A DNA stretch of 64,000 bases. Origin: Acidobacteriota bacterium. GTDB lineage: Bacteria > Acidobacteriota > Blastocatellia > UBA7656. The DNA lies in the NCBI GenBank assembly GCA_016201275.1, contig JACQDB010000065.1, forward strand, positions 1-64,000, written 5' to 3'. The notes beneath the pieces are model-generated. The model saw nothing but the letters and a program-made list of their open reading frames with translations, was not told where the DNA came from and did not search any database. Position numbers and translations under genes: made by a program. Positions 1 through 64,000 of this stretch are shown in pieces (position 1 is the first letter of the stretch; each line of letters starts with the position of its first letter).

Positions 1-136
1 TCGTCTGCTCAAACGCGCCTCGTTCAAATCAACCGCTGAACTGCGCCAGAAAATTTTGGCGTTCATCGAATACTTCAATCGGACCCTCGCGAAACCGTTT
101 AAGTGGACCTACAAGGGAAAACCACTGACGGTTTAG
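1..136 (+). pseudogene. IS630-family transposase, C-terminal end only
   Basis: An open frame enters from the left edge and stops at TAG 134-136. Its last residues read FIEYFNRTLAKPFKWTYKG followed by KPLTV, which is the typical C-terminus of IS630-family DDE transposases. Only 45 codons are inside the window, so it cannot be said whether the element is intact. No inverted repeat was traced after the stop. IS630 elements insert at TA dinucleotides, which matters for the TA-flanked palindromic elements further along. Confidence 0.75.
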
Positions 137-365
137 CAGGGGGGAACACTTTTGAAAGGCTCCACTAGAAACCTCTGAAACGAGGCGTCAAGACAAAGCG
201 CTGGAAAGCCGCTGTAGATAGAGGACGAGCGCCGCAAACTTCTTAACCCTTCACCTATGTTTGTTCTGGCAGGCATCCTTTCATCACCAAGGCTCATCAA
301 TAACCGCCGAGTTTCGCAATCTAATCAATTCCGCGTTTATCGCATAAGGCCGGAAGGAGGTCTGT

Positions 366-1146
366 ATGCCGCTCACAAAAATGTGCTTGAGGAAGGTTTG
401 CTTATCGGTGCTGGCGCTAACTTTTATCAGTTGCTCTCAAGAGCAGGCGTCAAAAAATCATTTAGAAAATCGGACACAGCCGCGACCTTCGGTTGAAGAC
501 GCCAGTCCCCAAAAGGCAAACGATAGCGCTACAGACATCCTCATGGCGCTAGGGTCGAATAATATTGCTGATGCCCGGCAAGTGGAGAAGTTTCCCCGCC
601 ACGAGGTTATCAAGGCTTTGCAAGGAATTGAAACGGAGGCCAGTGAAACGCGGGCGTTAGGCATCGCTTACCTCTTCGTCATTCTTAAACACGATGCGGC
701 TATCAATAGCGCCAAGATACGCTCTGCGCTACGAGAGTGTGGGCGGAAAGATGTAGAGATAAAAAATTTTTCAAACCTGTGAAGTTGCGGCCAATTATGG
801 AATGGATTTCTTTGATCGAGGAGACAAAACCTTTTTGAATCCGCTGCTCGATGTTGGCCTCAAAAGTGATGCTGATCTTGCCGAAGGCTTGGGCAGTTTC
901 TTTGCCGACGTTTTGCGACAGGAACCCGAACGATTTTTACAAGCGCTATTGAAGCGACCTGTAAATGAGCAACTTCATCTTGCTTGGATGGCAGGCGTTG
1001 AAGATGGCGGCGGGATGCCGGGCGATACTTTACAAGCGGTGCGCGTGTCGCTGAAGCGCATCGTCGCACGAAACCACGACCCGCTTGCGAAGGTTGCTCG
1101 ACGATGTTTAGCCGAAATTGAAAAAGCAAATAAGGATGAAAAATAA
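366..1146 (+). pseudogene. Putative exported/lipoprotein gene split by an apparent frameshift
   Basis: The gene starts at ATG 366 behind an excellent ribosome site (GGAAGGAGG, 352-360). The first 138 residues carry a signal peptide with a poor lipobox (FISC) and run to TGA 780-782. A second open frame, without a ribosome site of its own (ATG 802), continues to 1146 with 114 acidic, helix-rich residues. Both frames meet at an A6T5 run (761-771). Removing one base there joins them into one protein of about 259 residues that reads smoothly across the junction (KDVEIKIFQTCEVAANYG). This is therefore either one gene with an indel (mutation, sequencing or assembly error) or a slippery-site frameshift. 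Function unknown; no family recognised. Confidence 0.6.
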
Positions 1147-1301
1147 AATTCGCTTCCCAACCACAAAGGCCAACAGGAAGGCGAAGGAGCTTGATGGCTT
1201 CTTTGGCTTCGTGATCTTCGTGGTGAAGTGATTTCGTTGTTGATCCTGAAGCAGCAAATTCCGAATCGAAGGAAGCCGATTTTTCCGCGACAGCAACGGT
1301 T

Positions 1302-2006
1302 ATGCAAAGCGCTCTATTCATCACCCGCATCGCTCGCCATTGGAGCAACCACATAGCGCACACGGTTGCGGCGCGCCCCCTTGCAGCGCCGGACGACTGG
1401 CGCTTTAACCTCGCTTCCATTGTTGTGTTCGGGGCGCTTGCGGGAGCCTCTGTGGGCACGTGGACGGGCGGCTGGCAACTATTTTATGTTGCCACCAAAG
1501 TGCCGCTGTTATTGCTTGGAACCTTGCTCATAGGGCTCCCGGCGATGGTCATACTAGGGCGCTTCATCGGTTGTCCGCTGGCGCTGGCAGACGCCGCACG
1601 GCTGGCCTTAGCTTCCATCGCTCGAACCGCTGTGGTGTTGGGCGCGTTGGCTCCGGCTACGGCTTACTTGGCTTTCACTCTGCCGGTACGCGGCATCGTG
1701 GTGTATCGCGCTGTGGTTCTGTCACAAGTTTTCGCTTTCGCCGTAGCCGGTTTCGTAGGCGTCACGGCATTGCGCGGCAGGCTTGCGGCGGTGGTCGAAC
1801 AATCTTCGCAGCACACCCGCATAGTCGTTTTATGGATGGCGATTTATTCCTTCGTCGGGGCGCAATTGACCTGGGTGTTGCGCCCTTTTTTAGGCAATCC
1901 CGGCGCGGCTGTCGAATATCTACGCCCTTATACGGAGCGCCTCGGATTGAACAGCAATTTTTATACAGCCGTCTTCACGCTGCTAAAACATTCGCTGGGC
2001 TGGTAG
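1302..2006 (+). CDS. Polytopic inner-membrane protein, paralogue of the next gene
   Basis: The 234-residue product has about five hydrophobic segments (roughly residues 38-58, 68-90, 105-125, 135-158 and 172-192) and no signal peptide. The core around LLIGLP and a later motif WVLRPFLGNP align by eye with the neighbouring product (residues around AAICLP and FTPYLEASP), so the two genes look like an old tandem duplication. ATG 1302 has no clear ribosome site, and the same frame is open upstream to about 1227 without another ATG. No function is recognised; similar acidobacterial proteins are usually annotated only as hypothetical membrane proteins. Confidence 0.6.
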   Translation: MQSALFITRIARHWSNHIAHTVAARPLAAPDDWRFNLASIVVFGALAGASVGTWTGGWQLFYVATKVPLLLLGTLLIGLPAMVILGRFIGCPLALADAARLALASIARTAVVLGALAPATAYLAFTLPVRGIVVYRAVVLSQVFAFAVAGFVGVTALRGRLAAVVEQSSQHTRIVVLWMAIYSFVGAQLTWVLRPFLGNPGAAVEYLRPYTERLGLNSNFYTAVFTLLKHSLGW

Positions 2007-2050
2007 GCGGCTCGCAGGCGGTGAGGGAGGGAGTGAAGAAGTAGAGATAA

Positions 2051-2213
2051 GGATGGTGGATGAAATAAAGTGCAACCTTGTACGAGCAACCACAGAGAGT
2101 CGCCCCTCTTTGGAAAGAATAGGCATTGCAAGGAGGAGCGACCACCGCAGGGTCGCCCGTACAGGGCCTGGGAAAAGCACTCAAGTCTTGTACTTGATTT
2201 CATCCACCACCCT
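2051..2213. repeat. Non-coding element with imperfect terminal inverted repeats
   Basis: The gap 2007-2473 holds no convincing gene. Its left part has GGTGGATGAAATAAAGTGCA near 2053-2072 and the imperfect complement TACTTGATTTCATCCACC ending near 2211, about 120 bases apart. This could be a MITE-like element or a long transcribed hairpin at the end of the upstream gene. The rest of the gap is unremarkable. Confidence 0.45.
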
Positions 2214-2473
2214 AAAGAGGTAAAGAGGTGACTGGAGAAGGCTCTCTTCAAATCTTCAAATGTTGCTGACTCAAGGAGGAGTGTCATTAAAAACACCCGA
2301 ATTTATTGGGTATTTTTCAATTGCCAGTCTCCTAGTTTCAATTATCATGCTCTCATAGGAAGCGGCGTTTATTTGCTTACCACGTTGAATGCCTGCGCGT
2401 GGCGATGCCGTTCACCTCTTCACCTCTTCGCTTTTTCAGCGTTCGTTCATCATTGAATAAAAGGAGGAATTTT

Positions 2474-3214
2474 ATGCGAAGCACGTTATGGATTGAGTTG
2501 TATCTGCAACGCTCGGCGAGGTTGATAGACCAGTTGTTGCGAAGACCGGATGGCGCAAGCGCAGGACTTCGGGAAGCGGGAGGCGTGCCAATTGCCGATG
2601 CCTTGTTGGTCGCCTTGCCGCTGGCGGCGCTTTATGGCATCGGCATGGGATTGGGCGCGGGCTTGCGAACCGCTATGTATAACGGCGCAAAGTTGAGCCT
2701 CGTATTGTTCGCCTCGGCGGCGATTTGTCTGCCGTCGTTTTATGTTTTTGCGTCGCTTGCGGGTTCGCGCTTTTCACTGCGCGAGGCGGCCAGAGCCATC
2801 GCCGGATTTGCCTTGATTACGGCAGTCATATGGGCAGCGCTTGCGCCAGTGACCGGCTTTTTTACGGCCAGCGTTGCCAAGGGGTCGTTTCTGATCGTCC
2901 TGCACATCAGCGCGATTGTTCTGGGCTTTGCCATTGGCGGGTCAATTCTTGGGCGCGCCCTGATCGGCAGCCAGCAAAAAATTCAAGTGGATGAAGACGG
3001 GGCGGCGAGAACGCCTCCAGCTATAGAAAAAACGCCCGTCAATCAACCCACGAGGTTCCGCGTTTCACCAACTTTTTATCTGATCTGGTTTGTGGTTTAT
3101 GCAGTGGTGGTCAGCCAGCTATTCGTGGACTTCACCCCTTATCTGGAAGCCTCGCCGTTCTTCAGACCGGAACGCACTCTGTTTTTCGAGGCGGCGCGAC
3201 AGGCGCTCAATTAA
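2474..3214 (+). CDS. Polytopic inner-membrane protein, paralogue of the preceding gene
   Basis: ATG 2474 is preceded by AAGGAGGA (2461-2468) at good spacing, so this start is preferred over the longer open frame from 2399. The product has 246 residues with an N-terminal cytosolic stretch (about 45 residues), four hydrophobic segments, a charged linker (about 170-200) and a last hydrophobic segment near 205-225. The segment around AAICLPSFYVF and the ending DFTPYLEASPFFRPERT match the pattern of the product at 1302-2006. Function unknown. A strong terminator-like hairpin follows. Confidence 0.65.
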   Translation: MRSTLWIELYLQRSARLIDQLLRRPDGASAGLREAGGVPIADALLVALPLAALYGIGMGLGAGLRTAMYNGAKLSLVLFASAAICLPSFYVFASLAGSRFSLREAARAIAGFALITAVIWAALAPVTGFFTASVAKGSFLIVLHISAIVLGFAIGGSILGRALIGSQQKIQVDEDGAARTPPAIEKTPVNQPTRFRVSPTFYLIWFVVYAVVVSQLFVDFTPYLEASPFFRPERTLFFEAARQALN

Positions 3215-3250
3215 AGCCGTCGGGCAAATCTGGCATCGGAAAACCGGCGC

Positions 3251-3340
3251 GTAAAAAGGCGCACCGACACCATAGAGATCAAGGGAAAGACCCGGAGTCC
3301 TATCTCTATGCGGTGTGCCTTTTTACTTTTTTCAGCGCTG
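3251..3340 (+). terminator. Long terminator-like hairpin
   Basis: GTAAAAAGGC plus CACCG and CATAGAGAT (3251-3279) pair with ATCTCTATG, CGGTG and TGCCTTTTTAC (3302-3326), leaving a short bulge. A T-rich run follows. It closes the membrane-protein gene ending at 3214. The remainder of the 3215-3546 gap shows nothing coding that I would support. Confidence 0.65.
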
Positions 3341-3546
3341 GAAAAACCCTGACGATGAAACCGCGAAAACTCCAAGTCGGCATCAAACATTCTGCGTGAG
3401 CAGGGCTGGGAGATGCTGCTTGATAGCGCAAACCGAAAGGCGTTTGAGCCATCGTCATCTGTGCTTTTGCAGGCAGTTGCTACGGCCTCGCTTCGCGGTT
3501 ATCCTTTCGGTGGTTCTGCAAAAATAAAATTCACCCCGGAGGATAT

Positions 3547-4101
3547 ATGGCTCTTAGCAAAAAGGCGCAGGAGGTGGTTGATTATATGACTGCCGAGCGC
3601 GAAAAATTTATCGCCACAGCAAACGGCCTCAGCGATACGCAAATCAATTTCAAAAGCGCAGAAGATCAATGGTCAATCCGCGACATCTTTCATCATATCT
3701 GGATGGTCGAAGGCTTGACTGCCAAGTTGATGGCCAATCTGTTACAACAGGCGGTTGAAAAACAATTGCCTGCCGACCCCGACCCCGAGGCTTCCATGTT
3801 GAACAGTCTGGAGGCTCACGCCGAAAGCTGGAACCGGAAATTTCAAGCGCCCGAACGAGTCGTGCCGCTTGAGGCGGTGTCGCTTACCGAATCCATTGCC
3901 AAAATGGGCGAGACGCGCACTGCCATTCTGGCACCGCTTGATGAACTCTGCCGCTATGATGTCAGCAGTCTGCTCTATCCGCATCCGGCCTTGGGGCCAA
4001 TCAATGTGTATCAATGGTTGGTGTTGATGGGCGCTCACGAAGCGCGACATGGCAAACAGATTGAGCGCATCAAAGCCGACGCCCTTTATCCGGCAAATTA
4101 A
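3547..4101 (+). CDS. DinB-like (four-helix metal-binding) protein
   Basis: The 184-residue soluble protein starts at ATG 3547 behind GGAGGA (3538-3543). It has the DinB/YfiT-like layout: an N-terminal helix, then a histidine pair in the second helix (IRDIFHHIWMVE, about residues 47-58) and a C-terminal GAHEARHGKQIERI motif (about 160-173). Together these histidines make the usual three-His metal site. Family members include thiol-S-transferases, but most are uncharacterised and stress-linked. It is a single-gene unit, convergent with the haem protein gene that follows. The family is secure from the motif pattern; the substrate cannot be inferred. Confidence 0.8.
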   Translation: MALSKKAQEVVDYMTAEREKFIATANGLSDTQINFKSAEDQWSIRDIFHHIWMVEGLTAKLMANLLQQAVEKQLPADPDPEASMLNSLEAHAESWNRKFQAPERVVPLEAVSLTESIAKMGETRTAILAPLDELCRYDVSSLLYPHPALGPINVYQWLVLMGAHEARHGKQIERIKADALYPAN

Positions 4102-4163
4102 TGTGAGCGCAGAGGCATCGCATATTCAGAAGCATTTCGTTCTCATTACAGTAAGGGGAAAAA

Positions 4164-4261
4164 GAAACCACCGATAAACATGGATACATAGCCATACAAA
4201 AAAGAGTGGGAGTTCTCAGCCTCTTTTCATCAGTGTTTCTTGGTGTGCATCAGTGGTTTCT
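4164..4261. repeat. Inverted repeat between convergent genes
   Basis: GAAACCACCGAT at about 4164 is mirrored by ATCAGTGGTTTC ending near 4261, with further partial pairing inside (ATCAGTGTTT). It lies between convergent genes ending at 4101 and 4323 and may act as a bidirectional terminator; it also has the look of a dispersed intergenic repeat. Confidence 0.4.
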
Positions 4262-4322
4262 TCTGTATCGCGAATGCTCCTGCTACTTTTTTTGGTTCAA
4301 AATTTGACCGCACCAATTCAGT

Positions 4323-5585
4323 TCATTGATGGGCCGGACTCGCTTGCGGACGCAACAGATTCTGGTCATCCAGGGTGAAACCGACAAAGCCTATCATCAT
4401 CTCTTCCCAGGTTTGTTGCCCCCAGCGCACCGCTTTCGTGGCATCGGGGTTCCATTTGTTCTTCGTCGAATTATCGAAATGCGCCACGCATTCCACGCGA
4501 CTGCCTTGCGGCGCGGCTATCGGCGCGGCCAGTTCATAGCGCGTCTGCCAGTTGAAATCCCAGCGCGGCACCGCCAGAAGAATCTGCGAAGTGCCGTCCG
4601 GGTAAATCAATTTGTACTCGAAATCTTTGCCTCTGAGGTGCATATGCGGCATCAGGTCGGTGATGTGCGAATCCTGCTTGAAGGTATAGCGCGACACCAC
4701 TGAAAAATTCGCGTCTCCCGGCGGAATCACAAAGGAGCGATTCATCGCCGCGCCGCCTGCCTGCATCTTCTGCACAGGCGTTTTGGCAAAGATCAAGCCT
4801 ATGGAAGTCTGGTCTTTTTGCGCCGTGCCGTTGGTGGTGTAGTGCATCTGGAAAACCAGTACCGAACCGGCCTTGACCAATTTGGCCTGGCCGTTGGGAA
4901 GCTGGATCGCCGCTTCGCCGGGCGCAAAACCGACCAACCCTTGAATGCCGTCACGCGCCAGCGCACCGCGATGGCGCATCATCTCGCCCGGTTCGCTCAC
5001 GAACACGATGACGTGATGAACGACAGCGCGATTGCCGGGGCGCACTTCTGCCGCCTGAACCCATTTGTCTTCCTTGAAATTCGTCGGCACTAAAAAGTAT
5101 TGATAATTGATAGTGCCTTCGGCAGGCACTTGATAGTCACGCGCCGTCAAGACCAAATCGGGTTTGCCGATGTTCCAGCCTTCGACGAATTTCGGCGCGG
5201 ACGGTAAATCTTTCGCATAGCCTTCTTTCATACCGCTATCCACCCAATTGAGGATGGTGGCTTTTTCCTGTGGCGACAGGCGGCGGTCGTTTTTGAATTT
5301 GCCGTGTGCCGGGTCGGCGTGCCAGGGCGGCATCACGCCTTCGGCAACTTTTTCGCGTATGGCTTTGCCCCACGGTCGCGCCTCTTTGTAGGTCATCAAA
5401 GACATCGGCGCAATCTCGCCCGGTCGGTGACATTCGGCACAACGCTTATAAAAAATCGGCGCGACATCTTTGCTAAAGGTCACGTCTTTGGCGGGATTGC
5501 CACTGGCGTTGCCGGTTGCGGCGATGGTCATCGCCAACAGCACAACGATGCTGGCACCGGCAAAAATCAGCGCTACTTTTTTCAT
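4323..5585 (-). CDS. Secreted monohaem protein with copper type II monooxygenase-like domain
   Basis: The 420-residue product has an N-terminal signal/anchor (residues 5-24), then one c-type haem site, CAECH (49-53), in a domain that continues through MPPWHADP. From about residue 150 it resembles the copper type II ascorbate-dependent monooxygenase (PHM-like) fold: VVHHVIVFV supplies a His-His pair, FQMHYTTNG a further His, and DLMPHMHLRGKDF a late His-x-His. These are the copper-ligand positions of that family, but activity is not established for bacterial haem fusions of this kind. It is transcribed alone, from ATG 5585 with GAGGAC upstream, divergent from recO. Electron transfer between haem and copper is an inference from the fusion. 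Confidence 0.75.
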   Translation of the reverse strand: MKKVALIFAGASIVVLLAMTIAATGNASGNPAKDVTFSKDVAPIFYKRCAECHRPGEIAPMSLMTYKEARPWGKAIREKVAEGVMPPWHADPAHGKFKNDRRLSPQEKATILNWVDSGMKEGYAKDLPSAPKFVEGWNIGKPDLVLTARDYQVPAEGTINYQYFLVPTNFKEDKWVQAAEVRPGNRAVVHHVIVFVSEPGEMMRHRGALARDGIQGLVGFAPGEAAIQLPNGQAKLVKAGSVLVFQMHYTTNGTAQKDQTSIGLIFAKTPVQKMQAGGAAMNRSFVIPPGDANFSVVSRYTFKQDSHITDLMPHMHLRGKDFEYKLIYPDGTSQILLAVPRWDFNWQTRYELAAPIAAPQGSRVECVAHFDNSTKNKWNPDATKAVRWGQQTWEEMMIGFVGFTLDDQNLLRPQASPAHQ

Positions 5586-5773
5586 GCTTATGTCCTCACG
5601 AGTGAAAAATTATCTCCACGCTTTGACTAAGACTACCATGAGGCAAAAATAGTTTCCGAATTCTTTGTCAGCAATCGTCCAGCGGCAGTAGGGCGTAGAG
5701 CCATCGCCTCCGACGTTTGCCCGATGTATTCCGCCACGCCGCTTTGTTACAATGGCAGCGAGGATTTTTTTTG

Positions 5774-6541
5774 ATGCCGTTGCAGACCACGCAAGCCTAC
5801 GTTTTACGCACCTACACCCTGGCCGAAGCCGATAAAATCTGCGTCTTTCTCACCAGGGATTGCGGCAAGGTGCGCGGCGTCGCACACGGCGCACGCAAGA
5901 TGAAGAGCCGTTTCGGTTCGGCGCTTGAACCCCTCACCGAAGTTGCCCTTACGTATTTTTTCAAAGAAGGCCGTGAACTGGTCAGCGTTTCAACCTGCGA
6001 CATCACGCGCTCCAGTTTTTATATCGCTTCGCGCAGTTATGAAACGGCGAGCGCCTTGGCTTATATGGCCGAACTGTTGAGCGAGTTTCTGCCCGACAAT
6101 GAACCCAACGAACGGCTCTACCGTTTGGTGATGGCGGCGCTAGCGGCTATAGAGGCGACCCCGGAAGCAGACAAGCTCTGGCAACTGTTGCGCTACTTTG
6201 AAACTTGGTTGCTGCGTTTGACGGGCTACTTCCCAGACCTCGCGCAGTGCGCCGCTTGTCAAACCGGCATCGAGAAAAATGTTTCAGCCTTCTTGACCGT
6301 CGAAGGTTCGCCGCGTTGTTTGCATTGCAGCAGCGGACGCGGCGCAGTCGTGGATACCGAAATGCGCCACGTCATCAGTGAAATTTTTCGCGCCCATCCG
6401 CATGAATTTGCCACGCAGTTGATTCCGGCGAAACGCTTGCAGCAAATCGGCGAGATGAATTATCAAATTATCCGCCACGCTCTGGAACGCGATTTACGCT
6501 CGCGTGCGTTGCTCAAACAGCTGGCGCTGGGGCAACTGTAA
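5774..6541 (+). CDS. recO: DNA repair protein RecO
   Basis: RecO anneals single strands and loads RecA with RecR in RecF-pathway recombination. ATG 5774 (MPLQTTQAYVLRTYTLAEAD) is chosen over the longer frame from 5717 because it gives the normal RecO N-terminus and has GAGGAT about 10 bases upstream. The 255-residue product shows the N-terminal OB-fold with KVRGVAHGARK, the helical middle, and a zinc ribbon with Cys159/Cys162 and Cys182/Cys185. Length is normal for the family. It stands alone, divergent from the haem/copper gene. Confidence 0.93.
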   Translation: MPLQTTQAYVLRTYTLAEADKICVFLTRDCGKVRGVAHGARKMKSRFGSALEPLTEVALTYFFKEGRELVSVSTCDITRSSFYIASRSYETASALAYMAELLSEFLPDNEPNERLYRLVMAALAAIEATPEADKLWQLLRYFETWLLRLTGYFPDLAQCAACQTGIEKNVSAFLTVEGSPRCLHCSSGRGAVVDTEMRHVISEIFRAHPHEFATQLIPAKRLQQIGEMNYQIIRHALERDLRSRALLKQLALGQL

Positions 6542-6788
6542 AAATCGCCAGCCTCGGCAAGTCATAGACCTGCGCTCTGCGGCGCAACTTCGATTCGCCT
6601 TGGACGATCTCTGTTTCAGGCGGTGACAAGCCGCTCGCTGGTTTGCGAGCCGAGAGCGTTGGTTTGACAAAACTCCCTGCATAGATTAGGGTTAAGGAGA
6701 ACTGAGTTTGGCTCGCTCGCTTTTCAGCCTCTCCGGAATCATCCGGTTTATCTGAAGTTCATAGCTGATCGCATGAAAGGTATTCACC

Positions 6789-7043
6789 ATGTCTATGCAC
6801 AGCGCAGCTTTGCAACTCCGTATAAACCCCGCACAGGATTTTTCCCCGCTCTCTTCGCTGCTTAAATTGCTCAGTGTTATCTTTGCGCCCAGTATTTTTT
6901 TGGCGATCAGCGGTCGCGCCCCAAACCGTGTGTCGTGGTATTTCTTGAGCGTTATCCTGCCCTTTTTTCTGCTTTCCCTGCTGATTGGCTTGTACCGATT
7001 TACCAGAGAATCGCGTACCTCAAAAGAGTTGTCCATCAGCTAA
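6789..7043 (+). CDS. Possible small membrane protein
   Basis: An 84-residue frame with two hydrophobic segments (about 24-42 and 49-68, LSVILPFFLLSLLIGLY) begins at ATG 6789; GAAAGG lies 8-10 bases upstream. The opposite strand has an overlapping 114-codon frame (6692-7036) with no supporting signal. The hydrophobic pattern favours the plus-strand reading, but no homologue is recognised. Treat as tentative. Confidence 0.35.
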   Translation: MSMHSAALQLRINPAQDFSPLSSLLKLLSVIFAPSIFLAISGRAPNRVSWYFLSVILPFFLLSLLIGLYRFTRESRTSKELSIS

Positions 7044-7185
7044 GTGAACGCAAAGAGGGACTCTGCCGTTGAACCGGCGGTCGGCCTGTGCAAGCGCAAC
7101 GAGCAAAGGCTCCAAGGTTCCGGCATCACCAACAGCAGGCGCTTGCACAGGAGATGAAGCGCCGCCCCAGAGAGGAACGATTCAC

Positions 7186-7734
7186 ATGAGATTGACGGTT
7201 GGCAAAAAGGTCGTTTATCCGGCACAAGGGCCTTGCATCATTGGCTCTATCGTCAAGCGCACGGTTGATGATAATCAACTGCTTTTCTATCGGCTGACGG
7301 TATTGAATAACGACGGTATGGAATTGCTGGTGCCGGTCAATAAAATCAATCAAGTGGGGATTCGTCCGCTGCTGGAAAAAGACGAAGTGCCGAAGTTATT
7401 CGCGCAACTCAAACAACCGGCCAAAGAGGCCAAAGACTGGCGGCAACGGAATCTTTATAACTTGAAACTCTTCAGCGCCGGATCGGCCTTTGACCTAGCG
7501 GAACTGATCGAGTCGTTGACCGAATTGCGCGAGACTAAATCTCTGGCGTTCGGCGAACATAAGACGCTGGAGCGCGCCAGAGAATTGCTCATCTGTGAAC
7601 TCGCCATCGTGCTGCGCGAAGCCAAAGCCACCGCCGAAGAACGCTTGGACGAAGCGCTGCAAGCTCGCAAACAACGCGAAGATGCCCAAGTCACAAATCG
7701 CCGAAGGGCAAGGACGGTGGCGCAATCGGCTTGA
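7186..7734 (+). CDS. CarD-family transcriptional regulator
   Basis: CarD/CdnL proteins bind the RNA polymerase beta subunit and stabilise open promoter complexes. The start ATG 7186 has GAGAGGAAC upstream and gives the standard N-terminus MRLTVGKKVVYPAQGPCIIG; the longer frame from 7069 is rejected. The 182-residue product has the N-terminal Tudor-like RNA-polymerase-interacting domain (about 1-60, with YRLTVLNNDGMELLVPV) and a helical C-terminal domain (about 70-165) ending in a basic tail (RRRAR). Two small unknown genes follow in the same direction and could be co-transcribed. Confidence 0.88.
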   Translation: MRLTVGKKVVYPAQGPCIIGSIVKRTVDDNQLLFYRLTVLNNDGMELLVPVNKINQVGIRPLLEKDEVPKLFAQLKQPAKEAKDWRQRNLYNLKLFSAGSAFDLAELIESLTELRETKSLAFGEHKTLERARELLICELAIVLREAKATAEERLDEALQARKQREDAQVTNRRRARTVAQSA

Positions 7735-7823
7735 GGCGAACGCCAGCAGGCCGGAAGGATTTCCCCACCAGCTGGCGGAACGAAAACGGCGCAGGTTGGG
7801 CGCGCCGAAAGGAAGAGAAAAGT

Positions 7824-8063
7824 ATGGTGACCATTCTAGTAGATTTAGCAGACGCGCAGCAGCGCCTTGCCGCCGATGAACCGCCCTACGCTTTTCAAAT
7901 CAGCGACCATACGACCATGCTCGGCCCGGCCTGTCGGTATGGCAGCAATTATCTGCAAAACCTCCGAAGCGAAGGACGCTACGCCGAAAGTTTTGCGGAA
8001 GCCACTCTGGTCACCCAGGCCAAAGGGGTAACCATAACCGGCATCTGGTTTGTGAAAAGCTAG
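7824..8063 (+). CDS. Small hypothetical protein
   Basis: A 79-residue frame begins at ATG 7824 with AGGAAGAG (7809-7817) upstream. The sequence (MVTILVDLADAQQRLAADEP) is soluble with no signal peptide. It sits 90 bases after the CarD-family gene and 42 bases before the next small gene, in one direction, which suggests a short operon. No family is recognised. The longer frame from 7731 lacks a ribosome site. Confidence 0.55.
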   Translation: MVTILVDLADAQQRLAADEPPYAFQISDHTTMLGPACRYGSNYLQNLRSEGRYAESFAEATLVTQAKGVTITGIWFVKS

Positions 8064-8104
8064 CGCCAACGCTACGAAGGTTAGTAAAAAAAGGAACGAT
8101 CTTG

Positions 8105-8527
8105 ATGGAAAATTATAACTCTGCAACCGCCTTAAAAAGGCACGGCCACATTCTTACGGCGCTATCGGATTTACCCAACAGCATACGGGAAAAACCGGCG
8201 GCGAAAAAACTGCCGACCCCCGACTCCGTTGACCGCACCGACGCCGCTGGCGTGCAACGAGAGGCCGGCGATCAAATCAATTGCTATATGCTTTGTACGC
8301 TGGTCAGCAAATCGGCCAAGCGCATCAAAATCAGCGCCGAACGCGCCGGAGTGTTTCTGCCGATGACGCTGGTGACGCGCAGCGTGCTGCGTTCTTATCG
8401 GCTCGCGGCAAAAGATAAAGATGGGCCGCTGGCAACTTCAAACCCGGATATCAAAGACCTCGCCAATTTGAATCAGAAAATTTTAGCCAGTCTGTTGAAA
8501 CAGCGGAAAGACCCGCCCAAAGCCTGA
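8105..8527 (+). CDS. Hypothetical soluble protein
   Basis: A 140-residue frame begins at ATG 8105 (a TTG immediately before it is also possible), with AAAGGAAC 8-12 bases upstream. The product is basic, rich in Lys/Ala/Pro, without signal or membrane segments. The middle contains INCYMLCTLVSKSAKRIKIS. No family is recognised. It is the last gene of the CarD-led group and is followed by a strong terminator. Confidence 0.55.
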   Translation: MENYNSATALKRHGHILTALSDLPNSIREKPAAKKLPTPDSVDRTDAAGVQREAGDQINCYMLCTLVSKSAKRIKISAERAGVFLPMTLVTRSVLRSYRLAAKDKDGPLATSNPDIKDLANLNQKILASLLKQRKDPPKA

Positions 8528-8636
8528 CGCCTGACGCTGCGGCAAAGATATACGAACGCTGCCGGTTGTTGCGCTTGCCGTTCCGCCTTCATCCGATCAC
8601 GCCCAGCCGCTGTCCAGCTTTCGCCTTTACCAAATC

Positions 8637-8669
8637 AAAAAGCGGCAGATTTCACGCTGCCGCTTTTTT
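8637..8669 (+). terminator. Intrinsic terminator
   Basis: AGCGGCAG (8641-8648) pairs exactly with CTGCCGCT (8657-8664) around an 8-base loop, preceded by A-run and followed by TTTTTT. It would work in both directions and closes the 7186-8527 gene group. Confidence 0.85.
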
Positions 8670-8680
8670 CATGGATACGC

Positions 8681-8807
8681 CTAGAGCGGTTTGCATAGGT
8701 GTGTACTGCCCCCTATCGTTGAGCAGCGGTCTTCGACCGTGCGAAGGTCTTCGACCGCCGCTCAACGGGTTTGATATTTCCGTAATCTCAAACCAAAACC
8801 GCTCTAG
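8681..8807. repeat. Palindromic intergenic element with nested inverted repeats
   Basis: The outer arms CTAGAGCGGTTT (8681-8692) and AAACCGCTCTAG (8796-8807) are perfect 12-base complements. Inside lies a second palindrome, CGTTGAGC (8717-8724) and GCTCAACG (8760-8767), with a GCGGTC/GACCG core. The same CGTTGAGCAGCGGTC core recurs near 38343 and 38407. It resembles a REP/MITE-type element. Confidence 0.6.
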
Positions 8808-8850
8808 TGGAACGATGTATTTAGAGGGTGTCGCATCACTAGCTATTTTG

Positions 8851-8893
8851 TCCATATATTGTGGGTGATAGTGTAGCTATCTACAATATATGG
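8851..8893. repeat. Short perfect inverted repeat
   Basis: TCCATATATTGT (8851-8862) and ACAATATATGGA (8882-8893) are perfect complements around a 19-base loop. A related core (GTATATTGTG) lies inside the larger element at 14047-14208. It sits just 3' of the gene ending at 8925 and could act as its terminator. Confidence 0.5.
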
Positions 8894-8924
8894 AAGGTTT
8901 TTGAAATTCTGCGAGCCGCTCTAT

Positions 8925-9845
8925 TTATTGACCCCTGACGAATTCTTTGATGATGTTGGTTAGGGCGGTCAGGGCGATGTGATTGCCCCATTTGGTCAGG
9001 ACTTTTCCAGTGGTTTTGCGCTCTTCCCGTTCCCACAATTTCGACATATAGGCGGCGCTGAGACCACCGCCCAGATACGCGATGTTGAATTGACTGCCGC
9101 CTTTGTCGCCCTGGGTGATAAAGACGCGAGAGACCGCGTAGCCGATCCTTGCACCTGCGCCTTTCTTCTCCGAACGATGATAACGCGGGTCTTGGCGGAA
9201 GATGGTCGCATAAGCAAAACGCTCAAAGAATTTCGCCGTGGCGCTAAACGCAAAACTGCGTGCGGCGCGGGTTCCGGCATCAGCGAGAAAATTGCCGTGA
9301 ACGCCGTTGGGGTCGTGGTCTTTATCAAGAGCCTCGCCGCGCAGTCCCGAAAACGCCGCGTTGCCATAAGCGCCTGCTGATAAAAACGAGCTTTTGAAAA
9401 AGTATTTGAATTTTTCACCAGCCGTCATAGGAATGGTATGCAGTGGCTCTCTGGATGGCGGCGCAGGAGTACGCACAGTGGTTGGCAAAGACCTCGCCAC
9501 CGACTCGGCAGCCTCAACCGCAGCATTGCCGTTGGTAGCTGTCGCTTTCATAAAGTTGACGCGCAGGATTTGTTGAAAGGCCGCGCCGGGTTGCGCCGCA
9601 TAAGTCGCGTGGCGAACCGGTCTGTTCGCCTTGAGCGTCGCGCCGCCGACCAATAAAGCGCGGGCTTCGGTTGGTGCAGCGGTCGCTGCATTCGTGGCCT
9701 TTGAGGCGGCGCGATTGTGGTGGCTGGCAGATTTATTTTTCGCGTCATTCGAGGCCGAAACGCACGGCGCAACAAGCGCGACAACGGCGCTGACCAACAA
9801 CGCAACAACCAGAGATTTTACAATGGAGCGATTAAAAATCGTCAT
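8925..9845 (-). CDS. Acidobacterial secreted protein with DPRYHRS-type core
   Basis: The 306-residue product has a signal peptide (residues about 8-32) and a low-complexity Ala/Thr-rich stretch. From about residue 140 comes a conserved-looking core: EKFKYFFKSSF, then FRQDPRYHRSEKKG and a final small-residue region (YLGGGLSAAYMSKLW). I associate this core with secreted proteins of unknown function that are abundant in acidobacterial genomes. ATG 9845 or the GTG three bases before it may be the start; GGAGGT lies at about 9853-9858. No enzymatic motif is seen. An outer-membrane or cell-envelope location is likely but not proven. Confidence 0.65.
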   Translation of the reverse strand: MTIFNRSIVKSLVVALLVSAVVALVAPCVSASNDAKNKSASHHNRAASKATNAATAAPTEARALLVGGATLKANRPVRHATYAAQPGAAFQQILRVNFMKATATNGNAAVEAAESVARSLPTTVRTPAPPSREPLHTIPMTAGEKFKYFFKSSFLSAGAYGNAAFSGLRGEALDKDHDPNGVHGNFLADAGTRAARSFAFSATAKFFERFAYATIFRQDPRYHRSEKKGAGARIGYAVSRVFITQGDKGGSQFNIAYLGGGLSAAYMSKLWEREERKTTGKVLTKWGNHIALTALTNIIKEFVRGQ

Positions 9846-10109
9846 CACACCGACACCTCCATCTTAAAATTTGTCCGCCCATACTACCACATCAAATCAA
9901 GATTCCGAAGTCATTCCGCGTCCGCACGAAAGCGTTGAGCGCGTCAGGCTCACGGCTTGCCCAGACAAAGGCATGGGCAACGACCACGCCCGTTTTCGTT
10001 ATAGCAAATCGCAGTTGAGGGCAACCTTGGCGTGAAATCGGTTCACGCCAAGGCGCAAAGCCGCAAAGCAAATCCTAAGCGAAAGGCCGAATCCATTGGC
10101 AAACTGCTA

Positions 10110-10206
10110 TATAGCGAATTTCGTTTGCCCACAACTCACAACACCTGGTTGAGAGGCGGTCTGTGACCGCCTCTCAACCAATCGCACACCTCTGCAAGGC
10201 GCTATA
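10110..10206. repeat. MITE-like element, copy A
   Basis: A 97-base element starts TATAGCGAATTTCG and ends GGCGCTATA, with a central palindrome GGTTGAGAGGCGGTC/GACCGCCTCTCAACC. A second copy lies in reverse orientation at 38513-38608 with about the same length and ends. The surrounding gap (9846-10383) holds no gene that I support. Confidence 0.7.
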
Positions 10207-10383
10207 AGTTATTCCGTTTTCGTTAAGCCATCCGTTTTCATTAAGCCGCCCCATTTTTGTTCAGGTTGTAGCGACGCGGCCTTCGCTGATTCAGGTCTTC
10301 GCATTTTTGCCTTTGTGCTTCTCCATCCGGCAGCGCTAGAATTGCGCTTCACCAATTTTCTTAACCGCATGGGAGGAAAGCTT

Positions 10384-12111
10384 ATGAAATCATTTACCCT
10401 ACCGACGCGCAGCCGAACCCTGCGCGCCGTAACCTTTGCCCTTGCCTTGTTGCTCGCCTTCGGTCTCGTCCAGCAAGCAACCGCGCAACAGGCAGCCCTC
10501 GGCAAAGTGGATTTTCCGACTTCGGGTTCGCCCAAAGCGCAGGCACATTTTTTACGCGGCCTTGCGGCCCTGCACTCTTTCTGGTTTGAAGAAGCCCTCG
10601 ATGAATTCCGTGAGGCGACCAAACTAGAACCCGATTTTATGATGGGCTATTGGGGCGAGGCTATGGCTTACAATCATCCGCTGTGGTCGGAGCAAGACAC
10701 CGCCGCAGCGCGCCAGGTATTGAGCAAAATTCACGACACCAAAAAATTGACCGACCGCGAACGCGCTTACCTGGACGCCGTCAAAACGCTCTACGGCGAA
10801 GGCGACAAATTGACGCGGGATAAAAACTACGCGCTGGCGATGGAAAAGATGTACCACGATTATCCGAGCGATCAGGAAGCCGCCATCCTCTATTCCCTGG
10901 CGTTGTTGGGAACTGTCCGCGCCGGTGACAAAGGCTTCAGTCGCCAAATGAAAGCCGGAGCCATTGCTATGGATATATATCAAAAAAACCCCAATCATCC
11001 AGGTGCCGCGCACTTCATCATTCATGCATTTGATGACCCCGAACACGCCATTCTCGCTTTGCCTGCCGCTTATCGCTACGCGCAGATTGCTCCTGATGCG
11101 GCACACGCCCGGCATATGCCTTCGCACATCTTCGTGCAATTGGGGATGTGGGACGAAGTGGCCAAGTCGAATGAATCCGCCTGGGAGGCTTCCGACAATT
11201 GGGTGAAGCGCAAGCATCTGTCTCTGTCTCTGCGCGATTATCACAGCCTCAGTTGGCTGCTCTACGCCTACACCCAACAAGGGCGTTATCAAAAAGCCGA
11301 AGAGACGCTGGCGGTGATCCGCAAGAGCATGACCGATTCGAGTAACGAAAACGATATGCGTCCGAATTACTACGAGAACGCCTATACGGATATGTCCGCC
11401 GCGCTCATCGTCGGCACAGAGCGCTGGGCGGAAGCGAAAAAGATTTTCGCCATGATGCCGCAAAAAATCGAAGGCAAAGCGCCCGCCGCTGCCGCGCCGC
11501 CAAGCGGCGAACACGCCGGACACAATATGGCGCAGATGCCTATGGACGGCAAAACCACACGCCCGACCGCGCAACGCTATAAATATTTGACGACCTTCAT
11601 CAATGGTCTGGCAGCAGCGAATTTGCACAACAGCGAAGAAGCTGAACGCAGCGCCGCCGAATTGAAAGCCCTGCGCGCCCAACTGCAAGGCCAACAAGCG
11701 AAGCTCGTAGAGATCATGGAACTCGAAGTCAGCGCCTTGAACGCTTCCTTGAAAGGCGCTCACAACGACGCCATTGAAATGATGAAACGGGCGACCGCTG
11801 TGGAAGAAGACCTGTCGCCGCCATCGGGGCCACCGGCCTTGATTAAACCTTCACACGAATTGTTTGGCGAGATTTATTTGCGCGCCAAGCGTCCGAAAGA
11901 TGCCGCCCAGCAATTCGCTGTAGCGCTTGCCAGACAGCCGAACCGAGCGCGCTCTCTGTTGGGCGCGGCGCGTGCGGCGTCTCAGAGCGGCGACACGAAA
12001 GAGGCTGCTGTAGCCTATTCCAAGGTTTTGAAGATTTGGTCACAGGCCGATGCAGGAGCCGCAGAGTTGCGCGAAGCTCAAGATTATTTGAAGCAGGCCG
12101 GAGGGCGTTGA
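10384..12111 (+). CDS. Exported tetratricopeptide-repeat protein
   Basis: ATG 10384 lies behind GGGAGGAAAG (10371-10380). The 575-residue product has a clear signal peptide (about 1-37, ending in ATAQQ). A TPR-like helical domain begins with AQAHFLRGLAALHSFWFEEA (about 53-72). A motif RHMPSHIFVQLGMWDEV near residue 245 is typical of a TPR family found in many secreted bacterial proteins. A His/Met-rich linker (HAGHNMAQMPMDG, about 380) might bind metal, which is only a guess. C-terminal TPRs (about 490-570) follow. No enzyme domain is present, so a scaffold or partner-binding role is likely. It appears to be monocistronic. Confidence 0.8.
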   Translation: MKSFTLPTRSRTLRAVTFALALLLAFGLVQQATAQQAALGKVDFPTSGSPKAQAHFLRGLAALHSFWFEEALDEFREATKLEPDFMMGYWGEAMAYNHPLWSEQDTAAARQVLSKIHDTKKLTDRERAYLDAVKTLYGEGDKLTRDKNYALAMEKMYHDYPSDQEAAILYSLALLGTVRAGDKGFSRQMKAGAIAMDIYQKNPNHPGAAHFIIHAFDDPEHAILALPAAYRYAQIAPDAAHARHMPSHIFVQLGMWDEVAKSNESAWEASDNWVKRKHLSLSLRDYHSLSWLLYAYTQQGRYQKAEETLAVIRKSMTDSSNENDMRPNYYENAYTDMSAALIVGTERWAEAKKIFAMMPQKIEGKAPAAAAPPSGEHAGHNMAQMPMDGKTTRPTAQRYKYLTTFINGLAAANLHNSEEAERSAAELKALRAQLQGQQAKLVEIMELEVSALNASLKGAHNDAIEMMKRATAVEEDLSPPSGPPALIKPSHELFGEIYLRAKRPKDAAQQFAVALARQPNRARSLLGAARAASQSGDTKEAAVAYSKVLKIWSQADAGAAELREAQDYLKQAGGR

Positions 12112-12230
12112 GCCGCAAAACCACATAAGCTTGGCAACGCCGCAGTAGAAAAAAAATGGCGGGATGAAGGTTTACCGGAGGCTTGGCAATCTTCATCCCA
12201 CCTGCTTCATACCCATGAAGGTGAAAACAT

Positions 12231-12785
12231 TCAGGCAACTTTGCGATTTTCTTTGCTGGCAAAGATGAAGTCCTTCTTCAAATTGCGATGCACGAACTTC
12301 ATATTGTCGGCGGATGCGTACCAACTGTCGTTGAGAACATAGCGAAATTTCACTTGATGGTGAACGCAGATTTGTAACAATTGGCGATAGAGAGCATTTT
12401 TGCTTTGCTGCGAGCGCCGTTTGGTAATTTGTTTTTTGGCATCAAAATAGGTTTCGGTTTTCGTGACAAGGTCAAAAGCGACGGGGCAAGCCGACCTCGC
12501 CCACTTGATAGAAAGCGGTGAGAAAGTTGATACCTTTGACGGGGCGATTTTTCGACGCATCGAAGTACCAAGCAACTTGCTCGTTTTCATCGGTGTAGGG
12601 TTTCTCCTCAAGGGCTGGACGAGTTGCCAAAGGTCGGCAGAGGTTTTGAGGCGGTCGAATAAAAAGCGGATGACTTGATCGTGAGAGACTGCGCCATCGA
12701 GCAAGCGCGAAAGACCGGTGGCGGTGGTCGGTGCAAAGGAAGCAATCAGGTAATCGGTGTAGAGGTCAAGCATTGATTTTTCCAT
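12231..12785 (-). pseudogene. Decayed DDE transposase (IS4/IS701-like)
   Basis: The N-terminus (MEKSMLDLYTDYLIASFAP) and a later part (KTETYFDAKKQ to LNDSWYASADN and KKDFIFASKENRKVA) are typical of an IS4/IS701-type transposase. After QLVQPL the expected catalytic stretch with the first Asp is missing, and the continuation EEKPYTDENEQVAWYFD reads in another frame (about 12530-12610). One extra C near 12485 restores the first frame at ACPVAFDLV. The C-terminus is cut at 12231. Thus it carries an internal deletion, two frame changes and a truncation, and cannot be active. Confidence 0.8.
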
Positions 12786-12851
12786 CGGTCAAGTTTATCA
12801 GCGCAAGGCTTTCTGTGTAACATCAGTTAAGAAGTACCCAGTAACCAAAAA

Positions 12852-14021
12852 ATGAAACGCAACTCAACCGTCATATTGATTTTGCTGGCCGTCTTCCTGC
12901 TGCTGGTCGGGTTGAATTTTCTTTTCATGGTGGACGAGCGGGAAAACGAAGAGACCGAGCAGAACGGCAGTCGTTCGTCCTATCGCTCGACGCCTTTCGG
13001 AACGATGGCCTATTACAATTTGCTGGAACAGAGCGGCTACCCGGTGACGCGCTTTGAAAAGCCGTTCACCAAATTGAAAGAGCGCACTGACCTGCATACC
13101 TTGCTTCTCATCGCGCCGCCGCCAACCGCCGGTTTCGACGAAGCCGAATTCAAAGCGATCAGCGCATGGGTCGAGCAAGGCAATCTACTCATCATCATTG
13201 ACCGGGAAATTTATGTACCGCTCGGCGACGCGCAAATCAGCACCAGTTCACAAAGCGGCGAAGCCCAGGTGCATCCGCTGCAACCGACGCTTTACGCCGA
13301 GGGCATCGAAAATCTCAAGCTCACCAAATACGCTTCGCGGGTGAGTGTGGACAGCAAAGCGACGACCTATTTATACGGCGACAGCAAAGGCGCAGTGCTG
13401 GCCGATGCCAGCATAGGTAAAGGTCGCGTCCTGTGTTTAACCGAGCCTTTCATAGTGGCGAACAACGGCATCGCCGAAGCCGATAATTTTGTGCTGGCGG
13501 TCAATCTATTGCTCAATGCACCGGCTGGCAGCATCGCCTTTGACGAGTATCATCACGGCTATGGTTCCGGCGGTGCGGAAGGCGCGATGGCCTATTTCAG
13601 CGGCAAGCCGGTGAAATGGATTTTCTGGCAAGTGGTGTTGATCGCAGCGTTGGTGGTGTACAGTTACGGGCGACGATTTGCGCGCCCGGTTCCGCTCAAG
13701 CGTGAAAGCCGCACCACGAATCTGGAATTCGTCTCTTCTATGGCTAACATCACCAGGCTGGCGAAAGCCTCTGATTTAGCCATGCAAAATATTTATTCTG
13801 ATTTTCGCAACAAGCTCTGCCGTTACAGCGGTCTGCCTTCGCGGGTAGATTCACCGCGCCTTGCCGCCACCGCAGCGCATCGTATGCAGCGCGATGAACG
13901 CGAGTTGCGCGACCTGTTGGCCAAATGCGAAAACGTCATGCACGGCAGCGACACCTCGGACGCCGAGCTATTGAAACTCGTCACCCGCATACGCGAAATC
14001 GAAGCCGAAATCCGCGCCTAG
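12852..14021 (+). CDS. DUF4350-domain membrane protein
   Basis: The 389-residue product has an N-terminal membrane segment (about 7-27) and an extracytoplasmic domain of the DUF4350 type. That domain includes STPFGTMAYYNLLEQSGYPV (about 46-65) and the hydrophobic LLLIAPPPTAGF. A second membrane segment lies near residues 255-272, followed by a cytosolic helical tail. DUF4350 genes usually sit next to MoxR ATPase and DUF58 genes; here neither is present, so this copy stands alone. The fold recalls GATase-like domains but has no catalytic triad that I can point to. Function unknown. Confidence 0.78.
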   Translation: MKRNSTVILILLAVFLLLVGLNFLFMVDERENEETEQNGSRSSYRSTPFGTMAYYNLLEQSGYPVTRFEKPFTKLKERTDLHTLLLIAPPPTAGFDEAEFKAISAWVEQGNLLIIIDREIYVPLGDAQISTSSQSGEAQVHPLQPTLYAEGIENLKLTKYASRVSVDSKATTYLYGDSKGAVLADASIGKGRVLCLTEPFIVANNGIAEADNFVLAVNLLLNAPAGSIAFDEYHHGYGSGGAEGAMAYFSGKPVKWIFWQVVLIAALVVYSYGRRFARPVPLKRESRTTNLEFVSSMANITRLAKASDLAMQNIYSDFRNKLCRYSGLPSRVDSPRLAATAAHRMQRDERELRDLLAKCENVMHGSDTSDAELLKLVTRIREIEAEIRA

Positions 14022-14046
14022 TCATCAGAGAGAAAGGGAGAAGGGG

Positions 14047-14208
14047 AGATTTTTTACTCGATTGTTGTGTTTTGGTAATTACCTCGCCGATCTTTGAATT
14101 TTGTTGTCTGTATATTGTGGTCTGATGATTCAGCAGCACAATATACAACTGCGTTGCATCTCAAAAAAACCAAAACACAACAGTCGAGTTATTAGTCGAA
14201 AAATTCTC
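14047..14208. repeat. MITE-like element with nested inverted repeats
   Basis: Outer arms GGAGATTTTTTACTCGA and TTGTGTTTTGGT (14047-14078) face ACCAAAACACAACAGTCGAGT and AAAAATTCTCC ending near 14208, with one or two mismatches. A second stem, GTATATTGTG and CACAATATAC, lies at the centre. It fills the gap between two convergent genes, between two short purine/pyrimidine repeat tracts. Confidence 0.65.
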
Positions 14209-14212
14209 CATC

Positions 14213-14280
14213 GCATCTTTTTTCCATCTCCCCATTTCCCCTTCTCCCTGTCTCCCTTTCTCCCCTACTCCCTACTTCCC
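14213..14280. repeat. Reiterated CTCCC-type low-complexity repeat
   Basis: Runs of CTCCCTGTCTCCCTTT, CTCCCCTACTCCC and similar words fill this stretch. The actD stop codon (14272-14274) and last codons lie inside it, so the repeat appears to have replaced the original gene end. A complementary AGGGAGAAGGGGAG tract is at 14031-14046, and similar words recur inside tilS. Confidence 0.7.
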
Positions 14281-14769
14281 TATCATCTCCGCGTTGGTGT
14301 CGGCAAGCAGTTGTTCGGCGGTCTGTCGCGTCTGCTCGTCTTCGCAATTTACGACCAGCACGATTTTGTTATCGGTGACCGCTGCATCGTAGTGCTGCAT
14401 CGCGCCGGGTCTGGCCAGTCCGGCTTCCCAAATCATGCGCGCAAGCGCTGCAATGATGGCGCTCAACATGGTTACTTCAAAGACGATGATGCCGTATGCC
14501 CAGCCGCTCACGACCGGCATTCCGCCGGTGTTAATGGCCAAGCCTTTCGCCGTGCCAATCGTCAACCACAAGGCCGCGCCTGCGCCCAGCACGCCGCCTA
14601 GCACGGCGAAAATTCCTATGCGGCTTTTCGGCTCTTCGTCGGCTATCGCGGCGTGAAGTGGCTCTTCCGATAACAACTCCAAGCGCGTTAGCCCCGCACG
14701 TCGCAAGGCTCGCGCTGTCGCTACGGCTTCCTGTGAGTCGGCAAAAATTGCCAGTATGGGTTGCGTCAT
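14272..14769 (-). CDS. actD: ActD-like subunit (DUF3341) of alternative complex III
   Basis: The 165-residue product has a short N-terminal ferredoxin-like cytosolic domain (MTQPILAIFADSQEAVATARALRRAG). Two membrane segments follow (about 56-77 and 92-117), separated by GLAINTGGMPVVSGW. This is the DUF3341/ActD pattern, a membrane subunit of alternative complex III and related iron-sulfur molybdoenzyme-like complexes. A GTG at 14778 overlaps the actC stop; ATG 14769 better matches family N-termini. The C-terminus ends within a low-complexity repeat. No actE or actF gene follows, because a convergent gene ends at 14021. Confidence 0.85.
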   Translation of the reverse strand: MTQPILAIFADSQEAVATARALRRAGLTRLELLSEEPLHAAIADEEPKSRIGIFAVLGGVLGAGAALWLTIGTAKGLAINTGGMPVVSGWAYGIIVFEVTMLSAIIAALARMIWEAGLARPGAMQHYDAAVTDNKIVLVVNCEDEQTRQTAEQLLADTNAEMIGK

Positions 14770-14774
14770 AACCT

Positions 14775-16136
14775 TCACTCGGCAGTCGCTATGGTCGCGC
14801 CTGCGGGATCGTGATGAGGGTGCGGCAGGGGGCTTACGGTCAAGCCTTCTTTGTATTCCCAGACCGCGATGATGGGAAAGAGTTTGGTGAACACGGCATA
14901 TAACAAAATGAAATACGCGACAGTGCCTACGGCTATGGTGATTTCAAAAATCGTCGGGCGATAGCTGCCCCAGTTAAAGGTTAAGCGCGGTTGCGACAGC
15001 GTCGGCACGATGATTAAAAATCGTTCGAGCCACATTCCGACCAGCACCGTCAGCGAAGCGATGACCGTGCCGCTGATGCTGCGTAATTTTTTGATCGCCA
15101 GTATCGGCATGGGAATCACAAAGCAACAGACCACCATCGTCCAGAACAAGGGCGCAAACGCGCCGCTGATCTTCGATTGAAAGACAACTTTTTCATGCGG
15201 CTCGTTGCCGTACCAGGTGGTCAGATATTCGGCGAAGGTGAAATAAAACCACAGCAGACTCAGGGTCAGAAGCAGCAAGCCCAGATTGTTGAAATGAATC
15301 GGCTGCAAATAATTTTCCAAGTGAAAAACTTTGCGAATCACTGCCATTGCGAGAATCAGCGCGGCGATGCCGGAGAAGATGGCTCCGGCGACAAAGTAGG
15401 GGCCGAACATGGTCGAATGCCACATCGGTTGAATCGCCATAGCGAAATCCCACGACACGATGGTGTGAACCGAAACGGCTACCGGAATGATGATGACCGC
15501 CATCACCTGCACAGCTTTTTCAAGGGCGTGCCATTGCCGTTGGGTGCCGCGCCAGCCAAGGCTGAGTTTCGCGTAAATCGTTTTGCGCCAGCCCGTGGCT
15601 TTATCGCGCACCAACGCCAGATCGGGAATCAACGGCAGGTACAGATAAATCAAAGAGCCAGTGAAATAGGCATTGATGGCGAAGAAATCCCACATCAGCG
15701 GCGAGCGAAAATTCGGCCACAAGCCGCGTTCATTCGGGTACGGCGCAAGCCAGTAAAACAACATGGGCTTGCCCAGATGGATGATGGGAAAGATGCCGCC
15801 AATCATCAGCGCAAAGACTGTGATGGCTTCGGCGCAGCGGGTGATGGGCCTGCGCCACTCTGCGCCGGTGACGCGCAAGATAGCGGAGATCAATGTACCG
15901 GCGTGCGAAATGCCGATCCAGAAAACGAAGTTGGTTATATCAAACGCCCAGAACACCGGGCGATTGATGCCCCACACGCCGATGCCGCGTTGCAATTGAT
16001 AGGCGAATGCCGCAACCGCCGCGAGCAGAAAAATCGCACAGACCACTACCGTGACACGCCACGCCCAGCCCGTTTGTCTTAATGGTCTGAGCAAGTCATC
16101 GTTAATTTTTTCGTTTGTCGCTTTATCATTTTGCAT
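14775..16136 (-). CDS. actC: ActC-like NrfD/PsrC-type membrane subunit
   Basis: The 453-residue protein has about ten membrane segments and belongs to the NrfD/PsrC superfamily, the quinol-binding membrane subunit of alternative complex III. Visible family features are ISHAGTLISAILR near the second segment, FGPYFVAGAIFSGIAAL, and LTTWYGNEPHEK in the second half. In structures of this complex, ActC carries the quinol site and a putative proton path (established for the family, not tested here). ATG 16136 is chosen; the frame extends seven codons to a TTG. It lies between actB2 and actD in one minus-strand operon. Confidence 0.9.
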   Translation of the reverse strand: MQNDKATNEKINDDLLRPLRQTGWAWRVTVVVCAIFLLAAVAAFAYQLQRGIGVWGINRPVFWAFDITNFVFWIGISHAGTLISAILRVTGAEWRRPITRCAEAITVFALMIGGIFPIIHLGKPMLFYWLAPYPNERGLWPNFRSPLMWDFFAINAYFTGSLIYLYLPLIPDLALVRDKATGWRKTIYAKLSLGWRGTQRQWHALEKAVQVMAVIIIPVAVSVHTIVSWDFAMAIQPMWHSTMFGPYFVAGAIFSGIAALILAMAVIRKVFHLENYLQPIHFNNLGLLLLTLSLLWFYFTFAEYLTTWYGNEPHEKVVFQSKISGAFAPLFWTMVVCCFVIPMPILAIKKLRSISGTVIASLTVLVGMWLERFLIIVPTLSQPRLTFNWGSYRPTIFEITIAVGTVAYFILLYAVFTKLFPIIAVWEYKEGLTVSPLPHPHHDPAGATIATAE

Positions 16137-16242
16137 TGCTTCATACCCAGGCAACAATTTGTCGCACCAAGAATTTCGTCACCGCCATACGTATCGAGTT
16201 GTGTTCCTTTTGCCTTTTTACTTTTGCCTTCTAACCAGCCCT

Positions 16243-16950
16243 TCACTCGCCTTCGTTCAAATAAATCACTTTCGGTTTGGTGCCTAAATCTTCGAGCAAC
16301 TTCGTGGCGCGGCTGCTCTTGGATAACTTCGCAACTTCGCTCGTCGGGTCGGCGATATTGCCAAAGTACATGGCTTTGGTCGGACAGGTCTGCACACAAG
16401 CAGGGGTTACGTCGCCGTCTTTCACGTCGCGATTTTCATCTTTGGCTTTGGCTTCGCCGGCCTTGATGCGTTGCACGCAGAAGGTGCATTTTTCCATCAC
16501 CCCTCGGGAGCGCACAGAGACTTCCGGGTTCCAGGCTTTTTGTAAAGGTGCGTCCCAAACGTGATCAAAGAAATTAAACGAGCGCACCGTGTAGGGGCAG
16601 TTGTTGGCGCAGTAGCGCGTCCCTACGCAGCGATTGTAAACCTGGGCGTTCAAGCCTTCGTCGGTGTGATAGGTCGCATAGACCGGACAGACCGGCTCGC
16701 ACGGCGCTTCTTCGCAATGCTGGCACATGACAGGGCGGAACTTGACGCGCACATCAGGGTATTCGCCCTCAAAATAACGCTCGATGCGAATCCAGTTGAT
16801 GGTGCGTCCTTTGGCGGCTTCTTCTGCGCCAACGGTCGCTACATTATTTTCGACATTGCAGGCAACGACGCAAGCTTCGCAGCCGGTGCAGCGGTCCAGG
16901 TCTATGACCATTGCCCATTGTGGTTTATTGGTTGGTGTGGTTTCGCTCAT
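16243..16950 (-). CDS. actB: ActB2-like ferredoxin subunit with four Fe-S cluster motifs
   Basis: The 235-residue product starts at MSETTPTNKP; the 28 residues that precede it in the longer frame are translated from a low-complexity repeat and are rejected. Four cysteine groups are visible: CTGCEACVVAC (21-31), CQHCEEAPCEPVC, CVGTRYCANNC, and CTFC with CVQTCPTKAM. These are the clusters of the DmsB/NrfC/ActB2 type that wire a periplasmic catalytic-like subunit to the membrane subunit. In many bacteria ActB is a single long chain; here B1 and B2 are separate genes 80 bases apart. The ribosome site is weak. Confidence 0.9.
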   Translation of the reverse strand: MSETTPTNKPQWAMVIDLDRCTGCEACVVACNVENNVATVGAEEAAKGRTINWIRIERYFEGEYPDVRVKFRPVMCQHCEEAPCEPVCPVYATYHTDEGLNAQVYNRCVGTRYCANNCPYTVRSFNFFDHVWDAPLQKAWNPEVSVRSRGVMEKCTFCVQRIKAGEAKAKDENRDVKDGDVTPACVQTCPTKAMYFGNIADPTSEVAKLSKSSRATKLLEDLGTKPKVIYLNEGE

Positions 16951-16959
16951 AAGTTTTTT

Positions 16960-17033
16960 AGTCTTGGGAGTCTGGGAAGTCTTTGTAGTCTTGGCAGTCA
17001 GAATTTGTGTACTTCCTAGACTTCCTAGACTCA
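16960..17033. repeat. Reiterated GTCTTGG/AGACTTCC low-complexity repeat between actB1 and actB2
   Basis: Words such as AGTCTTGGGAGTCTGGGAAG and TTCCTAGACTTCCTAGACT repeat through the stretch. It occupies the whole intergenic gap and reaches the actB1 stop codon. It explains the spurious N-terminal extension of the actB2 frame. Confidence 0.7.
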
Positions 17034-19277
17034 CCGTTTGATTTCAATATGCTCAGGCAGATTCGTGCCGAAGCGGATGAGCTTATTTTCATTTGAAATT
17101 CTTTTGACCTTAGCTCGCAAAATCCCGCGTTTATTTCCTGCGGAACCAATAGTGAAAACTACTGCATTCACGCCTTTATTGGTTGCATAGCGACCATAAG
17201 CCGTATGGCCTTGACCGCAAGGCATCGCCAAAACATCGGGACGAATCGCGGCATACAAAACCGCTGGTAGCTGAATGGGTTCAAACTGCGCGATGGTTCT
17301 CAAGTCTCCGCCAATTGCGACTTCTTCAACTGCAATTTCCACTACATCTCCATCCTTGATGCCAAGTTGAGCAGCCGTTTTCGGATTGATCTCAAGCCAA
17401 CTTCCCCACATCACCGAAGTCATGGCGTCGGGCAATTCTTGAAGCAGAGGCAAGTTCGCTTGCTCGCCAACTCCCAAAGTTGGATGTTCATAAACCAGAA
17501 GCGCAAAAGGATACTCCTGATCTTCGTATGCGTCGGAAAGCAAAGAATCGGTGAGCGGTATGTTTGTCAGGAGTTGGTGGCTTTCTAGCTCATAAGCGGG
17601 GTTGTTTTTCAGCTTATTGATGAAAAATCCTTTTTCACTTAGCGGTTTCCAAGAATCTTCTTCTGCGTCTGTTTCGGCAGCTTTTTTCTTCACCAAGGCC
17701 GGGGTTTCCTTTTTTGCGAAACTGGTGAAGCCTTGTTTTACAGTTTCTTCTATAGACGAAAAAGAAATGGATGCAGCAACTTTGTCTCCTAATGCACGAC
17801 TAAGGGCAATGAAAACATCGGCGGTTTGCTTGGTGTTGAATTCAGGTTTCACAACTGGCTGCGTCAAATTCACAATGAATTCGCTTGTTGCCTCTGCATA
17901 ATTTATATCCCAACTTTCTAAGGAGGTGTGATCAGGCAATAGCAAATCTGCCAGTTCCGAAGTCTCATCCATAAACGATGAAAAACTGGCGATGAACGGA
18001 ATCGTTTTCAGCTTTTTTTTGGTTGCAGGAACAACATAAGCAGGGTTGAAATTGTGAATCATTAAAATTTCACAAGGACGATCTGCGATCATCATCGGAA
18101 ATTTGAAGTAATCTATATTTGAAAACCCATTTGGTAGATCCAGCTTTGCCAAAGGAAATGTATAATCTTTTTCTAGCAACAGCATACCGCCTTTTTGATT
18201 GATATTGCCAACCAGCAGATTCAAAAAATTTGCCCATTTTAAACTTGCCAAACTCTTGGTCATTTCTATAGTGCTACTCGTGATGGCAAGCGGTCTGTCA
18301 GACTTGGCAAATTCACGAGCGATGCGAATAATTTTTTCGGCAGCAATATCTGTAAGAGCGGCGGTGTTCTCTGGAGAATAGGCTTCAAAGGATTTTATAA
18401 AGTTCGCATCAGGCGTGTTCTTAGCCAAGCCCTCACGAAGAATCACTTGAGCAATGGCACACGCAACTAGGGCTTCACTGCCAACTCTTGCAGGCAACCA
18501 CTCATCCGCATTTGCGCCTGTGAGCGACATTCGCGGTTCAACCTGAACAAATTTACCGCGAACCTTTCCGCTGGCGCGACGGAAATCGCCGTAGGCTCGC
18601 GAGTACAGAATTGGCGAATGCCAGGTCTCTAAAAATCGCGCCCCAAACGATAACAAAAACGTCGCGTTGGCTATATCAAAAACTGGTTTGTTGACGAAAG
18701 GATAGCTGTTTAAGAAGCCACTGATGGCGCTATCCTCATTGAACAAGCGGTTGACTAAATAAGCATGTGAGCCAAAGGCTTCCATGAAACGTGTTGCGAT
18801 ATGAGCCGTCATTCCTCTGCGATCATTGGTAAAAAAATGCACGCTGTTTGCCTTGCCTATGGCGCTCAAATCACGCAGTTTGTCGGCGAGTATCTTAATC
18901 GCTTCGTCCCAACTGATCTCTGCAAACTGCCCTGAAAAGCGTTCGCCGACACGCTTCATCGGCGCTTTAATGCGATCAGGGTTGTACAAAACTTGCAACC
19001 CCGCCTGCCCTCTTGCACACAATGCGCCGCGATTGACGGGGTGCTGTGGATTGCCTTCAATCTTGTTGGCTTTGTGGTCGCGGGTTCGCACAACGATGCC
19101 GCAACCGGCGTCGCACATAGCGCAGGTCGAAGCTTTCCACACATCTATCCCCGGCACATATTCGTCATCGGGAATCAAGGCGGGAATCAATTTTTCTTCA
19201 GGATGTCCGCACGCACTTAGCATTCCGGCGCTGGTGGCACCGACGCCGGTCAGGATTATAAATTCGCGTCTTTTCAT
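17031..19277 (-). CDS. actB: ActB1-like molybdopterin-oxidoreductase-type subunit with N-terminal Fe-S motif
   Basis: The 748-residue product opens with a twin-arginine-type lipoprotein signal (MKRREFIILTG, then SACG at 21-24). It next shows Cys52, Cys55, Cys59 and Cys87 in the order of the [4Fe-4S] site of molybdopterin oxidoreductases (CAMCDAGCG ... ALCARGQ). Later come NADEWLPARVGSEA and a C-terminal molybdopterin-dinucleotide-binding-type domain (SWLEINPKTAAQLGIKDGDV, about 610-630). At the position where a Cys/Ser/Sec would bind molybdenum I read RLFNEDSAISG, so no obvious metal ligand. Canonical ActB is said to lack the molybdenum cofactor; the intact Cys motif is unusual for it. Either an ActB variant or a related complex is possible. 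Confidence 0.85.
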   Translation of the reverse strand: MKRREFIILTGVGATSAGMLSACGHPEEKLIPALIPDDEYVPGIDVWKASTCAMCDAGCGIVVRTRDHKANKIEGNPQHPVNRGALCARGQAGLQVLYNPDRIKAPMKRVGERFSGQFAEISWDEAIKILADKLRDLSAIGKANSVHFFTNDRRGMTAHIATRFMEAFGSHAYLVNRLFNEDSAISGFLNSYPFVNKPVFDIANATFLLSFGARFLETWHSPILYSRAYGDFRRASGKVRGKFVQVEPRMSLTGANADEWLPARVGSEALVACAIAQVILREGLAKNTPDANFIKSFEAYSPENTAALTDIAAEKIIRIAREFAKSDRPLAITSSTIEMTKSLASLKWANFLNLLVGNINQKGGMLLLEKDYTFPLAKLDLPNGFSNIDYFKFPMMIADRPCEILMIHNFNPAYVVPATKKKLKTIPFIASFSSFMDETSELADLLLPDHTSLESWDINYAEATSEFIVNLTQPVVKPEFNTKQTADVFIALSRALGDKVAASISFSSIEETVKQGFTSFAKKETPALVKKKAAETDAEEDSWKPLSEKGFFINKLKNNPAYELESHQLLTNIPLTDSLLSDAYEDQEYPFALLVYEHPTLGVGEQANLPLLQELPDAMTSVMWGSWLEINPKTAAQLGIKDGDVVEIAVEEVAIGGDLRTIAQFEPIQLPAVLYAAIRPDVLAMPCGQGHTAYGRYATNKGVNAVVFTIGSAGNKRGILRAKVKRISNENKLIRFGTNLPEHIEIKR

Positions 19278-19287
19278 ATTTTTATTC

Positions 19288-19386
19288 TTGGTTATTGGTT
19301 CTTGGTTACTGGTTACTGGTTGCTTTTGGAGTTCAAGTAACCAGTAACCAATAACCAGTAACCAATAACCAAGAACCAGTAACCAA
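19288..19386. repeat. Reiterated GGTTACT/AGTAACC repeat forming a long hairpin
   Basis: Words GGTTATTGGTTCTTGGTTACT (split here for length) on the left are complementary to many copies of AGTAACCAATAACC on the right. The stretch fills the whole gap between actA and actB1. It resembles the short tandemly repeated sequences of cyanobacterial genomes and could pair into an RNA stem within the operon transcript. Confidence 0.7.
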
Positions 19387-19388
19387 TA

Positions 19389-19907
19389 TCACCGATGACA
19401 AACGTAACAATCTATGCTCACCTTGCGTTGGCGATGACATTCAATACACCAGCCCATAGTGTGTTTGACTTCGCGACGCATCTTCTGCAATTGAGGAACA
19501 TTGCCGTGGCAATCGGTGCAGGCGATGTTGGCTTTGACGTGCGGCTTGTGCGAAAAGAAGACATCGGCTTCCGGGTCGAAGAAATAGACCCGCACCCATT
19601 TCGGCTGTTCCTGGCGCTGGGCGTATGCCGCAAGCTTTTGCACTTCGGGGCTATCGGTCTTCACGGCTTCGTGACAACCCATGCAGGTGGTGATATTGGG
19701 AATCGTGGCGTGTGCCGATTTATCGGCGTATTCGTGACAGAAATCGCAATCCAGTTGCGGCCCGTCCGGCTTCGATATATGTTGCCAGTGATTGTAGGCG
19801 ATGGGTTGATCGGGAGCCACCGGTTGGCTAGCGGCGCGCCAAGCCAACCATACGGCAATCAAGATCGCCACCCCGACCAGCAAAAAGATTTTCAGCCCTC
19901 GTTTCAT
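19389..19907 (-). CDS. actA: ActA-like pentahaem cytochrome c
   Basis: The 172-residue product has an N-terminal membrane anchor (residues 6-25) and five CxxCH sites at 54-58, 75-79, 130-134, 154-158 and 167-171. That matches ActA, the pentahaem periplasmic subunit of alternative complex III, which passes electrons from the Fe-S arm to a soluble acceptor. It is the first gene of actA-B1-B2-C-D on the minus strand. Its 3' end is followed at once by the reiterated repeat. Confidence 0.9.
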   Translation of the reverse strand: MKRGLKIFLLVGVAILIAVWLAWRAASQPVAPDQPIAYNHWQHISKPDGPQLDCDFCHEYADKSAHATIPNITTCMGCHEAVKTDSPEVQKLAAYAQRQEQPKWVRVYFFDPEADVFFSHKPHVKANIACTDCHGNVPQLQKMRREVKHTMGWCIECHRQRKVSIDCYVCHR

Positions 19908-20154
19908 GAACAGCTTGCCTTGTTTGTGCTGCTGTGAATGATTGCCATGCCGCTGTCGTAAAGCCTGACGATGGCGCGGCTTTACGACGACCTTGCGGCT
20001 GTATTGCGTTTTACGGCGTTGCTACTTTGCTACCTGAATATAAGGCAATTGATTAAATCACAGAGTCGCTCTATAGAAAAGCTCTCGGCGATAGGCTGGC
20101 GACAACACGGGCAAAAACCCTGTCGCCAGCCTTTGAAACTGCCTGCGACCTCTT

Positions 20155-21612
20155 CTACTTCACCCAATACAGACGCAGTTGAAAACGATCTTCCCGACGA
20201 TTCGGCTGTCGGCTGCCCTGCTGGAAGACCAGATGTTGATACTCCGGCGTGATACGCAATTCATGGTGCAGCCAGAGATTGACATAGGCTGTGACGCCTT
20301 TCATATCGTTATGATTTAGGTTGCGCGCCGGGTCGAACCAATCATAACGCAGGCCTACCGCACTGATGTCGTTGATCGCCATAATCATCGCTTCAGCAAA
20401 CTGGCCGAGGCTGGTGAACTGTCCACCTGCGCCTATAGTGTCGCGTCCGCGCTGTATGCCGTAGAGCAAACGCGCACGCTTGACAGGATAGCCGGCATAA
20501 AACCCCAGGCGATAAAAATCATTCTTGAAAAACGGCAGGCTGGCTAGATCTATCGGCGGGTCGGAAGCGGCTGAGGTGGTGGCTAGGGCGGGAAAAACCG
20601 AGGCGGCCAAGGGCAGCCGGTGAGCCAATCTCACCGGCCAAGTCGTTGTGCTGGCATCAGCACTGGCGCAAGTCGCCAACGGCGCACAAGAAGAAGTTGC
20701 CAAATCCAGACGCGGCAGATAGGACCGCCCCTTGTAGTAATACAAAGAAAGATTGCCGCCCTCGTGAGCCAATGTCTGATTGACGTAGAGTTGAAAATCG
20801 GGGCCGCCTTTGCGCGAAGCCCCCAGCGCTTTGCTGAACGGCTCTTTTCTGCCGAACGGTTCCAGATGACCAGCCGCGTCGGCCTTGAGTCGTAGGCCGC
20901 CGAGAAGCTGCCCACTAATGGTGGTGCGTTTGTAGTGATAGCCGAGGCTAACGCCTTGCTGATGAAAACCCAGCGGCGTGAAAAAGGTGTCCTGATTGAA
21001 ATGGGCGGTACGCAATTCTTGAATGAAGGGGCGCGTGTCACTCGCTACATAAGTCTCCGACCCACCAAACCCTTCATACGGATGCGGAACTCCGGCGCGC
21101 AGGTCTATAAAGTGGGTGTTTTTGCCATAGGTGAAGCGAATCGTGCCTTCGAGTCTTTCCTTCAACTCGGTCTCGTTGGACGCTTCCGGCCACATGGTGA
21201 TCTTCAGATTCGAGGAAAAATATTTCGACACCGGCCCGTACCACAAATATCCTTCTGCCGCGAACAACTTGACCTGTTGCACGGTCGCCACGGCTGTCGC
21301 CGTCGCTGAACGCCGTGCATCATAACGCGGTTGCAGACGAAAGCCTAGGTGGTCGGTCAGCCTATTTTTTCGATCACTGTTTTTGCCGATCTCTTCGGGC
21401 ATACGAAATCCGGCAGCGCGAAATTGATAGCCGGTCTCGTTCAAACGCGGCGGCGAGGTGTGACAGGTCGAACAAGGCACTCCATAGCGCCGCGCAAACA
21501 TCGGTATTCCCTGCACACGAGTGCTGAAAAAATGGCAGGAAAGCGCCAGGCAGGCAGCGACAACAACGACTGGCACTGCCTTTTTCAAAATGAATTTTCT
21601 ACTTACCCTCAT
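20155..21612 (-). CDS. Outer-membrane porin-like protein with one c-type haem site
   Basis: Start ATG 21612 (MRVSRKFILKK) has GGAGG at proper spacing; the longer frame to 21756 has none. The 485-residue product has a signal peptide (about 8-34), then MFARRYGVPCSTCHTSPPRLN with the haem site at 47-51. About 400 residues of alternating aromatic/polar segments typical of a beta-barrel follow, ending in RFQLRLYWVK with a near-terminal aromatic. Proteins of this layout occur near respiratory and metal-reduction genes. It lies between a small cytochrome c and actA, all on one strand. A role in moving electrons across the outer membrane is an inference. Confidence 0.7.
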   Translation of the reverse strand: MRVSRKFILKKAVPVVVVAACLALSCHFFSTRVQGIPMFARRYGVPCSTCHTSPPRLNETGYQFRAAGFRMPEEIGKNSDRKNRLTDHLGFRLQPRYDARRSATATAVATVQQVKLFAAEGYLWYGPVSKYFSSNLKITMWPEASNETELKERLEGTIRFTYGKNTHFIDLRAGVPHPYEGFGGSETYVASDTRPFIQELRTAHFNQDTFFTPLGFHQQGVSLGYHYKRTTISGQLLGGLRLKADAAGHLEPFGRKEPFSKALGASRKGGPDFQLYVNQTLAHEGGNLSLYYYKGRSYLPRLDLATSSCAPLATCASADASTTTWPVRLAHRLPLAASVFPALATTSAASDPPIDLASLPFFKNDFYRLGFYAGYPVKRARLLYGIQRGRDTIGAGGQFTSLGQFAEAMIMAINDISAVGLRYDWFDPARNLNHNDMKGVTAYVNLWLHHELRITPEYQHLVFQQGSRQPNRREDRFQLRLYWVK

Positions 21613-22322
21613 TATCAATCCTCCTTCACGCGGCAAGTGATGCACCATCAAACGAACGCGCCTCGGGCCAATTGCCCGAAGACGCGGCGAATCACTGCGC
21701 GCCATCTGCAATGATTGGATATAACAGCGAGACGGAAGGCTGACTCTGAATGCCAAGTCGAGGTTGCACCCTCGCGCTTAACCGGCGCAGAAATTCCTGT
21801 ACCCTTCTCTTCTTGCCGGAAAGCGCCAGCAGCATTGTCACGCAGGCGACCCGAAAGCAGCCCAGCATTGCGGCTGTAGGCTTCTGGTTCGGAGTGCAAA
21901 CCGGAAGCGCACCACAGGAGCGTCAGGCGCGGATTTCGTTCCCGGTCTGCGGCTCCCCAAGCCTGCGAACAGACAACTACCTTAGCGGCATCTTGCAAAA
22001 ACATTCGACCGTGCGGCAAGGCTTATACGCACGCCGACAAGCGGTCAGCCGGTCTAGGGCAAAATGCCCACAGCGCTGCATCTGGGAACTGGAAAAAACG
22101 GCGGCGCACGAGTTCTGTTGCCTGTCTACAGGAGTCACCGAAATGTTCACCTTGACCAAAACGCAATAAAGGTGAACGGCAGTCCGGCAAAAATAAGCGA
22201 TCAGGAACTAGGCGGCCTGACTCTGTGCAAGCGATCCTGTACAACTTCGCAGCGCCCAGCAAAGCACGAATAGGGTTTGCCTTCTATTTCGTTGTTCGAT
22301 ACGGGAAATAGGCTTGACAGCG
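21613..22322. other. Gene-free stretch between cytochrome c and porin-like genes
   Basis: About 700 bases contain several overlapping open frames on both strands (for example 21750-22169), none with a ribosome site or recognisable protein. The only structure I can support is one copy of the stem plus GTTCGATA motif at 22259-22301, described with its relatives upstream of the cytochrome gene. The region could be a long leader for the gene starting at 21612. Confidence 0.4.
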
Positions 22323-22712
22323 TCAGCGTTTTTTGGCGAAGCCGCGCACCCGCCCGACCAGAGCGGCAATCTCTTCTTCCGAAAGCCGGTCCTTAAAAGC
22401 AGGCATATATTTGCCCTCGCCGTTACGAATGGCGGCGGCGATCTGGGCATCCGTGTGGGTTTTCTGCCAGTCGGCGTTAGTGAAATCCGGCTGTCCTTTG
22501 GTGCGCCAATTGGGCAGCCCTTCACCATGTTTGTTATGACACATCGCGCATTTTTCGCCAAACAAAGCAACGGCATCTACGCTGGTAAACGCCGCCAGCG
22601 ATGGCAGCGATGCGCCTTGGGTGGTAAGCATAGTGCGGTTCAGCAGCGCGCCGGATGACAACACCAGCACGGCTGACACCAGAGCTAATCTCAAAAATGA
22701 TAGGTTTTTCAT
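22323..22712 (-). CDS. Secreted monohaem cytochrome c (class I)
   Basis: The 129-residue product starts at ATG 22712 behind GAGGAAAC. It has a signal peptide (about 1-34), the haem site CAMCH (55-59) and a distal methionine in GKYMPAFKDRL (about 102-112). The helix EEEIAALVGRVRGFAKK closes the fold. This is a small soluble electron carrier. Being upstream of actABCD on the same strand, it could be the acceptor that replaces the missing ActE, but that is only positional inference. Motif repeats lie both upstream and downstream of it. Confidence 0.85.
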   Translation of the reverse strand: MKNLSFLRLALVSAVLVLSSGALLNRTMLTTQGASLPSLAAFTSVDAVALFGEKCAMCHNKHGEGLPNWRTKGQPDFTNADWQKTHTDAQIAAAIRNGEGKYMPAFKDRLSEEEIAALVGRVRGFAKKR

Positions 22713-23615
22713 CTTCGGTTTCCTCACGAACAATTCCCGATGCGGCTTGTTTTCTCCAGTCGCCTCGGAATTTCATTTTTATGGCGCTTGCTCTTGTGCG
22801 GCAATGCACCTGATCCGTCACCAAAACCGCGCTACTCTCAGTCCTCTTAATTGACCCTCTACCGGTTTTATACCAATCCTGAGCTTCCACGAAAAGGCGG
22901 CGTTGGCTTTGCGCCTTTTCCAATCGCTACGGTACTGACGCAAGGCTTCTATATCCCCTGCCTTACGCCCCTGATGATGGCTCGATATTGATTAGTTCCC
23001 AAAACCCAGAAGAGTAGGTAGGACTATCGCTGTCGGGTATGTAGCCGAAAAGGCGTATCACCTTACAATAGACTTTTAAGGTCAGGTCTTTCTTGAAAGA
23101 AGAGCGGCAGGATTCAGACTCACGCCTCAAGGCCTAAAGCGTTTGCGTCAACTCACGCTTCAACTCGCGCCTCCAGGCGTAACTCTGAACCTTCCTCCTC
23201 GCCCCCCAGTTTTTCGCCAGAAAAACCTGATCTTAAAAGCTCTAGCTTTCCCGAAAGCTTTGGTGATCGTTGCAGGCTTACTCAGCGCCTGCGTTTCCCC
23301 CATGAAGATGGTTCGATAGTAGAAGGCTTAACGACTCCCTGCCTTCTCCCAAAAGATGGTTCGATAAAAACCAATAATGCGTTGGAATTTTCACAGCTAT
23401 TTGAATGAACTGCCAGTGCCTTGGTTGAGAGTGCCACATACTATAACAGGCATTTTTCAAAGTCAAGATTTTTTTTGCTTATGCAGCAACAAAACCAACA
23501 TCAACAAACAGATGGTAATAAGAATAAAGGTGAAGGGTATAAAAGGTACAAGCTCCAAGCAATATAGTTATTACTTGGAGCCTGTAATAAGGAATTAAAA
23601 CCGCCAGAACTTCGG
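22713..23615. repeat. Non-coding region with three hairpin-plus-GTTCGATA repeat units
   Basis: About 900 bases without a supported gene. Three related units are visible on the plus strand, each a short stem followed 12-18 bases later by GYTCGATA. Unit 1 has AAGGC 22942-22946 with GCCTT 22960-22964, and the motif at 22980-22987. Unit 2 has GCAGGC 23272-23277 with GCCTGC 23287-23292, and the motif at 23311-23318. Unit 3 has GAAGGC 23322-23327 with GCCTTC 23341-23346, and the motif at 23359-23366. Stem sequences differ yet still pair. On the minus strand this is the leader side of the cytochrome gene at 22712. Confidence 0.5.
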
Positions 23616-26450
23616 TCAGTAAATTTTTTGCACACTGACGCCAGTATAATATTTCTGCATGATACCGATGTAAGATTGCCCTTGTCTGGCAAGGCGCATC
23701 GCGCCCACCTGGCACATTCCGACGCCGTGCCCGTGGCCGCTGCCGTTGAAGAAAAACCGGGTGGCGCGGCCACGGGCATCGTGTTCGCGTTCAATCACCA
23801 CAGGATTATCTTTCAAGCCCAAGGCGCTTCTGATCTGCTGTCCGCGCAGTTGAAGCGAACGCTCGGAGCCGGTGATCTCCAGTTCGATGACGCGCCGCGA
23901 AGCCCCGTAAGCAACCGGCACGAGGTCTTGAATTTCGCCTACATCCAGACGCGAACGCAGCAAGCGCCGCTGTACCTCTTCGGCGCTCAGGGCTTCATTC
24001 CATTTCGATTTATCGGCAATCTGGTCACGCGCTTCGTCGCGTTCGGCCACTTCGACTTCGAGAAAATCTATGCGCCCCAGGTGGTTCACATGATACGTAA
24101 CGCGCTCGTTGCCGCGTACTCCCAAGCGGTCAACGGCATAACTTTCGTCGCTCAGAACACGGAACAGACGCGCCTCTTTTTCCACTTCGAGTAGTTGCGG
24201 TTCCTGATTTCTGCGAGGGCGCGTGCTGGCGTTGGCGTCCAGACGCACGGGGCGATTGCCCGGACGTGTGGCTTCGGGTGACGGGGTGATGAGGAGTTGA
24301 TTTTTGTTGGCTTCGATGGCAATGCCGGTTTGCAGATGCAAGGCCGCAGCCTCGGCGCGAAACGCCAGAGCGCGAGAAAAAGTTTCCAGCGCGTGGCCGC
24401 GTTTGATAGCCGCTTTGACATCAATCTGGCCATCGCCCGGCAAGCGCAGTATGCCGTCTTTGATGAGCATAGCCAAATCGGCACGCGCCTCTTTCGGCAC
24501 CTCTTCCGCGCCCAAACCGGACAACACATAGTTGACTTCCGAAGGCGTCATAAACAGGCTGGCGCGATTTTCGCCGTAGGTCGCCAGCGCCATCAAGGTG
24601 GCAAAGCCCGGCAATTTCGTGATGTCGCGCTTCTGCGCTTTCAACAGCGCAATTTCATGATTGATGTCGAAATAATCGCCGTCGTTATTGGCTTCTTTGA
24701 ATTTCGCATCAGATGCTGCATAGCGCGTCGGCAGCGCGTTGGCGGCGCTTGGGCGCGTCAGATTGGCAGCCGTCTCCGCCCAATTCTGCAACTCGCCTTT
24801 CTCCACAGCGCCGCGCAGATAATCGTTATCCACTTTATCGGGCAAGTCGAAACCGCAGGTCTGTAGCAAAGCGATATTGCGCGCCAGCGAATGCCCGAAC
24901 GGTTCGCTGATGGGTTCGATCCTGGCGCTGGATAAAATCTCGCGCCCCTTGGGCAAATTGTTATCCAACGGACAATCCACCGAACGCAGATACGCGATGG
25001 CTTTGGTGGAAAACATATTTTCATTGTTTTCGGTGCGCCCACCGCAATCGGCGGTGTACAGCGCTTCGATGGGAAAGGCTTTGCCATACTCGTTGAAGTA
25101 CAAAGCGACGATGCCGCGCGTCTCTTCAACGGCGCGATTGCTCGCAGAATTTTCAGCCGTGAAGCCGCCATAAACTTGCGAGCGTTGGTCGTCGCGCAAA
25201 TCGAAACCTTCCTCTTTGAAGCGTCCCAGATTGGCCAGCGCATAGGAACGCGCTGCTACGGCCTGCGCTTTCAAGGCTTCGATGTTGGCCGCCGCTGGTG
25301 ACAATTCCATTGGCACAACGCCGCGCAGATACTCTTCCAAAGGCAGCAGGTTGATGACGTTCAAACGGCCTCGGTCGTTGAGCGCAATCTGTATCTCGCC
25401 GCGATAATCTCTGGCATCCACATGAATCGTCAAAGGCTTGGCCGCAGAACCGAGGCTGTCGTTGCGAGCCGCAATGCTGGCGTTGGGTTTGCTGACTTCG
25501 CTTTTCTTGACGCCGCTTTTTGCCGCCGTGGTTTTCAAGGTGTGCGTGGTTTTGTATGAAGCGGGTTGATGCGGTGCGTCAGCGGTCGCGGCAACCGCCG
25601 AGATAATGATGAATTTATTATCCGAAGCAATCATGCGATCAGCGTCGAAGGCCAGAAGTTGCGGCACGACAGGCTTGGCGGAAAGCGGCGCTGTAATGGA
25701 TTTTTTGACGCTCGGCTGAGTTTTGTAAGCCGCTGATTTTGCGGCTTTCGCTTTCGCTGCAAGCGGCGCGGGTTTCTTGAGCGGCGGCGGTTGATTGACG
25801 GCTAGGCCCGGCGCGGCGGATGGATTGGCAACAACTCGCGCTCTGGCGTAACCGGCTTCGCGCAGAATTTCCACCATATCGGTCGCCTGATTTTTCGATG
25901 AATATTTGCCGGTCAGCACGCGGTACAAACCGGTCTGTTCGTTATAAACGATTGCGGCGGTCTGATCATATTTTTGTTTGACACTTTCGGTAATCTTTTT
26001 GGCTTGTGCGGCATCTTCAAGGGCGCTAACTTCGACGCGATAGGAACTGGCGTTTGGCACAATATAGGAATCGTGATTTGAATTTGCTGGCGTCGTTGAG
26101 GTGGAAGGTTGACGCGCTTCTGCAAGCAGTTGGCCGCCGACGATAAGCGCTTTATCGGATGAGGAGCGGCGCACGGCTAAATCGGTCAACGAAGTGAGCG
26201 ACACGCTGGTGACATCGGTCAGCAGGGCGACGCGCACCACAGGGCCTTTTTCGCCATATTTATTTTCCAGACCGGCAGTCGCTTTGGGCGGACGCGAAGA
26301 CGAGTTCTTTCGAGTGTTGGTCAGGCTGCGGGTTTTATGGATCGAAGCCCACGCCACACCGGTTAAAGGTTGCAGACAACCTGAAATTAATACTGCGGCA
26401 CAGAACGCCAGGCTCTGCCGCCAACGCGGAAACCGATTTTTTCGATGCAT
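23616..26450 (-). CDS. SpoIID/LytB-domain exported protein with SPOR-like segment
   Basis: The product (about 944 residues from ATG 26450; a GTG at 26459 overlaps the upstream stop) has an N-terminal signal/lipobox-like segment (SGC). A SPOR-like stretch follows (YRVEVSALEDAAQAKKITESV, about 137-157, to AGYARARVV), then a Pro/Ala/Lys linker. The first SpoIID half has LEEYLRGVVPMELSP and ALKAQAVAARSYAL (about 375-415). The second half sits at the C-terminus (GSGHGHGVGMCQVGAMRLA). A roughly 400-residue insert separates them. SpoIID proteins are lytic transglycosylases acting on denuded glycan strands, and SPOR domains bind the same glycans, so a wall-remodelling role is likely. Confidence 0.85.
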   Translation of the reverse strand: MHRKNRFPRWRQSLAFCAAVLISGCLQPLTGVAWASIHKTRSLTNTRKNSSSRPPKATAGLENKYGEKGPVVRVALLTDVTSVSLTSLTDLAVRRSSSDKALIVGGQLLAEARQPSTSTTPANSNHDSYIVPNASSYRVEVSALEDAAQAKKITESVKQKYDQTAAIVYNEQTGLYRVLTGKYSSKNQATDMVEILREAGYARARVVANPSAAPGLAVNQPPPLKKPAPLAAKAKAAKSAAYKTQPSVKKSITAPLSAKPVVPQLLAFDADRMIASDNKFIIISAVAATADAPHQPASYKTTHTLKTTAAKSGVKKSEVSKPNASIAARNDSLGSAAKPLTIHVDARDYRGEIQIALNDRGRLNVINLLPLEEYLRGVVPMELSPAAANIEALKAQAVAARSYALANLGRFKEEGFDLRDDQRSQVYGGFTAENSASNRAVEETRGIVALYFNEYGKAFPIEALYTADCGGRTENNENMFSTKAIAYLRSVDCPLDNNLPKGREILSSARIEPISEPFGHSLARNIALLQTCGFDLPDKVDNDYLRGAVEKGELQNWAETAANLTRPSAANALPTRYAASDAKFKEANNDGDYFDINHEIALLKAQKRDITKLPGFATLMALATYGENRASLFMTPSEVNYVLSGLGAEEVPKEARADLAMLIKDGILRLPGDGQIDVKAAIKRGHALETFSRALAFRAEAAALHLQTGIAIEANKNQLLITPSPEATRPGNRPVRLDANASTRPRRNQEPQLLEVEKEARLFRVLSDESYAVDRLGVRGNERVTYHVNHLGRIDFLEVEVAERDEARDQIADKSKWNEALSAEEVQRRLLRSRLDVGEIQDLVPVAYGASRRVIELEITGSERSLQLRGQQIRSALGLKDNPVVIEREHDARGRATRFFFNGSGHGHGVGMCQVGAMRLARQGQSYIGIMQKYYTGVSVQKIY

Positions 26451-26455
26451 AGGAA

Positions 26456-27445
26456 TCACCGTCCCGGAGTGTAATAGACAGTCACCGTGAGTGTGATGGT
26501 GTCTCCTGCATTGGGGGGGTAGCCTTCAAAGGGCTTTGCTAGTTGTATCGCTTGTCGGGCTACATCGTCAAGTTGTTTGTAGCCACAGGAGCGCACCAGG
26601 TCGGTGGAAAGAATCTGGCCGCTGCGCCCGATGATGATGCGGAAGTCGGTCGAGACGGTGTTGGCCAACAGCGTCTCGATGTAATAACGCGGCATGATCT
26701 GCTCATTTTTCGTGCGGATTTTGGTTCGCACATAAGCCATGTACTGCGCTTGTGCGGCCTGCAAACCGAGGGCGGCGCTGGCGGCGCTGTCACCGTAAGG
26801 TTTGCCAGCGGGCGCGCCTGACGAAGCGTTATTGATGGTCGCGCTACCCGCAGGTTTGGGCGCAGTTGGCATCGGCGTAGTCGGCGTAGGAAGGCCGGAG
26901 GCAGCAACCGCAGGGTCCGCTGGCGGCGTGCGTGGCGTCGTCACCGGCGCGGTTTCCGGCGGACGAACAGGCGCAGGGGAAGTCGTCGGTTCGCCGGTGT
27001 CGGCAGTGCCGTGTGACGCTCTGATTTGATTTTCAATCTGCGTGGCCGAGGGCAGTTTGGTGTCCACGCCTTTGGCGGTTGTCGGCTTGGGCGAGCGCGT
27101 CGTTAAATTCACATCGTTGGTGTCATTCGGGTCGAATTGTAATCGAGACGTATCGGCGCGTTCCAAGGCTTCGGCTTGCGAACGCAGGCGCGGCATTTTG
27201 TCCGCTGGCGGCGCGAGTTCGGCAAGCTTGACGAGTTCAGGTTGATGACCGGTTGGCGCGATTTGATTTCGCATCGCCTGCCAACTGAGCCAGATAATCA
27301 TGACATAGAAAAATATGTGGCAGATTGCCGAGGTGGCGAATATTTGTGTGATGCGGCGATCATGACCTATGCGCCGCCAAACCGGCTCCAGTAGCCAATC
27401 CTGTGACGGCTCGTCGGTAATGTAGTTGTCTAAAGTTTTAAGCAC
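26456..27445 (-). CDS. TonB/TolA-type periplasm-spanning protein
   Basis: The 329-residue product starts at GTG 27445. It has one membrane segment (about 36-57), a long Pro/Thr/Ala-rich periplasmic linker (about 80-225) and a C-terminal TonB-like domain (about 240-329). The latter contains RIIIGRSGQILSTDLVRSCG, DDVARQAI and TITLTVTVYY. TonB C-terminal domains transmit inner-membrane energy to outer-membrane partners. No exbB/exbD genes are in the window. The stop overlaps the GTG start option of the SpoIID gene, so the two are translationally linked and may act together in the envelope. Confidence 0.78.
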   Translation of the reverse strand: MLKTLDNYITDEPSQDWLLEPVWRRIGHDRRITQIFATSAICHIFFYVMIIWLSWQAMRNQIAPTGHQPELVKLAELAPPADKMPRLRSQAEALERADTSRLQFDPNDTNDVNLTTRSPKPTTAKGVDTKLPSATQIENQIRASHGTADTGEPTTSPAPVRPPETAPVTTPRTPPADPAVAASGLPTPTTPMPTAPKPAGSATINNASSGAPAGKPYGDSAASAALGLQAAQAQYMAYVRTKIRTKNEQIMPRYYIETLLANTVSTDFRIIIGRSGQILSTDLVRSCGYKQLDDVARQAIQLAKPFEGYPPNAGDTITLTVTVYYTPGR

Positions 27446-27484
27446 GGCATTGGTTGAGGAAACGAACAGATATTCTAATTCGCT

Positions 27485-27982
27485 TCATCTTGGTTTCCAG
27501 ACAGTAAGCCCGGCAATATTATCAAAATCATCATCATTCGTTGCAAGATGCGTAACGCCTAGTTTTTTCATCACTGCAACTGTAAGCGCATCATTGGTCA
27601 GCAAGCGATGCTTAACAGATAGTCCAGTTGCTAATTCTAGCAAGTCTAAAGTGACAGGCTCAACGTGTAAATTGAGTACGCGGAGAGTAGAAATGACAGA
27701 TTGATGTTGGCTCAGAGCATCCAACCATTCTGGATGCCTCTTTAATTTAGACAACAACCCTGCTCGCTCTTCGTTTTTTAGCAAAGCTACTTCCTTCATC
27801 ATTACCTTGTGGATGACTTCACCAACCGTATTCGATGATGTAACTCCGATCAACTCGGCTTTTTCTATGCGCTCAAGAAAATCAGAGCATTCATCAGAGA
27901 AAGGAGGTGTCTCGACAAGGTGATAGTAAAGAATATTCGCGTCAATAAAACAGTAGGCTCCTGGAGGCATATCTTTAAGCAT
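27485..27982 (-). CDS. PIN-domain ribonuclease toxin (VapC-like)
   Basis: The 165-residue protein has PIN-domain acidic positions: FIDANILYYHLV near the N-terminus, GEVIHKV in the middle, LLTNDALTVAVM, and TNDDDFDNI near the C-terminus. PIN toxins of toxin-antitoxin pairs cleave RNA. It starts at ATG 27982, five bases after the stop of the small DUF104 gene, whose end supplies GGAGG. This is the standard antitoxin-first arrangement. It lies between aroF and the tonB-like gene and is a typical mobile cargo, though no element ends were found. Confidence 0.85.
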   Translation of the reverse strand: MLKDMPPGAYCFIDANILYYHLVETPPFSDECSDFLERIEKAELIGVTSSNTVGEVIHKVMMKEVALLKNEERAGLLSKLKRHPEWLDALSQHQSVISTLRVLNLHVEPVTLDLLELATGLSVKHRLLTNDALTVAVMKKLGVTHLATNDDDFDNIAGLTVWKPR

Positions 27983-27987
27983 AAACT

Positions 27988-28194
27988 CTATGCCTCCAGT
28001 AAGCTGTACTCGTCTGAATCGCCTATTTCACGAGAGAAATCAGGGTCGCCCTTTAGCCGATTGCGGCGTTGATGTTCAATCACACTCAATGGAGTCACGG
28101 TCAATTTTACCTTTTCGTTTTCGTTTATGTCGGCAACCGGCGTGAGCGGTTTAAAGACGCCTGCTTCGTAGATCGCTTCTATCGTTATGCTCAT
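27988..28194 (-). CDS. DUF104 (AF2212-like) antitoxin
   Basis: The 68-residue product begins MSITIEAIYEAGVFKPL, the hallmark of the DUF104/AF2212 antitoxin family, and continues with a short beta-strand region (KVKLTVTPLS) and an acidic tail. It has GGGAG upstream of ATG 28194. It is expected to bind the PIN toxin encoded immediately downstream and to repress the operon. Confidence 0.85.
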   Translation of the reverse strand: MSITIEAIYEAGVFKPLTPVADINENEKVKLTVTPLSVIEHQRRNRLKGDPDFSREIGDSDEYSLLEA

Positions 28195-28231
28195 TTTTTT
28201 TACTCCCGAAAAAATTTTACCATACGAATCG

Positions 28232-29251
28232 CTAATTCAAACGGCGCGATTCCAGTTCGACGTAAGGCTTAATGGTCTGCATTAACTCGGCAAAAGCCGG
28301 AAGCGTCAGCGATTGCGGACCGTCCGACCAAGCCTCTTGCGGTCGCGGATGAACTTCGATGATGAGACCATCGGCACCTGCTGCGATGCTTGCCTTTGCC
28401 AATGGACTCACCAAGCTGCGTTTGCCCGTGGCGTGCGAAGGGTCAACGATGACCGGCAAATGGCTCAACTCCTGCAACAGCGGAACGGCGGAAATGTCTA
28501 AGGTGTTGCGCGTCGCGGTCTCGAAGGTGCGAATGCCGCGTTCGCACAACATCACTTGATGATTGCCGTGCGAAGCGATGTATTCGGCGGATAACAAAAG
28601 CTCTTTGATGGTCGAACTCATGCCGCGTTTCAACAACACAGGTTTGTTGATTTTGCCCAAGCGTTTGAGCAGCGCGAAGTTCTGCATATTGCGCGCTCCG
28701 ACTTGCAAGATGTCGGCGTATTTGGCGACTAACTCGGTGTCTTCTGTAGTCACAACTTCGGTGACGACTTTTAAACCCGTCTTGTCGCGCGCTTCGGCTA
28801 AAAGTTTCAAGCCTTCTTCTTCGAGTCCTTGAAAATCATACGGCGAGGTGCGCGGTTTATACGCCCCGCCGCGCAGTATGTGCGCTCCTGCGGCTTTCAC
28901 GGCGATGGCGGTTTCCATCAACTGCTCGCGGGTTTCGACTGAACAAGGACCAGCCATGACCACTAAACGGTCGCCGCCGATTTCTAAATCGCCGACGCGA
29001 ATCGTGGTCTTTTCCTGCTTCAATTGGCGGTTGACCAATTTGTAAGGTTGCAGAATCGGCACGACGTTTTCAACCCCCGGCACGGCTATGAGATTGTGCA
29101 AGTGGTCTTTGTTGTCGCCGCTGCCAACTGCGCCTATGACGACGCGCTCTTCGCCGCGAATTAAGTGCGGGTGATAGCCGTATTTTTTTATCTGCTCACA
29201 AACTTCTTGAATCTGTTCTTCGCTGGCTTCGGGTTTCATTGCAATAATCAT
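28232..29251 (-). CDS. aroF: 3-deoxy-7-phosphoheptulonate (DAHP) synthase, type I beta
   Basis: The enzyme condenses phosphoenolpyruvate with erythrose 4-phosphate, the first step of the shikimate pathway. ATG 29251 ([14 protein letters not shown]) is preferred because it gives the usual ferredoxin-like regulatory N-terminal domain and has AGAGG upstream. An ATG at 29275 with its own GAGG is possible. Catalytic-core motifs are all present: [47 protein letters not shown] and DPSHATG. The length of 339 residues matches the Thermotoga-type enzyme with N-terminal feedback domain. It follows pheA, forming an aromatic amino-acid operon. Confidence 0.95.
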
Positions 29252-29350
29252 TTCGATTTTCCTCTTTGTCTTCATTACAAAATTTCCTCGCCTCCGCTGC
29301 GCCTCTGCATTTTGCTGCAAAGAGCAAAGGCGCAAAGACGCAAGGATGGT

Positions 29351-30214
29351 TTATTCGCTGCTCCAATACGAACCAAGCACGCGAATGCTTTCGGTCATTT
29401 CAGACAGATGAGCGAGGGCGCGTTCAACGTGCAGTTCGCTGCGGTCGCCGATCAAGTCCAAATAAAAAGTGTATTCCCAAGGTCTGCCTTCAATGGGACG
29501 GGACTCCAACTTGGTCAAGTTAATATCGCGCAAAGCAAACGCCGCCATAGCGCGAAAGAGCGCCGCCGGACGATTGGCTATGCGAAAAATAATAGAGGTT
29601 TTGCGCTGCTCGCTGGTGTTGATGGTGGGGATTGAGTCGGCGCGTTCGTGCGTCGTGAGCAGGTAAAATCTGGTGAAGTTCTGCGGATTGTCTTCTATGC
29701 CCTCAACCAGAATATTGGCGTGATAAACTTCGGCGGCGATGGCTCCGGCGATAGCCGCTTCATCCTTGCGCTGATTTTCCAAAACGAGGCGCACGCTACC
29801 GGCTGTGTCGTGCGCCGAGATGGCTTCGATTTGCGTATGGGCGCGAAAGAATTTTTCGCATTGCGCCAACGCCACCGGATGCGAATAGACGCGCCGCACA
29901 TCTTCAAGCGCAACCTCCGGGGCGGCAATCAAGTTATGCACAATTTTGAGATTGGTCTCGCCGATGATGGTCAAGTCGTGTTCTTCCAGCAGGTCGTAAT
30001 TTTTAATCACCGAACCGGCAAGGCTGTTTTCAATAGGCGTTATGCTGCAATCTGCCGCGCCCGAAACAACGGCGGCAAACATCTCCTCGAAGCTGCGATA
30101 AGGAATGCTTTCGAGATTTGCGCCTAACAATTTTTTCGCCGCTGCTTCGCTGAAAGCGCCGCGTTCGCCTTGATAAGCGACTATGGTTGCTTTGCTGGTA
30201 TTTTCCTGATTCAT
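29351..30214 (-). CDS. pheA: Prephenate dehydratase
   Basis: PheA converts prephenate to phenylpyruvate in phenylalanine synthesis. The 287-residue product has the periplasmic-binding-like catalytic domain (YQGERGAFSEAAAKKLL at the N-terminus, NFTRFYLLT near residue 185). A C-terminal ACT domain follows (SIIFRIANRPAALFRAM and LTKLESRPIEGRPWEY). The ESRP motif of the ACT domain is the phenylalanine-binding signature, so feedback inhibition is expected. It is a monofunctional dehydratase without chorismate mutase. ATG 30214 is chosen over the TTG just before it. aroF follows about 100 bases downstream. Confidence 0.95.
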   Translation of the reverse strand: MNQENTSKATIVAYQGERGAFSEAAAKKLLGANLESIPYRSFEEMFAAVVSGAADCSITPIENSLAGSVIKNYDLLEEHDLTIIGETNLKIVHNLIAAPEVALEDVRRVYSHPVALAQCEKFFRAHTQIEAISAHDTAGSVRLVLENQRKDEAAIAGAIAAEVYHANILVEGIEDNPQNFTRFYLLTTHERADSIPTINTSEQRKTSIIFRIANRPAALFRAMAAFALRDINLTKLESRPIEGRPWEYTFYLDLIGDRSELHVERALAHLSEMTESIRVLGSYWSSE

Positions 30215-30274
30215 CAATTTATCTCTCGCGTCTGTTTTTTTCGCGCTGCAATTTATTTTACTGCTGCTGCACCT

Positions 30275-30886
30275 TTATGCGTTACTTGCGGCATCCTGCC
30301 AGGCTTGCGGGATGACGCCGTGTTTGAAGAGGGCGAACCATTCTTGCGCCTCTGCTTCGGGGTATAGCTTCAGCGCCTTGATGATTTCGTAAGCGAATTC
30401 AATGCTGCTGATGCCGCTTGCCGTAATGATGTTGTGATCGGTGACGGCAAATTGCTCTACATAAAATTCATCCTCGACATAATCTTGCACAAAGGTTTTC
30501 AAGTAGGATTTGCCATTGCTGGTGTGCTGAATATTTTTCAACAGACCGGCTCGCCCAAGCGCCAGAGTCGCGCCGCAAATTGCCGCCAAAGGTACGCCTT
30601 GGGCGTGCAGCTTGGGCAAAAGCTCCAACAATTTTTCTTCCGTGGGTTGTTGTTCCCAGCGACTCCCACCAGGCAGTATGAAGATGCTGGCGTCTTCGGG
30701 TCGCAATTCTTCGAGGGTGATTTGCGGCGTCGTTGTAATGCCGCCCATCGTCGTAATCGAGTCGCTTGAAAAACCTACGGTGACGACTTCAAAAGCTTTG
30801 TGCTTGTTGATTTCGCAAAGCGCCAAGGCGGGTTCCCAATCGGCAAGCCCGTCAAATATCAGTATGTATGCTTTCTTTTTGGTCAT
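30275..30886 (-). CDS. DJ-1/PfpI-family protein
   Basis: The 203-residue protein has the DJ-1/PfpI glutamine-amidotransferase-like fold: YILIFDGLADWEPALAL at the N-terminus with the conserved Glu, and the nucleophile elbow AICGATLALGRAG (Cys near residue 107). Members include deglycase-like and protease-like proteins and transcriptional regulators; the exact activity cannot be read from the sequence. ATG 30886 follows AGGAGGAAGAG. An intrinsic-terminator-like hairpin sits in its leader (see next entry). Confidence 0.85.
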   Translation of the reverse strand: MTKKKAYILIFDGLADWEPALALCEINKHKAFEVVTVGFSSDSITTMGGITTTPQITLEELRPEDASIFILPGGSRWEQQPTEEKLLELLPKLHAQGVPLAAICGATLALGRAGLLKNIQHTSNGKSYLKTFVQDYVEDEFYVEQFAVTDHNIITASGISSIEFAYEIIKALKLYPEAEAQEWFALFKHGVIPQAWQDAASNA

Positions 30887-30902
30887 CTCTTCCTCCTGAA
30901 AA

Positions 30903-30938
30903 ATTAAAGCCCGCTGCCTTCGTCGGAAGGAGCGGGCT
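30903..30938 (-). promoter_or_regulatory. Terminator-like hairpin in the leader of the DJ-1/PfpI gene
   Basis: On the minus strand AGCCCGCTCCTTC pairs with GAAGGCAGCGGGCT around a short loop, followed by TTTAATTTTT. The ribosome site AGGAGG comes directly after. It therefore lies between any promoter and the start codon of the gene at 30886, where a terminator would act as an attenuator. No T-box consensus or known riboswitch was recognised upstream. The rest of the 30939-31366 gap between divergent genes shows no gene. Confidence 0.6.
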
Positions 30939-31366
30939 GATGAAATCTTTTGCGATGTAGTCTCTACTTACACCCTCGCGCTCCCCGCTCGATTGGCGAT
31001 GCTAAAGTAAAAGGTAAAAAAGCTAAACCAACGCCAAGCCTTCGCCGCGTGGCGCGCATCGGAGTTGTTGAATATTGGTGTCGTGTGACAGTTCATAAAA
31101 TTGTTTGGGCTTTGCGGCAGCAAAGCTTGGCGGGATTATCCGCAAAAGCCTTGAGCCTGTCAAGAAAACCGTAGAATAATTTGTCGGTTGTCGTGCAATG
31201 AAAACAGCGCTGCCTTTGCGGCGCGTCGTTTGCCGCAAAAAAAATGAACGCCGGTCAATCATAAGAGTTTGCCTTTTACGAAAATTGCATTAAAGTATTG
31301 AGGCTGCAACTCCGGGTCATCCAGCGCGTGCGCCAAATTCGCTCCCTCTTTTCAGCGAGGCCATAG

Positions 31367-32389
31367 ATGTCCGTTCTCAAAACCGTTGTCCTCTTGTTTG
31401 CCGCAGTTTTATGGCTCGGTGCGTCCGTTGTCGCTCGTCCGCAAACCGCTGCCGAAGCCAGCGACCCTTTGCTTGATGGGCATAAAATTGTCAATGTGGT
31501 TGATGATCTGCTGATCTTCTGGGAACAGGCGAAAGGCAAAAAGTTGCGCGCTCAACAACGGCTCTGGAATCGGCTGGTGGAAAATAAACACCGCGACTAT
31601 TTCGAGCGCGCCGTTTATGCCAACGCCGGTTGGGAAGAGCGCCGTCTGCTGTTGAATCATTTTTTGAAACAACTGCCCGGTCGAGTCAGCAGCCTGCGCG
31701 AGTTCAATAAAATGGCTGGCGCAAATATTCGCGTCGCCTTGATGAATTTCAAAGCGCGCTTTTCCGAATATCGTCAGCAACGCGATATTTATTTGGGCTT
31801 GAGTTTTGCGCTGTTCGATGGTTCGGTGCGGCCTGTGCAAAATTACGATGGCATTCCCGACACTCTCTGTTTAGGCGCGGATGTGTTGGTGGATTATGCT
31901 TTCGAGCAGATGCAAATTGCCATCGCGCACGAATTCTTTCATCTCTATCATTTCGCTTTTCTGTTCGCCAATCCGTCGCTGGCGCAAATTCGCACGGCGC
32001 ACATTCCCTTGCTGGTCGAAGGGTTGGCGGTGGCCGGAGCCGAAGCGGTCTATCCGCTGCAAGCGGAAACCACGTATCTGCACTTTTCCGAAAAAGAGTT
32101 GCGAAGGCAGAAAGATGAACTCGCCGTCAATTCGCGCAAGTTTTTAGAATTGCTCAAAGAGGGCGCAACGCCTGACCAATACGAGCAGTGGTTCACCAGT
32201 CGGCCTTCGGAAGAGGTGCCGCAACGTGGCGGTTATCTGCTGGGTTATGAAGTCGCGCATCGCCTGCTCGCCATGTACACCTTCGAGCAACTGGTGCGAA
32301 TGACGCCGGTGCAACTACGCGAGCACGTTGAAGAACAACTGGCGGCAATGGCCGCAGACCGCGTGCTGCTGTTTGCCACAACAAATTGA
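31367..32389 (+). CDS. Secreted zinc-metalloprotease-like protein (HEFFH)
   Basis: The 340-residue product has a signal peptide (about 1-24) and one HExxH motif, IAHEFFHLYHF (about 182-192), the core of gluzincin-type zinc proteases. LLVEGLAVAGAEAVYP about 35 residues later places a Glu where the third zinc ligand of such enzymes usually sits. ATG 31367 has GAGG seven bases upstream. The sequence outside the active site is not one I recognise. An exported peptidase is likely; the substrate is unknown. Confidence 0.72.
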   Translation: MSVLKTVVLLFAAVLWLGASVVARPQTAAEASDPLLDGHKIVNVVDDLLIFWEQAKGKKLRAQQRLWNRLVENKHRDYFERAVYANAGWEERRLLLNHFLKQLPGRVSSLREFNKMAGANIRVALMNFKARFSEYRQQRDIYLGLSFALFDGSVRPVQNYDGIPDTLCLGADVLVDYAFEQMQIAIAHEFFHLYHFAFLFANPSLAQIRTAHIPLLVEGLAVAGAEAVYPLQAETTYLHFSEKELRRQKDELAVNSRKFLELLKEGATPDQYEQWFTSRPSEEVPQRGGYLLGYEVAHRLLAMYTFEQLVRMTPVQLREHVEEQLAAMAADRVLLFATTN

Positions 32390-32513
32390 TTGGCAGCCGC
32401 ATCGCCTTTCCGTTGACACTGAAGGGCGTGATAAAAACAACCCGTGACAACTATAGTCCCAGCCCTACAGTTGCTATTACCATGCAAAAAAACTGAGAAG
32501 AAAGAGGCTTTCA

Positions 32514-33254
32514 ATGAAACGATTAATGAGAATAGTCAGCACCATAGCCATTTTGTCTTTGCCGGTTGCGGCGCAAACGGCGGATCAGATTATCGCTAAA
32601 AATATAGCAGCGCGCGGCGGCTTGAAAAAATTTCGCGCCATCCAAACGCTGACCCTTACCGGTCGGCTCACCGGGCCGGGGATGAATGCGCCCATCACCG
32701 TAGAACTCAAACGCCCGAAACAGTTTCGTATGGATTTGCTCGTGGACGGCAAGACCATCACCCAGGTTTACGCTAACGGCACGGGATGGCAAGCCTCGCC
32801 GTTTCAGCATCAGGGCGCACCGCAAACCATGAAAGATGCAGAGTTGAAGTCGGTAGAAGATCAAGCCGAAATTGATAGCCCGTTGATTGATTACCGCGCC
32901 AAAGGTCATCAAGTGGAAGCCCTCGGCAAAGAAGAGGTCAACGGCACACCTTGCTACAAACTCAAAGTGACGTTGAAGACCGGTACGGTGATCTATCAAT
33001 TCCTCGACGCGAAAACTTTTCTCGAAATCCGCGAAGAACTGCACCGCACGGTTGAGGGCAAAGAAACCATCATTGAAGAGTCGGTCGGCAACTATCAAAA
33101 GTTCGGCGGTCTGCTCTTCGCTTGCGAATTCGACAGCTATACGAAAGGCTCGCCCGATCACTTTATCTTGAAATTGGAGAAGATTGAGTTGAATCAAAAC
33201 ATCGCCGACGCCCTCTTCAAAATGCCGTCTGCCAAACCGACCAACGCCAAGTAA
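32514..33254 (+). CDS. Exported LolA/outer-membrane-lipoprotein-sorting-like protein
   Basis: The 246-residue product has a signal peptide (about 1-21) and the half-barrel pattern of LolA/RseB-like proteins. It opens with ADQIIAKNIAARGGLKKFRAI, then antiparallel strands (KRPKQFRMDLLVDGKTITQVYANGTG split by loops) and GTPCYKLKVTLKTG. Such proteins are numerous in Acidobacteriota and are annotated as lipoprotein-sorting-like. Whether it binds lipids or a lipoprotein is not known. AGAGG precedes ATG 32514. The acyl-CoA dehydrogenase gene follows after about 160 bases. Confidence 0.75.
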   Translation: MKRLMRIVSTIAILSLPVAAQTADQIIAKNIAARGGLKKFRAIQTLTLTGRLTGPGMNAPITVELKRPKQFRMDLLVDGKTITQVYANGTGWQASPFQHQGAPQTMKDAELKSVEDQAEIDSPLIDYRAKGHQVEALGKEEVNGTPCYKLKVTLKTGTVIYQFLDAKTFLEIREELHRTVEGKETIIEESVGNYQKFGGLLFACEFDSYTKGSPDHFILKLEKIELNQNIADALFKMPSAKPTNAK

Positions 33255-33414
33255 GAGCGCAAAAAAATCAACGGGCGATAACCGCGCTTCCTGTTTGACG
33301 CGCCTTTTGGTGAACGATACAATCCGCCATTCATAAGCTCGATTGCGCTCTTTGAGCGCGACCCTGCCGATGGAGTTTCGTTTCTTACACCTGAACTTTA
33401 TGGAGGATGGATTC

Positions 33415-34572
33415 ATGGATGAATTATTGAGCAAGGACAATCTTCATTATCGCAACTTGACGCGGGAGCTTACCGAACAATATGTGCGCCCTATAGCCGC
33501 CGAACACGACCGCACCGGCGAATACCCTTGGAGCGCCATCAACGCTTTGAAAGAGGCCGATATGATGGGCGTGTGGATCCCTAAAGAATACGGCGGACAA
33601 GGCGGCGGCGAATTGAACCTCTGCATCGTCGTCGAAGAATTATCGAAAGCCTGCGGCGGCATAGGCGTCTCCTACGCGGTCAACGCGCTCGGTTCGTTTC
33701 CCATCATCGTCGGCGGCACCGATGAACAGAAGCAACAGTACCTGCCCGACATCGCCAAAGGCAAAAAGCTCATCGCCTTTGGGCTGTCGGAAAAAGTATC
33801 GGGGTCGGACGCTGGCAGTTTGAAAGCGCGCGCCGAACGCGATGGCGACCATTACGTTTTGAACGGCGATAAGAAATGGACGACCAATGGCGGCGCGGCG
33901 CATCTGTTCACCATGTTTTGCACAGTCAATCCGGAACGCGGCACACGCGGCGTCACGGGTTTTATCGTTGACCGCGACACCCCAGGTTTTGAAGTCGGCA
34001 AACGCGAAGACCTGATGGGCATACGTTGTGTGCCGGTCAATGAAACGCACATGAAAAATTGCCGCGTCCATGCCTCGCAAATCCTCGGCGGCAAGGAAGG
34101 CCAAGGCTTCAAACACGCAATGATGGCGCTCGACGTAGCGCGTCCGTTTGTCGCCGCGCAGGCCGTGGGCTTGGCGCAAGGCGCTTTAGACCACGCCATA
34201 CGCTACACCAAAGAGCGGCAGCAATTCGGTCAATCGGTGTCGTCGTTTCAAGGCGTGCAATGGATGCTTGCCGACATGGCTACGCAGGTGGAAGCCGCAA
34301 GACAATTGGTCTATACGGCGGCGCGGGCGATTGACGCGGGGGCAAAGAACGTCAGCAAGCTGGCGGCGATGTCCAAAGTGTTTGCCACCGACGTAGCGAT
34401 GCGCGTCTCGACCGATGCCGTGCAGTTATTCGGCGGCTACGGTTATTCGCGAGAGTATCCGATTGAAAAATATATGCGCGACGCCAAGATTACGCAGATT
34501 TACGAAGGGACGAATCAAATCCAGCGCGTCGTCATCAGCCGCGCGCTGATTAAAGAAGGCGCATCGGCATAG
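33415..34572 (+). CDS. Acyl-CoA dehydrogenase
   Basis: This FAD enzyme oxidises acyl-CoA to enoyl-CoA in fatty-acid or branched-chain amino-acid breakdown. ATG 33415 has GGAGGATGG upstream and yields 385 residues, the normal family length. Motifs: KEYGGQGGGELNL, AFGLSEKVSGSDAGS, WTTNGG, RQQFGQSVSSFQGVQWMLADM, QLFGGYGYSREYPIEKYMRDAK, and IYEGTNQIQR where the Glu is the usual catalytic base. A convergent xisI/xisH pair follows, beyond which a second copy of the last 33 codons is found. Confidence 0.93.
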   Translation: MDELLSKDNLHYRNLTRELTEQYVRPIAAEHDRTGEYPWSAINALKEADMMGVWIPKEYGGQGGGELNLCIVVEELSKACGGIGVSYAVNALGSFPIIVGGTDEQKQQYLPDIAKGKKLIAFGLSEKVSGSDAGSLKARAERDGDHYVLNGDKKWTTNGGAAHLFTMFCTVNPERGTRGVTGFIVDRDTPGFEVGKREDLMGIRCVPVNETHMKNCRVHASQILGGKEGQGFKHAMMALDVARPFVAAQAVGLAQGALDHAIRYTKERQQFGQSVSSFQGVQWMLADMATQVEAARQLVYTAARAIDAGAKNVSKLAAMSKVFATDVAMRVSTDAVQLFGGYGYSREYPIEKYMRDAKITQIYEGTNQIQRVVISRALIKEGASA

Positions 34573-34581
34573 TGGAAAAAA

Positions 34582-34625
34582 ATGAGCCTGTTCGCTGATC
34601 TTGAACAGGCTCATTGACTTTTGTT
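34582..34625 (+). terminator. Intrinsic terminator of the acyl-CoA dehydrogenase gene
   Basis: ATGAGCCTGTTC (34582-34593) pairs perfectly with GAACAGGCTCAT (34603-34614) around a nine-base loop; the following bases are T-rich (TGACTTTTGTTTT). Confidence 0.85.
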
Positions 34626-34649
34626 TTGCTTGACGCACCGTCTCGAATT

Positions 34650-34991
34650 CTAAGCGGCGGCGAAATCTGTATGTGGGCGCACATCAGGGTGATGGAAAGC
34701 TAGCACAATATCTTCTTTCGGCACTCCTGCCTCCAACAAATCTGTGGCGATGCCTTTTTCTGTCCAGTCTGTTTCGATCCAAAATTTACCCTCGCGCAAA
34801 CGCACGTAAACGGTTGCGGCATTGAGACGCTTGTTGTTCGACCAGCCTAAGTTGAGCCACATATAATGACCACCTTCATCATCGGCAAGGAGCAGATATT
34901 CGACGCCTGGTGTGGGCTGTCGTTGGTCCAGTTCAAGATAGTCGTTGAGAATGCGTCTGATGATTTTCTGATAGTCTGTTAGCTTATCCAT
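34650..34991 (-). CDS. xisI: XisI-family protein
   Basis: The 113-residue product starts at ATG 34991 (MDKLTDYQKIIRRILNDYLE) behind CAGGAGG. The family signature includes HYMWLNLGWSNNKRLNA, VYVRLREGKFWIETDWTEKGIATDLLEAGVPKEDIVLAFHHP (split for length) and VRPHTDFA. XisI was named for control of fdxN-element excision in Anabaena, together with XisH; its biochemistry is unknown. The gene overlaps xisH by 13 bases. No XisF-type recombinase is in the window. Confidence 0.92.
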   Translation of the reverse strand: MDKLTDYQKIIRRILNDYLELDQRQPTPGVEYLLLADDEGGHYMWLNLGWSNNKRLNAATVYVRLREGKFWIETDWTEKGIATDLLEAGVPKEDIVLAFHHPDVRPHTDFAAA

Positions 34992-35395
34992 TTCGTAACC
35001 TCCTGGTTGGCGATGTTCACCAATAAGAGACAAAGCTGCTGTTGTTGAATGATAAGTTGTATCGCCTTGCCGCTGAAAAAATTATCCTCAAGCGTATCGC
35101 TGACCGCTAAATAGAGTTTGCGTTCAGGAGCAATGACCAGCAAAAATTCACGATAGAGATTATACTGCCCAAGCGCCATTTCAAAATCGTGGATGGGTGA
35201 AGGATTGAGGAAGCTTTTCACTTCGACAACAATTTTCCGCCCTTCGCGTTCTGCAGCAAAAGGTCTTTCCGCAGCCATATCGGCATAAAGTTTTACTTCT
35301 TCATACTCAATTCGATAGGGATCATGAGTGATGTTCCAGCCATCTTTGATCAGAGCATTTTTCACTGCATTGTGTATCAGATCGCGCTTTGCCAC
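34979..35395 (-). CDS. xisH: XisH-family protein
   Basis: The 138-residue product is read from GTG 35395, giving the typical N-terminus MAKRDLIHNAVKNALIKDGW; the longer frame from 35419 is less like the family. A nuclease-like fold is suggested by EYEEVKLYADMAAERPFAAEREGRKIVVEVKSF (split: EREGR then KIVVEVKSF), which matches the D/E...ExK pattern of restriction-endonuclease-like proteins. The FEMALGQYNLYREFL segment is also diagnostic. It is co-transcribed with xisI. The pair is common in cyanobacteria and in scattered other phyla, consistent with transfer. Confidence 0.92.
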   Translation of the reverse strand: MAKRDLIHNAVKNALIKDGWNITHDPYRIEYEEVKLYADMAAERPFAAEREGRKIVVEVKSFLNPSPIHDFEMALGQYNLYREFLLVIAPERKLYLAVSDTLEDNFFSGKAIQLIIQQQQLCLLLVNIANQEVTKWIS

Positions 35396-35435
35396 GCTCG
35401 AAGTATAAACAGGATGCACAAACTACGGCAACGGA

Positions 35436-35534
35436 ATGCGCGACGCCAAGGTTACACAGATTTACGAAAGCACCAATCAAATCCAGCGCGTCGTCATCAG
35501 CCGCGCTCTGATTAAAGAAGGCGCATCATCCTAA
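35436..35534 (+). pseudogene. Duplicated 3' end of an acyl-CoA dehydrogenase gene
   Basis: This 99-base stretch encodes MRDAKVTQIYESTNQIQRVV and continues to IKEGASS-stop. It matches the last 99 bases of the gene at 33415-34572 (34474-34572) with about ten differences, most of them silent. No coding sequence for the rest of the enzyme precedes it; the xisH start is only about 40 bases away. It is either the remnant of a second, paralogous dehydrogenase or a repeat flanking the xisI/xisH insertion. Confidence 0.85.
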
Positions 35535-35573
35535 ACTCCTGCTGGTCAGCCGAAATCGTTGAGCAGAAATTTT

Positions 35574-35630
35574 AAGCCATCACGCACAGTGAAATTCAGT
35601 ATGCGTGATGGCTTTTTGATTTTCCTGATT
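35574..35630 (+). terminator. Intrinsic terminator after the dehydrogenase fragment
   Basis: AAGCCATCACGCA (35574-35586) pairs with TGCGTGATGGCTT (35602-35614), then TTTGATTTTC. It differs from the terminator of the intact gene, so the fragment brings its own downstream sequence. Confidence 0.8.
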
Positions 35631-35649
35631 GGCTCAACAGATTATCAAA

Positions 35650-35943
35650 TCAGGCAGGCTCAACCTCCAGCGCCAACCCGTAAAAGCCCTTTACGAAAAT
35701 TGGTTCGCCGCGTTGAATCGTCACCGCTGAACGCGCAGGCCACAATTCGCCGCGCACCAACACCACGCCTTCATTGGCAATTGCCGATTGCGCTCTGCCG
35801 GTAAGCCCGATGAGTCCTTTGGGGCTCGGATGCTTCTTGAGGCGGCGCGAGTACAGCGCCAGCTTGATGACAAAAAACAGCAGCACCAATGCCGGAAACG
35901 CAATAGCAAGAATGAACGTCAGAAGATAGAAACGGCTTATCAT
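35650..35943 (-). CDS. NfeD-like membrane protein
   Basis: The 97-residue product has one N-terminal membrane segment (about 5-27) and a short C-terminal OB-fold-like domain (LIGLTGRAQSAIANEGVVLV, then RGELWPARS and GEPIFVKGFYGLALEVEPA). This is the NfeD C-terminal domain, normally paired with a stomatin-like or ClpP-type protease partner; none is adjacent. It shares direction with the small membrane protein gene that precedes it by about 20 bases. Confidence 0.75.
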   Translation of the reverse strand: MISRFYLLTFILAIAFPALVLLFFVIKLALYSRRLKKHPSPKGLIGLTGRAQSAIANEGVVLVRGELWPARSAVTIQRGEPIFVKGFYGLALEVEPA

Positions 35944-35963
35944 ATGGGAGCAATCTCTACATC

Positions 35964-36443
35964 TTACTCAACTTTGATTTCATCAATGTCAGGTTGACGG
36001 AAGAGGCGCGGCACACCGGCCAGCAATGCCAATAAAAGCACCGCGACAATTGTCATCGCCGTGCCTGCGCCAGGCGAGGTGCCAATGATTACATAACGAA
36101 GCGCCGAAAGAATCTGCGACAGACCTAGCCCAACCAACAACGCCCACCATGCCCATCGTTCGCCGCGCCGATATGGAAACAACGCCACGAAAAAAGCGAG
36201 GACGGCAGCAGCCAATGCCCAGGTTGCCGCCGTGACGCGACGACCGCGCAAAGTTTTGATGGTATTCACCGCCTCATCGCCGCCAATTCCTTTCACCTGC
36301 TCCAAAGTTAAACTGGAAGTCAAGCTATCCTGCTCGCTGAAATAGGCAACTCGCAATGAGCCTAAAGAGGTCAGCCCGATGAAGCCCGACAAACCGAGCA
36401 GAATCACCCAACTGGCCAGAAATAATACTTTCGCACCTTTCAT
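35964..36443 (-). CDS. Four-segment membrane protein of unknown function
   Basis: The 159-residue product has hydrophobic segments at about 8-28, 72-90, 97-117 and 125-145, and an extracytoplasmic loop after the first. No known motif is seen. The short spacing to the NfeD-like gene downstream suggests co-transcription. ATG 36443 has GGAGAG upstream. Confidence 0.6.
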   Translation of the reverse strand: MKGAKVLFLASWVILLGLSGFIGLTSLGSLRVAYFSEQDSLTSSLTLEQVKGIGGDEAVNTIKTLRGRRVTAATWALAAAVLAFFVALFPYRRGERWAWWALLVGLGLSQILSALRYVIIGTSPGAGTAMTIVAVLLLALLAGVPRLFRQPDIDEIKVE

Positions 36444-36651
36444 CTTTTCTCTCCTTTAGCGGCAGCCGATTGTCGGCGGTCGGCAATCGGCAGTCACTCA
36501 AGCAACTAATCCATCTTGCGACGAAGCCTTGAAAGTGGCTCCTGTAGCCGGTTTCAAGGCTTCACACCAATTGCCCGATACCGATAAATCTTCGACCTTC
36601 GATTCCCAACTCCTGAATGCCGACTACGGCTTACCGACTACGGAAGGCTGA

Positions 36652-37893
36652 CTATTGAAGACCGGCAAGGGCGACTTCCAACAGGATGAGTTTTTTCACG
36701 CCTTTGTAAAACGGCTCGATGGCGCACCATTCGCCGAGCGAGTGGTCACCGCCGCACGGCGCGCAGCCGGTTGAAAAGGCTGGCACTCCGGCCAAAAACG
36801 CGATGTTGGCATTGTTGGAAGCGGTGTTGGTCAATTGCACGTTATCAAAGCCTATGGCGCGATGCACGGCTTCGGCCATACGCACGGTGAACGACTCGCG
36901 ATTGCCGGGAATCTGCGCCGCCGGTAATTTTTCTGTCACCAGTTCGGTCTTTACCTGCATCCCTTCGCGTGCCGCTTCTTCGCGCACGATGGCAGCAATT
37001 TTCTTTTCAAATTCGTCAATCAAGCTCTGCTCGGTCGAACGCAAATCAACCGTAAACCAGGCATCTGCGGCTTTGGCGTTGACGACTTCCGCGCCACCCA
37101 GCATACCGATGTTCAAATTTACTTCGGGGTCTTTGGGACGCTCCAGCGCGTAGATGCGTTCAATGGCTCGCGCCATCGGCAAGGTCGCCGAATAAGGCGG
37201 CGTCTTGGAGCGCGTGTGGCCGCCCGCCCCCAGAAAATGATGCTTGTACCAGTTGATGCCGATGCCGCCGTAGGTCAAATTTTCAAAGCCGCCATCGAGC
37301 GCTATGTAAGAAGAGATTTGCGCTTTGTGCTCTGCAATGAAAAACTTTGCCCCGACCATGCTGGTCTCTTCTTCAACGCTGAAGACAAACAGTAAATCGG
37401 CTGTGGTTTTGATGTGAGCATCGTTGAGAGCGCGAATGGTCGCAAGCATCGCTTCGAGGTTGCGCGTGTCGTCGCCTACGCCCGGCGCAAAAAGTTTTCC
37501 GTCGCGGATTTCCGCCTTGATTTTCAAACCTTCCTGAAACACCGTGTCGAGATGCGCGTCAACGACTACAGCTTTGCGATTGGCGTCGGTGCCTTTGCGA
37601 AGGCCGATCAGATTGCCTTGTTTATCGTAAAAAACTTTGTCGAGTTGATAAGATTCCAGAAGTTTCCGCACCGCTTCGGCACGCTCACGCTCGTTGCCGG
37701 AAGGCGCGTTGATTTCAGTGAGGCCGATCCACTCTTTGAGAATGTCGTCTTTGTGCGCCTCAACATAGGCAAAAGCTTTTTTGACCTCGGCGTGTTCCAT
37801 CAACTTTTTCGCTTCGGCCTGGTAATCCTGGGCGCTGACCGGTGCGCCGACCAGTACCGCGACGCCGAACAGCGCCAATAACAGTTTCGTCAT
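36652..37893 (-). CDS. Secreted M20-family metallopeptidase
   Basis: The 413-residue product has a signal peptide (about 1-21, VSAQD) and M20 features. VVVDAHLDTVF (about 109-119) supplies His/Asp metal ligands, GVGDDTRNLEAMLA the bridging Asp, and FSVEEETSMVGA the catalytic and metal Glu. A dimerisation-type domain (HTRSKTPPYSATLPMARAIERI) follows. Near the C-terminus GGDHSLGEWC gives the last His. M20 enzymes remove N-terminal residues from small peptides or deacylate amino acids. The signal peptide implies periplasmic peptide turnover. The 1.4 kb upstream is gene-free. Confidence 0.88.
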   Translation of the reverse strand: MTKLLLALFGVAVLVGAPVSAQDYQAEAKKLMEHAEVKKAFAYVEAHKDDILKEWIGLTEINAPSGNERERAEAVRKLLESYQLDKVFYDKQGNLIGLRKGTDANRKAVVVDAHLDTVFQEGLKIKAEIRDGKLFAPGVGDDTRNLEAMLATIRALNDAHIKTTADLLFVFSVEEETSMVGAKFFIAEHKAQISSYIALDGGFENLTYGGIGINWYKHHFLGAGGHTRSKTPPYSATLPMARAIERIYALERPKDPEVNLNIGMLGGAEVVNAKAADAWFTVDLRSTEQSLIDEFEKKIAAIVREEAAREGMQVKTELVTEKLPAAQIPGNRESFTVRMAEAVHRAIGFDNVQLTNTASNNANIAFLAGVPAFSTGCAPCGGDHSLGEWCAIEPFYKGVKKLILLEVALAGLQ

Positions 37894-38092
37894 GCCGTCT
37901 CTCTCCGTGTGCTGTCAAAATTGTCTGCCTATTGTAGAGGCGCACAATGCTTGACGCAACGCAACAAAGAGATTGCCAACGTCGGGAAACTGCTGACGCC
38001 AGCGACGCGGTAAAATCGTCACGCCGCCGAATCGCAAACCCCGAATCATTTTATCGGTGTAACGGCCCAGCCTGCTTTGCCCCGCAAGGGCG

Positions 38093-38460
38093 TAGGAAAT
38101 TAGCCAGTGCTGTAGGCACTGGAATCATGTTTGAGGGCAAACGCGGCGCGCCCTGAAAGAGCGCAGGAGAGGCGATACGGCAAGCCTCCTGCACCCTTTC
38201 AGGGCGCGACCGTCAAGCCGCTTGCGCCTTCCCGTGGCTTCACCACGGGCTAATTTCCGCTGCGCCTCTGGTGCCAAAACGAATTCTCCTGGCGCTCCTA
38301 CAAGCTATTCTTCTATGCGCCTCTGGCGCAAAAACGAATTCCCGTTGAGCAGCGGTCTCTGACCGCTGGCTAAGGGAGGGGGAAGAAAACATAATCCCCT
38401 GATTCCCGTTGAGCAGCGGTCAGAGACCGCTGGCTTGGCTGTGCGCCGACGGCGCTACAA
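38093..38460. repeat. Cluster of palindromic repeats
   Basis: The stretch 37894-38512 contains no gene that I support. AGGAAATTAGCC (about 38093) pairs with GGCTAATTTCCG (about 38249). GCGCGCCCTGAAAG (38146 on) pairs with CTTTCAGGGCGCG (about 38210), with GCAGGAG/CTCCTGC inside. GCGCCTCTGGYGC plus AAAACGAATTC occurs twice (near 38266 and 38320). The GTTGAGCAGCGGTC palindrome occurs twice (near 38345 and 38409). The layout suggests accumulated REP-like elements. Confidence 0.6.
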
Positions 38461-38512
38461 CGAAGCGACCGACAATTTTCAACCAAGCTGGGTAGTGACG
38501 AGCAAAAAGTAA

Positions 38513-38608
38513 TATAGCCGCTTGCAGAGGTGTGCGATTGGTTGAGGGCGGTCTGTGACCGCCTCTCAACCAGATGTCATAGTGGTGGGCAAATGAAATT
38601 TGCTATAC
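38513..38608. repeat. MITE-like element, copy B
   Basis: This is the reverse-orientation relative of 10110-10206: TATAGCCGCTTGCAGAGG on the left, the palindrome TTGAGGGCGGTC/GACCGCCTCTCAA in the middle, and GAAATTTGCTATA on the right. Ends are TATAGC/GCTATA, and TA flanks each end. Confidence 0.7.
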
Positions 38609-38967
38609 GCTGGCACCGATGCAGGAATTATGCACATCAATCGCCCAAGGGTCGTTGGATATTCGTGCGTACCGTTTGGCAGCATCTAGGAAAGTGGCCA
38701 CGGTGGACGCGAAGTGGGCAAGGAGGGTCGAATTTCTATACATAGACCAAAGTGGTCTATGTGAACCGCAAATAATTCTCTGACGGATAGGCGGAAGTGG
38801 ATTCCGGGCGTCAAAATTCTCTAGCAAACTTCCCGTAGCCGCAGATTAGTGATGATGACAAAAAAAAGTTGAAACCCGCATAAACCAGATAACCTGTTTA
38901 TAAACAAGGTTTCGCAAGGCTTAGTGAAAGTTTTACAGCAGCTTAATGAATTACTTTAACTTTTTTC

Positions 38968-38996
38968 TTGCATCTCGTTGAATGGTATGATATAAA
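38968..38996 (+). promoter_or_regulatory. Candidate sigma-70 promoter for a structured RNA
   Basis: TTGCAT (38968-38973), a 17-base spacer and TATAAA (38991-38996) form a plausible promoter; an overlapping TATGAT at 38986-38991 is an alternative -10. The structured RNA candidate starts just downstream. Confidence 0.45.
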
Positions 38997-38997
38997 C

Positions 38998-39195
38998 TGC
39001 TCCCGTAAACATCACTGCTTCATGTTCCTGCCATAAAGCAGTAATGTTTTAGCGGTGCGCTAGGTATGGAACATTCAGAAGGGGGCTACTGGATGTTCAA
39101 GGGGGCTTGTCGATTCGACGATCTAGTGCACCGCACCATAATACCTACTAAAGGCTTATAAGTCAACAAGTTAATTCCCGCAGCAGTTTTTCTCT
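38998..39195 (+). ncRNA. Candidate structured small RNA of unknown family
   Basis: About 190 bases fold by eye into several stems. The first pairs 39008-39020 with 39036-39048 (AACATcACTGCTT/AAGCAGTaATGTT, one mismatch). The second pairs GCGGTGCGCTAG 39052-39063 with CTAGTGCACCGC 39123-39134. Within it, GAACAT and CAG (39069-39078) pair with CTG and ATGTTC (39089-39098), and GTCG/CGAC make a small hairpin (39109-39119). A closing stem, CTGCT near 38997-39001 with AGCAG 39182-39186, is followed by TTTTTCTCTTTT. AAGGGGGCT occurs twice in loops. I do not recognise it as 6S, tmRNA, SRP or RNase P RNA. It could also be a leader of dtd (ATG 39318). Confidence 0.5.
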
Positions 39196-39317
39196 TTTCA
39201 GTTTTACAACTAAATCACTGATTTCATTGACGGTTATGCCCTTTATGGGGAGAGAGTTCCGCATTTGGCTCGAAATTCTTTGAGAATTCCGCTAGATTGC
39301 TACTTTCACAAACCCTT

Positions 39318-39767
39318 ATGAGAGCGGTAATTCAAAGAGTCAGTCAGGCAAGCGTGGTGGTCGCGGAAAAGGCGGTTGGCGAAATCGCTACAGGGGTTTT
39401 GGTGTTGCTAGGCGTGTCCCACGCCGACCAAACCGCTGACGCAGATTACTTGGTGGATAAAATCATCAACTTGAGAATCTTCAGCGATGCACAGGGCAAG
39501 ATGAATCTTTCCCTGGCAGACACAGGCGGGGCAATGCTGGTGGTGTCGCAATTTACGCTCTACGGCGATGCACGCAAAGGTCGCCGCCCTTCTTACATCG
39601 AAGCGGCAGAACCCAATCAGGCCAACGCGCTTTATGAATACTTCGTCGCACGGGCGCGCAGCCGAGGCATACGGGTTGAAACTGGTGTCTTTCAGGCAAT
39701 GATGCAGGTGCAGTTGACCAACGACGGGCCGGTGACAATTCTATTGGACAGTGCAAAATTTTTTTGA
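39318..39767 (+). CDS. dtd: D-aminoacyl-tRNA deacylase
   Basis: Dtd hydrolyses D-amino acids and glycine wrongly attached to tRNA. The 149-residue product begins [15 protein letters not shown] and has the family motifs [16 protein letters not shown] (about 80-95) and [11 protein letters not shown] at the C-terminus, where the cross-subunit Gly-Pro is part of the active site. ATG 39318 is preferred to the longer frame from 39297. It is convergent with ftsH. Confidence 0.95.
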
Positions 39768-39798
39768 CGCGCAGAGGCAAAAGCATAGCCCAAAGAGA

Positions 39799-39845
39799 AA
39801 GGGCGAAGCGATTGCAGTTGGCAAATCGCTTCGCCCTTATATTTT
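39799..39845. terminator. Bidirectional terminator between dtd and ftsH
   Basis: AAGGGCGAAGCGATT (39799-39813) pairs perfectly with AATCGCTTCGCCCTT (39824-39838) around a ten-base loop, then ATATTTTC. It separates two convergent genes. Confidence 0.85.
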
Positions 39846-39863
39846 CGACTGACGAGTGATTCG

Positions 39864-41777
39864 TTAGGCGTTGGCGTTGCCAGGCACCGGCGGAATAATC
39901 GGGTTGAGTCGTGAAGGCTTGGGTTCGGCCTTCGGTTTCTCTTCACGCGCTGGAGGATTCGACGGGGTATCGTCGTCCAAAGGCAAGCCCGCCACTAAGC
40001 GGCGAATCTGCACAGAGTCCAGCGATTCGCGTTCCAGCAAAGATTCCGACAAGCGAATCATCGCTTCTTTATTTTCCAGGATGATTTGACGAGCGCGATT
40101 GTACTGCTCCGTAACGATGCGCTTCACTTCCTGGTCAATCTTGATCGCCGTCTCTTCGCTGTAGTCTTGATGCTGGGCAATCTCGCGGCCTAAGAAAATC
40201 TGCTCTTCTTTCTTGCCGAAGGTGATCGGCCCCAAGCTCGACATACCGAATTCACACACCATACGACGCGCCAACTCTGTCGCTCGTTCGATGTCGTTGG
40301 AAGCGCCCGTGGTGATGTGATTGAGGAACATCTCTTCGGCAATTCTACCGCCCATCAAGATGGCAATCTGGCCTTCCAGATAATCGCGGGTGTGCGAATA
40401 TCTATCGGCTTCGGGCAATTGCATAGTCACGCCCAGCGCCATACCGCGTGGAATGATCGAGACTTTATGCACCGGGTCGGCATTGGGAACCTTGATGCCG
40501 ACCATCGTATGACCGGCTTCGTGATAGGCGGTGTTGCGCTTCTCTTCGTTCGACATCACGATGGAGCGTCGTTCCGTACCCATCAACACTTTATCTTTCG
40601 CCCATTCAAAATCGGACATCGAGACCACTTTGCGATTGTAGCGTGCCGCATTCAAGGCCGCTTCATTCACGAGGTTCGCCAAATCCGCGCCAGTGAACCC
40701 CGGTGTGCTGCGCGCAATGACGTTAATATCCACATCATCGCCGAGCGGTATCTTGCGCGTGTGAACGGCGAGTATGCCTTCGCGGCCTTTGACATCGGGA
40801 CGCTGCACGACGACGCGACGGTCAAAGCGTCCGGGGCGTAACAACGCAGGGTCTAAGACATCCGGGCGATTGGTCGAGGCGACCAGAATGACGCCATCAT
40901 TGGATTCAAAGCCGTCCATTTCGACCAGCAATTGATTCAAGGTCTGTTCACGTTCATCGTGACCGCCGCCCAGCCCTGCGCCGCGATGACGACCGACCGC
41001 ATCAATTTCGTCTATGAAGATGATGCAGGGAGCGTTCTTCTTGCCCTGTTCAAAGAGGTCGCGGACACGCGATGCGCCGACGCCTACGAACATCTCTACG
41101 AAGTCCGAACCGGAGATCGAAAAGAACGGCACATTGGCTTCTCCGGCAATGGCACGGGCGAGCAAAGTTTTGCCGGTGCCCGGAGGTCCCATCATCAAAA
41201 CGCCTTTGGGAATGCGTCCACCGAGTTTTTGAAACTTCTGCGGCTCTTTCAAAAACTCTATGATCTCCTGCAATTCTTCTTTGGCTTCTTCGACTCCGGC
41301 AACGTCTTTAAAGGTGACGCGCTTCTGTTGATTGCTTAACAGTTTGGCGCGTGACTTCCCGAATGATAAAGCCTTGTTGCCGCCCGATTGCATCTGCCGC
41401 ATCATAAAAATCCACAAGCCGAGGATGACGACGATGGGCAGCCAACTCAGCAACCCGAAGATCCATTGGCTCGACGAAGAACTTTCAATCGTCAGCTTGA
41501 CGCCATTTTCAGTCAGCACCTTGACGGCATCGGCTTGAATCTGTTGATTGGAAACGGGGGTCTTAAATTTGGAGCCATCGGTCAATTTGCCGGTGATGCC
41601 GGTGCCTTCATCCAGCGTGGCGTCCTCAATTTGTTTGGCTTTCGCCTTTTCGATCAGTATGTTGTAACTTAGAGGTTGTTCCTTCTGCGCGCCTTTACCG
41701 GTAAAGACGACATACAACAGAATCGCGCCTCCTAAAATCACTATCCAGAAAATTACCTGTCTTAATGTTGAATTCAA
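39864..41777 (-). CDS. ftsH: ATP-dependent zinc metalloprotease FtsH
   Basis: FtsH is a membrane-anchored AAA+ protease that degrades membrane and regulatory proteins. I read the start at TTG 41777, which follows GGAGGTAGCAGG and gives the standard N-terminus (M)[16 protein letters not shown]; the longer frame from 41879 is rejected. The 637-residue product has two membrane segments (about 8-26 and 105-126). It shows Walker A GPPGTGKT (197-204), Walker B IIFIDEID, the second region of homology [20 protein letters not shown] (written as STNRPDVLD then [10 protein letters not shown]), and the zinc site HEAGH. It is the last gene of a tilS-hpt-ftsH order that is widespread in bacteria. Confidence 0.96.
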
Positions 41778-41942
41778 CCTGCTACCTCCGACAAAAAACC
41801 GGGCTTCATACCCTGTTTGAAATAGTAACCTACATAAATTTGCCACGCAATCATTGCCTAAATTTCTGTGGCGCTGCACCTGTCTCTTTTAGATAAGCTT
41901 TCGGCAAGTTACGTTTGCCCGTCAAACTTCACGCGCAACTTT

Positions 41943-42449
41943 TTATTCCTTTATCGCCAGATACGGCAGATGGCGATATTGATTTTGCAACCCCAGACCG
42001 TACCCGAATAAAAAGCTTTCATCACTGTGAAAAGCGGTGAAGTCGGGTTGTATATCAACGCGCCGGTCGCCCGGTTTATCTACAAGCATACAGGTGCGAA
42101 ACGATTTGACGCCTCCGGCTTCCAGATGCCGCACCAGATAATTGAGGGTTACGCCGGTTGCCATCACGCCGCCGACCAGTAGAATATTTTTCTCTAGCGG
42201 CTCGAATTCGCTGATGTATAAAATATTGGTGTGGTCTTCTTCTACGTGTTTGGTGACTTTCAAAAAACAGCACTGCACCGGCATATTCAAAGCACGAATC
42301 AAATCCGCAAAAAACACGAAAGCATCATCAAGAATACCGACCACGGTTAATTCGTCATCTTGAACCAGCGAGCGAATCTCTTCGGTCAGCGCATTGATGC
42401 GTTTTTCAATTTCCTCTTGCGAGTGAATGATACGAATCTTGTCTTGCAT
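41943..42449 (-). CDS. hpt: Hypoxanthine phosphoribosyltransferase homologue lacking PRPP-loop residues
   Basis: The 168-residue product aligns along its length with Hpt: VGILDDAFVFFADLIRAL (first loop), KNILLVGGVMATGVTLNYL (PRPP loop), TCMLVDKPGDRRVDIQPDF and FGYGLGLQNQYRHLPYL. In active Hpt enzymes the first loop is LLKG, the PRPP loop has two acidic residues followed by DTG, and the C-terminal part has GYGLD. Here these read ILDD, VGGVMATG and GYGLG. The PRPP/Mg-binding acids, the catalytic Asp and the loop Lys are thus all absent. The gene position between tilS and ftsH is the conserved one. A non-catalytic, perhaps regulatory, role is inferred. Confidence 0.82.
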   Translation of the reverse strand: MQDKIRIIHSQEEIEKRINALTEEIRSLVQDDELTVVGILDDAFVFFADLIRALNMPVQCCFLKVTKHVEEDHTNILYISEFEPLEKNILLVGGVMATGVTLNYLVRHLEAGGVKSFRTCMLVDKPGDRRVDIQPDFTAFHSDESFLFGYGLGLQNQYRHLPYLAIKE

Positions 42450-42489
42450 AGGTAACTCCTGCGCGTTTGACGCTCACCGTTCCTGAGCA

Positions 42490-44265
42490 TCAAACATCTG
42501 AGGCACACAGTATGACAAGCGAGGTGCTCTTGTCCGCCGTGGCGAAGTTCAAGGCAGGGGGCAATCCCGGCGACCAAATGTACTCGCCGTCCGAGGTTAC
42601 AACGATAGGCCAACTGATGCGACGGCTAGGTGCGATTTTATGGGCAATCATCAGCTTTTTCAACTTAATAATTTTTTGCTGCCCGAAAACCAGTACGCGC
42701 TCGCCTTTTTGGCGCGGCCTGACGCACAGCCTTTCCGGCACACTAGCCTCATCGAGCGCCACAGTCAGCCAGTCTCTGCCGGAGATTTTTTTTTCCCGAC
42801 GCGCCATTTCCAATATCTCTGGCAAACGCGAAAGGCTTTCGCCACGCGACAGAGAAAGCCTCATGCCGCCCACTTCAATCTCTGTTTGGTCGCTGCCGAG
42901 CCAATATTCATAGGGCTTTTCATCAGCAGCATCCGAACCATCATCCGAGTCGCAATGCAGGGCTGCGCGGTTGGTAGTTGCCTCCCTCGGCTTCGCCTCC
43001 TGGCTCCTTGCTGTCGAGAGTTTTCCGGCATCGGTATGCACGAACACCAGCGCCTCGAATTCGCGCCACACTTCCAAACCGTCAGGCAACGTGAGGCGTT
43101 GTCCGCTGCGCCCTTGCGTCAATAATTTTTCTATCGCCTCCAGATGAACTGCGGTAAGCTGCGAAGTTTGCCGCTGCCTTGTTTTGAGCATTTCGCCTTC
43201 GCGCCGGAGGGCTGCAAAAATCAGGCGTCGCCGCAAGCCTGTGGAATGCTTCATCAACTCGGCGATGAAATACGCGTTCGGCGTGCTGAATTTCGTGCGG
43301 TTGCGGTTCGCTTTCACCTGCGCCTGTTCTAAAAAAACCTGCGCGGCTTCTGTAAGCGCGTCCTCTTCGCAGGCAAGAATCTCTGCGGTTTGCGCCAAGC
43401 GCTCAACAACTCTTGGATTAATTTCTCGCAACGCCTGCATAGTTTCGTGCCGCACGCGATTGCGCGTGTACGCCAGACTGTTGTTGCTCTCATCAGTACG
43501 AAACTCCAAGCCGCGCTCTCGACAATAACTTTCGACCTCCTCACGAGTGACGCACAACAGTGGACGCATCAAGAGAGGAGAGGGGGCGTGGAGACGTGAG
43601 GAAGACGAAGCGAAAGGGAGACAGGGAGAAAGGGAGACGGGGAGAAAGGGTGTAGAGGTGATGTCTGCATCGTCGTGTTTTTCAGGCAGCGGTTGCGATT
43701 CATACGCTTCCGGTTTGGTGATTGCGGTTCCTGTGTCCGCGAAGAGATGCGCGGCAAGCAGCGGTCGCATAGCTGCCAGCCCGTGAAGGCCAGCACCGCG
43801 CACCAGGCGCATCACCAAAGTTTCCGCCTGATCGTTCATAGTGTGGCCGGTGGCGATGCGATTGCAGCCTTGCGCTTCGGCCACTTTGAGCAGAAACCGG
43901 TAACGCGCTTCGCGTGCCGCTTCTTCAATGCCCTTGCCTGTGGCTTGCGCCAGCGCGGCGACATCGGCGCTTTCAATAGTGATATTGAGCTTGAGTTTTT
44001 TTGCCAACGCAGCAACAAATTCCGCATCCTCATGCGATGCCTTGCCGCGCAGTAAATGATTGAGGTGTGCGATATGAAGTTTCCAGTCTTGCGTTTGAGG
44101 CGATGCTTTTTTACGGTCGCGCAGTCGCGCCAGCACCTCCAACAACGTCAGCGAATCCGCGCCGCCCGATACCGCAACGACTACGCCGCTGGCTTCTTTG
44201 AGCATCGCTTGATGCTTGATGAAGTCGCGCACCTTTTGCCATAGCTTGTCGCGTTGGTTCGCCAT
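42490..44265 (-). CDS. tilS: tRNA(Ile)-lysidine synthetase with internal low-complexity insert
   Basis: TilS modifies the wobble C of tRNA-Ile(CAU) with lysine and is normally essential. The 591-residue product has the PP-loop SGGADS at 33-38, HIAHLNHLLRG, GHTMNDQAETLVMRLVRGAGLHGLAAM (split: ATGHTMNDQAETL), and the LLCVTREEVESYC and TRNRVRHE motifs of the catalytic half, then the C-terminal substrate domain. Between residues about 203 and 231 lies a Ser/Pro/Leu-rich stretch (FLPVSLSPCLPF) encoded by a reiterated GGGAGA-type repeat, not seen in other TilS proteins I know. It falls between the AMRPLL segment and its repeat MRPLLC, so it may loop out. Confidence 0.92.
   Translation of the reverse strand: MANQRDKLWQKVRDFIKHQAMLKEASGVVVAVSGGADSLTLLEVLARLRDRKKASPQTQDWKLHIAHLNHLLRGKASHEDAEFVAALAKKLKLNITIESADVAALAQATGKGIEEAAREARYRFLLKVAEAQGCNRIATGHTMNDQAETLVMRLVRGAGLHGLAAMRPLLAAHLFADTGTAITKPEAYESQPLPEKHDDADITSTPFLPVSLSPCLPFASSSSRLHAPSPLLMRPLLCVTREEVESYCRERGLEFRTDESNNSLAYTRNRVRHETMQALREINPRVVERLAQTAEILACEEDALTEAAQVFLEQAQVKANRNRTKFSTPNAYFIAELMKHSTGLRRRLIFAALRREGEMLKTRQRQTSQLTAVHLEAIEKLLTQGRSGQRLTLPDGLEVWREFEALVFVHTDAGKLSTARSQEAKPREATTNRAALHCDSDDGSDAADEKPYEYWLGSDQTEIEVGGMRLSLSRGESLSRLPEILEMARREKKISGRDWLTVALDEASVPERLCVRPRQKGERVLVFGQQKIIKLKKLMIAHKIAPSRRISWPIVVTSDGEYIWSPGLPPALNFATADKSTSLVILCASDV
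43572..43658. repeat. Reiterated GGGAGA repeat inside tilS
   Basis: Words such as AAAGGGAGACAGGGAGAA and GGGAGACGGGGAGAAAGGG run through this part of the coding region in frame with tilS. The same type of words occurs at 14031-14046 and 14228-14280. It is a repeat that has colonised an essential gene without breaking the frame. Confidence 0.7.
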
Positions 44266-44426
44266 GAGGATTCATCAAAGTATGGTGCAAAGCGTTGCGC
44301 GAAGACAAGCGCCGCGCCATTTGTTGCTTTGAATTTTATATTGTATCGTCATGAATCGGTTCATCAACTTTGACCGTTGCCGAGCCAGAAAAACTTTTTT
44401 CGATTTCACCGCAGAGAGGAAGCTTC

Positions 44427-44960
44427 ATGAAAAAATTGATCAGCATTTTTCCCAGCGTTTTATTGATCGTAGCGTTGTCCTTGATGAGCGGTTGCGCGCA
44501 GTCTCCCGACAATGCCAACAATTCAAACGCCAGGAATCCGAACCCCGGTACGGCAAGCGCAGGAGCCGCCAACAATGCGCCGCCTTCCGATATTCGCGGC
44601 GTTCCGCCAGCTATTAACGGCGATGTCTCGACGATTACACCAGCCAACAATGCAAACGCCAACGGGAATACCGGAGCCATCGTGCAAAATCCTGTCGCCC
44701 CGCAACCCCCGCCGAATCCCGCGTTGGGCGCGATTAAAATTGGCTCTAAACCCGACGGAGCCAGCGTTATGCTGATTGCCGACGAGGGCGGCGAAGCCGG
44801 TAAGCCGCAACTGCGCGGCAGTTCGCCTACGATTATTGCCGATTTAGCGCCGGGAAAATATACCGTGCATCTGGAACTCAAGGGCTTCAAGTCTTTTCAA
44901 AAAGCCGTAGAGGTTAAGGCCGGAGAAACCGTTACGGTGCTTGCCGATTTGAAGAGATAA
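44427..44960 (+). CDS. PEGA-domain lipoprotein
   Basis: ATG 44427 follows AGAGGAAG. The 177-residue product has a lipoprotein signal with lipobox LMSGC (Cys near residue 23) and an Asn/Ala/Pro-rich linker (about 28-108). A C-terminal PEGA-type domain follows (GAIKIGSKPDGASVMLIADE, then LAPGKYTVHLELKGF and VKAGETVTVLADLKR). PEGA domains are small surface beta-sandwiches of unclear binding function. A perfect 28-base hairpin lies shortly after the stop. Confidence 0.85.
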   Translation: MKKLISIFPSVLLIVALSLMSGCAQSPDNANNSNARNPNPGTASAGAANNAPPSDIRGVPPAINGDVSTITPANNANANGNTGAIVQNPVAPQPPPNPALGAIKIGSKPDGASVMLIADEGGEAGKPQLRGSSPTIIADLAPGKYTVHLELKGFKSFQKAVEVKAGETVTVLADLKR

Positions 44961-45007
44961 GTACCACGATCAAGGCGCTATCAAATCATGAAAGCTGGTG
45001 AGAATCA

Positions 45008-45071
45008 TCCCGTTTAGAGGTGGTCGCTGCCCGCCGGAAGGCGCGGGCAGCGACCACCTCTAAACGGGATT
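45008..45071. repeat. Perfect 28-bp inverted repeat
   Basis: Positions 45008-45035 (ATCCCGTTTAGAGG...CCCGC) and 45044-45071 (GCGGGCAGCG...GGGAT) are exact complements with an eight-base loop. It lies between a plus-strand gene ending at 44960 and a minus-strand gene ending at 45140, so it can act as a terminator for both, though no long T-run follows. Confidence 0.85.
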
Positions 45072-45139
45072 TATGTTGTTTTGCAACTCAACGAAAAAAA
45101 ATTTGCTTGCACATTTTTCGGCTCAGACAGGCAAGCCTT

Positions 45140-46486
45140 TCAGTCGTAATCAATCTCGGTTTCGTCTTGTGATGCTGACGTCTGGTTCGTCGCAGCTTGG
45201 TAACGCGCCACCAGCGATGCCGCTATGCCGGTCAGAAAACAGAAGATGGGCGAATAGGCGTGAGTCAGAAACGACGCCGAAACAATAAACCCCAGAAAGC
45301 TGACTTCGAGTGCCGATGCCAGCCACCAATACTCTTCGGCAAGTTGGTTTTTCAAGGTCAAGCGGCGCACACGTCTTGCCGCAATGAGCGACGAACCAAT
45401 GATTAATACAAACAGCAAGAGGCCGGGCAGTCCCAGTTCGGCGGCAATCTGTAGAAAAGAATTGTGCGGCGAGATGTTGATATTGGTTCCCGAAAAATCG
45501 GCGTGAGCAATCATAAAACAGTTGATGCCGACGCCGTTCAAAGGATGCGCGGCAATCATCTTCAAACCGTTTTCCCAAACCTTTTGCCGCCCACGCTGGT
45601 CGGTAAAATTGTAATCTTTTTCCAGACTGAAAATCGTCGTGATGCGCGCCCAATAGGCCGCAGGCGCGGCTACGGCAAACAACATCGCGCCGCCCAATAT
45701 GGCGACAAGCGCGTATTTGCGCGCCTGTTTCGATGAACGAATCAACAGCAGAAGGCTGATGACCACAAGGCCGACAAAGCCGCCGCGTGAAGCCGATTTG
45801 ATGATGCCGATCACCATCAAGGCGATGGCAAAAAACAGCAGCAAGCGTTGCCATCGGGTGCTGTCTTTGAGCATGAAAAACGCAAACGGCAACGCCACGA
45901 TAAACAACAACGCCAGGTCGTTTACGTCATAAGTTCCGGCTACGTTGATGCGTTCTTCGCTGACATTGAGACTGACTTCGGGGCCAAAGCCGCTCAACAA
46001 CGCCAGCACGATCAAAGCGCAGCCCAACACCAGCGCCCCGCAAATCGCACGCGCCGAACGGTCGGTCTTCAAGCCTTGCGCCAACAGATAAACAAAGACG
46101 ATGTTCTTGGCATAGCCTTGAAAGATGAAGTTGAAACTGTCGCTCGGCCACACCGACAGCGGCACTGTCGCCAACGCCAACGCCAGTATGCAGAGGATGT
46201 ATTGAATCTGCGGAAGCTCTTTCAAGCGTAGCCGATTGGCCAGCAGATGCGGCGAGAATACAAAAATCAACACCACCATGCCGACAACGATTTTAGCAAA
46301 CGGAATCCCCTGCACCGACGGCACAAGCTGAAGCAATTGAGTCACGAAAAAAAGCGTCAACACCGCCACACCGATCACATAAACCGGCAATTTCTCTTTG
46401 GCTTGCGGCAGGCTCTCGCCATCAAGCGAGTCCGGCAACTCGCCGTTCAATTCATAGTCTGTCGTTGCGTCATAAGCGCTGCTCAT
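45140..46486 (-). CDS. O-antigen ligase/polymerase-like membrane protein
   Basis: The 448-residue product has about ten to twelve membrane segments and the Wzy_C-type periplasmic loop signature: GRQKVWENGLKMIAAHPLNG (about 305-324) and SPHNSFLQIAAELGLPGLLL (about 348-367). Such proteins polymerise or ligate surface polysaccharides, or link glycans to proteins. It shares direction and close spacing (about 30 bases) with the GT2 glycosyltransferase gene upstream, forming a surface-glycan pair. Confidence 0.85.
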   Translation of the reverse strand: MSSAYDATTDYELNGELPDSLDGESLPQAKEKLPVYVIGVAVLTLFFVTQLLQLVPSVQGIPFAKIVVGMVVLIFVFSPHLLANRLRLKELPQIQYILCILALALATVPLSVWPSDSFNFIFQGYAKNIVFVYLLAQGLKTDRSARAICGALVLGCALIVLALLSGFGPEVSLNVSEERINVAGTYDVNDLALLFIVALPFAFFMLKDSTRWQRLLLFFAIALMVIGIIKSASRGGFVGLVVISLLLLIRSSKQARKYALVAILGGAMLFAVAAPAAYWARITTIFSLEKDYNFTDQRGRQKVWENGLKMIAAHPLNGVGINCFMIAHADFSGTNINISPHNSFLQIAAELGLPGLLLFVLIIGSSLIAARRVRRLTLKNQLAEEYWWLASALEVSFLGFIVSASFLTHAYSPIFCFLTGIAASLVARYQAATNQTSASQDETEIDYD

Positions 46487-46515
46487 GGTTTCCCTTCAAT
46501 CCCGTTACGCTTTTC

Positions 46516-47667
46516 TCATTCGCCGCGCACCCAGACATTGCGTTTGCCCAGCACGAAATAAAACAAGCCGACCAGCGCCGCCGCATTCATCACCGAAAAC
46601 ACATAGGCGACATTGAAGAGGCGCACTTTGCGCGAACTTTTCGATAACAGCCAGCCAAAGAAGACGCTCGCATAAAACACCAGTTGTCCGGCCAGACTTG
46701 ACTGATAAAAAATCGCCGCCGCTGTGGTCGTCTCGCGCATCGCCAGCAACAAGTTGGCGGCCAGCAGAATTATCATAAAAATCGGCGCGGCTAGGCGCAG
46801 CAATTTGTGCGAAAAAAATTGCAGCAGTAAACCATTCGTAGGCCACAATAAACGCGGCATCAACTGGCAGAGTTGATAATTGCCCATCAGGGTGCGAACC
46901 TTGCGTGCGAACTCTTTGGCAGCGGACTTCGCCGCCACATCGTGCGCCAGCGCCTTGTCTTCAAAGACCACGCGATAGCCCTGCATAGCGATTCGCATAG
47001 GCGTATAAACATCGTCGAGAATGGTTTCCGTCGGCAGCGGTTGCCAGAGCGTTTTGCGTATCGCATAGATCGCGCCGGTTGCGCCGATGACCGAACCGAA
47101 ACGCGCTTCGCTTTTGCGAATTAACTCTTCGTACTGCCAGTAAAAACCCACGCCTTCGCCAACGCTGGAGCCTTTTTTATCGCTCATCAAATACGCTCCG
47201 GTCGCCGCGCCAACCTGCGGGTCGGCAAAGTTGGCGACCAATTCTTTGATTACGTCAGGCTCGAAGGATTGCCGCGCATCGGTAAAGACGACGATTTCGC
47301 CGTTGGCGTTTGCGAGGCCTAAGTTGAGTGCCGTAGGTTTGCCTTGGCGTTCATCGTAATGAAAAACGCGCACCCGTTTTTCGGCATATCGTTTAACGAT
47401 GTTCAACGTGTTATCGGTTGAGCCGTCCGACACCACCAAGATTTCAAAACGCGCTGCGGGATAATCACATGCCAATAGATTTTCAAGGCGTGCGGCAATA
47501 TTTTGTTCTTCATTGAGGCAGGCGATGACGATAGAAACGGTCGGCGTGATGGCCGCTTTCTCTACTTGGCGCGCACGAAATTTCGCCAGCAGATAAACGA
47601 TTATCGGATAGCCCACAAAGGTATAAAAAATTGCTGTCAACGACACCCAGAAGAAAATCTTTGCCAT
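46516..47667 (-). CDS. Membrane glycosyltransferase, family 2
   Basis: The 383-residue product has an N-terminal membrane segment, then a GT-A catalytic domain: SIVIACLNEEQNIAARLENL (about 45-64), VVSDGSTDNT, VFTDARQSFEPD with the metal-binding DxD-like DAR, and ILDDVYTPMRIAMQG further on. Three or four C-terminal membrane segments follow. The layout fits processive or membrane-tethered GT2 enzymes that build polysaccharide. The O-antigen ligase-like gene follows directly. Confidence 0.9.
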   Translation of the reverse strand: MAKIFFWVSLTAIFYTFVGYPIIVYLLAKFRARQVEKAAITPTVSIVIACLNEEQNIAARLENLLACDYPAARFEILVVSDGSTDNTLNIVKRYAEKRVRVFHYDERQGKPTALNLGLANANGEIVVFTDARQSFEPDVIKELVANFADPQVGAATGAYLMSDKKGSSVGEGVGFYWQYEELIRKSEARFGSVIGATGAIYAIRKTLWQPLPTETILDDVYTPMRIAMQGYRVVFEDKALAHDVAAKSAAKEFARKVRTLMGNYQLCQLMPRLLWPTNGLLLQFFSHKLLRLAAPIFMIILLAANLLLAMRETTTAAAIFYQSSLAGQLVFYASVFFGWLLSKSSRKVRLFNVAYVFSVMNAAALVGLFYFVLGKRNVWVRGE

Positions 47668-48227
47668 GATTCAACTCGAATGATTTGAACATAGGGACTG
47701 CACAAAGCTATGAAATGCTTAACGTCTCTGTATTTCCGCAAAGCGCGGCGCAGCGAAGAGAAATAATTCACGCCCCGCCAAAGCGCCAGGAACGGTCGGC
47801 GGACGGCCTGAAATTTTCAGTCGCGCCCAAGCAGGATTCAGCGGCAAATTATTCGTTGGTTTTCGCCCTGCTGTTGTCCTGATTCGCTACAGCAAAATGT
47901 ATATCAACACGTCACTGTAGCACTTCTCATGGTCTGCAAAAAAGCCCTGTTTTGGCCGGTTTTTATGCTTTATCGCGCCTCATCACAGGAGTTAAACTGG
48001 TCGCTGCTGCACTGGCACAGCACTTGCCATTTGCTTAGAGGTGTAGGGCGCGTAACCGCATTGAGGTTGAAACATTCTACCAGCAGAATCTTCATGAATC
48101 GCGCTTTAGCCAAGGCGTTGAGGCGGCGATTCTTTGTCACACGATGAAGAGCCTGCGCTTTCCTGTTCATATATCCTTTCATCCGTTTCATACAAGGGAA
48201 AGGCAGGCTCTCATCAATGAGGTTATG
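47668..48227. other. Gene-free stretch with one leader hairpin
   Basis: About 560 bases between divergent genes. The only clear structure is a hairpin in which GATGA, GAGCCTGC and CTTTCC (48143-48163) pair with GGAAAG, GCAGGCTC and CATC (48197-48215). It ends about 12 bases before the small gene at 48228 and could influence its translation. Short frames here have no ribosome sites. Confidence 0.45.
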
Positions 48228-48425
48228 ATGAAGCAAACGACCAAGACCAGCACCGCCAGTTGGTGCGCCAGCAGCGCAGAAGCAGCGAAAAAAGATGCGC
48301 CAAAACAGGAGATTCCGGTGCCGCCGGGTGAAGCGATACCGTCACCGATTGAGGAACCTGTTGATCCGGAAAACCCGGATCTACCCATTCAGGAAGACCC
48401 AAAAAAACCCAAGCTGATTGTGTAG
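48228..48425 (+). CDS. Small proline- and acid-rich protein
   Basis: A 65-residue frame from ATG 48228 (another ATG lies three bases before) with GAGG 5-8 bases upstream. The sequence ends in a Pro/Glu/Asp-rich tail (PVPPGEAIPSPIEEPVDPEN and then PDLPIQED). It has no signal or membrane segment. The composition looks like a real coding bias, but no family is recognised. Confidence 0.5.
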   Translation: MKQTTKTSTASWCASSAEAAKKDAPKQEIPVPPGEAIPSPIEEPVDPENPDLPIQEDPKKPKLIV

Positions 48426-48518
48426 TCGTACCGCCCACGGCGCGCCGATGCTGGCAGCCAATGAAGCGCAATTTTTTTACACTCAGACCGCTACGTTTGA
48501 AGGAAGGAGAGCAATGTT

Positions 48519-50144
48519 ATGAAGAACAAAACAGGATGCAGATTTTTATTAGCTGTGATGGTGGCGCTATTCGGTTTCAGCGCTCAAGGTTGGGCGCAGC
48601 AACCGTATGGCGTCAGGGATGGGGAAATTCAACAACTGTTCCGGCGCTTGGATTCGCACACCTTGACGCTCAAGCAAGATGTATCACGCGCTCTGGCCAA
48701 CCGCCGTTATAGCACCTCGGTCAGAGAAGAGGATATCAATCGTTACCTCAGCAATTTTGACTATGCCACAACTCGTTTGAAGAACAATTACAACAGTCGT
48801 TCTACGACCAGCAGTGATGTCGAAGAGGTGTTGAATCGCGGCTGGGCAATTGATAATTATCTGCGAACCAATCGCCTGGATACCTATGTACAAAACGACT
48901 GGCAAAGCGTGCGCTCGGATTTGCGAACCTTGGCCAGTTATTACAATGTCTCCTGGCGTTGGGATGAGCGCTCTTATCATCCTTATCCCACGAGCAGTGA
49001 GCCGTATCCCAACCAAAATTATCCGCAGAATGATCCTCGCCAAACTGCTACGCAAAATCGCTATCCCGGCTCTGGCTATACCCGTTTAACCGGCACCTAC
49101 ACGCTTGATTTATCGCGCAGTGAAAGCGCCACCAACGCCATAGACCGCGCCACTCGCAATCTCGATTCACAGGAAGCCGACCGCGTGCGCGTAGCGCTGG
49201 AACGGCGTCTGCAAGCGCCCGAAATGCTGGCGCTGGAGCGTCAAGGTCGTCACATCACCATGATTTCGACGACCGCGCCGCAAGTGGAATTTGATGCCGA
49301 TGGACGCCAGCAGGTGGAGGCGCGCAACAACGGCAGAACGGTACGCACCACGGCATCCTTGCGCGGCGATTTTCTGACCATCAGTTCGCAGGGGGATCGC
49401 GGCAACGATTTTTCCGTGTCGTTCGAGCCGATAGACAATGGTCGCAACCTGCGCGTCATCCGGCGCTTTTATTCGGATCGCCTGTCGCAGCCGATCACGG
49501 TGCAGAGCATTTATCGCAAGACCAACGAAGTCGCGCAGTGGAATGTTTATACCGGCGAGCGCACCAATGCCGATTATCGCCCCGATTATGACCGCCCGTC
49601 GGGCAGTTTTATCATTCCCAATAACACGACGTTGACGGCGGTTCTCAACGATGATTTATCCACACGGCAGTCGCGTGATGGTGATCGCTTTTCGATGACC
49701 GTGCAATCGCCAGGGCAATACAACGGCGCTATCATCGAGGGCTATGTCTCGAAGGTCGAGCGTTCCGGTCGCATCAGCGGTCGCCCGGAAATGGTCTTGA
49801 ACTTCCAGACCATCCGCTTGCGAAATGGCGGCACCTACGAGTTCGCGGGTTTCATCGAAAGCGTGCAGAACAGCAACGGTGAAACCGTCAAAGTAGATAA
49901 CGAAGGCAGCGTCAAAGATACCACCAATCAGACAACGCGAACCGTGACGCGCTCGGGAATCGGCGCGGCGATTGGTGCCATCATCGGCGGCATTGCCGGA
50001 GGAGGTCAAGGCGCAGCCATTGGCGCAGTGATTGGCGCGGGCGCGGGCGCGGGTACAGTGATTGCACAAGGACGCGAAGATATTACCCTCACTCGTGGCG
50101 CAGAATTCACCATCACTTCGACCGCGCCACGCACTGACCGTTAG
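48519..50144 (+). CDS. Exported protein with C-terminal glycine-zipper segment
   Basis: ATG 48519 follows GGAAGGAGAG. The 541-residue product has a signal peptide (about 1-26, GWAQQ) and a helical N-terminal domain (about 30-145). A Tyr/Pro/Asn-rich linker (about 150-185) and a beta-rich middle with repeated GTYTLDLSRSESA-like and NFQTIRLRNGGTYEFAGF segments follow. Near the C-terminus (about 478-515) IGAAIGAIIGGIAGGGQGAA is a glycine zipper able to insert in a membrane. This overall type is frequent in Acidobacteriota. Function unknown; an envelope location is likely. A perfect terminator follows. Confidence 0.75.
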   Translation: MKNKTGCRFLLAVMVALFGFSAQGWAQQPYGVRDGEIQQLFRRLDSHTLTLKQDVSRALANRRYSTSVREEDINRYLSNFDYATTRLKNNYNSRSTTSSDVEEVLNRGWAIDNYLRTNRLDTYVQNDWQSVRSDLRTLASYYNVSWRWDERSYHPYPTSSEPYPNQNYPQNDPRQTATQNRYPGSGYTRLTGTYTLDLSRSESATNAIDRATRNLDSQEADRVRVALERRLQAPEMLALERQGRHITMISTTAPQVEFDADGRQQVEARNNGRTVRTTASLRGDFLTISSQGDRGNDFSVSFEPIDNGRNLRVIRRFYSDRLSQPITVQSIYRKTNEVAQWNVYTGERTNADYRPDYDRPSGSFIIPNNTTLTAVLNDDLSTRQSRDGDRFSMTVQSPGQYNGAIIEGYVSKVERSGRISGRPEMVLNFQTIRLRNGGTYEFAGFIESVQNSNGETVKVDNEGSVKDTTNQTTRTVTRSGIGAAIGAIIGGIAGGGQGAAIGAVIGAGAGAGTVIAQGREDITLTRGAEFTITSTAPRTDR

Positions 50145-50171
50145 CGTTGGTGCGGATTGACGTTTGAACCC

Positions 50172-50210
50172 TGAGCCTGTGAAAAAAAATTCACAGGCTC
50201 ATTTTTTGGT
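50172..50210 (+). terminator. Intrinsic terminator
   Basis: TGAGCCTGTGAA (50172-50183) pairs with TTCACAGGCTCA (50190-50201) around an A-rich loop, followed by TTTTTT. It closes the gene ending at 50144. The sequence from here to 50552 shows no supported gene. Confidence 0.88.
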
Positions 50211-50552
50211 TCGCTGAAAACCGCAAACCCGTTTGCCTCTTTCAAACCGACTTCCTGATGCTTGCGCGACGCCATTCAGTCGCTGCATTGTGAGGAAGGC
50301 AGCCGTCATCTTGTCGGTTTTTCGGCCTTGGACTTTTTCACAAATCGGTGTTGCGACAAAATCTTCTGTGGTAAGATGACCGACGAACGATAAGCCGACT
50401 ACAGCCGCTTCCCTCTTCGGCTCAAAACCCCTTGCAGGAATTTCGCTCAACAATGGCGCGCCTTTTCATAGGTTCCAAAGCTCTCTTCATACGGACTGTA
50501 GCGCTGGCAATTGACGAGCAACCATTTTTCACATTTTTTTACGGTGGATGTT

Positions 50553-51014
50553 ATGAAGGATTCTGCAAGCTATCACAAACTCCGCAAAGGGCTGCGCGCC
50601 ATTCGGATCGAACTCGAAGAACTGGCCAATGCCATAGCCGATGACCGCGTCAATGAATTATCAACCGACCATGCGTTGCCGCTTATCATCAAGCCGGAGA
50701 CCAATTTTTTCGATGAGATTACCCAAAATGATTTTCTTCCCGACGATGCAGATTTGTATGGCAAGGTCTTGCTGCTGATTACCGACCTCGGCTATGCCTC
50801 GACCATTGTTTTGCAACAGAAGCTTGGCATCAGCTACAGTCAGGCGGTGCAGATCGTCGCCGATTTAGCGCGTGATGGACTGGTCGAAGCGGCTCCCGGA
50901 TTCCGTCCGCACAAGGTGCTGCCCGCCGCGCACATCGCCCGCGAGAGTCTGGAAATCAGTCTCGAAAAACAGAAACACAGAGAATATAGTCGGCAGTCGC
51001 TGGCGCTTTCTTAG
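50553..51014 (+). CDS. Winged-helix protein with FtsK-gamma-like domain
   Basis: The 153-residue product has an N-terminal helix (about 1-30), an acidic middle, and a winged-helix segment at about 70-115. This reads LYGKVLLLITDLGYASTIVL, then QQKLGISYSQAVQIVADLARDGLV, very like the DNA-binding gamma domain of FtsK. A basic C-terminal tail follows. No motor domain is attached. It might be a DNA-binding regulator that uses the gamma fold. ATG 50553 has only a weak ribosome site (GGTGG). A terminator follows. Confidence 0.65.
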   Translation: MKDSASYHKLRKGLRAIRIELEELANAIADDRVNELSTDHALPLIIKPETNFFDEITQNDFLPDDADLYGKVLLLITDLGYASTIVLQQKLGISYSQAVQIVADLARDGLVEAAPGFRPHKVLPAAHIARESLEISLEKQKHREYSRQSLALS

Positions 51015-51028
51015 CCGTGAAAAATTCC

Positions 51029-51085
51029 GGACAAGGCGCTTGTCGAGGCGCTTGGTTGCGCGCCTTGTCCCTGCCCTTCCTTTTT
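51029..51085 (+). terminator. Intrinsic terminator
   Basis: GGACAAGGCGC (51029-51039) pairs with GCGCCTTGTCC (51060-51070) around a 20-base loop, followed by a pyrimidine-rich tract. Confidence 0.75.
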
Positions 51086-51247
51086 CCCAAGTGGCGTTCG
51101 TTCTCGCTTTGAAAATCGCGGCAACGCTTCTGTGGCAAGCCAGATGAAAAGCCCTTGACGATTTTCGCTTTCTGTTTTTTTTCACCCCGTCTTCGTCGCG
51201 CCCCTTCTCATCATCACGTTTTGCCGACGCGCTCATCGCTATTTTCA

Positions 51248-51276
51248 TTGACATAGTTTGCATCGGGCATACAAAA
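51248..51276 (+). promoter_or_regulatory. Candidate sigma-70 promoter of the OPT transporter gene
   Basis: TTGACA (51248-51253), a 16-base spacer and TACAAA (51270-51275) stand about 50 bases before ATG 51328, whose ribosome site is CGGAGGAAC. Confidence 0.55.
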
Positions 51277-51327
51277 TAGCCTCCGCTTCATCACATCTCC
51301 ACAGTCGTCTTCTAACGGAGGAACTAT

Positions 51328-53646
51328 ATGAATAAAGAAATCACCAATGTGGCGGTGCAAGAGACGCAGAGCGGTTTTAAGCCGTATATTCCCGCCTCTG
51401 TGAAATTGCCCGAACTGACGCCCCTGCCGTTAATCGTTGGCACCTTGCTTGGCATGGTCTTTGGCGCGTCATCCTTGTATCTGGTTCTCAAGGTCGGCTT
51501 GACGGTCAGCGCTTCGATTCCCGTCGCCGTCATCTCTATCAGCCTCTTCAGTCTGCTGTCCAAAATGGGCGTGAAGAACGCCAACATACTGGAGAACAAC
51601 ATCGTGCAGACGGCAGGCTCGGCAGGCGAATCCATTGCCTTCGGCGTTGGCGTGACCATGCCTGCCATCATGATTTTAGGTTTCGATCTGGAAATCACTC
51701 GCGTCATGCTGGTTGCCATACTCGGCGGCTTGCTCGGCATACTAATGATGATTCCTTTGCGCCGCGCTTTAATCGTTCAACAACACGGCATCTTGAAATA
51801 CCCCGAAGGCACGGCCTGCGCCGAAGTCTTAAAAGCCGGAGCCTCGCAAGAATCCCGCGACGCCGCTTCTTTAGGCAGCAACAAAGCCACGGTCGAAGCC
51901 ACCGGAGCCAAAACCATCTTCACAGGTTTTGGCATAGGGATGCTTTACAAAGTGGCGATGGTAGGTTTCAAAGCCTGGAAAGACACGCCGCAAAAAATCT
52001 TTGGCGCGCCGTTCAAAGCCGGTTCCATCTCCGCCGAAATTTCGCCGGAACTGTTAGGCGTGGGCTACATCATCGGGCCGCGCATCGCTTCGATTATGTG
52101 CGCCGGTGGGGTGCTGGCCTATCTGGTGTTGATTCCGGCGATCAAGTTTTTCGGCGAAGGCATGACCACAGCGCTGCCGCCGGGTGATGTTCCGATCAAT
52201 CAGATGACCCCCAACGCCATACGCAGTGCCTATATCTTGTATATAGGCGCAGGCGCAGTCGCAGCCGGTGGTATCATCAGCCTCTTTCGCTCGCTGCCGA
52301 CAATCTGGAGCGGCTTGAAAGGCGGCCTCGCTGACCTGCGCGGCGGCCAGGCGGCAGGCGCTTCTACGGTTCGCACCGATCACGACCTCTCAATGAAAAT
52401 CGTCTTGGGCGGCATCATTGTGTTATTGGCGATGATTATGCTCTTCCCGCAATTGAACCTGCATATTACTCATCCGCTCACCGCCATCATCGGCGCGTTG
52501 ATGATTGTCGCTTTCGGGTTTTTGTTCGTCACCGTCTCTTCCAGACTGACGGGGGAAATCGGTTCGTCATCCAATCCGATTTCCGGTATGACGGTGGCGA
52601 CCTTGTTGTTGACTTGTCTGATTTTTCTGTTGATTGGCTGGACCGGAAATACTTATTACGTCACGGCGCTCTCCATAGGCGGCATCGTCTGCATAGCGGC
52701 TTCCAACGGCGGCACCACGTCGCAGGATTTGAAGACCGGCTTTCTCGTCGGCTCGACGCCGAGCAGTCAGCAAATCGCTATACTGGTGGGCGCGTTGGCA
52801 TCGGCCTTGATTATGGGGCCGATTCTATTAAAGCTCAATGATTCGGCCACCGTTTATGTGCCGGTTGGCAACACCTTCGCGGCGGATTTCCACGTTGACA
52901 CGAGTGGCTTGGGCGCGCCCGAAGCCCTCAAAGGCGTACAGGGCGAAGAAGACCACAACGCTTATCGCTCGTGGTTCAAACAGGACGAAGCCAGCGGCAA
53001 CGCGGTGCGCTATCTGGTCAACGAGCAAGGCGTGCCGGTGTATCAGGTTGACCCCGGCATCAATGGCACGCACACCGAAAGACCGGATGGCACGCCGGTC
53101 AAAAAATTCGATGCGCCAAAAGCCACGCTCATGTCTTACATCATCAAAGGCATCCTCGATAGAAAACTGCCTTGGGGCTTGGTCTTGTTAGGCGTGATGA
53201 TTGCGATAGTGTTAGAGATGAGCGGCATTCCCTCTTTAGCGTTTGCCGTGGGCGTGTATCTGCCGCTGTCGTCTTCGAGTCCGATTTTCATCGGCGGCAT
53301 GATTCGCTGGTTAGTGGATAAATACCTCGCGCGAAAATTCCGGGGCAAAAATTTGACGGCAGAAGAGTTGACCGCCGAGGGCGACAAGAGCGGCGGTGTG
53401 TTGATGGCTTCCGGTTACATCGCCGGTGGCGCGCTGGCCGGCATCGTCATCGCCTTTTTGGCGGGTGTGCCAAGATTTGAAAATTTCAATAATCGAATAG
53501 ATGCCTGGTCAAAAAGCAATGCGTTTTTCAATGGCGCAAACGCCGACCTGCTGTCGGTCTTGCCGTTCCTGGTCTTGATCGTTCTGCTTTATCTGGCAGG
53601 GCGCGAAATGATTCTCGCCAGCAAGAAGTCAAGCGCTATGGATTAA
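51328..53646 (+). CDS. OPT-family oligopeptide transporter
   Basis: The 772-residue product has about 16 membrane segments and OPT-family features: LTPLPLIVGTLLGMVFGASSLYLVLKVGLTVSASIP (in two parts: LTPLPLIVGTLLG, SLYLVLKVGL) at the N-terminus, ENNIVQTAGSAGESIAFGVG near residue 90, and KYPEGTACAEVLKAG near 155. A soluble loop of about 100 residues (about 505-605) separates the last third. OPT proteins import peptides or metal chelates by proton symport. It is a single-gene unit with its own promoter and a terminator hairpin behind. Confidence 0.93.
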   Translation: MNKEITNVAVQETQSGFKPYIPASVKLPELTPLPLIVGTLLGMVFGASSLYLVLKVGLTVSASIPVAVISISLFSLLSKMGVKNANILENNIVQTAGSAGESIAFGVGVTMPAIMILGFDLEITRVMLVAILGGLLGILMMIPLRRALIVQQHGILKYPEGTACAEVLKAGASQESRDAASLGSNKATVEATGAKTIFTGFGIGMLYKVAMVGFKAWKDTPQKIFGAPFKAGSISAEISPELLGVGYIIGPRIASIMCAGGVLAYLVLIPAIKFFGEGMTTALPPGDVPINQMTPNAIRSAYILYIGAGAVAAGGIISLFRSLPTIWSGLKGGLADLRGGQAAGASTVRTDHDLSMKIVLGGIIVLLAMIMLFPQLNLHITHPLTAIIGALMIVAFGFLFVTVSSRLTGEIGSSSNPISGMTVATLLLTCLIFLLIGWTGNTYYVTALSIGGIVCIAASNGGTTSQDLKTGFLVGSTPSSQQIAILVGALASALIMGPILLKLNDSATVYVPVGNTFAADFHVDTSGLGAPEALKGVQGEEDHNAYRSWFKQDEASGNAVRYLVNEQGVPVYQVDPGINGTHTERPDGTPVKKFDAPKATLMSYIIKGILDRKLPWGLVLLGVMIAIVLEMSGIPSLAFAVGVYLPLSSSSPIFIGGMIRWLVDKYLARKFRGKNLTAEELTAEGDKSGGVLMASGYIAGGALAGIVIAFLAGVPRFENFNNRIDAWSKSNAFFNGANADLLSVLPFLVLIVLLYLAGREMILASKKSSAMD

Positions 53647-53675
53647 GGCGAAACTCGTCATTGCCATTTCCGTAA

Positions 53676-53716
53676 CAAGGGTGTGATACAAGAACTCCTC
53701 TTGCATCACACCCTTG
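53676..53716 (+). terminator. Terminator-like hairpin after the OPT gene
   Basis: CAAGGGTGTGAT (53676-53687) pairs with ATCACACCCTTG (53705-53716); additional CAAGA/TCTTG pairing tightens the loop. The T-run after it is poor. The remainder of 53717-54309 contains only short frames (for example 53890-54003) without support. Confidence 0.65.
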
Positions 53717-54309
53717 ATTGTTGTTGTGGAGGCAACGATGGAACATCCAGCCAGAAACAATTTCGCATGGAACGCCTGATTGCCGACCACAGCAACGCCG
53801 GTATCACGCCGTGGGAGCAGTGTTCTGGTTATCCATTCACGCTCGAAGCTGTTGAAGCCATCAGTCAATTGACGTAAGAGCAAAGGCCTATGAAAATCAC
53901 CCTCGCGCCTTCGTCAATCAAGTTGCTCAATAAACGCCCGCCTAGACCGGATGAGCAAGCCGCTTCATCCAATCTCCGGTATGCCAACACAAAATCGTTG
54001 TAGCCATGCTTTCAATTTCAGGCTTGCGATAATCCGGCCTCTCGCTTCAATCACACAGTTGCAAAATTCCGCAATTGTTAAATTATACGCAGAGAGATTT
54101 TTCCCACGGCTCGGCGCTCGGCGCTCGTTAAGAAAGTCCGCAAAAATCTTTCGGGCTTCGTCAAGCTCTCATGACATAACGGCTTAGAAGTTTGGCTCAG
54201 GGTCGCTCAGAGCAACATCAAGCGTCCGCTTGGCAATGGTATATCGCTTGCCTTAGCTGTTTTTGCGAGCCGCAAAAAGCGCTGGCAAAATCGCCTATAG
54301 GAGGCTGTT

Positions 54310-54666
54310 ATGAACGCCGCAAAACGCTTTGTCCTCATCTGCGGGTTATGCTTGTTTCCCCTTGTCTTTCTGACTCCCGCGCAGGAAAAATCGTCAACCA
54401 CTGGCAAAGACTTATTCAAACAGAATTGTCGCGTTTGCCACAGCAAAGATTCCGCGCAGGGGGAATACAGCCCGCTGTCCTTAATTCAGGATCAGTGGAA
54501 AAAATTCTTCACGACGAAATTTGCTTCCACACACAAGGATGTGAGGTTGCCCGGTCAGGAGAAAAAACTTCTCGAAACACTGACGCCTGAACAACTCAAA
54601 ACCCTACAGAAATACTGCATAGATCACGCTGCCGATTCGGAGCAACCGCAAACCTGTAGCGGTTGA
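54310..54666 (+). CDS. Small secreted monohaem cytochrome c
   Basis: The 118-residue product has a signal peptide (about 1-25) and one haem site, CRVCH (40-44). The rest is helical with LTPEQLKTLQKYCIDHAADS near the end. ATG 54310 has TAGGAGGCTG upstream. It is the first of four tightly spaced genes (cytochrome, beta-barrel, octahaem cytochrome, ArsR regulator) and is likely a periplasmic electron carrier for that set. Confidence 0.82.
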   Translation: MNAAKRFVLICGLCLFPLVFLTPAQEKSSTTGKDLFKQNCRVCHSKDSAQGEYSPLSLIQDQWKKFFTTKFASTHKDVRLPGQEKKLLETLTPEQLKTLQKYCIDHAADSEQPQTCSG

Positions 54667-54713
54667 AGTTTCCGGCAGTCTTGCCCGTCAACCCCACAAA
54701 AGGAGGGGGGATT

Positions 54714-56507
54714 ATGCGAAACCTTATCATCATTATCGCTATCATAATTATTCTTCCCGGACCATTCGTCCGGGCGCAAAATCCGACTCCTGTGAATCCG
54801 TCGCCGACTTCCGCGCAAACCGAAAAAACTCCAACCGAGCAACTTCGTCAGGAGATTGAACTGTTGAAAAAAACCATCAATGCGCTGGAAGAACGATTGG
54901 CCAATCAGGAAAAGAAACAGACCGTTCAAGCGCCCCCGGTTGCCGACCCGAAAACCGCAGAGCAACTCAAAGACATAGATAAACGGGTCACCAAAACCGA
55001 GCGCGACACGGCTTTACAGCGCATCAAATTCGGCGGCGATTATCGCTTTGAAGCGCATTCAATTCAAGGCACCATACCGGCGCATTTCGACGGCATGAGA
55101 TTACAAAACCTATTGGTTAAAAGTATATTCGCCATGAATGTTCTGGGGCGTCCGCCCTCAAGCCTCAATGAAATCAATCAAGCGGTTGCCGGACATTACA
55201 GCGATTATCAATACTTCACCAACAATCTGACTTTCAATCAACTGAAACAGGCTATGGGGCAATTCCCTGCGCCGTTGCAACAACAACTGTTCGGCCTGTT
55301 GATGCCTGCCACTTACGTTTCCGAATACAAAGCCAACAACAAGATTTTGTACACCAATCGTTTTCGCATACGACTGGATGCGCCAGTCTCGGAAAACGTC
55401 AGCGTCACGGCACGCCTGAGTATGTACAAAGTGTTCGGCGATTCGACCGGCGTACAGGTATTCAACGGGCAGCCGACTTCTTTAAGTATAGACGGCACGA
55501 CTACAGGGGTGCCGAATTCGGACATCCTGCGAGTCGAGCGCGCTTACGTCACTTGGAATAAAATCGCCAACTCGCCCTTTTTCCTTTCCATAGGGCGACG
55601 GCCTTCAACCGATGGGCCGCCCCTGAATTTACGCAATGACGAGATGCGCGGCGGCACGCCTTCGGGGGCGCTGATTGATTACCAGTTCGACGGCATCACC
55701 TTTGGCTATCACGCCGGTGAACACACCGTGCTGCGCCTGTGCTATGGCCTGGGTTATGAATCCGGTTTCGGTAACGGTGACGTGTTGAAACTGCCGCAAG
55801 ACCGCATGAAGGATGTGCATTTTTTAGGCGGCAACGTAGATGTATGGAGTTCGGAAAAGACCTTGATACAAGCGACCCTGGCGCGCGCCTTTAATGTCAC
55901 CGATGCCTTCAATGGCTTAATCGTGCTGCCGAATAATCCCTTAACCGGAGAGACGGTTGGCGCGCCTGTCATTATGCGCTACACGCCATCGGCTAATCTT
56001 GGCGACATCAATTTGGTGGGCATCAATGTGACGCATAAATTCGGCGCGCTTGATACCTTCTTCAGCGCCAACTATGTCGGCCTCAGACCGAACCGCCTAA
56101 CCACGCCATTTGGCGGTTTAGGGTCTGATCCCTTCGAGGTGCCGAGCAATCACAACGGCGGCATGATTTATGCAGGAGCGCGCTATAACTTCGGCAGCGA
56201 AGAGCGCACGAAAATTGGTTTCGAGTTCAATAAGGGCTCGAAATACTGGTTCAATTTCGCTCAGGCCGAAGATGATATTATCGCGCCCAAGACCAACACG
56301 CGGGGCGAGGTGTATCAAACCTACATCACGCATCGCATCACCAGTCGCTTTATTTTCAAAGCCGACTTCATACGCTACAACTACAGATACTCCGGCTCCG
56401 GCTGGCATCTGGGAGCGCCCAAGAGTCTGGAGCAAGCGCCCATTCTCGGCTTTCCAACCTACAGTCGGGTGAACAAGTTTTCCGCAGGGTTGACGGCGCG
56501 TTTTTAA
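54714..56507 (+). CDS. Outer-membrane beta-barrel (porin-like) protein
   Basis: ATG 54714 has AGGAGG at ideal spacing; the longer frame from 54663 is rejected. The 597-residue product has a signal peptide (about 1-22), a periplasmic coiled coil (TEQLRQEIELLKKTINALEE, about 41-60, to about 105), and then a beta-barrel with many aromatic strand ends, finishing ...KFSAGLTARF with a C-terminal Phe. Strand-like segments include NRFRIRLDAPVSENVSVTAR and YAGARYNFGSEERTKIGFEF. It recalls the porins (DUF3373-type) of Geobacter-type electron conduits. It sits between two cytochrome genes with 47- and 17-base gaps. Confidence 0.8.
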   Translation: MRNLIIIIAIIIILPGPFVRAQNPTPVNPSPTSAQTEKTPTEQLRQEIELLKKTINALEERLANQEKKQTVQAPPVADPKTAEQLKDIDKRVTKTERDTALQRIKFGGDYRFEAHSIQGTIPAHFDGMRLQNLLVKSIFAMNVLGRPPSSLNEINQAVAGHYSDYQYFTNNLTFNQLKQAMGQFPAPLQQQLFGLLMPATYVSEYKANNKILYTNRFRIRLDAPVSENVSVTARLSMYKVFGDSTGVQVFNGQPTSLSIDGTTTGVPNSDILRVERAYVTWNKIANSPFFLSIGRRPSTDGPPLNLRNDEMRGGTPSGALIDYQFDGITFGYHAGEHTVLRLCYGLGYESGFGNGDVLKLPQDRMKDVHFLGGNVDVWSSEKTLIQATLARAFNVTDAFNGLIVLPNNPLTGETVGAPVIMRYTPSANLGDINLVGINVTHKFGALDTFFSANYVGLRPNRLTTPFGGLGSDPFEVPSNHNGGMIYAGARYNFGSEERTKIGFEFNKGSKYWFNFAQAEDDIIAPKTNTRGEVYQTYITHRITSRFIFKADFIRYNYRYSGSGWHLGAPKSLEQAPILGFPTYSRVNKFSAGLTARF

Positions 56508-56524
56508 TCGGAGGAGGTGACGGA

Positions 56525-57943
56525 ATGAAATACCTGACAACCTTTGCTTTCTTGTTTTTGACTCTGGTCTTGGGCATGGCTCAAGACCAGGAGAAAAAGT
56601 ATTCGCACGCGGATTACTTCGCGCATTACGAAGGCACCGCTACTTGTCTGCAATGTCACCAGAAAGATGGCGAAAATTTCTTTCACTCGCAGCATTATCA
56701 GTGGCAGGGCGCAGCCCCTCAAATTATCAATGCCAAAAATCGTCGACTCGGGAAACTGAACACGATTAATGATTTCTGCACCAGCCCCAGAGGCAACTGG
56801 ATCGGACTGGTGAAGAATTCACGCGGCGACACCATCAGCAGAGGCTGTAGCGCCTGTCACGCGGGGCTGGGAAAATTGCCGACGGAAAAAATCAGCGATG
56901 AGCAGTTGCAGAATATTGATTGTCTAATCTGCCACGCCAACGGCTATCGGCGCGACCTGTTTGCCACGCCGGAAGGCGGCTTGGCGTGGCAGCCGATCTT
57001 GTGGAAGAACCGCGAAGGGCTGGATGCGGTTGCCAAACGCATCACGCTGCCGACCCGTGCGACCTGTCTGCGTTGCCATAACGCTTCGGGCGGCGGCGTC
57101 AATTTCAAGCGCGGCGATTTGGAGTATAAGCTGGTGGATTGTGGCCGTGATTTCGATGTCCACATGGCAAGCGAGGGCAAAAATATGCAGTGCATCAGTT
57201 GTCACGCTGGCGATGGGCATCGGGTGCGCGGACGCGGCACTGATCTGTCGGGAAGCGATATGCCGAGTCAACCGCTGCGTTGCGATTCGTCCGGCTGTCA
57301 CAGTGCCACGCCGCACCAAAGCGTCGCTCTCAATCATCACACCAAGCGCGTCAATTGTACGGTTTGTCATATCCCCAGTTTTGCCAGAGCCGAAGCCACG
57401 GACATGGCGCGGGACTGGTCGCAGCCGGTTTATCACGCAGACACGGACCGCTACACCGCCAAGATCACTTTGCAGACCAACGTGCAGCCGGTGTATGCGT
57501 GGTTCAACGGCTTCACCAAAGCGCAGTTACCCGGTGAACCGGTGGCGCGGCTGGCCAATGGTTCCGTAGGCATCATGGTTCCGCAAGGCTCCCGCTTAGA
57601 CCGCAAAGCGCAAATCTTCGCCTTCAAACTTCATCAAGGGCGTATGCCGATGCTGGCAGAAAAAAACTGGCTCATACCGATTATGGTCGAGCAATTCTTT
57701 CCGAATGGCAAGATCGAGCCAGCCATCAAAGAAGCCGCCAAAGAGATGTACAAGATTGATGATGCACAATTTTCCTGGGTGAATACGTCGCGCTACATGG
57801 GAATTTTTCATGGCGTACCACCTGCCGCCAAAGCGCTCAACTGTCTGGATTGCCACAGCCCCAACGGGCGTATGGACTGGAAGGCGTTAGGCTATCCAGG
57901 AGACCCGCTGAATGTCTTGCTCAAATCGCGCGCCAAAAAGTAG
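56525..57943 (+). CDS. Octahaem cytochrome c
   Basis: The 472-residue secreted protein has CxxCH haem sites at 41-45, 108-112, 133-137, 181-185, 223-227, 278-282 and 440-444. One wider site of the form Cx4CH (CDSSGCH, 253-259) makes eight possible haems. The widened spacing recalls modified haem sites of multihaem reductases, but no catalytic Lys motif (CxxCK) is present. GGAGGTGACGGA precedes ATG 56525. Its position after the porin gene suggests it is the periplasmic or surface cytochrome of a transmembrane conduit. The ArsR gene starts two bases after its stop. Confidence 0.85.
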   Translation: MKYLTTFAFLFLTLVLGMAQDQEKKYSHADYFAHYEGTATCLQCHQKDGENFFHSQHYQWQGAAPQIINAKNRRLGKLNTINDFCTSPRGNWIGLVKNSRGDTISRGCSACHAGLGKLPTEKISDEQLQNIDCLICHANGYRRDLFATPEGGLAWQPILWKNREGLDAVAKRITLPTRATCLRCHNASGGGVNFKRGDLEYKLVDCGRDFDVHMASEGKNMQCISCHAGDGHRVRGRGTDLSGSDMPSQPLRCDSSGCHSATPHQSVALNHHTKRVNCTVCHIPSFARAEATDMARDWSQPVYHADTDRYTAKITLQTNVQPVYAWFNGFTKAQLPGEPVARLANGSVGIMVPQGSRLDRKAQIFAFKLHQGRMPMLAEKNWLIPIMVEQFFPNGKIEPAIKEAAKEMYKIDDAQFSWVNTSRYMGIFHGVPPAAKALNCLDCHSPNGRMDWKALGYPGDPLNVLLKSRAKK

Positions 57944-57944
57944 A

Positions 57945-58352
57945 ATGAGCCTTGAGCAAACCGCAGAGACGAGCGTTGCCGCGCTCGCCTCTGCGGCCAC
58001 CTTCAACCTTTACATGAAAAGCGCCAACCAAAAAAAAGCGACCGACCTCTTGCTTTACGAAATGCAGGCCAATATCTGTAAAGCCTTCGCTCATCCGAAA
58101 CGCTTACAGATTCTCGACCTACTGGGCGATGGCGAGATGGGAGTTTCCGAATTGCAGGAAAAACTGGAGGTATCGAAAACCAACGTGTCACAACATCTGA
58201 CGATTTTAAAATCCGCAGGGGTGTTGAAGACGCGCCGTTCCGGCAAACAGACCTATTGTTCCCTGACCATACCAGAGGTCAAACAGGCGTGCCAACTCAT
58301 CAGCAAAGTGTTACGCGCCCAGATTGCTCACACCAGATCGCTCACCGATTAA
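57945..58352 (+). CDS. ArsR-family transcriptional regulator
   Basis: The 135-residue product (ATG 57945; an internal ATG at 58014 would give a more usual length) has the ArsR winged helix: ICKAFAHPKRLQILDLLGDG, VSELQEKLEVSKTNVSQHLT and LKSAGVLKTRRSGKQTYCSL. The recognition helix carries SKTNVSQH; the classical metal motif ELCVCD is replaced by GVSELQE, so the signal may not be a metal. It is translationally close to the octahaem cytochrome gene and may control the cluster. Confidence 0.88.
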   Translation: MSLEQTAETSVAALASAATFNLYMKSANQKKATDLLLYEMQANICKAFAHPKRLQILDLLGDGEMGVSELQEKLEVSKTNVSQHLTILKSAGVLKTRRSGKQTYCSLTIPEVKQACQLISKVLRAQIAHTRSLTD

Positions 58353-58379
58353 CCCGCTGGCTTCTCAAGTCAAGCCGCA

Positions 58380-58456
58380 ACCATTTTGCAACCCCCGTAA
58401 CGGGAGGGAAGAAATTTCCTCTTCGCCTCGTCTAATCGCTGACGGTGCAAAATGGT
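58380..58456. promoter_or_regulatory. Inverted repeat after the ArsR gene
   Basis: AACCATTTTGCA (58380-58391) and TGCAAAATGGTT (58445-58456) are perfect 12-base complements 53 bases apart, with CCCCGTAACGGGAGG inside. It may be a terminator stem or a pair of half-sites upstream of the next gene. Confidence 0.45.
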
Positions 58457-58514
58457 TCGTCAACCGTCCAACCAGGCGCGCCGTCCATTATCAAGTTTCA
58501 GGAGCAAAGAATCT

Positions 58515-59072
58515 ATGCAACGCCGCACTAAATGGTTTTTTCTGTCTGTCTTTCTGCCGCTGTGTTTTGTTTCAAGCGGCTTTCATCAACCCAGCGCAGG
58601 CACTCCTCGTTCGTCCGGTTTATGTGAACAACTGAAGCCCTGCCAATTGCTCACTCAAGCCGACGCCGAAAAAATTCTTGGGCAAGCGGCACGGCTTACG
58701 CAGGACGCCTCTGAAATGAAAGGCGAGGTCCGCCAGTGCCGTTGTAGGTACACAGCGGTTGCCTTAGATCAAGCCAGCGGAGAAGCGATTAATTTGTACT
58801 TCTCGTTTGAGCAAAGTGAGCGCCATCCGTCGGCGCAACAGGCGCACGAAGTGATGGCCTCAACCAAGAGTGCGAATATCCACGACACCTCCATAATAGA
58901 TTTATCAGGGATAGGCGACGAGGCGTATCAGTTAGGCGATGGGCCAAATGTTCATTTCATCATGGCTAGAAAAAGCGCGAGGGTCATACGGCTGCAAATC
59001 AAACAAGCCACCGCGAAAACTTCGTTAGCAGAACTCAAGACCTTGGCGCGAGAAATCGCCAAGCGCCTCTGA
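58515..59072 (+). CDS. Secreted protein of unknown function
   Basis: ATG 58515 follows CAGGAGC. The 185-residue product has a signal peptide (about 8-30), then CEQLKPCQLLTQADAEKILG, a pattern (Leu-Thr-x-x-Asp-Ala-x-x-x-Leu-Gly) seen in many small secreted proteins of Acidobacteriota and Actinobacteria. A later EVRQCRCRYTAVA adds cysteines that may form disulfides. The C-terminal half has a GIGDEAYQLGDGPNVHFIMARKSA segment (split: GIGDEAYQLGDG). No enzyme is inferred. Confidence 0.68.
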   Translation: MQRRTKWFFLSVFLPLCFVSSGFHQPSAGTPRSSGLCEQLKPCQLLTQADAEKILGQAARLTQDASEMKGEVRQCRCRYTAVALDQASGEAINLYFSFEQSERHPSAQQAHEVMASTKSANIHDTSIIDLSGIGDEAYQLGDGPNVHFIMARKSARVIRLQIKQATAKTSLAELKTLAREIAKRL

Positions 59073-59365
59073 AGGCTGCCGTCTGGCGCTAGCGTTCTCT
59101 GATTCCGCTAAGGCACCGACTTCTCAAGGCTCTAGTGAAGTCGGCCTGATTGATGCCCGCGCATCCAGAAAACCAGCTACCTTCACCACTAAGAACACCA
59201 AAAACACGAAGCCAGAGAATTTATCTCCTGCGGGTTCTTCATGAACTTGGTGGTGGGGAAACTGATTCTATCGTCAAGCCTAAGAAACTTCTCCTTTACT
59301 CATCGCCGCCACGGTTTGCGCTTCTGTTGGCAATTCGCCCTGCCGTTGGGTATCATCCTCGCGCT

Positions 59366-60406
59366 ATGATTAAAACTATTGAATGGACTGATGAAGGCGT
59401 GGTGATGATTGACCAGCGCCGCTTACCAAGCGAAGAACTCTATCCGGTCTTCACAACTTATGACGAAGTTGCAGTCGCCATCGAAGAGATGGTCATACGC
59501 GGCGCACCGGCTATCGGGGTGGCGGCGGCTATGGGCATAGCGCTGGGCGCAAAACAATCTGCGGCCTCGACGCCAGACGAACTCGAAAGCGATTTCAATC
59601 AAGCCTGCGACCGCATCGCCAAGACGCGCCCCACGGCGGTCAATCTGTTCTGGGCGGTCAAACGCATGGGCGAAGTTTTCCGCGCCGTCAAACAGAGCGG
59701 CGCTTCCATAGAGGCTATACAAAATCGGCTCATCAAAGAGGCTCTCAATATTCACGAAGAGGATATCGAAAGCAACAAACGCATGGGGCGATACGGGGCG
59801 CAGCTTTTGCCGCAGGATGTTACCATCTTGACGCATTGCAATGCCGGAGCGCTGGCCACCGCCGGTTACGGCACGGCGCTGGGCGTGGTGCGCGCTGCTG
59901 TCGAAGCCGGAAAAACGGTCAACGTCATCGCCGACGAAACGCGCCCCTTTTTGCAGGGCGCAAGATTGACAGCCTGGGAACTGGCCAAAGATGACATTCC
60001 CGTGACTTTAATCACCGACAATATGGCAGGGCATTTCATGAAGTCCGGGCAAATCAATTGCGTCGTTGTCGGCGCTGACCGCATCGCTGCCAACGGCGAT
60101 GTCGCCAATAAAATCGGTACCTACATGGTGGCGCTGGCAGCGCACGCTAACAACATTCCGTTTTATGTTGCCGCGCCGCTTTCAACTATTGACCTCGAAT
60201 TGAAATCCGGCGACGAAATTCCTATCGAAAACCGCGTCATCACCGAAGTGACGCACATACGCGGTCAGCAAATTTCGCCTGACGGCATACAGGTGGCCAA
60301 CCCGGCTTTCGATGTCACGCCACATCGCTACATCGCCGCCATCATCACCGATGCCGGTGTCGCGCGTGCGCCATACGAAGAGAGTCTGAAAGCCTTGTTC
60401 AAATGA
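59366..60406 (+). CDS. mtnA: S-methyl-5-thioribose-1-phosphate isomerase
   Basis: MtnA isomerises methylthioribose-1-phosphate to methylthioribulose-1-phosphate in the methionine salvage pathway. ATG 59366 ([20 protein letters not shown]) gives 346 residues, the family norm; the long upstream extension is rejected. Motifs: [36 protein letters not shown] with the catalytic Cys, [17 protein letters not shown], and [20 protein letters not shown] with the catalytic Asp. It appears to be a single-gene unit. Confidence 0.96.
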
Positions 60407-60539
60407 GCCAGGCGGTCGTGTTTCAAAAACGATGACAGGTACGGAAAAATGCCGGTTTTTATTGGGGGGGTTCCTTACCTCGTCATCATTTTACACCAGC
60501 ACCGATGAACGAACGCGGCGCGATTTAGGCGTTTACTTT

Positions 60540-60840
60540 TTGATGCGCGGCGGCTTGCGCTATAATCGTGGGGAAGTTTTAGAATTGACGGTGGAGAGAG
60601 GTATGATTCCCTACAAAGAATTAAAAGACTCCAGCTTCTATCAGTAGGTGTTAGCAGAGGGACGAAAAAAGGGCGCACAGAAAATGCTGCCGATACGCTT
60701 GTGCTGCTGATTGCCAAGCGCTTGCCGCCGTTGAAAATTGACAAGAAGATCAGGAGCATCAACGACACGGCGGTTTTGCAGGCGCTGTGCGTCGAAGTGC
60801 TGAATCAGCAAATGCCGAGGTCTTCAAGAAAAGTGTTTTG
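60540..60840 (+). pseudogene. Decayed Rpn/DUF4351-type nuclease or transposase-linked gene
   Basis: The frame reads GLRYNRGEVLELTVERGMIP and then YKELKDSSFYQ, stops at TAG 60645-60647 and goes on VLAEGRKKGAQK in the same frame. A shift of frame near 60685 gives AADTLVLLIAKRLPPLKIDK and INDTAVLQALCVEVLN, ending at 60840. The in-frame stop (probably a former Trp) and the frameshift mark it as dead. The pattern recalls the C-terminal part of Rpn/DUF4351 proteins. Confidence 0.6.
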
Positions 60841-60944
60841 AACGCCCGGAAGTCGAAAAAACTATCGGCTAAAAAGCCCAACATCAGTGTATGATTCCAT
60901 TTTATGAATGACGAAAATTTCAGAGAGCAGGAACAGTAACCAAA

Positions 60945-62027
60945 ATGCAAATTGAACATAAAATCGGTCAGCTCCTGTTCATCGGATTGCCGACCACACA
61001 CGTTGATCATGCGACACGCGAATTGCTCGAACAGATTCAACCGGGCGGCGTGTTGCTCGACAAAGCCAACATCGAAAGCGCCGAACAAGTGGTCGCCTTG
61101 ACCACAGAGATTCGCGCCATTCTCAAAGTGCCGCCGCTGCTGGCCGTAGATCAGGAAGGCGGGCGCGTGGATCGCTTGCGGGACATTCTGTCGCCGATGC
61201 CGTCGGCGGATTTGCTGCGGTCGTCGGGCGATGCGGCCACCGCTTCCCGACTTGGCGAAATCACCGCCGAGGCTTTGCGACTGTTGGGCTTCAACATGAA
61301 TTTCGCGCCGGTGCTTGATCTGGCCACCGATGATGCCGCCGACAACGGTTTGCGAGGGCGCTATCTGGGCAGCGCGCCGGGTCATGTGATTGCGTTGGCG
61401 GGAACCTATCTGGAAGGTTTGCAGCGCAATGGCGTCATCGGCGTCGGCAAACATTTCCCCGGGTTGGGAGCAACTACAGTGGATTCGCACGCCGCCTTGC
61501 CGCAAGTCAAATTGTCGCGTGAGGAATTGAAGGAGCGCGATTTGCTGCCTTATCTGGAAATGTTCAGCAAGATTAATTCGCGTCTGGTAGCGGTGATGAT
61601 CGGCCACGCCCACTACGCGGCGTATGATGGCGCGGCGGCCTTACCGGCTTCGATCTCAAAAAACATCGTCAACGGTTTGCTGCGCGAAGAGTTGGGCTTC
61701 AAGGGTCTGGCGATCACCGATGATTTAACTATGGGTGCCATCACCGCAACGCGCAGTTCCGGCGAAGCGGCGCTTCTGGCAATTGAGGCAGGCGTGGACC
61801 TGGCGTTGACTTGCGGCGCGCCGGAACAAATCTTTGCCACCTGGCAAACCATGGTCGAGGCCGCCAACAATGGGCGCATTACCAAAACCCATATCAGCCG
61901 CGCCTTTGACCACATCGCCCGCATCAAAGCGATGGTTTCGCCGCCGCTGCCGTTTCAAGAAGACACCATCCCGCGCTTGCGCGATGCCATAGCGGAATTG
62001 AATCTGTCTATGCAAAACTCGCAGTAA
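60945..62027 (+). CDS. nagZ: Beta-N-acetylhexosaminidase, glycoside hydrolase family 3
   Basis: NagZ removes N-acetylglucosamine from muropeptides in cell-wall recycling. The 360-residue product lacks a signal peptide, so it is cytosolic. Motifs: LLAVDQEGGRVDRLRD, NMNFAPVLDLATD, GVGKHFPGLGATTVDSHAALP with the His/Asp dyad, and KGLAITDDLTMGAI with the nucleophile Asp. The length and single-domain layout fit NagZ rather than two-domain beta-glucosidases. It may be co-transcribed with the substrate-binding protein gene about 200 bases downstream. Confidence 0.93.
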   Translation: MQIEHKIGQLLFIGLPTTHVDHATRELLEQIQPGGVLLDKANIESAEQVVALTTEIRAILKVPPLLAVDQEGGRVDRLRDILSPMPSADLLRSSGDAATASRLGEITAEALRLLGFNMNFAPVLDLATDDAADNGLRGRYLGSAPGHVIALAGTYLEGLQRNGVIGVGKHFPGLGATTVDSHAALPQVKLSREELKERDLLPYLEMFSKINSRLVAVMIGHAHYAAYDGAAALPASISKNIVNGLLREELGFKGLAITDDLTMGAITATRSSGEAALLAIEAGVDLALTCGAPEQIFATWQTMVEAANNGRITKTHISRAFDHIARIKAMVSPPLPFQEDTIPRLRDAIAELNLSMQNSQ

Positions 62028-62223
62028 GCAGTTAGGCAAAAGGCAAAATAAAAACGTACAACAGTACAACGGCAAAGCCCGTCACCGAGCGCTGGTTTAC
62101 TTGCTGGATCGAGCGAAAAAGTTTTGCCAAGGGGCTTGGTCGGCAGGTCGTAGGGGAACGCGTTTCAGCGCACAGGTCAAATCATATACGGCAAAGGTGG
62201 TCGCCTATCGCATTGCCCATTCT

Positions 62224-64000
62224 ATGAATCCATCATCATCGCACACCAAAGCCTCTCTAGTTGCACGCGCAAGTCGCCAACTGCCTATTGCTTGTTGCCT
62301 GTTGCTGACGCTCTTTTTCATGTTGCCAGCGATTGGCTGCAAGCGCGCCAAAGAACCCGGCACGCTGGTGATGGCGATAGAGATTTTGCCCAGAGGCTTT
62401 GACCCGCGCTTTTCAACCGGCAACACCTATTCGGCGCGCATCATGCAATTGGTCTATGACACCTTGTTGGTGAAGAATGAAAATTTCGAGTTGATTCCGT
62501 CGCTCGCCGATAGCTTCGTCGAAGCTGAAGACCACAAGACTTTCACCTTTCATCTGCGTTCGGGCGTACGTTTTCATAATGACAAACCGCTGACCTCCGC
62601 TGATGTGAAATACACTTTTGAATCGCTGCTGTCACCAGCTTTGAAATCGCCGATTCGCGGCGCGCTCGATAAAATCACGGCGATTGACACGCCCGATGCG
62701 CTCACCGTGGTCTTTCATGCGAAGGAACCGTTTTATACTTTTGCCGCCAATCTTCCTGCCATCGGCATCCTTCCCGAAGGCGCAGGAGTAGAGATGGCCA
62801 GCGCGCCTATCGGCACAGGGCCATACAAATTTATCGCTTATGCGGAAGGCGATACGGTCACGCTTGCGGCCAATCCGCATTATTGGGGCGGCGCGCCTAA
62901 CATCGCTCACCTGCAAATCAAAATCGTCGCCGACAACAGCACGCGCCAGGCCGAGTTGATGAGCGGCGATGTGGACATTGCTTACAATTCGGGCTTTGAC
63001 CCAGAAACCATACGCGCTTTGCAGGGACGTAGTGGCATACAGGTTTTGCAGCGGGATGGCGTCAATGTGGATTATCTGGGCGTCAATCTGTCGCCGCAAT
63101 CGCAGATGGCCAATCCAAAATTGCGTCAGGCGGTGGCCTATGCGCTGGACCGCGAAGTAATCATCAATCGCCTGCTCCGCAATCAGGCGACGCGTGCGGA
63201 TGCGATTTTGCCGATCACCAGTTGGGCTTATGAACCCAACCTCACGAAGTATGACCACGACCCGCAACGCGCCAAACAGTTGCTTGATGAAGCGGGCTTC
63301 AAAGACCCCGATGGCGATGGCGGACAACCACGTTTGCAGTTAAAGATGATGACCACGACGACGCAAATCTCGCGCAACATCGCTGCCATTATGCAAGACC
63401 AGTTGCGCCGCGTCGGTATAGACTTGCAGTTGGAATCCTTCGAGTTTGCCACCTTGCAAGACCGCATCAGCAAAGGGCAATTCGATATGTATTACCTGCG
63501 AAGCATCGGCGCGAATCAAAACACCGATGTGTTTCAATTCGTCTATCACAGCCGCTATCAAAACTCTGAGTTCAACGAAGCGATTGCCAAACTTCGCAGC
63601 GAAACGGATGCGGCAAAGATGACCCCGTTGTTGCAAACGCTGGCGGCGAATCTGGCCAAACACCTCTACTGCTCGAATACGAAAGTTGAAGCCTTGATCG
63701 AACAGGCTACGCAAACCAGCGAGGCGACGACCAAGAAGCAGTTGTATCTGGACATTGCGCGATTATTGACAGATCGCGGCGGACAAAATCGTATGCGCTA
63801 TTGCAACCCGCAGGTTGATGAATGGATCGTCGAAGCCGAACGCGCCAATGATAGAGCGACAAAGCTGGCGTTATACGCCAGAATTCAGAAGACGATTGCC
63901 GAAGAACTGCCGCAGATTTATCTGTGGTATTCGGCTAACGTGCTGGTCGCCAGTTCGCGTGTCGGTAATGTCCAACTCGACCCTTATGGCTCGTGGTATT
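62224..64000 (+). CDS. ABC-type peptide substrate-binding lipoprotein (family 5), 3' truncated by window
   Basis: An open frame from ATG 62224 runs off the right edge (592 codons visible). A lipoprotein signal ends at LPAIGC (Cys near residue 39). The family-5 signature follows: EILPRGFDPRFSTGNTYSAR, LVYDTLLVKNENFELIPSLA, FHLRSGVRFHNDKPLTSADV, then GTGPYKFIAYAEGD and NPHYWGG. The C-terminal region is longer than usual. The segment with Y-x-N-x-x-V/F and a following LY..I helix occurs three times (about 63558-63655, 63660-63765 and 63800-63920). Nearby nagZ suggests import of peptides or muropeptides, which is an inference. Confidence 0.9.
   Translation, partial: MNPSSSHTKASLVARASRQLPIACCLLLTLFFMLPAIGCKRAKEPGTLVMAIEILPRGFDPRFSTGNTYSARIMQLVYDTLLVKNENFELIPSLADSFVEAEDHKTFTFHLRSGVRFHNDKPLTSADVKYTFESLLSPALKSPIRGALDKITAIDTPDALTVVFHAKEPFYTFAANLPAIGILPEGAGVEMASAPIGTGPYKFIAYAEGDTVTLAANPHYWGGAPNIAHLQIKIVADNSTRQAELMSGDVDIAYNSGFDPETIRALQGRSGIQVLQRDGVNVDYLGVNLSPQSQMANPKLRQAVAYALDREVIINRLLRNQATRADAILPITSWAYEPNLTKYDHDPQRAKQLLDEAGFKDPDGDGGQPRLQLKMMTTTTQISRNIAAIMQDQLRRVGIDLQLESFEFATLQDRISKGQFDMYYLRSIGANQNTDVFQFVYHSRYQNSEFNEAIAKLRSETDAAKMTPLLQTLAANLAKHLYCSNTKVEALIEQATQTSEATTKKQLYLDIARLLTDRGGQNRMRYCNPQVDEWIVEAERANDRATKLALYARIQKTIAEELPQIYLWYSANVLVASSRVGNVQLDPYGSWY

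Follow-up and report, generated by a model that had tools for sequence, protein, structure and literature searches.

The four genes at positions 54310–58352 of the window, that is, of the whole 64,000-nucleotide stretch of the Acidobacteriota contig JACQDB010000065.1 that was analysed, probably encode a module under ArsR control through which sulfur compounds reach a periplasmic reductase that can be exchanged. The operon would serve either the respiration or the detoxification of oxidised sulfur compounds. This interpretation is favoured by the finding that the enzymes which take the place of the window's reductase in related clusters are sulfur-type reductases as well. The absence of a quinol-oxidising subunit from the cluster in the window counts against it.

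Organization of the gene cluster

The cluster comprises the following features, all of which lie on the + strand.

54057..54076, + strand: putative ArsR operator, the 20-bp palindrome AGTTGCAAAATTCCGCAATT (consensus AGTTGCGAAATTTCGCAACT), 233 bp before the first gene
54310..54666, + strand: monohaem c-type cytochrome, class I-like, periplasmic, 118 aa, one CxxCH
54655..54657, + strand: codon of Cys116, the C-terminal cysteine of the monohaem cytochrome, invariant in 46/46 homologues
54714..56507, + strand: DUF3373 (PF11853) outer-membrane porin, Omp50 homologue, 597 aa, with an N-terminal coiled coil
55740..55742, + strand: codon of Cys343, the porin's one cysteine, present without exception in 46/46 porins; it is predicted to point into the lumen
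56525..57943, + strand: octahaem c-type cytochrome, divergent OTR-family reductase, 472 aa
57107..57109, + strand: codon of Lys195 of the octahaem cytochrome, equivalent of 1SP3 Lys153
57281..57301, + strand: widened haem-attachment site CDSSGCH (Cx4CH) for the sixth haem of the octahaem cytochrome
57945..58352, + strand: ArsR/SmtB-family regulator, 135 aa; the start may be at 58014

The four genes named in the initial annotation, a monohaem cytochrome, a coiled-coil porin, an octahaem cytochrome with one Cx4CH site and an ArsR regulator lacking the metal motif, are all present. Its locus span of 54310–58456 is correct at the start, and its end lies about 100 bp beyond the ArsR stop codon. Successive genes are separated by 47, 17 and 1 bp, and if arsR starts at the later codon the last distance becomes 70 bp; the homologues of this regulator begin at the position equivalent to ATG 58014. 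Strong ribosome-binding sites precede the genes of the monohaem cytochrome, the porin and the octahaem cytochrome. The TTG start at 54663 listed for the porin is not needed, since a strong GGAGG site precedes ATG 54714.

Upstream of the operon lies a gene for an OPT-type oligopeptide transporter (51328–53646), and an OPT homologue is likewise found upstream in the related genome G001 (locus L037). Directly past the arsR gene, positions 58452–59072 encode a secreted-looking protein of 206 aa that belongs to no known family, which is followed by an MtnA/eIF-2B-like gene (59150–60406). In the literature searched, DUF3373 is seldom mentioned, and a description of this four-gene cluster was not found. 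A tblastn search of plasmids with three porins as queries gave no match.

Porin and monohaem cytochrome

The product of the second gene matches PF11853/DUF3373 with 331 bits (Pfam cut-off 26.1) and ends in a C-terminal Phe. A profile built from 14 of its relatives matched Omp50 of Campylobacter jejuni, the structure of which has been solved (PDB 10aw), at E 1e-21. According to a review of outer-membrane proteins, the Omp50 family consists of general porins, and the Omp50 and DUF3373 families are both 18-stranded. The AlphaFold model of the porin has approximately 16–18 strands besides a coiled coil and a helical insert; its confidence is low (mean pLDDT 63), so that the size of the pore is uncertain. 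In the Foldseek search with this model, the coiled-coil attachment porin OmpM1 was the best match, followed by general porins and AlgE. The nearest folds among the matches listed are barrels of 16–18 strands, and MtrB does not occur among the best 50 listed.

The mature porin of the window contains one cysteine, Cys343, at a position kept in all 46 porins compared. Because the alternate residues on its strand are hydrophobic, Cys343 should point into the lumen; it is located about five residues from a predicted periplasmic turn.

The monohaem cytochrome carries a Sec-like leader without a lipobox and ends in ...DSEQPQTCSG. In all 46 homologues the C-terminus has the form DSxxPx[TI]C followed by at most three residues. 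A Foldseek search with its model returned weak cytochrome c6-like matches only. The C-terminal Cys was considered as the sixth haem ligand and is possible in this role; the His at residue 75 is the better candidate, and in one clade it is apparently swapped for Cys.

Octahaem cytochrome

The product of the third gene contains seven CxxCH motifs and, as the sixth motif, CDSSGCH at residue 253. It exceeds the Pfam cut-off for PF11783 (84.3 bits against 22.1), scores 302.8 bits (E 4.5e-90) against TIGR04315, under the NCBIfam cut-off of 375 bits, and matches 1SP3 at E 4e-53. The eight CH histidines all align with those of 1SP3 in the order found in OTR. Lys195 corresponds to Lys153 of 1SP3, which we take to be the ligand of catalytic haem 2; this lysine is said to have been described as the haem-2 ligand of OTR by Mowat in 2004. 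A highly conserved lysine in OTR, in agreement with Lys153 as the ligand, is also noted in PMC11024163. A YxK lysine after haem 3 had been considered for the haem-2 ligand and was dropped, the chain numbering of 1SP3 leading to the Lys of the KHGD motif.

The alignment of the octahaem cytochromes included 46 sequences, from which 23 members of the window's clade and 20 canonical OTRs were compared. All eight haem sites and the haem-2 lysine are kept in these 43 sequences. The residue after the lysine is Arg in the window's protein; it is His in none of the 23 clade members and in all 20 canonical OTRs, which implies a different active site. The Cx4CH site arises from two residues inserted at haem 6; many members of the clade share this insertion, but some relatives have CxxCH at this position. 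As judged from its sequence, the octahaem cytochrome is a divergent sister clade of OTR and not TIGR04315 proper. Given the Arg at the position of His154 of OTR and the score below the NCBIfam cut-off, its substrate may differ from that of OTR.

OTR itself has been called an enzyme of cryptic function, and the Shewanella enzyme also reduces nitrite and hydroxylamine (PMC11024163); for this reason the octahaem cytochrome may have a substrate other than tetrathionate. In a marine acidobacterium, otr expression rose 36-fold with tetrathionate (PMC8528874).

Conservation of the cluster and exchange of the reductase

The survey covered Acidobacteriota, and the loci compared are not independent of each other. 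A search with the porin led to 14 Acidobacteriota loci, and in a family search DUF3373 was over the cut-off in 54 of 297 Acidobacteriota genomes. The neighbourhood comparison was based on 47 distinct porin loci, 46 of which could be tested for an adjacent monohaem cytochrome owing to the extent of their contigs. A reductase gene adjoins the porin in all 47 loci, two of these showing only partial weak matches, and the monohaem cytochrome adjoins it in 45 of the 46 testable loci. The order and content of the cluster recur in dozens of Acidobacteriota genomes and are not a matter of chance; a conserved gene order had been named as support in the initial annotation.

The third component is of three kinds: the OTR-type octahaem cytochrome, an octahaem cytochrome of approximately 690 aa, and a molybdenum reductase of the Psr/Phs type. 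The molybdenum enzyme is accompanied by FeS and NrfD subunits and carries a TAT signal in the member scanned. Its best NCBIfam match is the thiosulfate reductase PhsA, below the cut-off of that model, and in the PDB it best matches 2vpw, an entry deposited under the name thiosulfate reductase. For the cytochrome b subunits, the matching model is that of the thiosulfate reductase cytochrome b (PhsC-like), likewise with scores below its cut-off. At least nine changes between the haem and the molybdenum state are needed on the porin tree. Since the reductase is swapped while the porin and the monohaem cytochrome stay, these two proteins form the constant unit of the cluster, with the octahaem cytochrome as a replaceable client.

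The octahaem cytochrome of about 690 aa, with seven CxxCH motifs and one wider site, was observed in locus L009 (9879–12251) and locus L014 (9732–11807), together with a PhsC-like cytochrome b and the same porin, cytochrome and ArsR. It gave no PDB match and is possibly an undescribed reductase. In locus L038 of genome G235, a cysteine-bearing porin is flanked both by a set of molybdenum, FeS and NrfD genes and by an OTR-like octahaem cytochrome. The porin of this locus forms a long branch; no monohaem cytochrome of this kind was found in the genome, which is 97% complete, though the porin Cys is kept.

ArsR regulator and its putative operator

The product of the fourth gene is a winged-helix protein that matches HTH_metalloreg (NF033788) with 88.6 bits against a cut-off of 55. 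The metal motif ELCVCDL is absent from it. With numbering from 57945, Cys45 and Cys116 are kept in ten of ten homologues and Cys105 in nine. Against NF040642, the model of the sulfur-sensing regulators BigR and SqrR, the protein scores 65 bits, below the cut-off of 155, and its conserved cysteines appear to sit elsewhere than at what we take to be the Cys positions of BigR.

All ten loci in which a related arsR gene neighbours the cluster carry the 20-bp palindrome ahead of the first gene. The palindrome also precedes two related clusters for which an ArsR was not observed, one of these loci being truncated, which makes 12 clusters altogether; at up to four mismatches it is absent from the remaining loci compared. 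In 625 kb, 12 sites were observed versus 0.4 in shuffled sequence, and within the 6.84 Mb genome of the window no other site matches as well as the one at 54057–54076. Because the palindrome tracks the operons with such a regulator and the operon's own site is the best in the genome, ArsR looks dedicated to the operon, in agreement with the initial annotation. It would presumably bind the palindrome and respond to a signal.

Proposed function and alternative explanations

We propose that the DUF3373 barrel acts as a dedicated outer-membrane pore through which a small sulfur compound, of the tetrathionate, thiosulfate or polysulfide class, would reach the periplasm, to be reduced by the OTR-type octahaem enzyme at its Lys-ligated haem. 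The monohaem cytochrome would be a partner of porin and reductase alike, serving as an electron carrier or as a handler of sulfane sulfur, the latter through its C-terminal Cys together with the lumenal Cys of the porin. The ArsR protein with its conserved cysteines would repress the operon through the palindrome at 54057–54076. The substrate, the direction of electron flow, the role of the cysteines and the binding and signal of ArsR are inferred.

The invariant Cys in the porin and in the cytochrome are directly observed, and several roles can be considered for them. It is tentatively suggested, with a good deal of doubt, that the two residues cooperate, either in passing sulfane sulfur from the pore to the periplasmic reductase, with a SoxY-like arm on the cytochrome, or as a tether holding the cytochrome in the pore, in which case the pair would correspond to a Cyc2 split over two genes. 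Behind this fixed front end, reductases with unrelated folds would be exchanged. A sulfur relay fits the chemistry of all three reductase types, and a disulfide tether would lead to the two-gene Cyc2 analogue.

It is unlikely that the tether serves extracellular electron transfer, in which a Cys–Cys disulfide would fix the monohaem cytochrome to the porin's mouth or inside it and electrons would pass across the outer membrane, linking the periplasmic reductase with a partner outside the cell. The two proteins do travel together whichever reductase is present, each has its invariant Cys, that of the porin facing the lumen near the periplasmic end, and Omp50 has Ala in the corresponding column. 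However, genome G235 keeps the porin Cys without such a cytochrome, one haem makes no chain across the membrane, the cluster contains no surface cytochrome, and the Pfam and NCBIfam searches gave no match to a Cyc2 model.

About equally improbable is a nitrogen-oxide module, in which the octahaem cytochrome would reduce nitrite or hydroxylamine and the porin would be a general pore. The activities of the Shewanella OTR on both compounds speak for it, but the proteins that take its place elsewhere are enzymes of the Psr/Phs kind and PhsC-like cytochromes b and not Nrf or Nap sets, and the invariant thiols would fit sulfur chemistry better.

The conduit put forward in the initial annotation, with the octahaem cytochrome inside the barrel wiring the periplasm to the cell surface as in MtrAB or OmaB-OmbB, is very improbable: the porin and the multihaem cytochrome are adjacent and co-conserved, but the porin belongs to the DUF3373/Omp50 type rather than to the MtrB/PioB family, its barrel has, in a model of low confidence, fewer strands than the approximately 26–28 of MtrB, the octahaem cytochrome keeps the catalytic haem and lysine of OTR, neither cytochrome has a lipobox, and OTR relatives occur without the porin in Paracoccus and Photobacterium. 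The main argument against a conduit built round the octahaem cytochrome is its replaceability, the porin being retained where a molybdenum reductase stands in its place. A solute porin and a soluble reductase found without it, the outcome named beforehand as speaking against the conduit, is largely what the sequences point to. A surface lipoprotein multihaem cytochrome, which is not present in all conduits, was also looked for in the cluster; the leaders are Sec-like, and no lipobox Cys and no further multihaem gene were found. The same genome contains a better candidate: at 115–3722 of contig C130 (G000, locus L090), at the contig end, a barrel of the MtrB_PioB family (E 7.5e-94) lies beside a cytochrome with ten CxxCH motifs, a pair that is likely of the MtrAB type. 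A porin beside a multihaem gene is by itself no evidence of an electron conduit.

The sulfur module would also bear on a more general question. Porins have been proposed, without proof, for the passage of sulfur substrates across the outer membrane to periplasmic reductases (PMC10045233, PMC6896113). A porin that occurs together with one cytochrome and with a reductase of the sulfur type, the porin and the cytochrome each bearing an invariant thiol, is a concrete and mutable candidate for this entry route. The findings thereby suggest a function for DUF3373.

Comparison with known systems

MtrCAB/PioAB and OmbB-OmaB-OmcB resemble the cluster in having an outer-membrane barrel beside a multihaem cytochrome. 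The cluster of the window differs from them in the families of its barrel and cytochromes, in the smaller predicted barrel, in having no surface lipoprotein cytochrome and in an octahaem cytochrome that can be replaced by a molybdenum enzyme. Cyc2, in which a monohaem cytochrome and a porin are fused and for which the oxidation of extracellular iron has been proposed (PMC10734462), shares with the window a monohaem cytochrome dedicated to one porin. It is a single polypeptide, whereas the window has two separate genes with reductase neighbours and an invariant Cys in each partner. The Psr/Phs molybdenum reductases, such as that of Thermus (2vpw), take the octahaem cytochrome's place beside this type of porin and monohaem cytochrome in other members of the Acidobacteriota; their catalytic protein is unrelated to the octahaem cytochrome and absent from the window.

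The OTR of Shewanella oneidensis, SO_4144 (1SP3, TIGR04315), has its eight haems in the same order, the haem-2 Lys site, the distal histidines and a cleavable signal peptide in common with the window's enzyme. Shewanella also has a monohaem cytochrome, SO_4142, two locus numbers away; no mention of SO_4143 was found in the literature searched. The window's octahaem cytochrome differs in that the segment preceding haem 2 is longer, haem 6 is attached at a Cx4CH site, KRGD replaces KHGD and the score falls below the family cut-off. Omp50, finally, is homologous to the porin over most of the barrel and has a coiled coil before it, and it differs by the Ala at the column of the invariant Cys.
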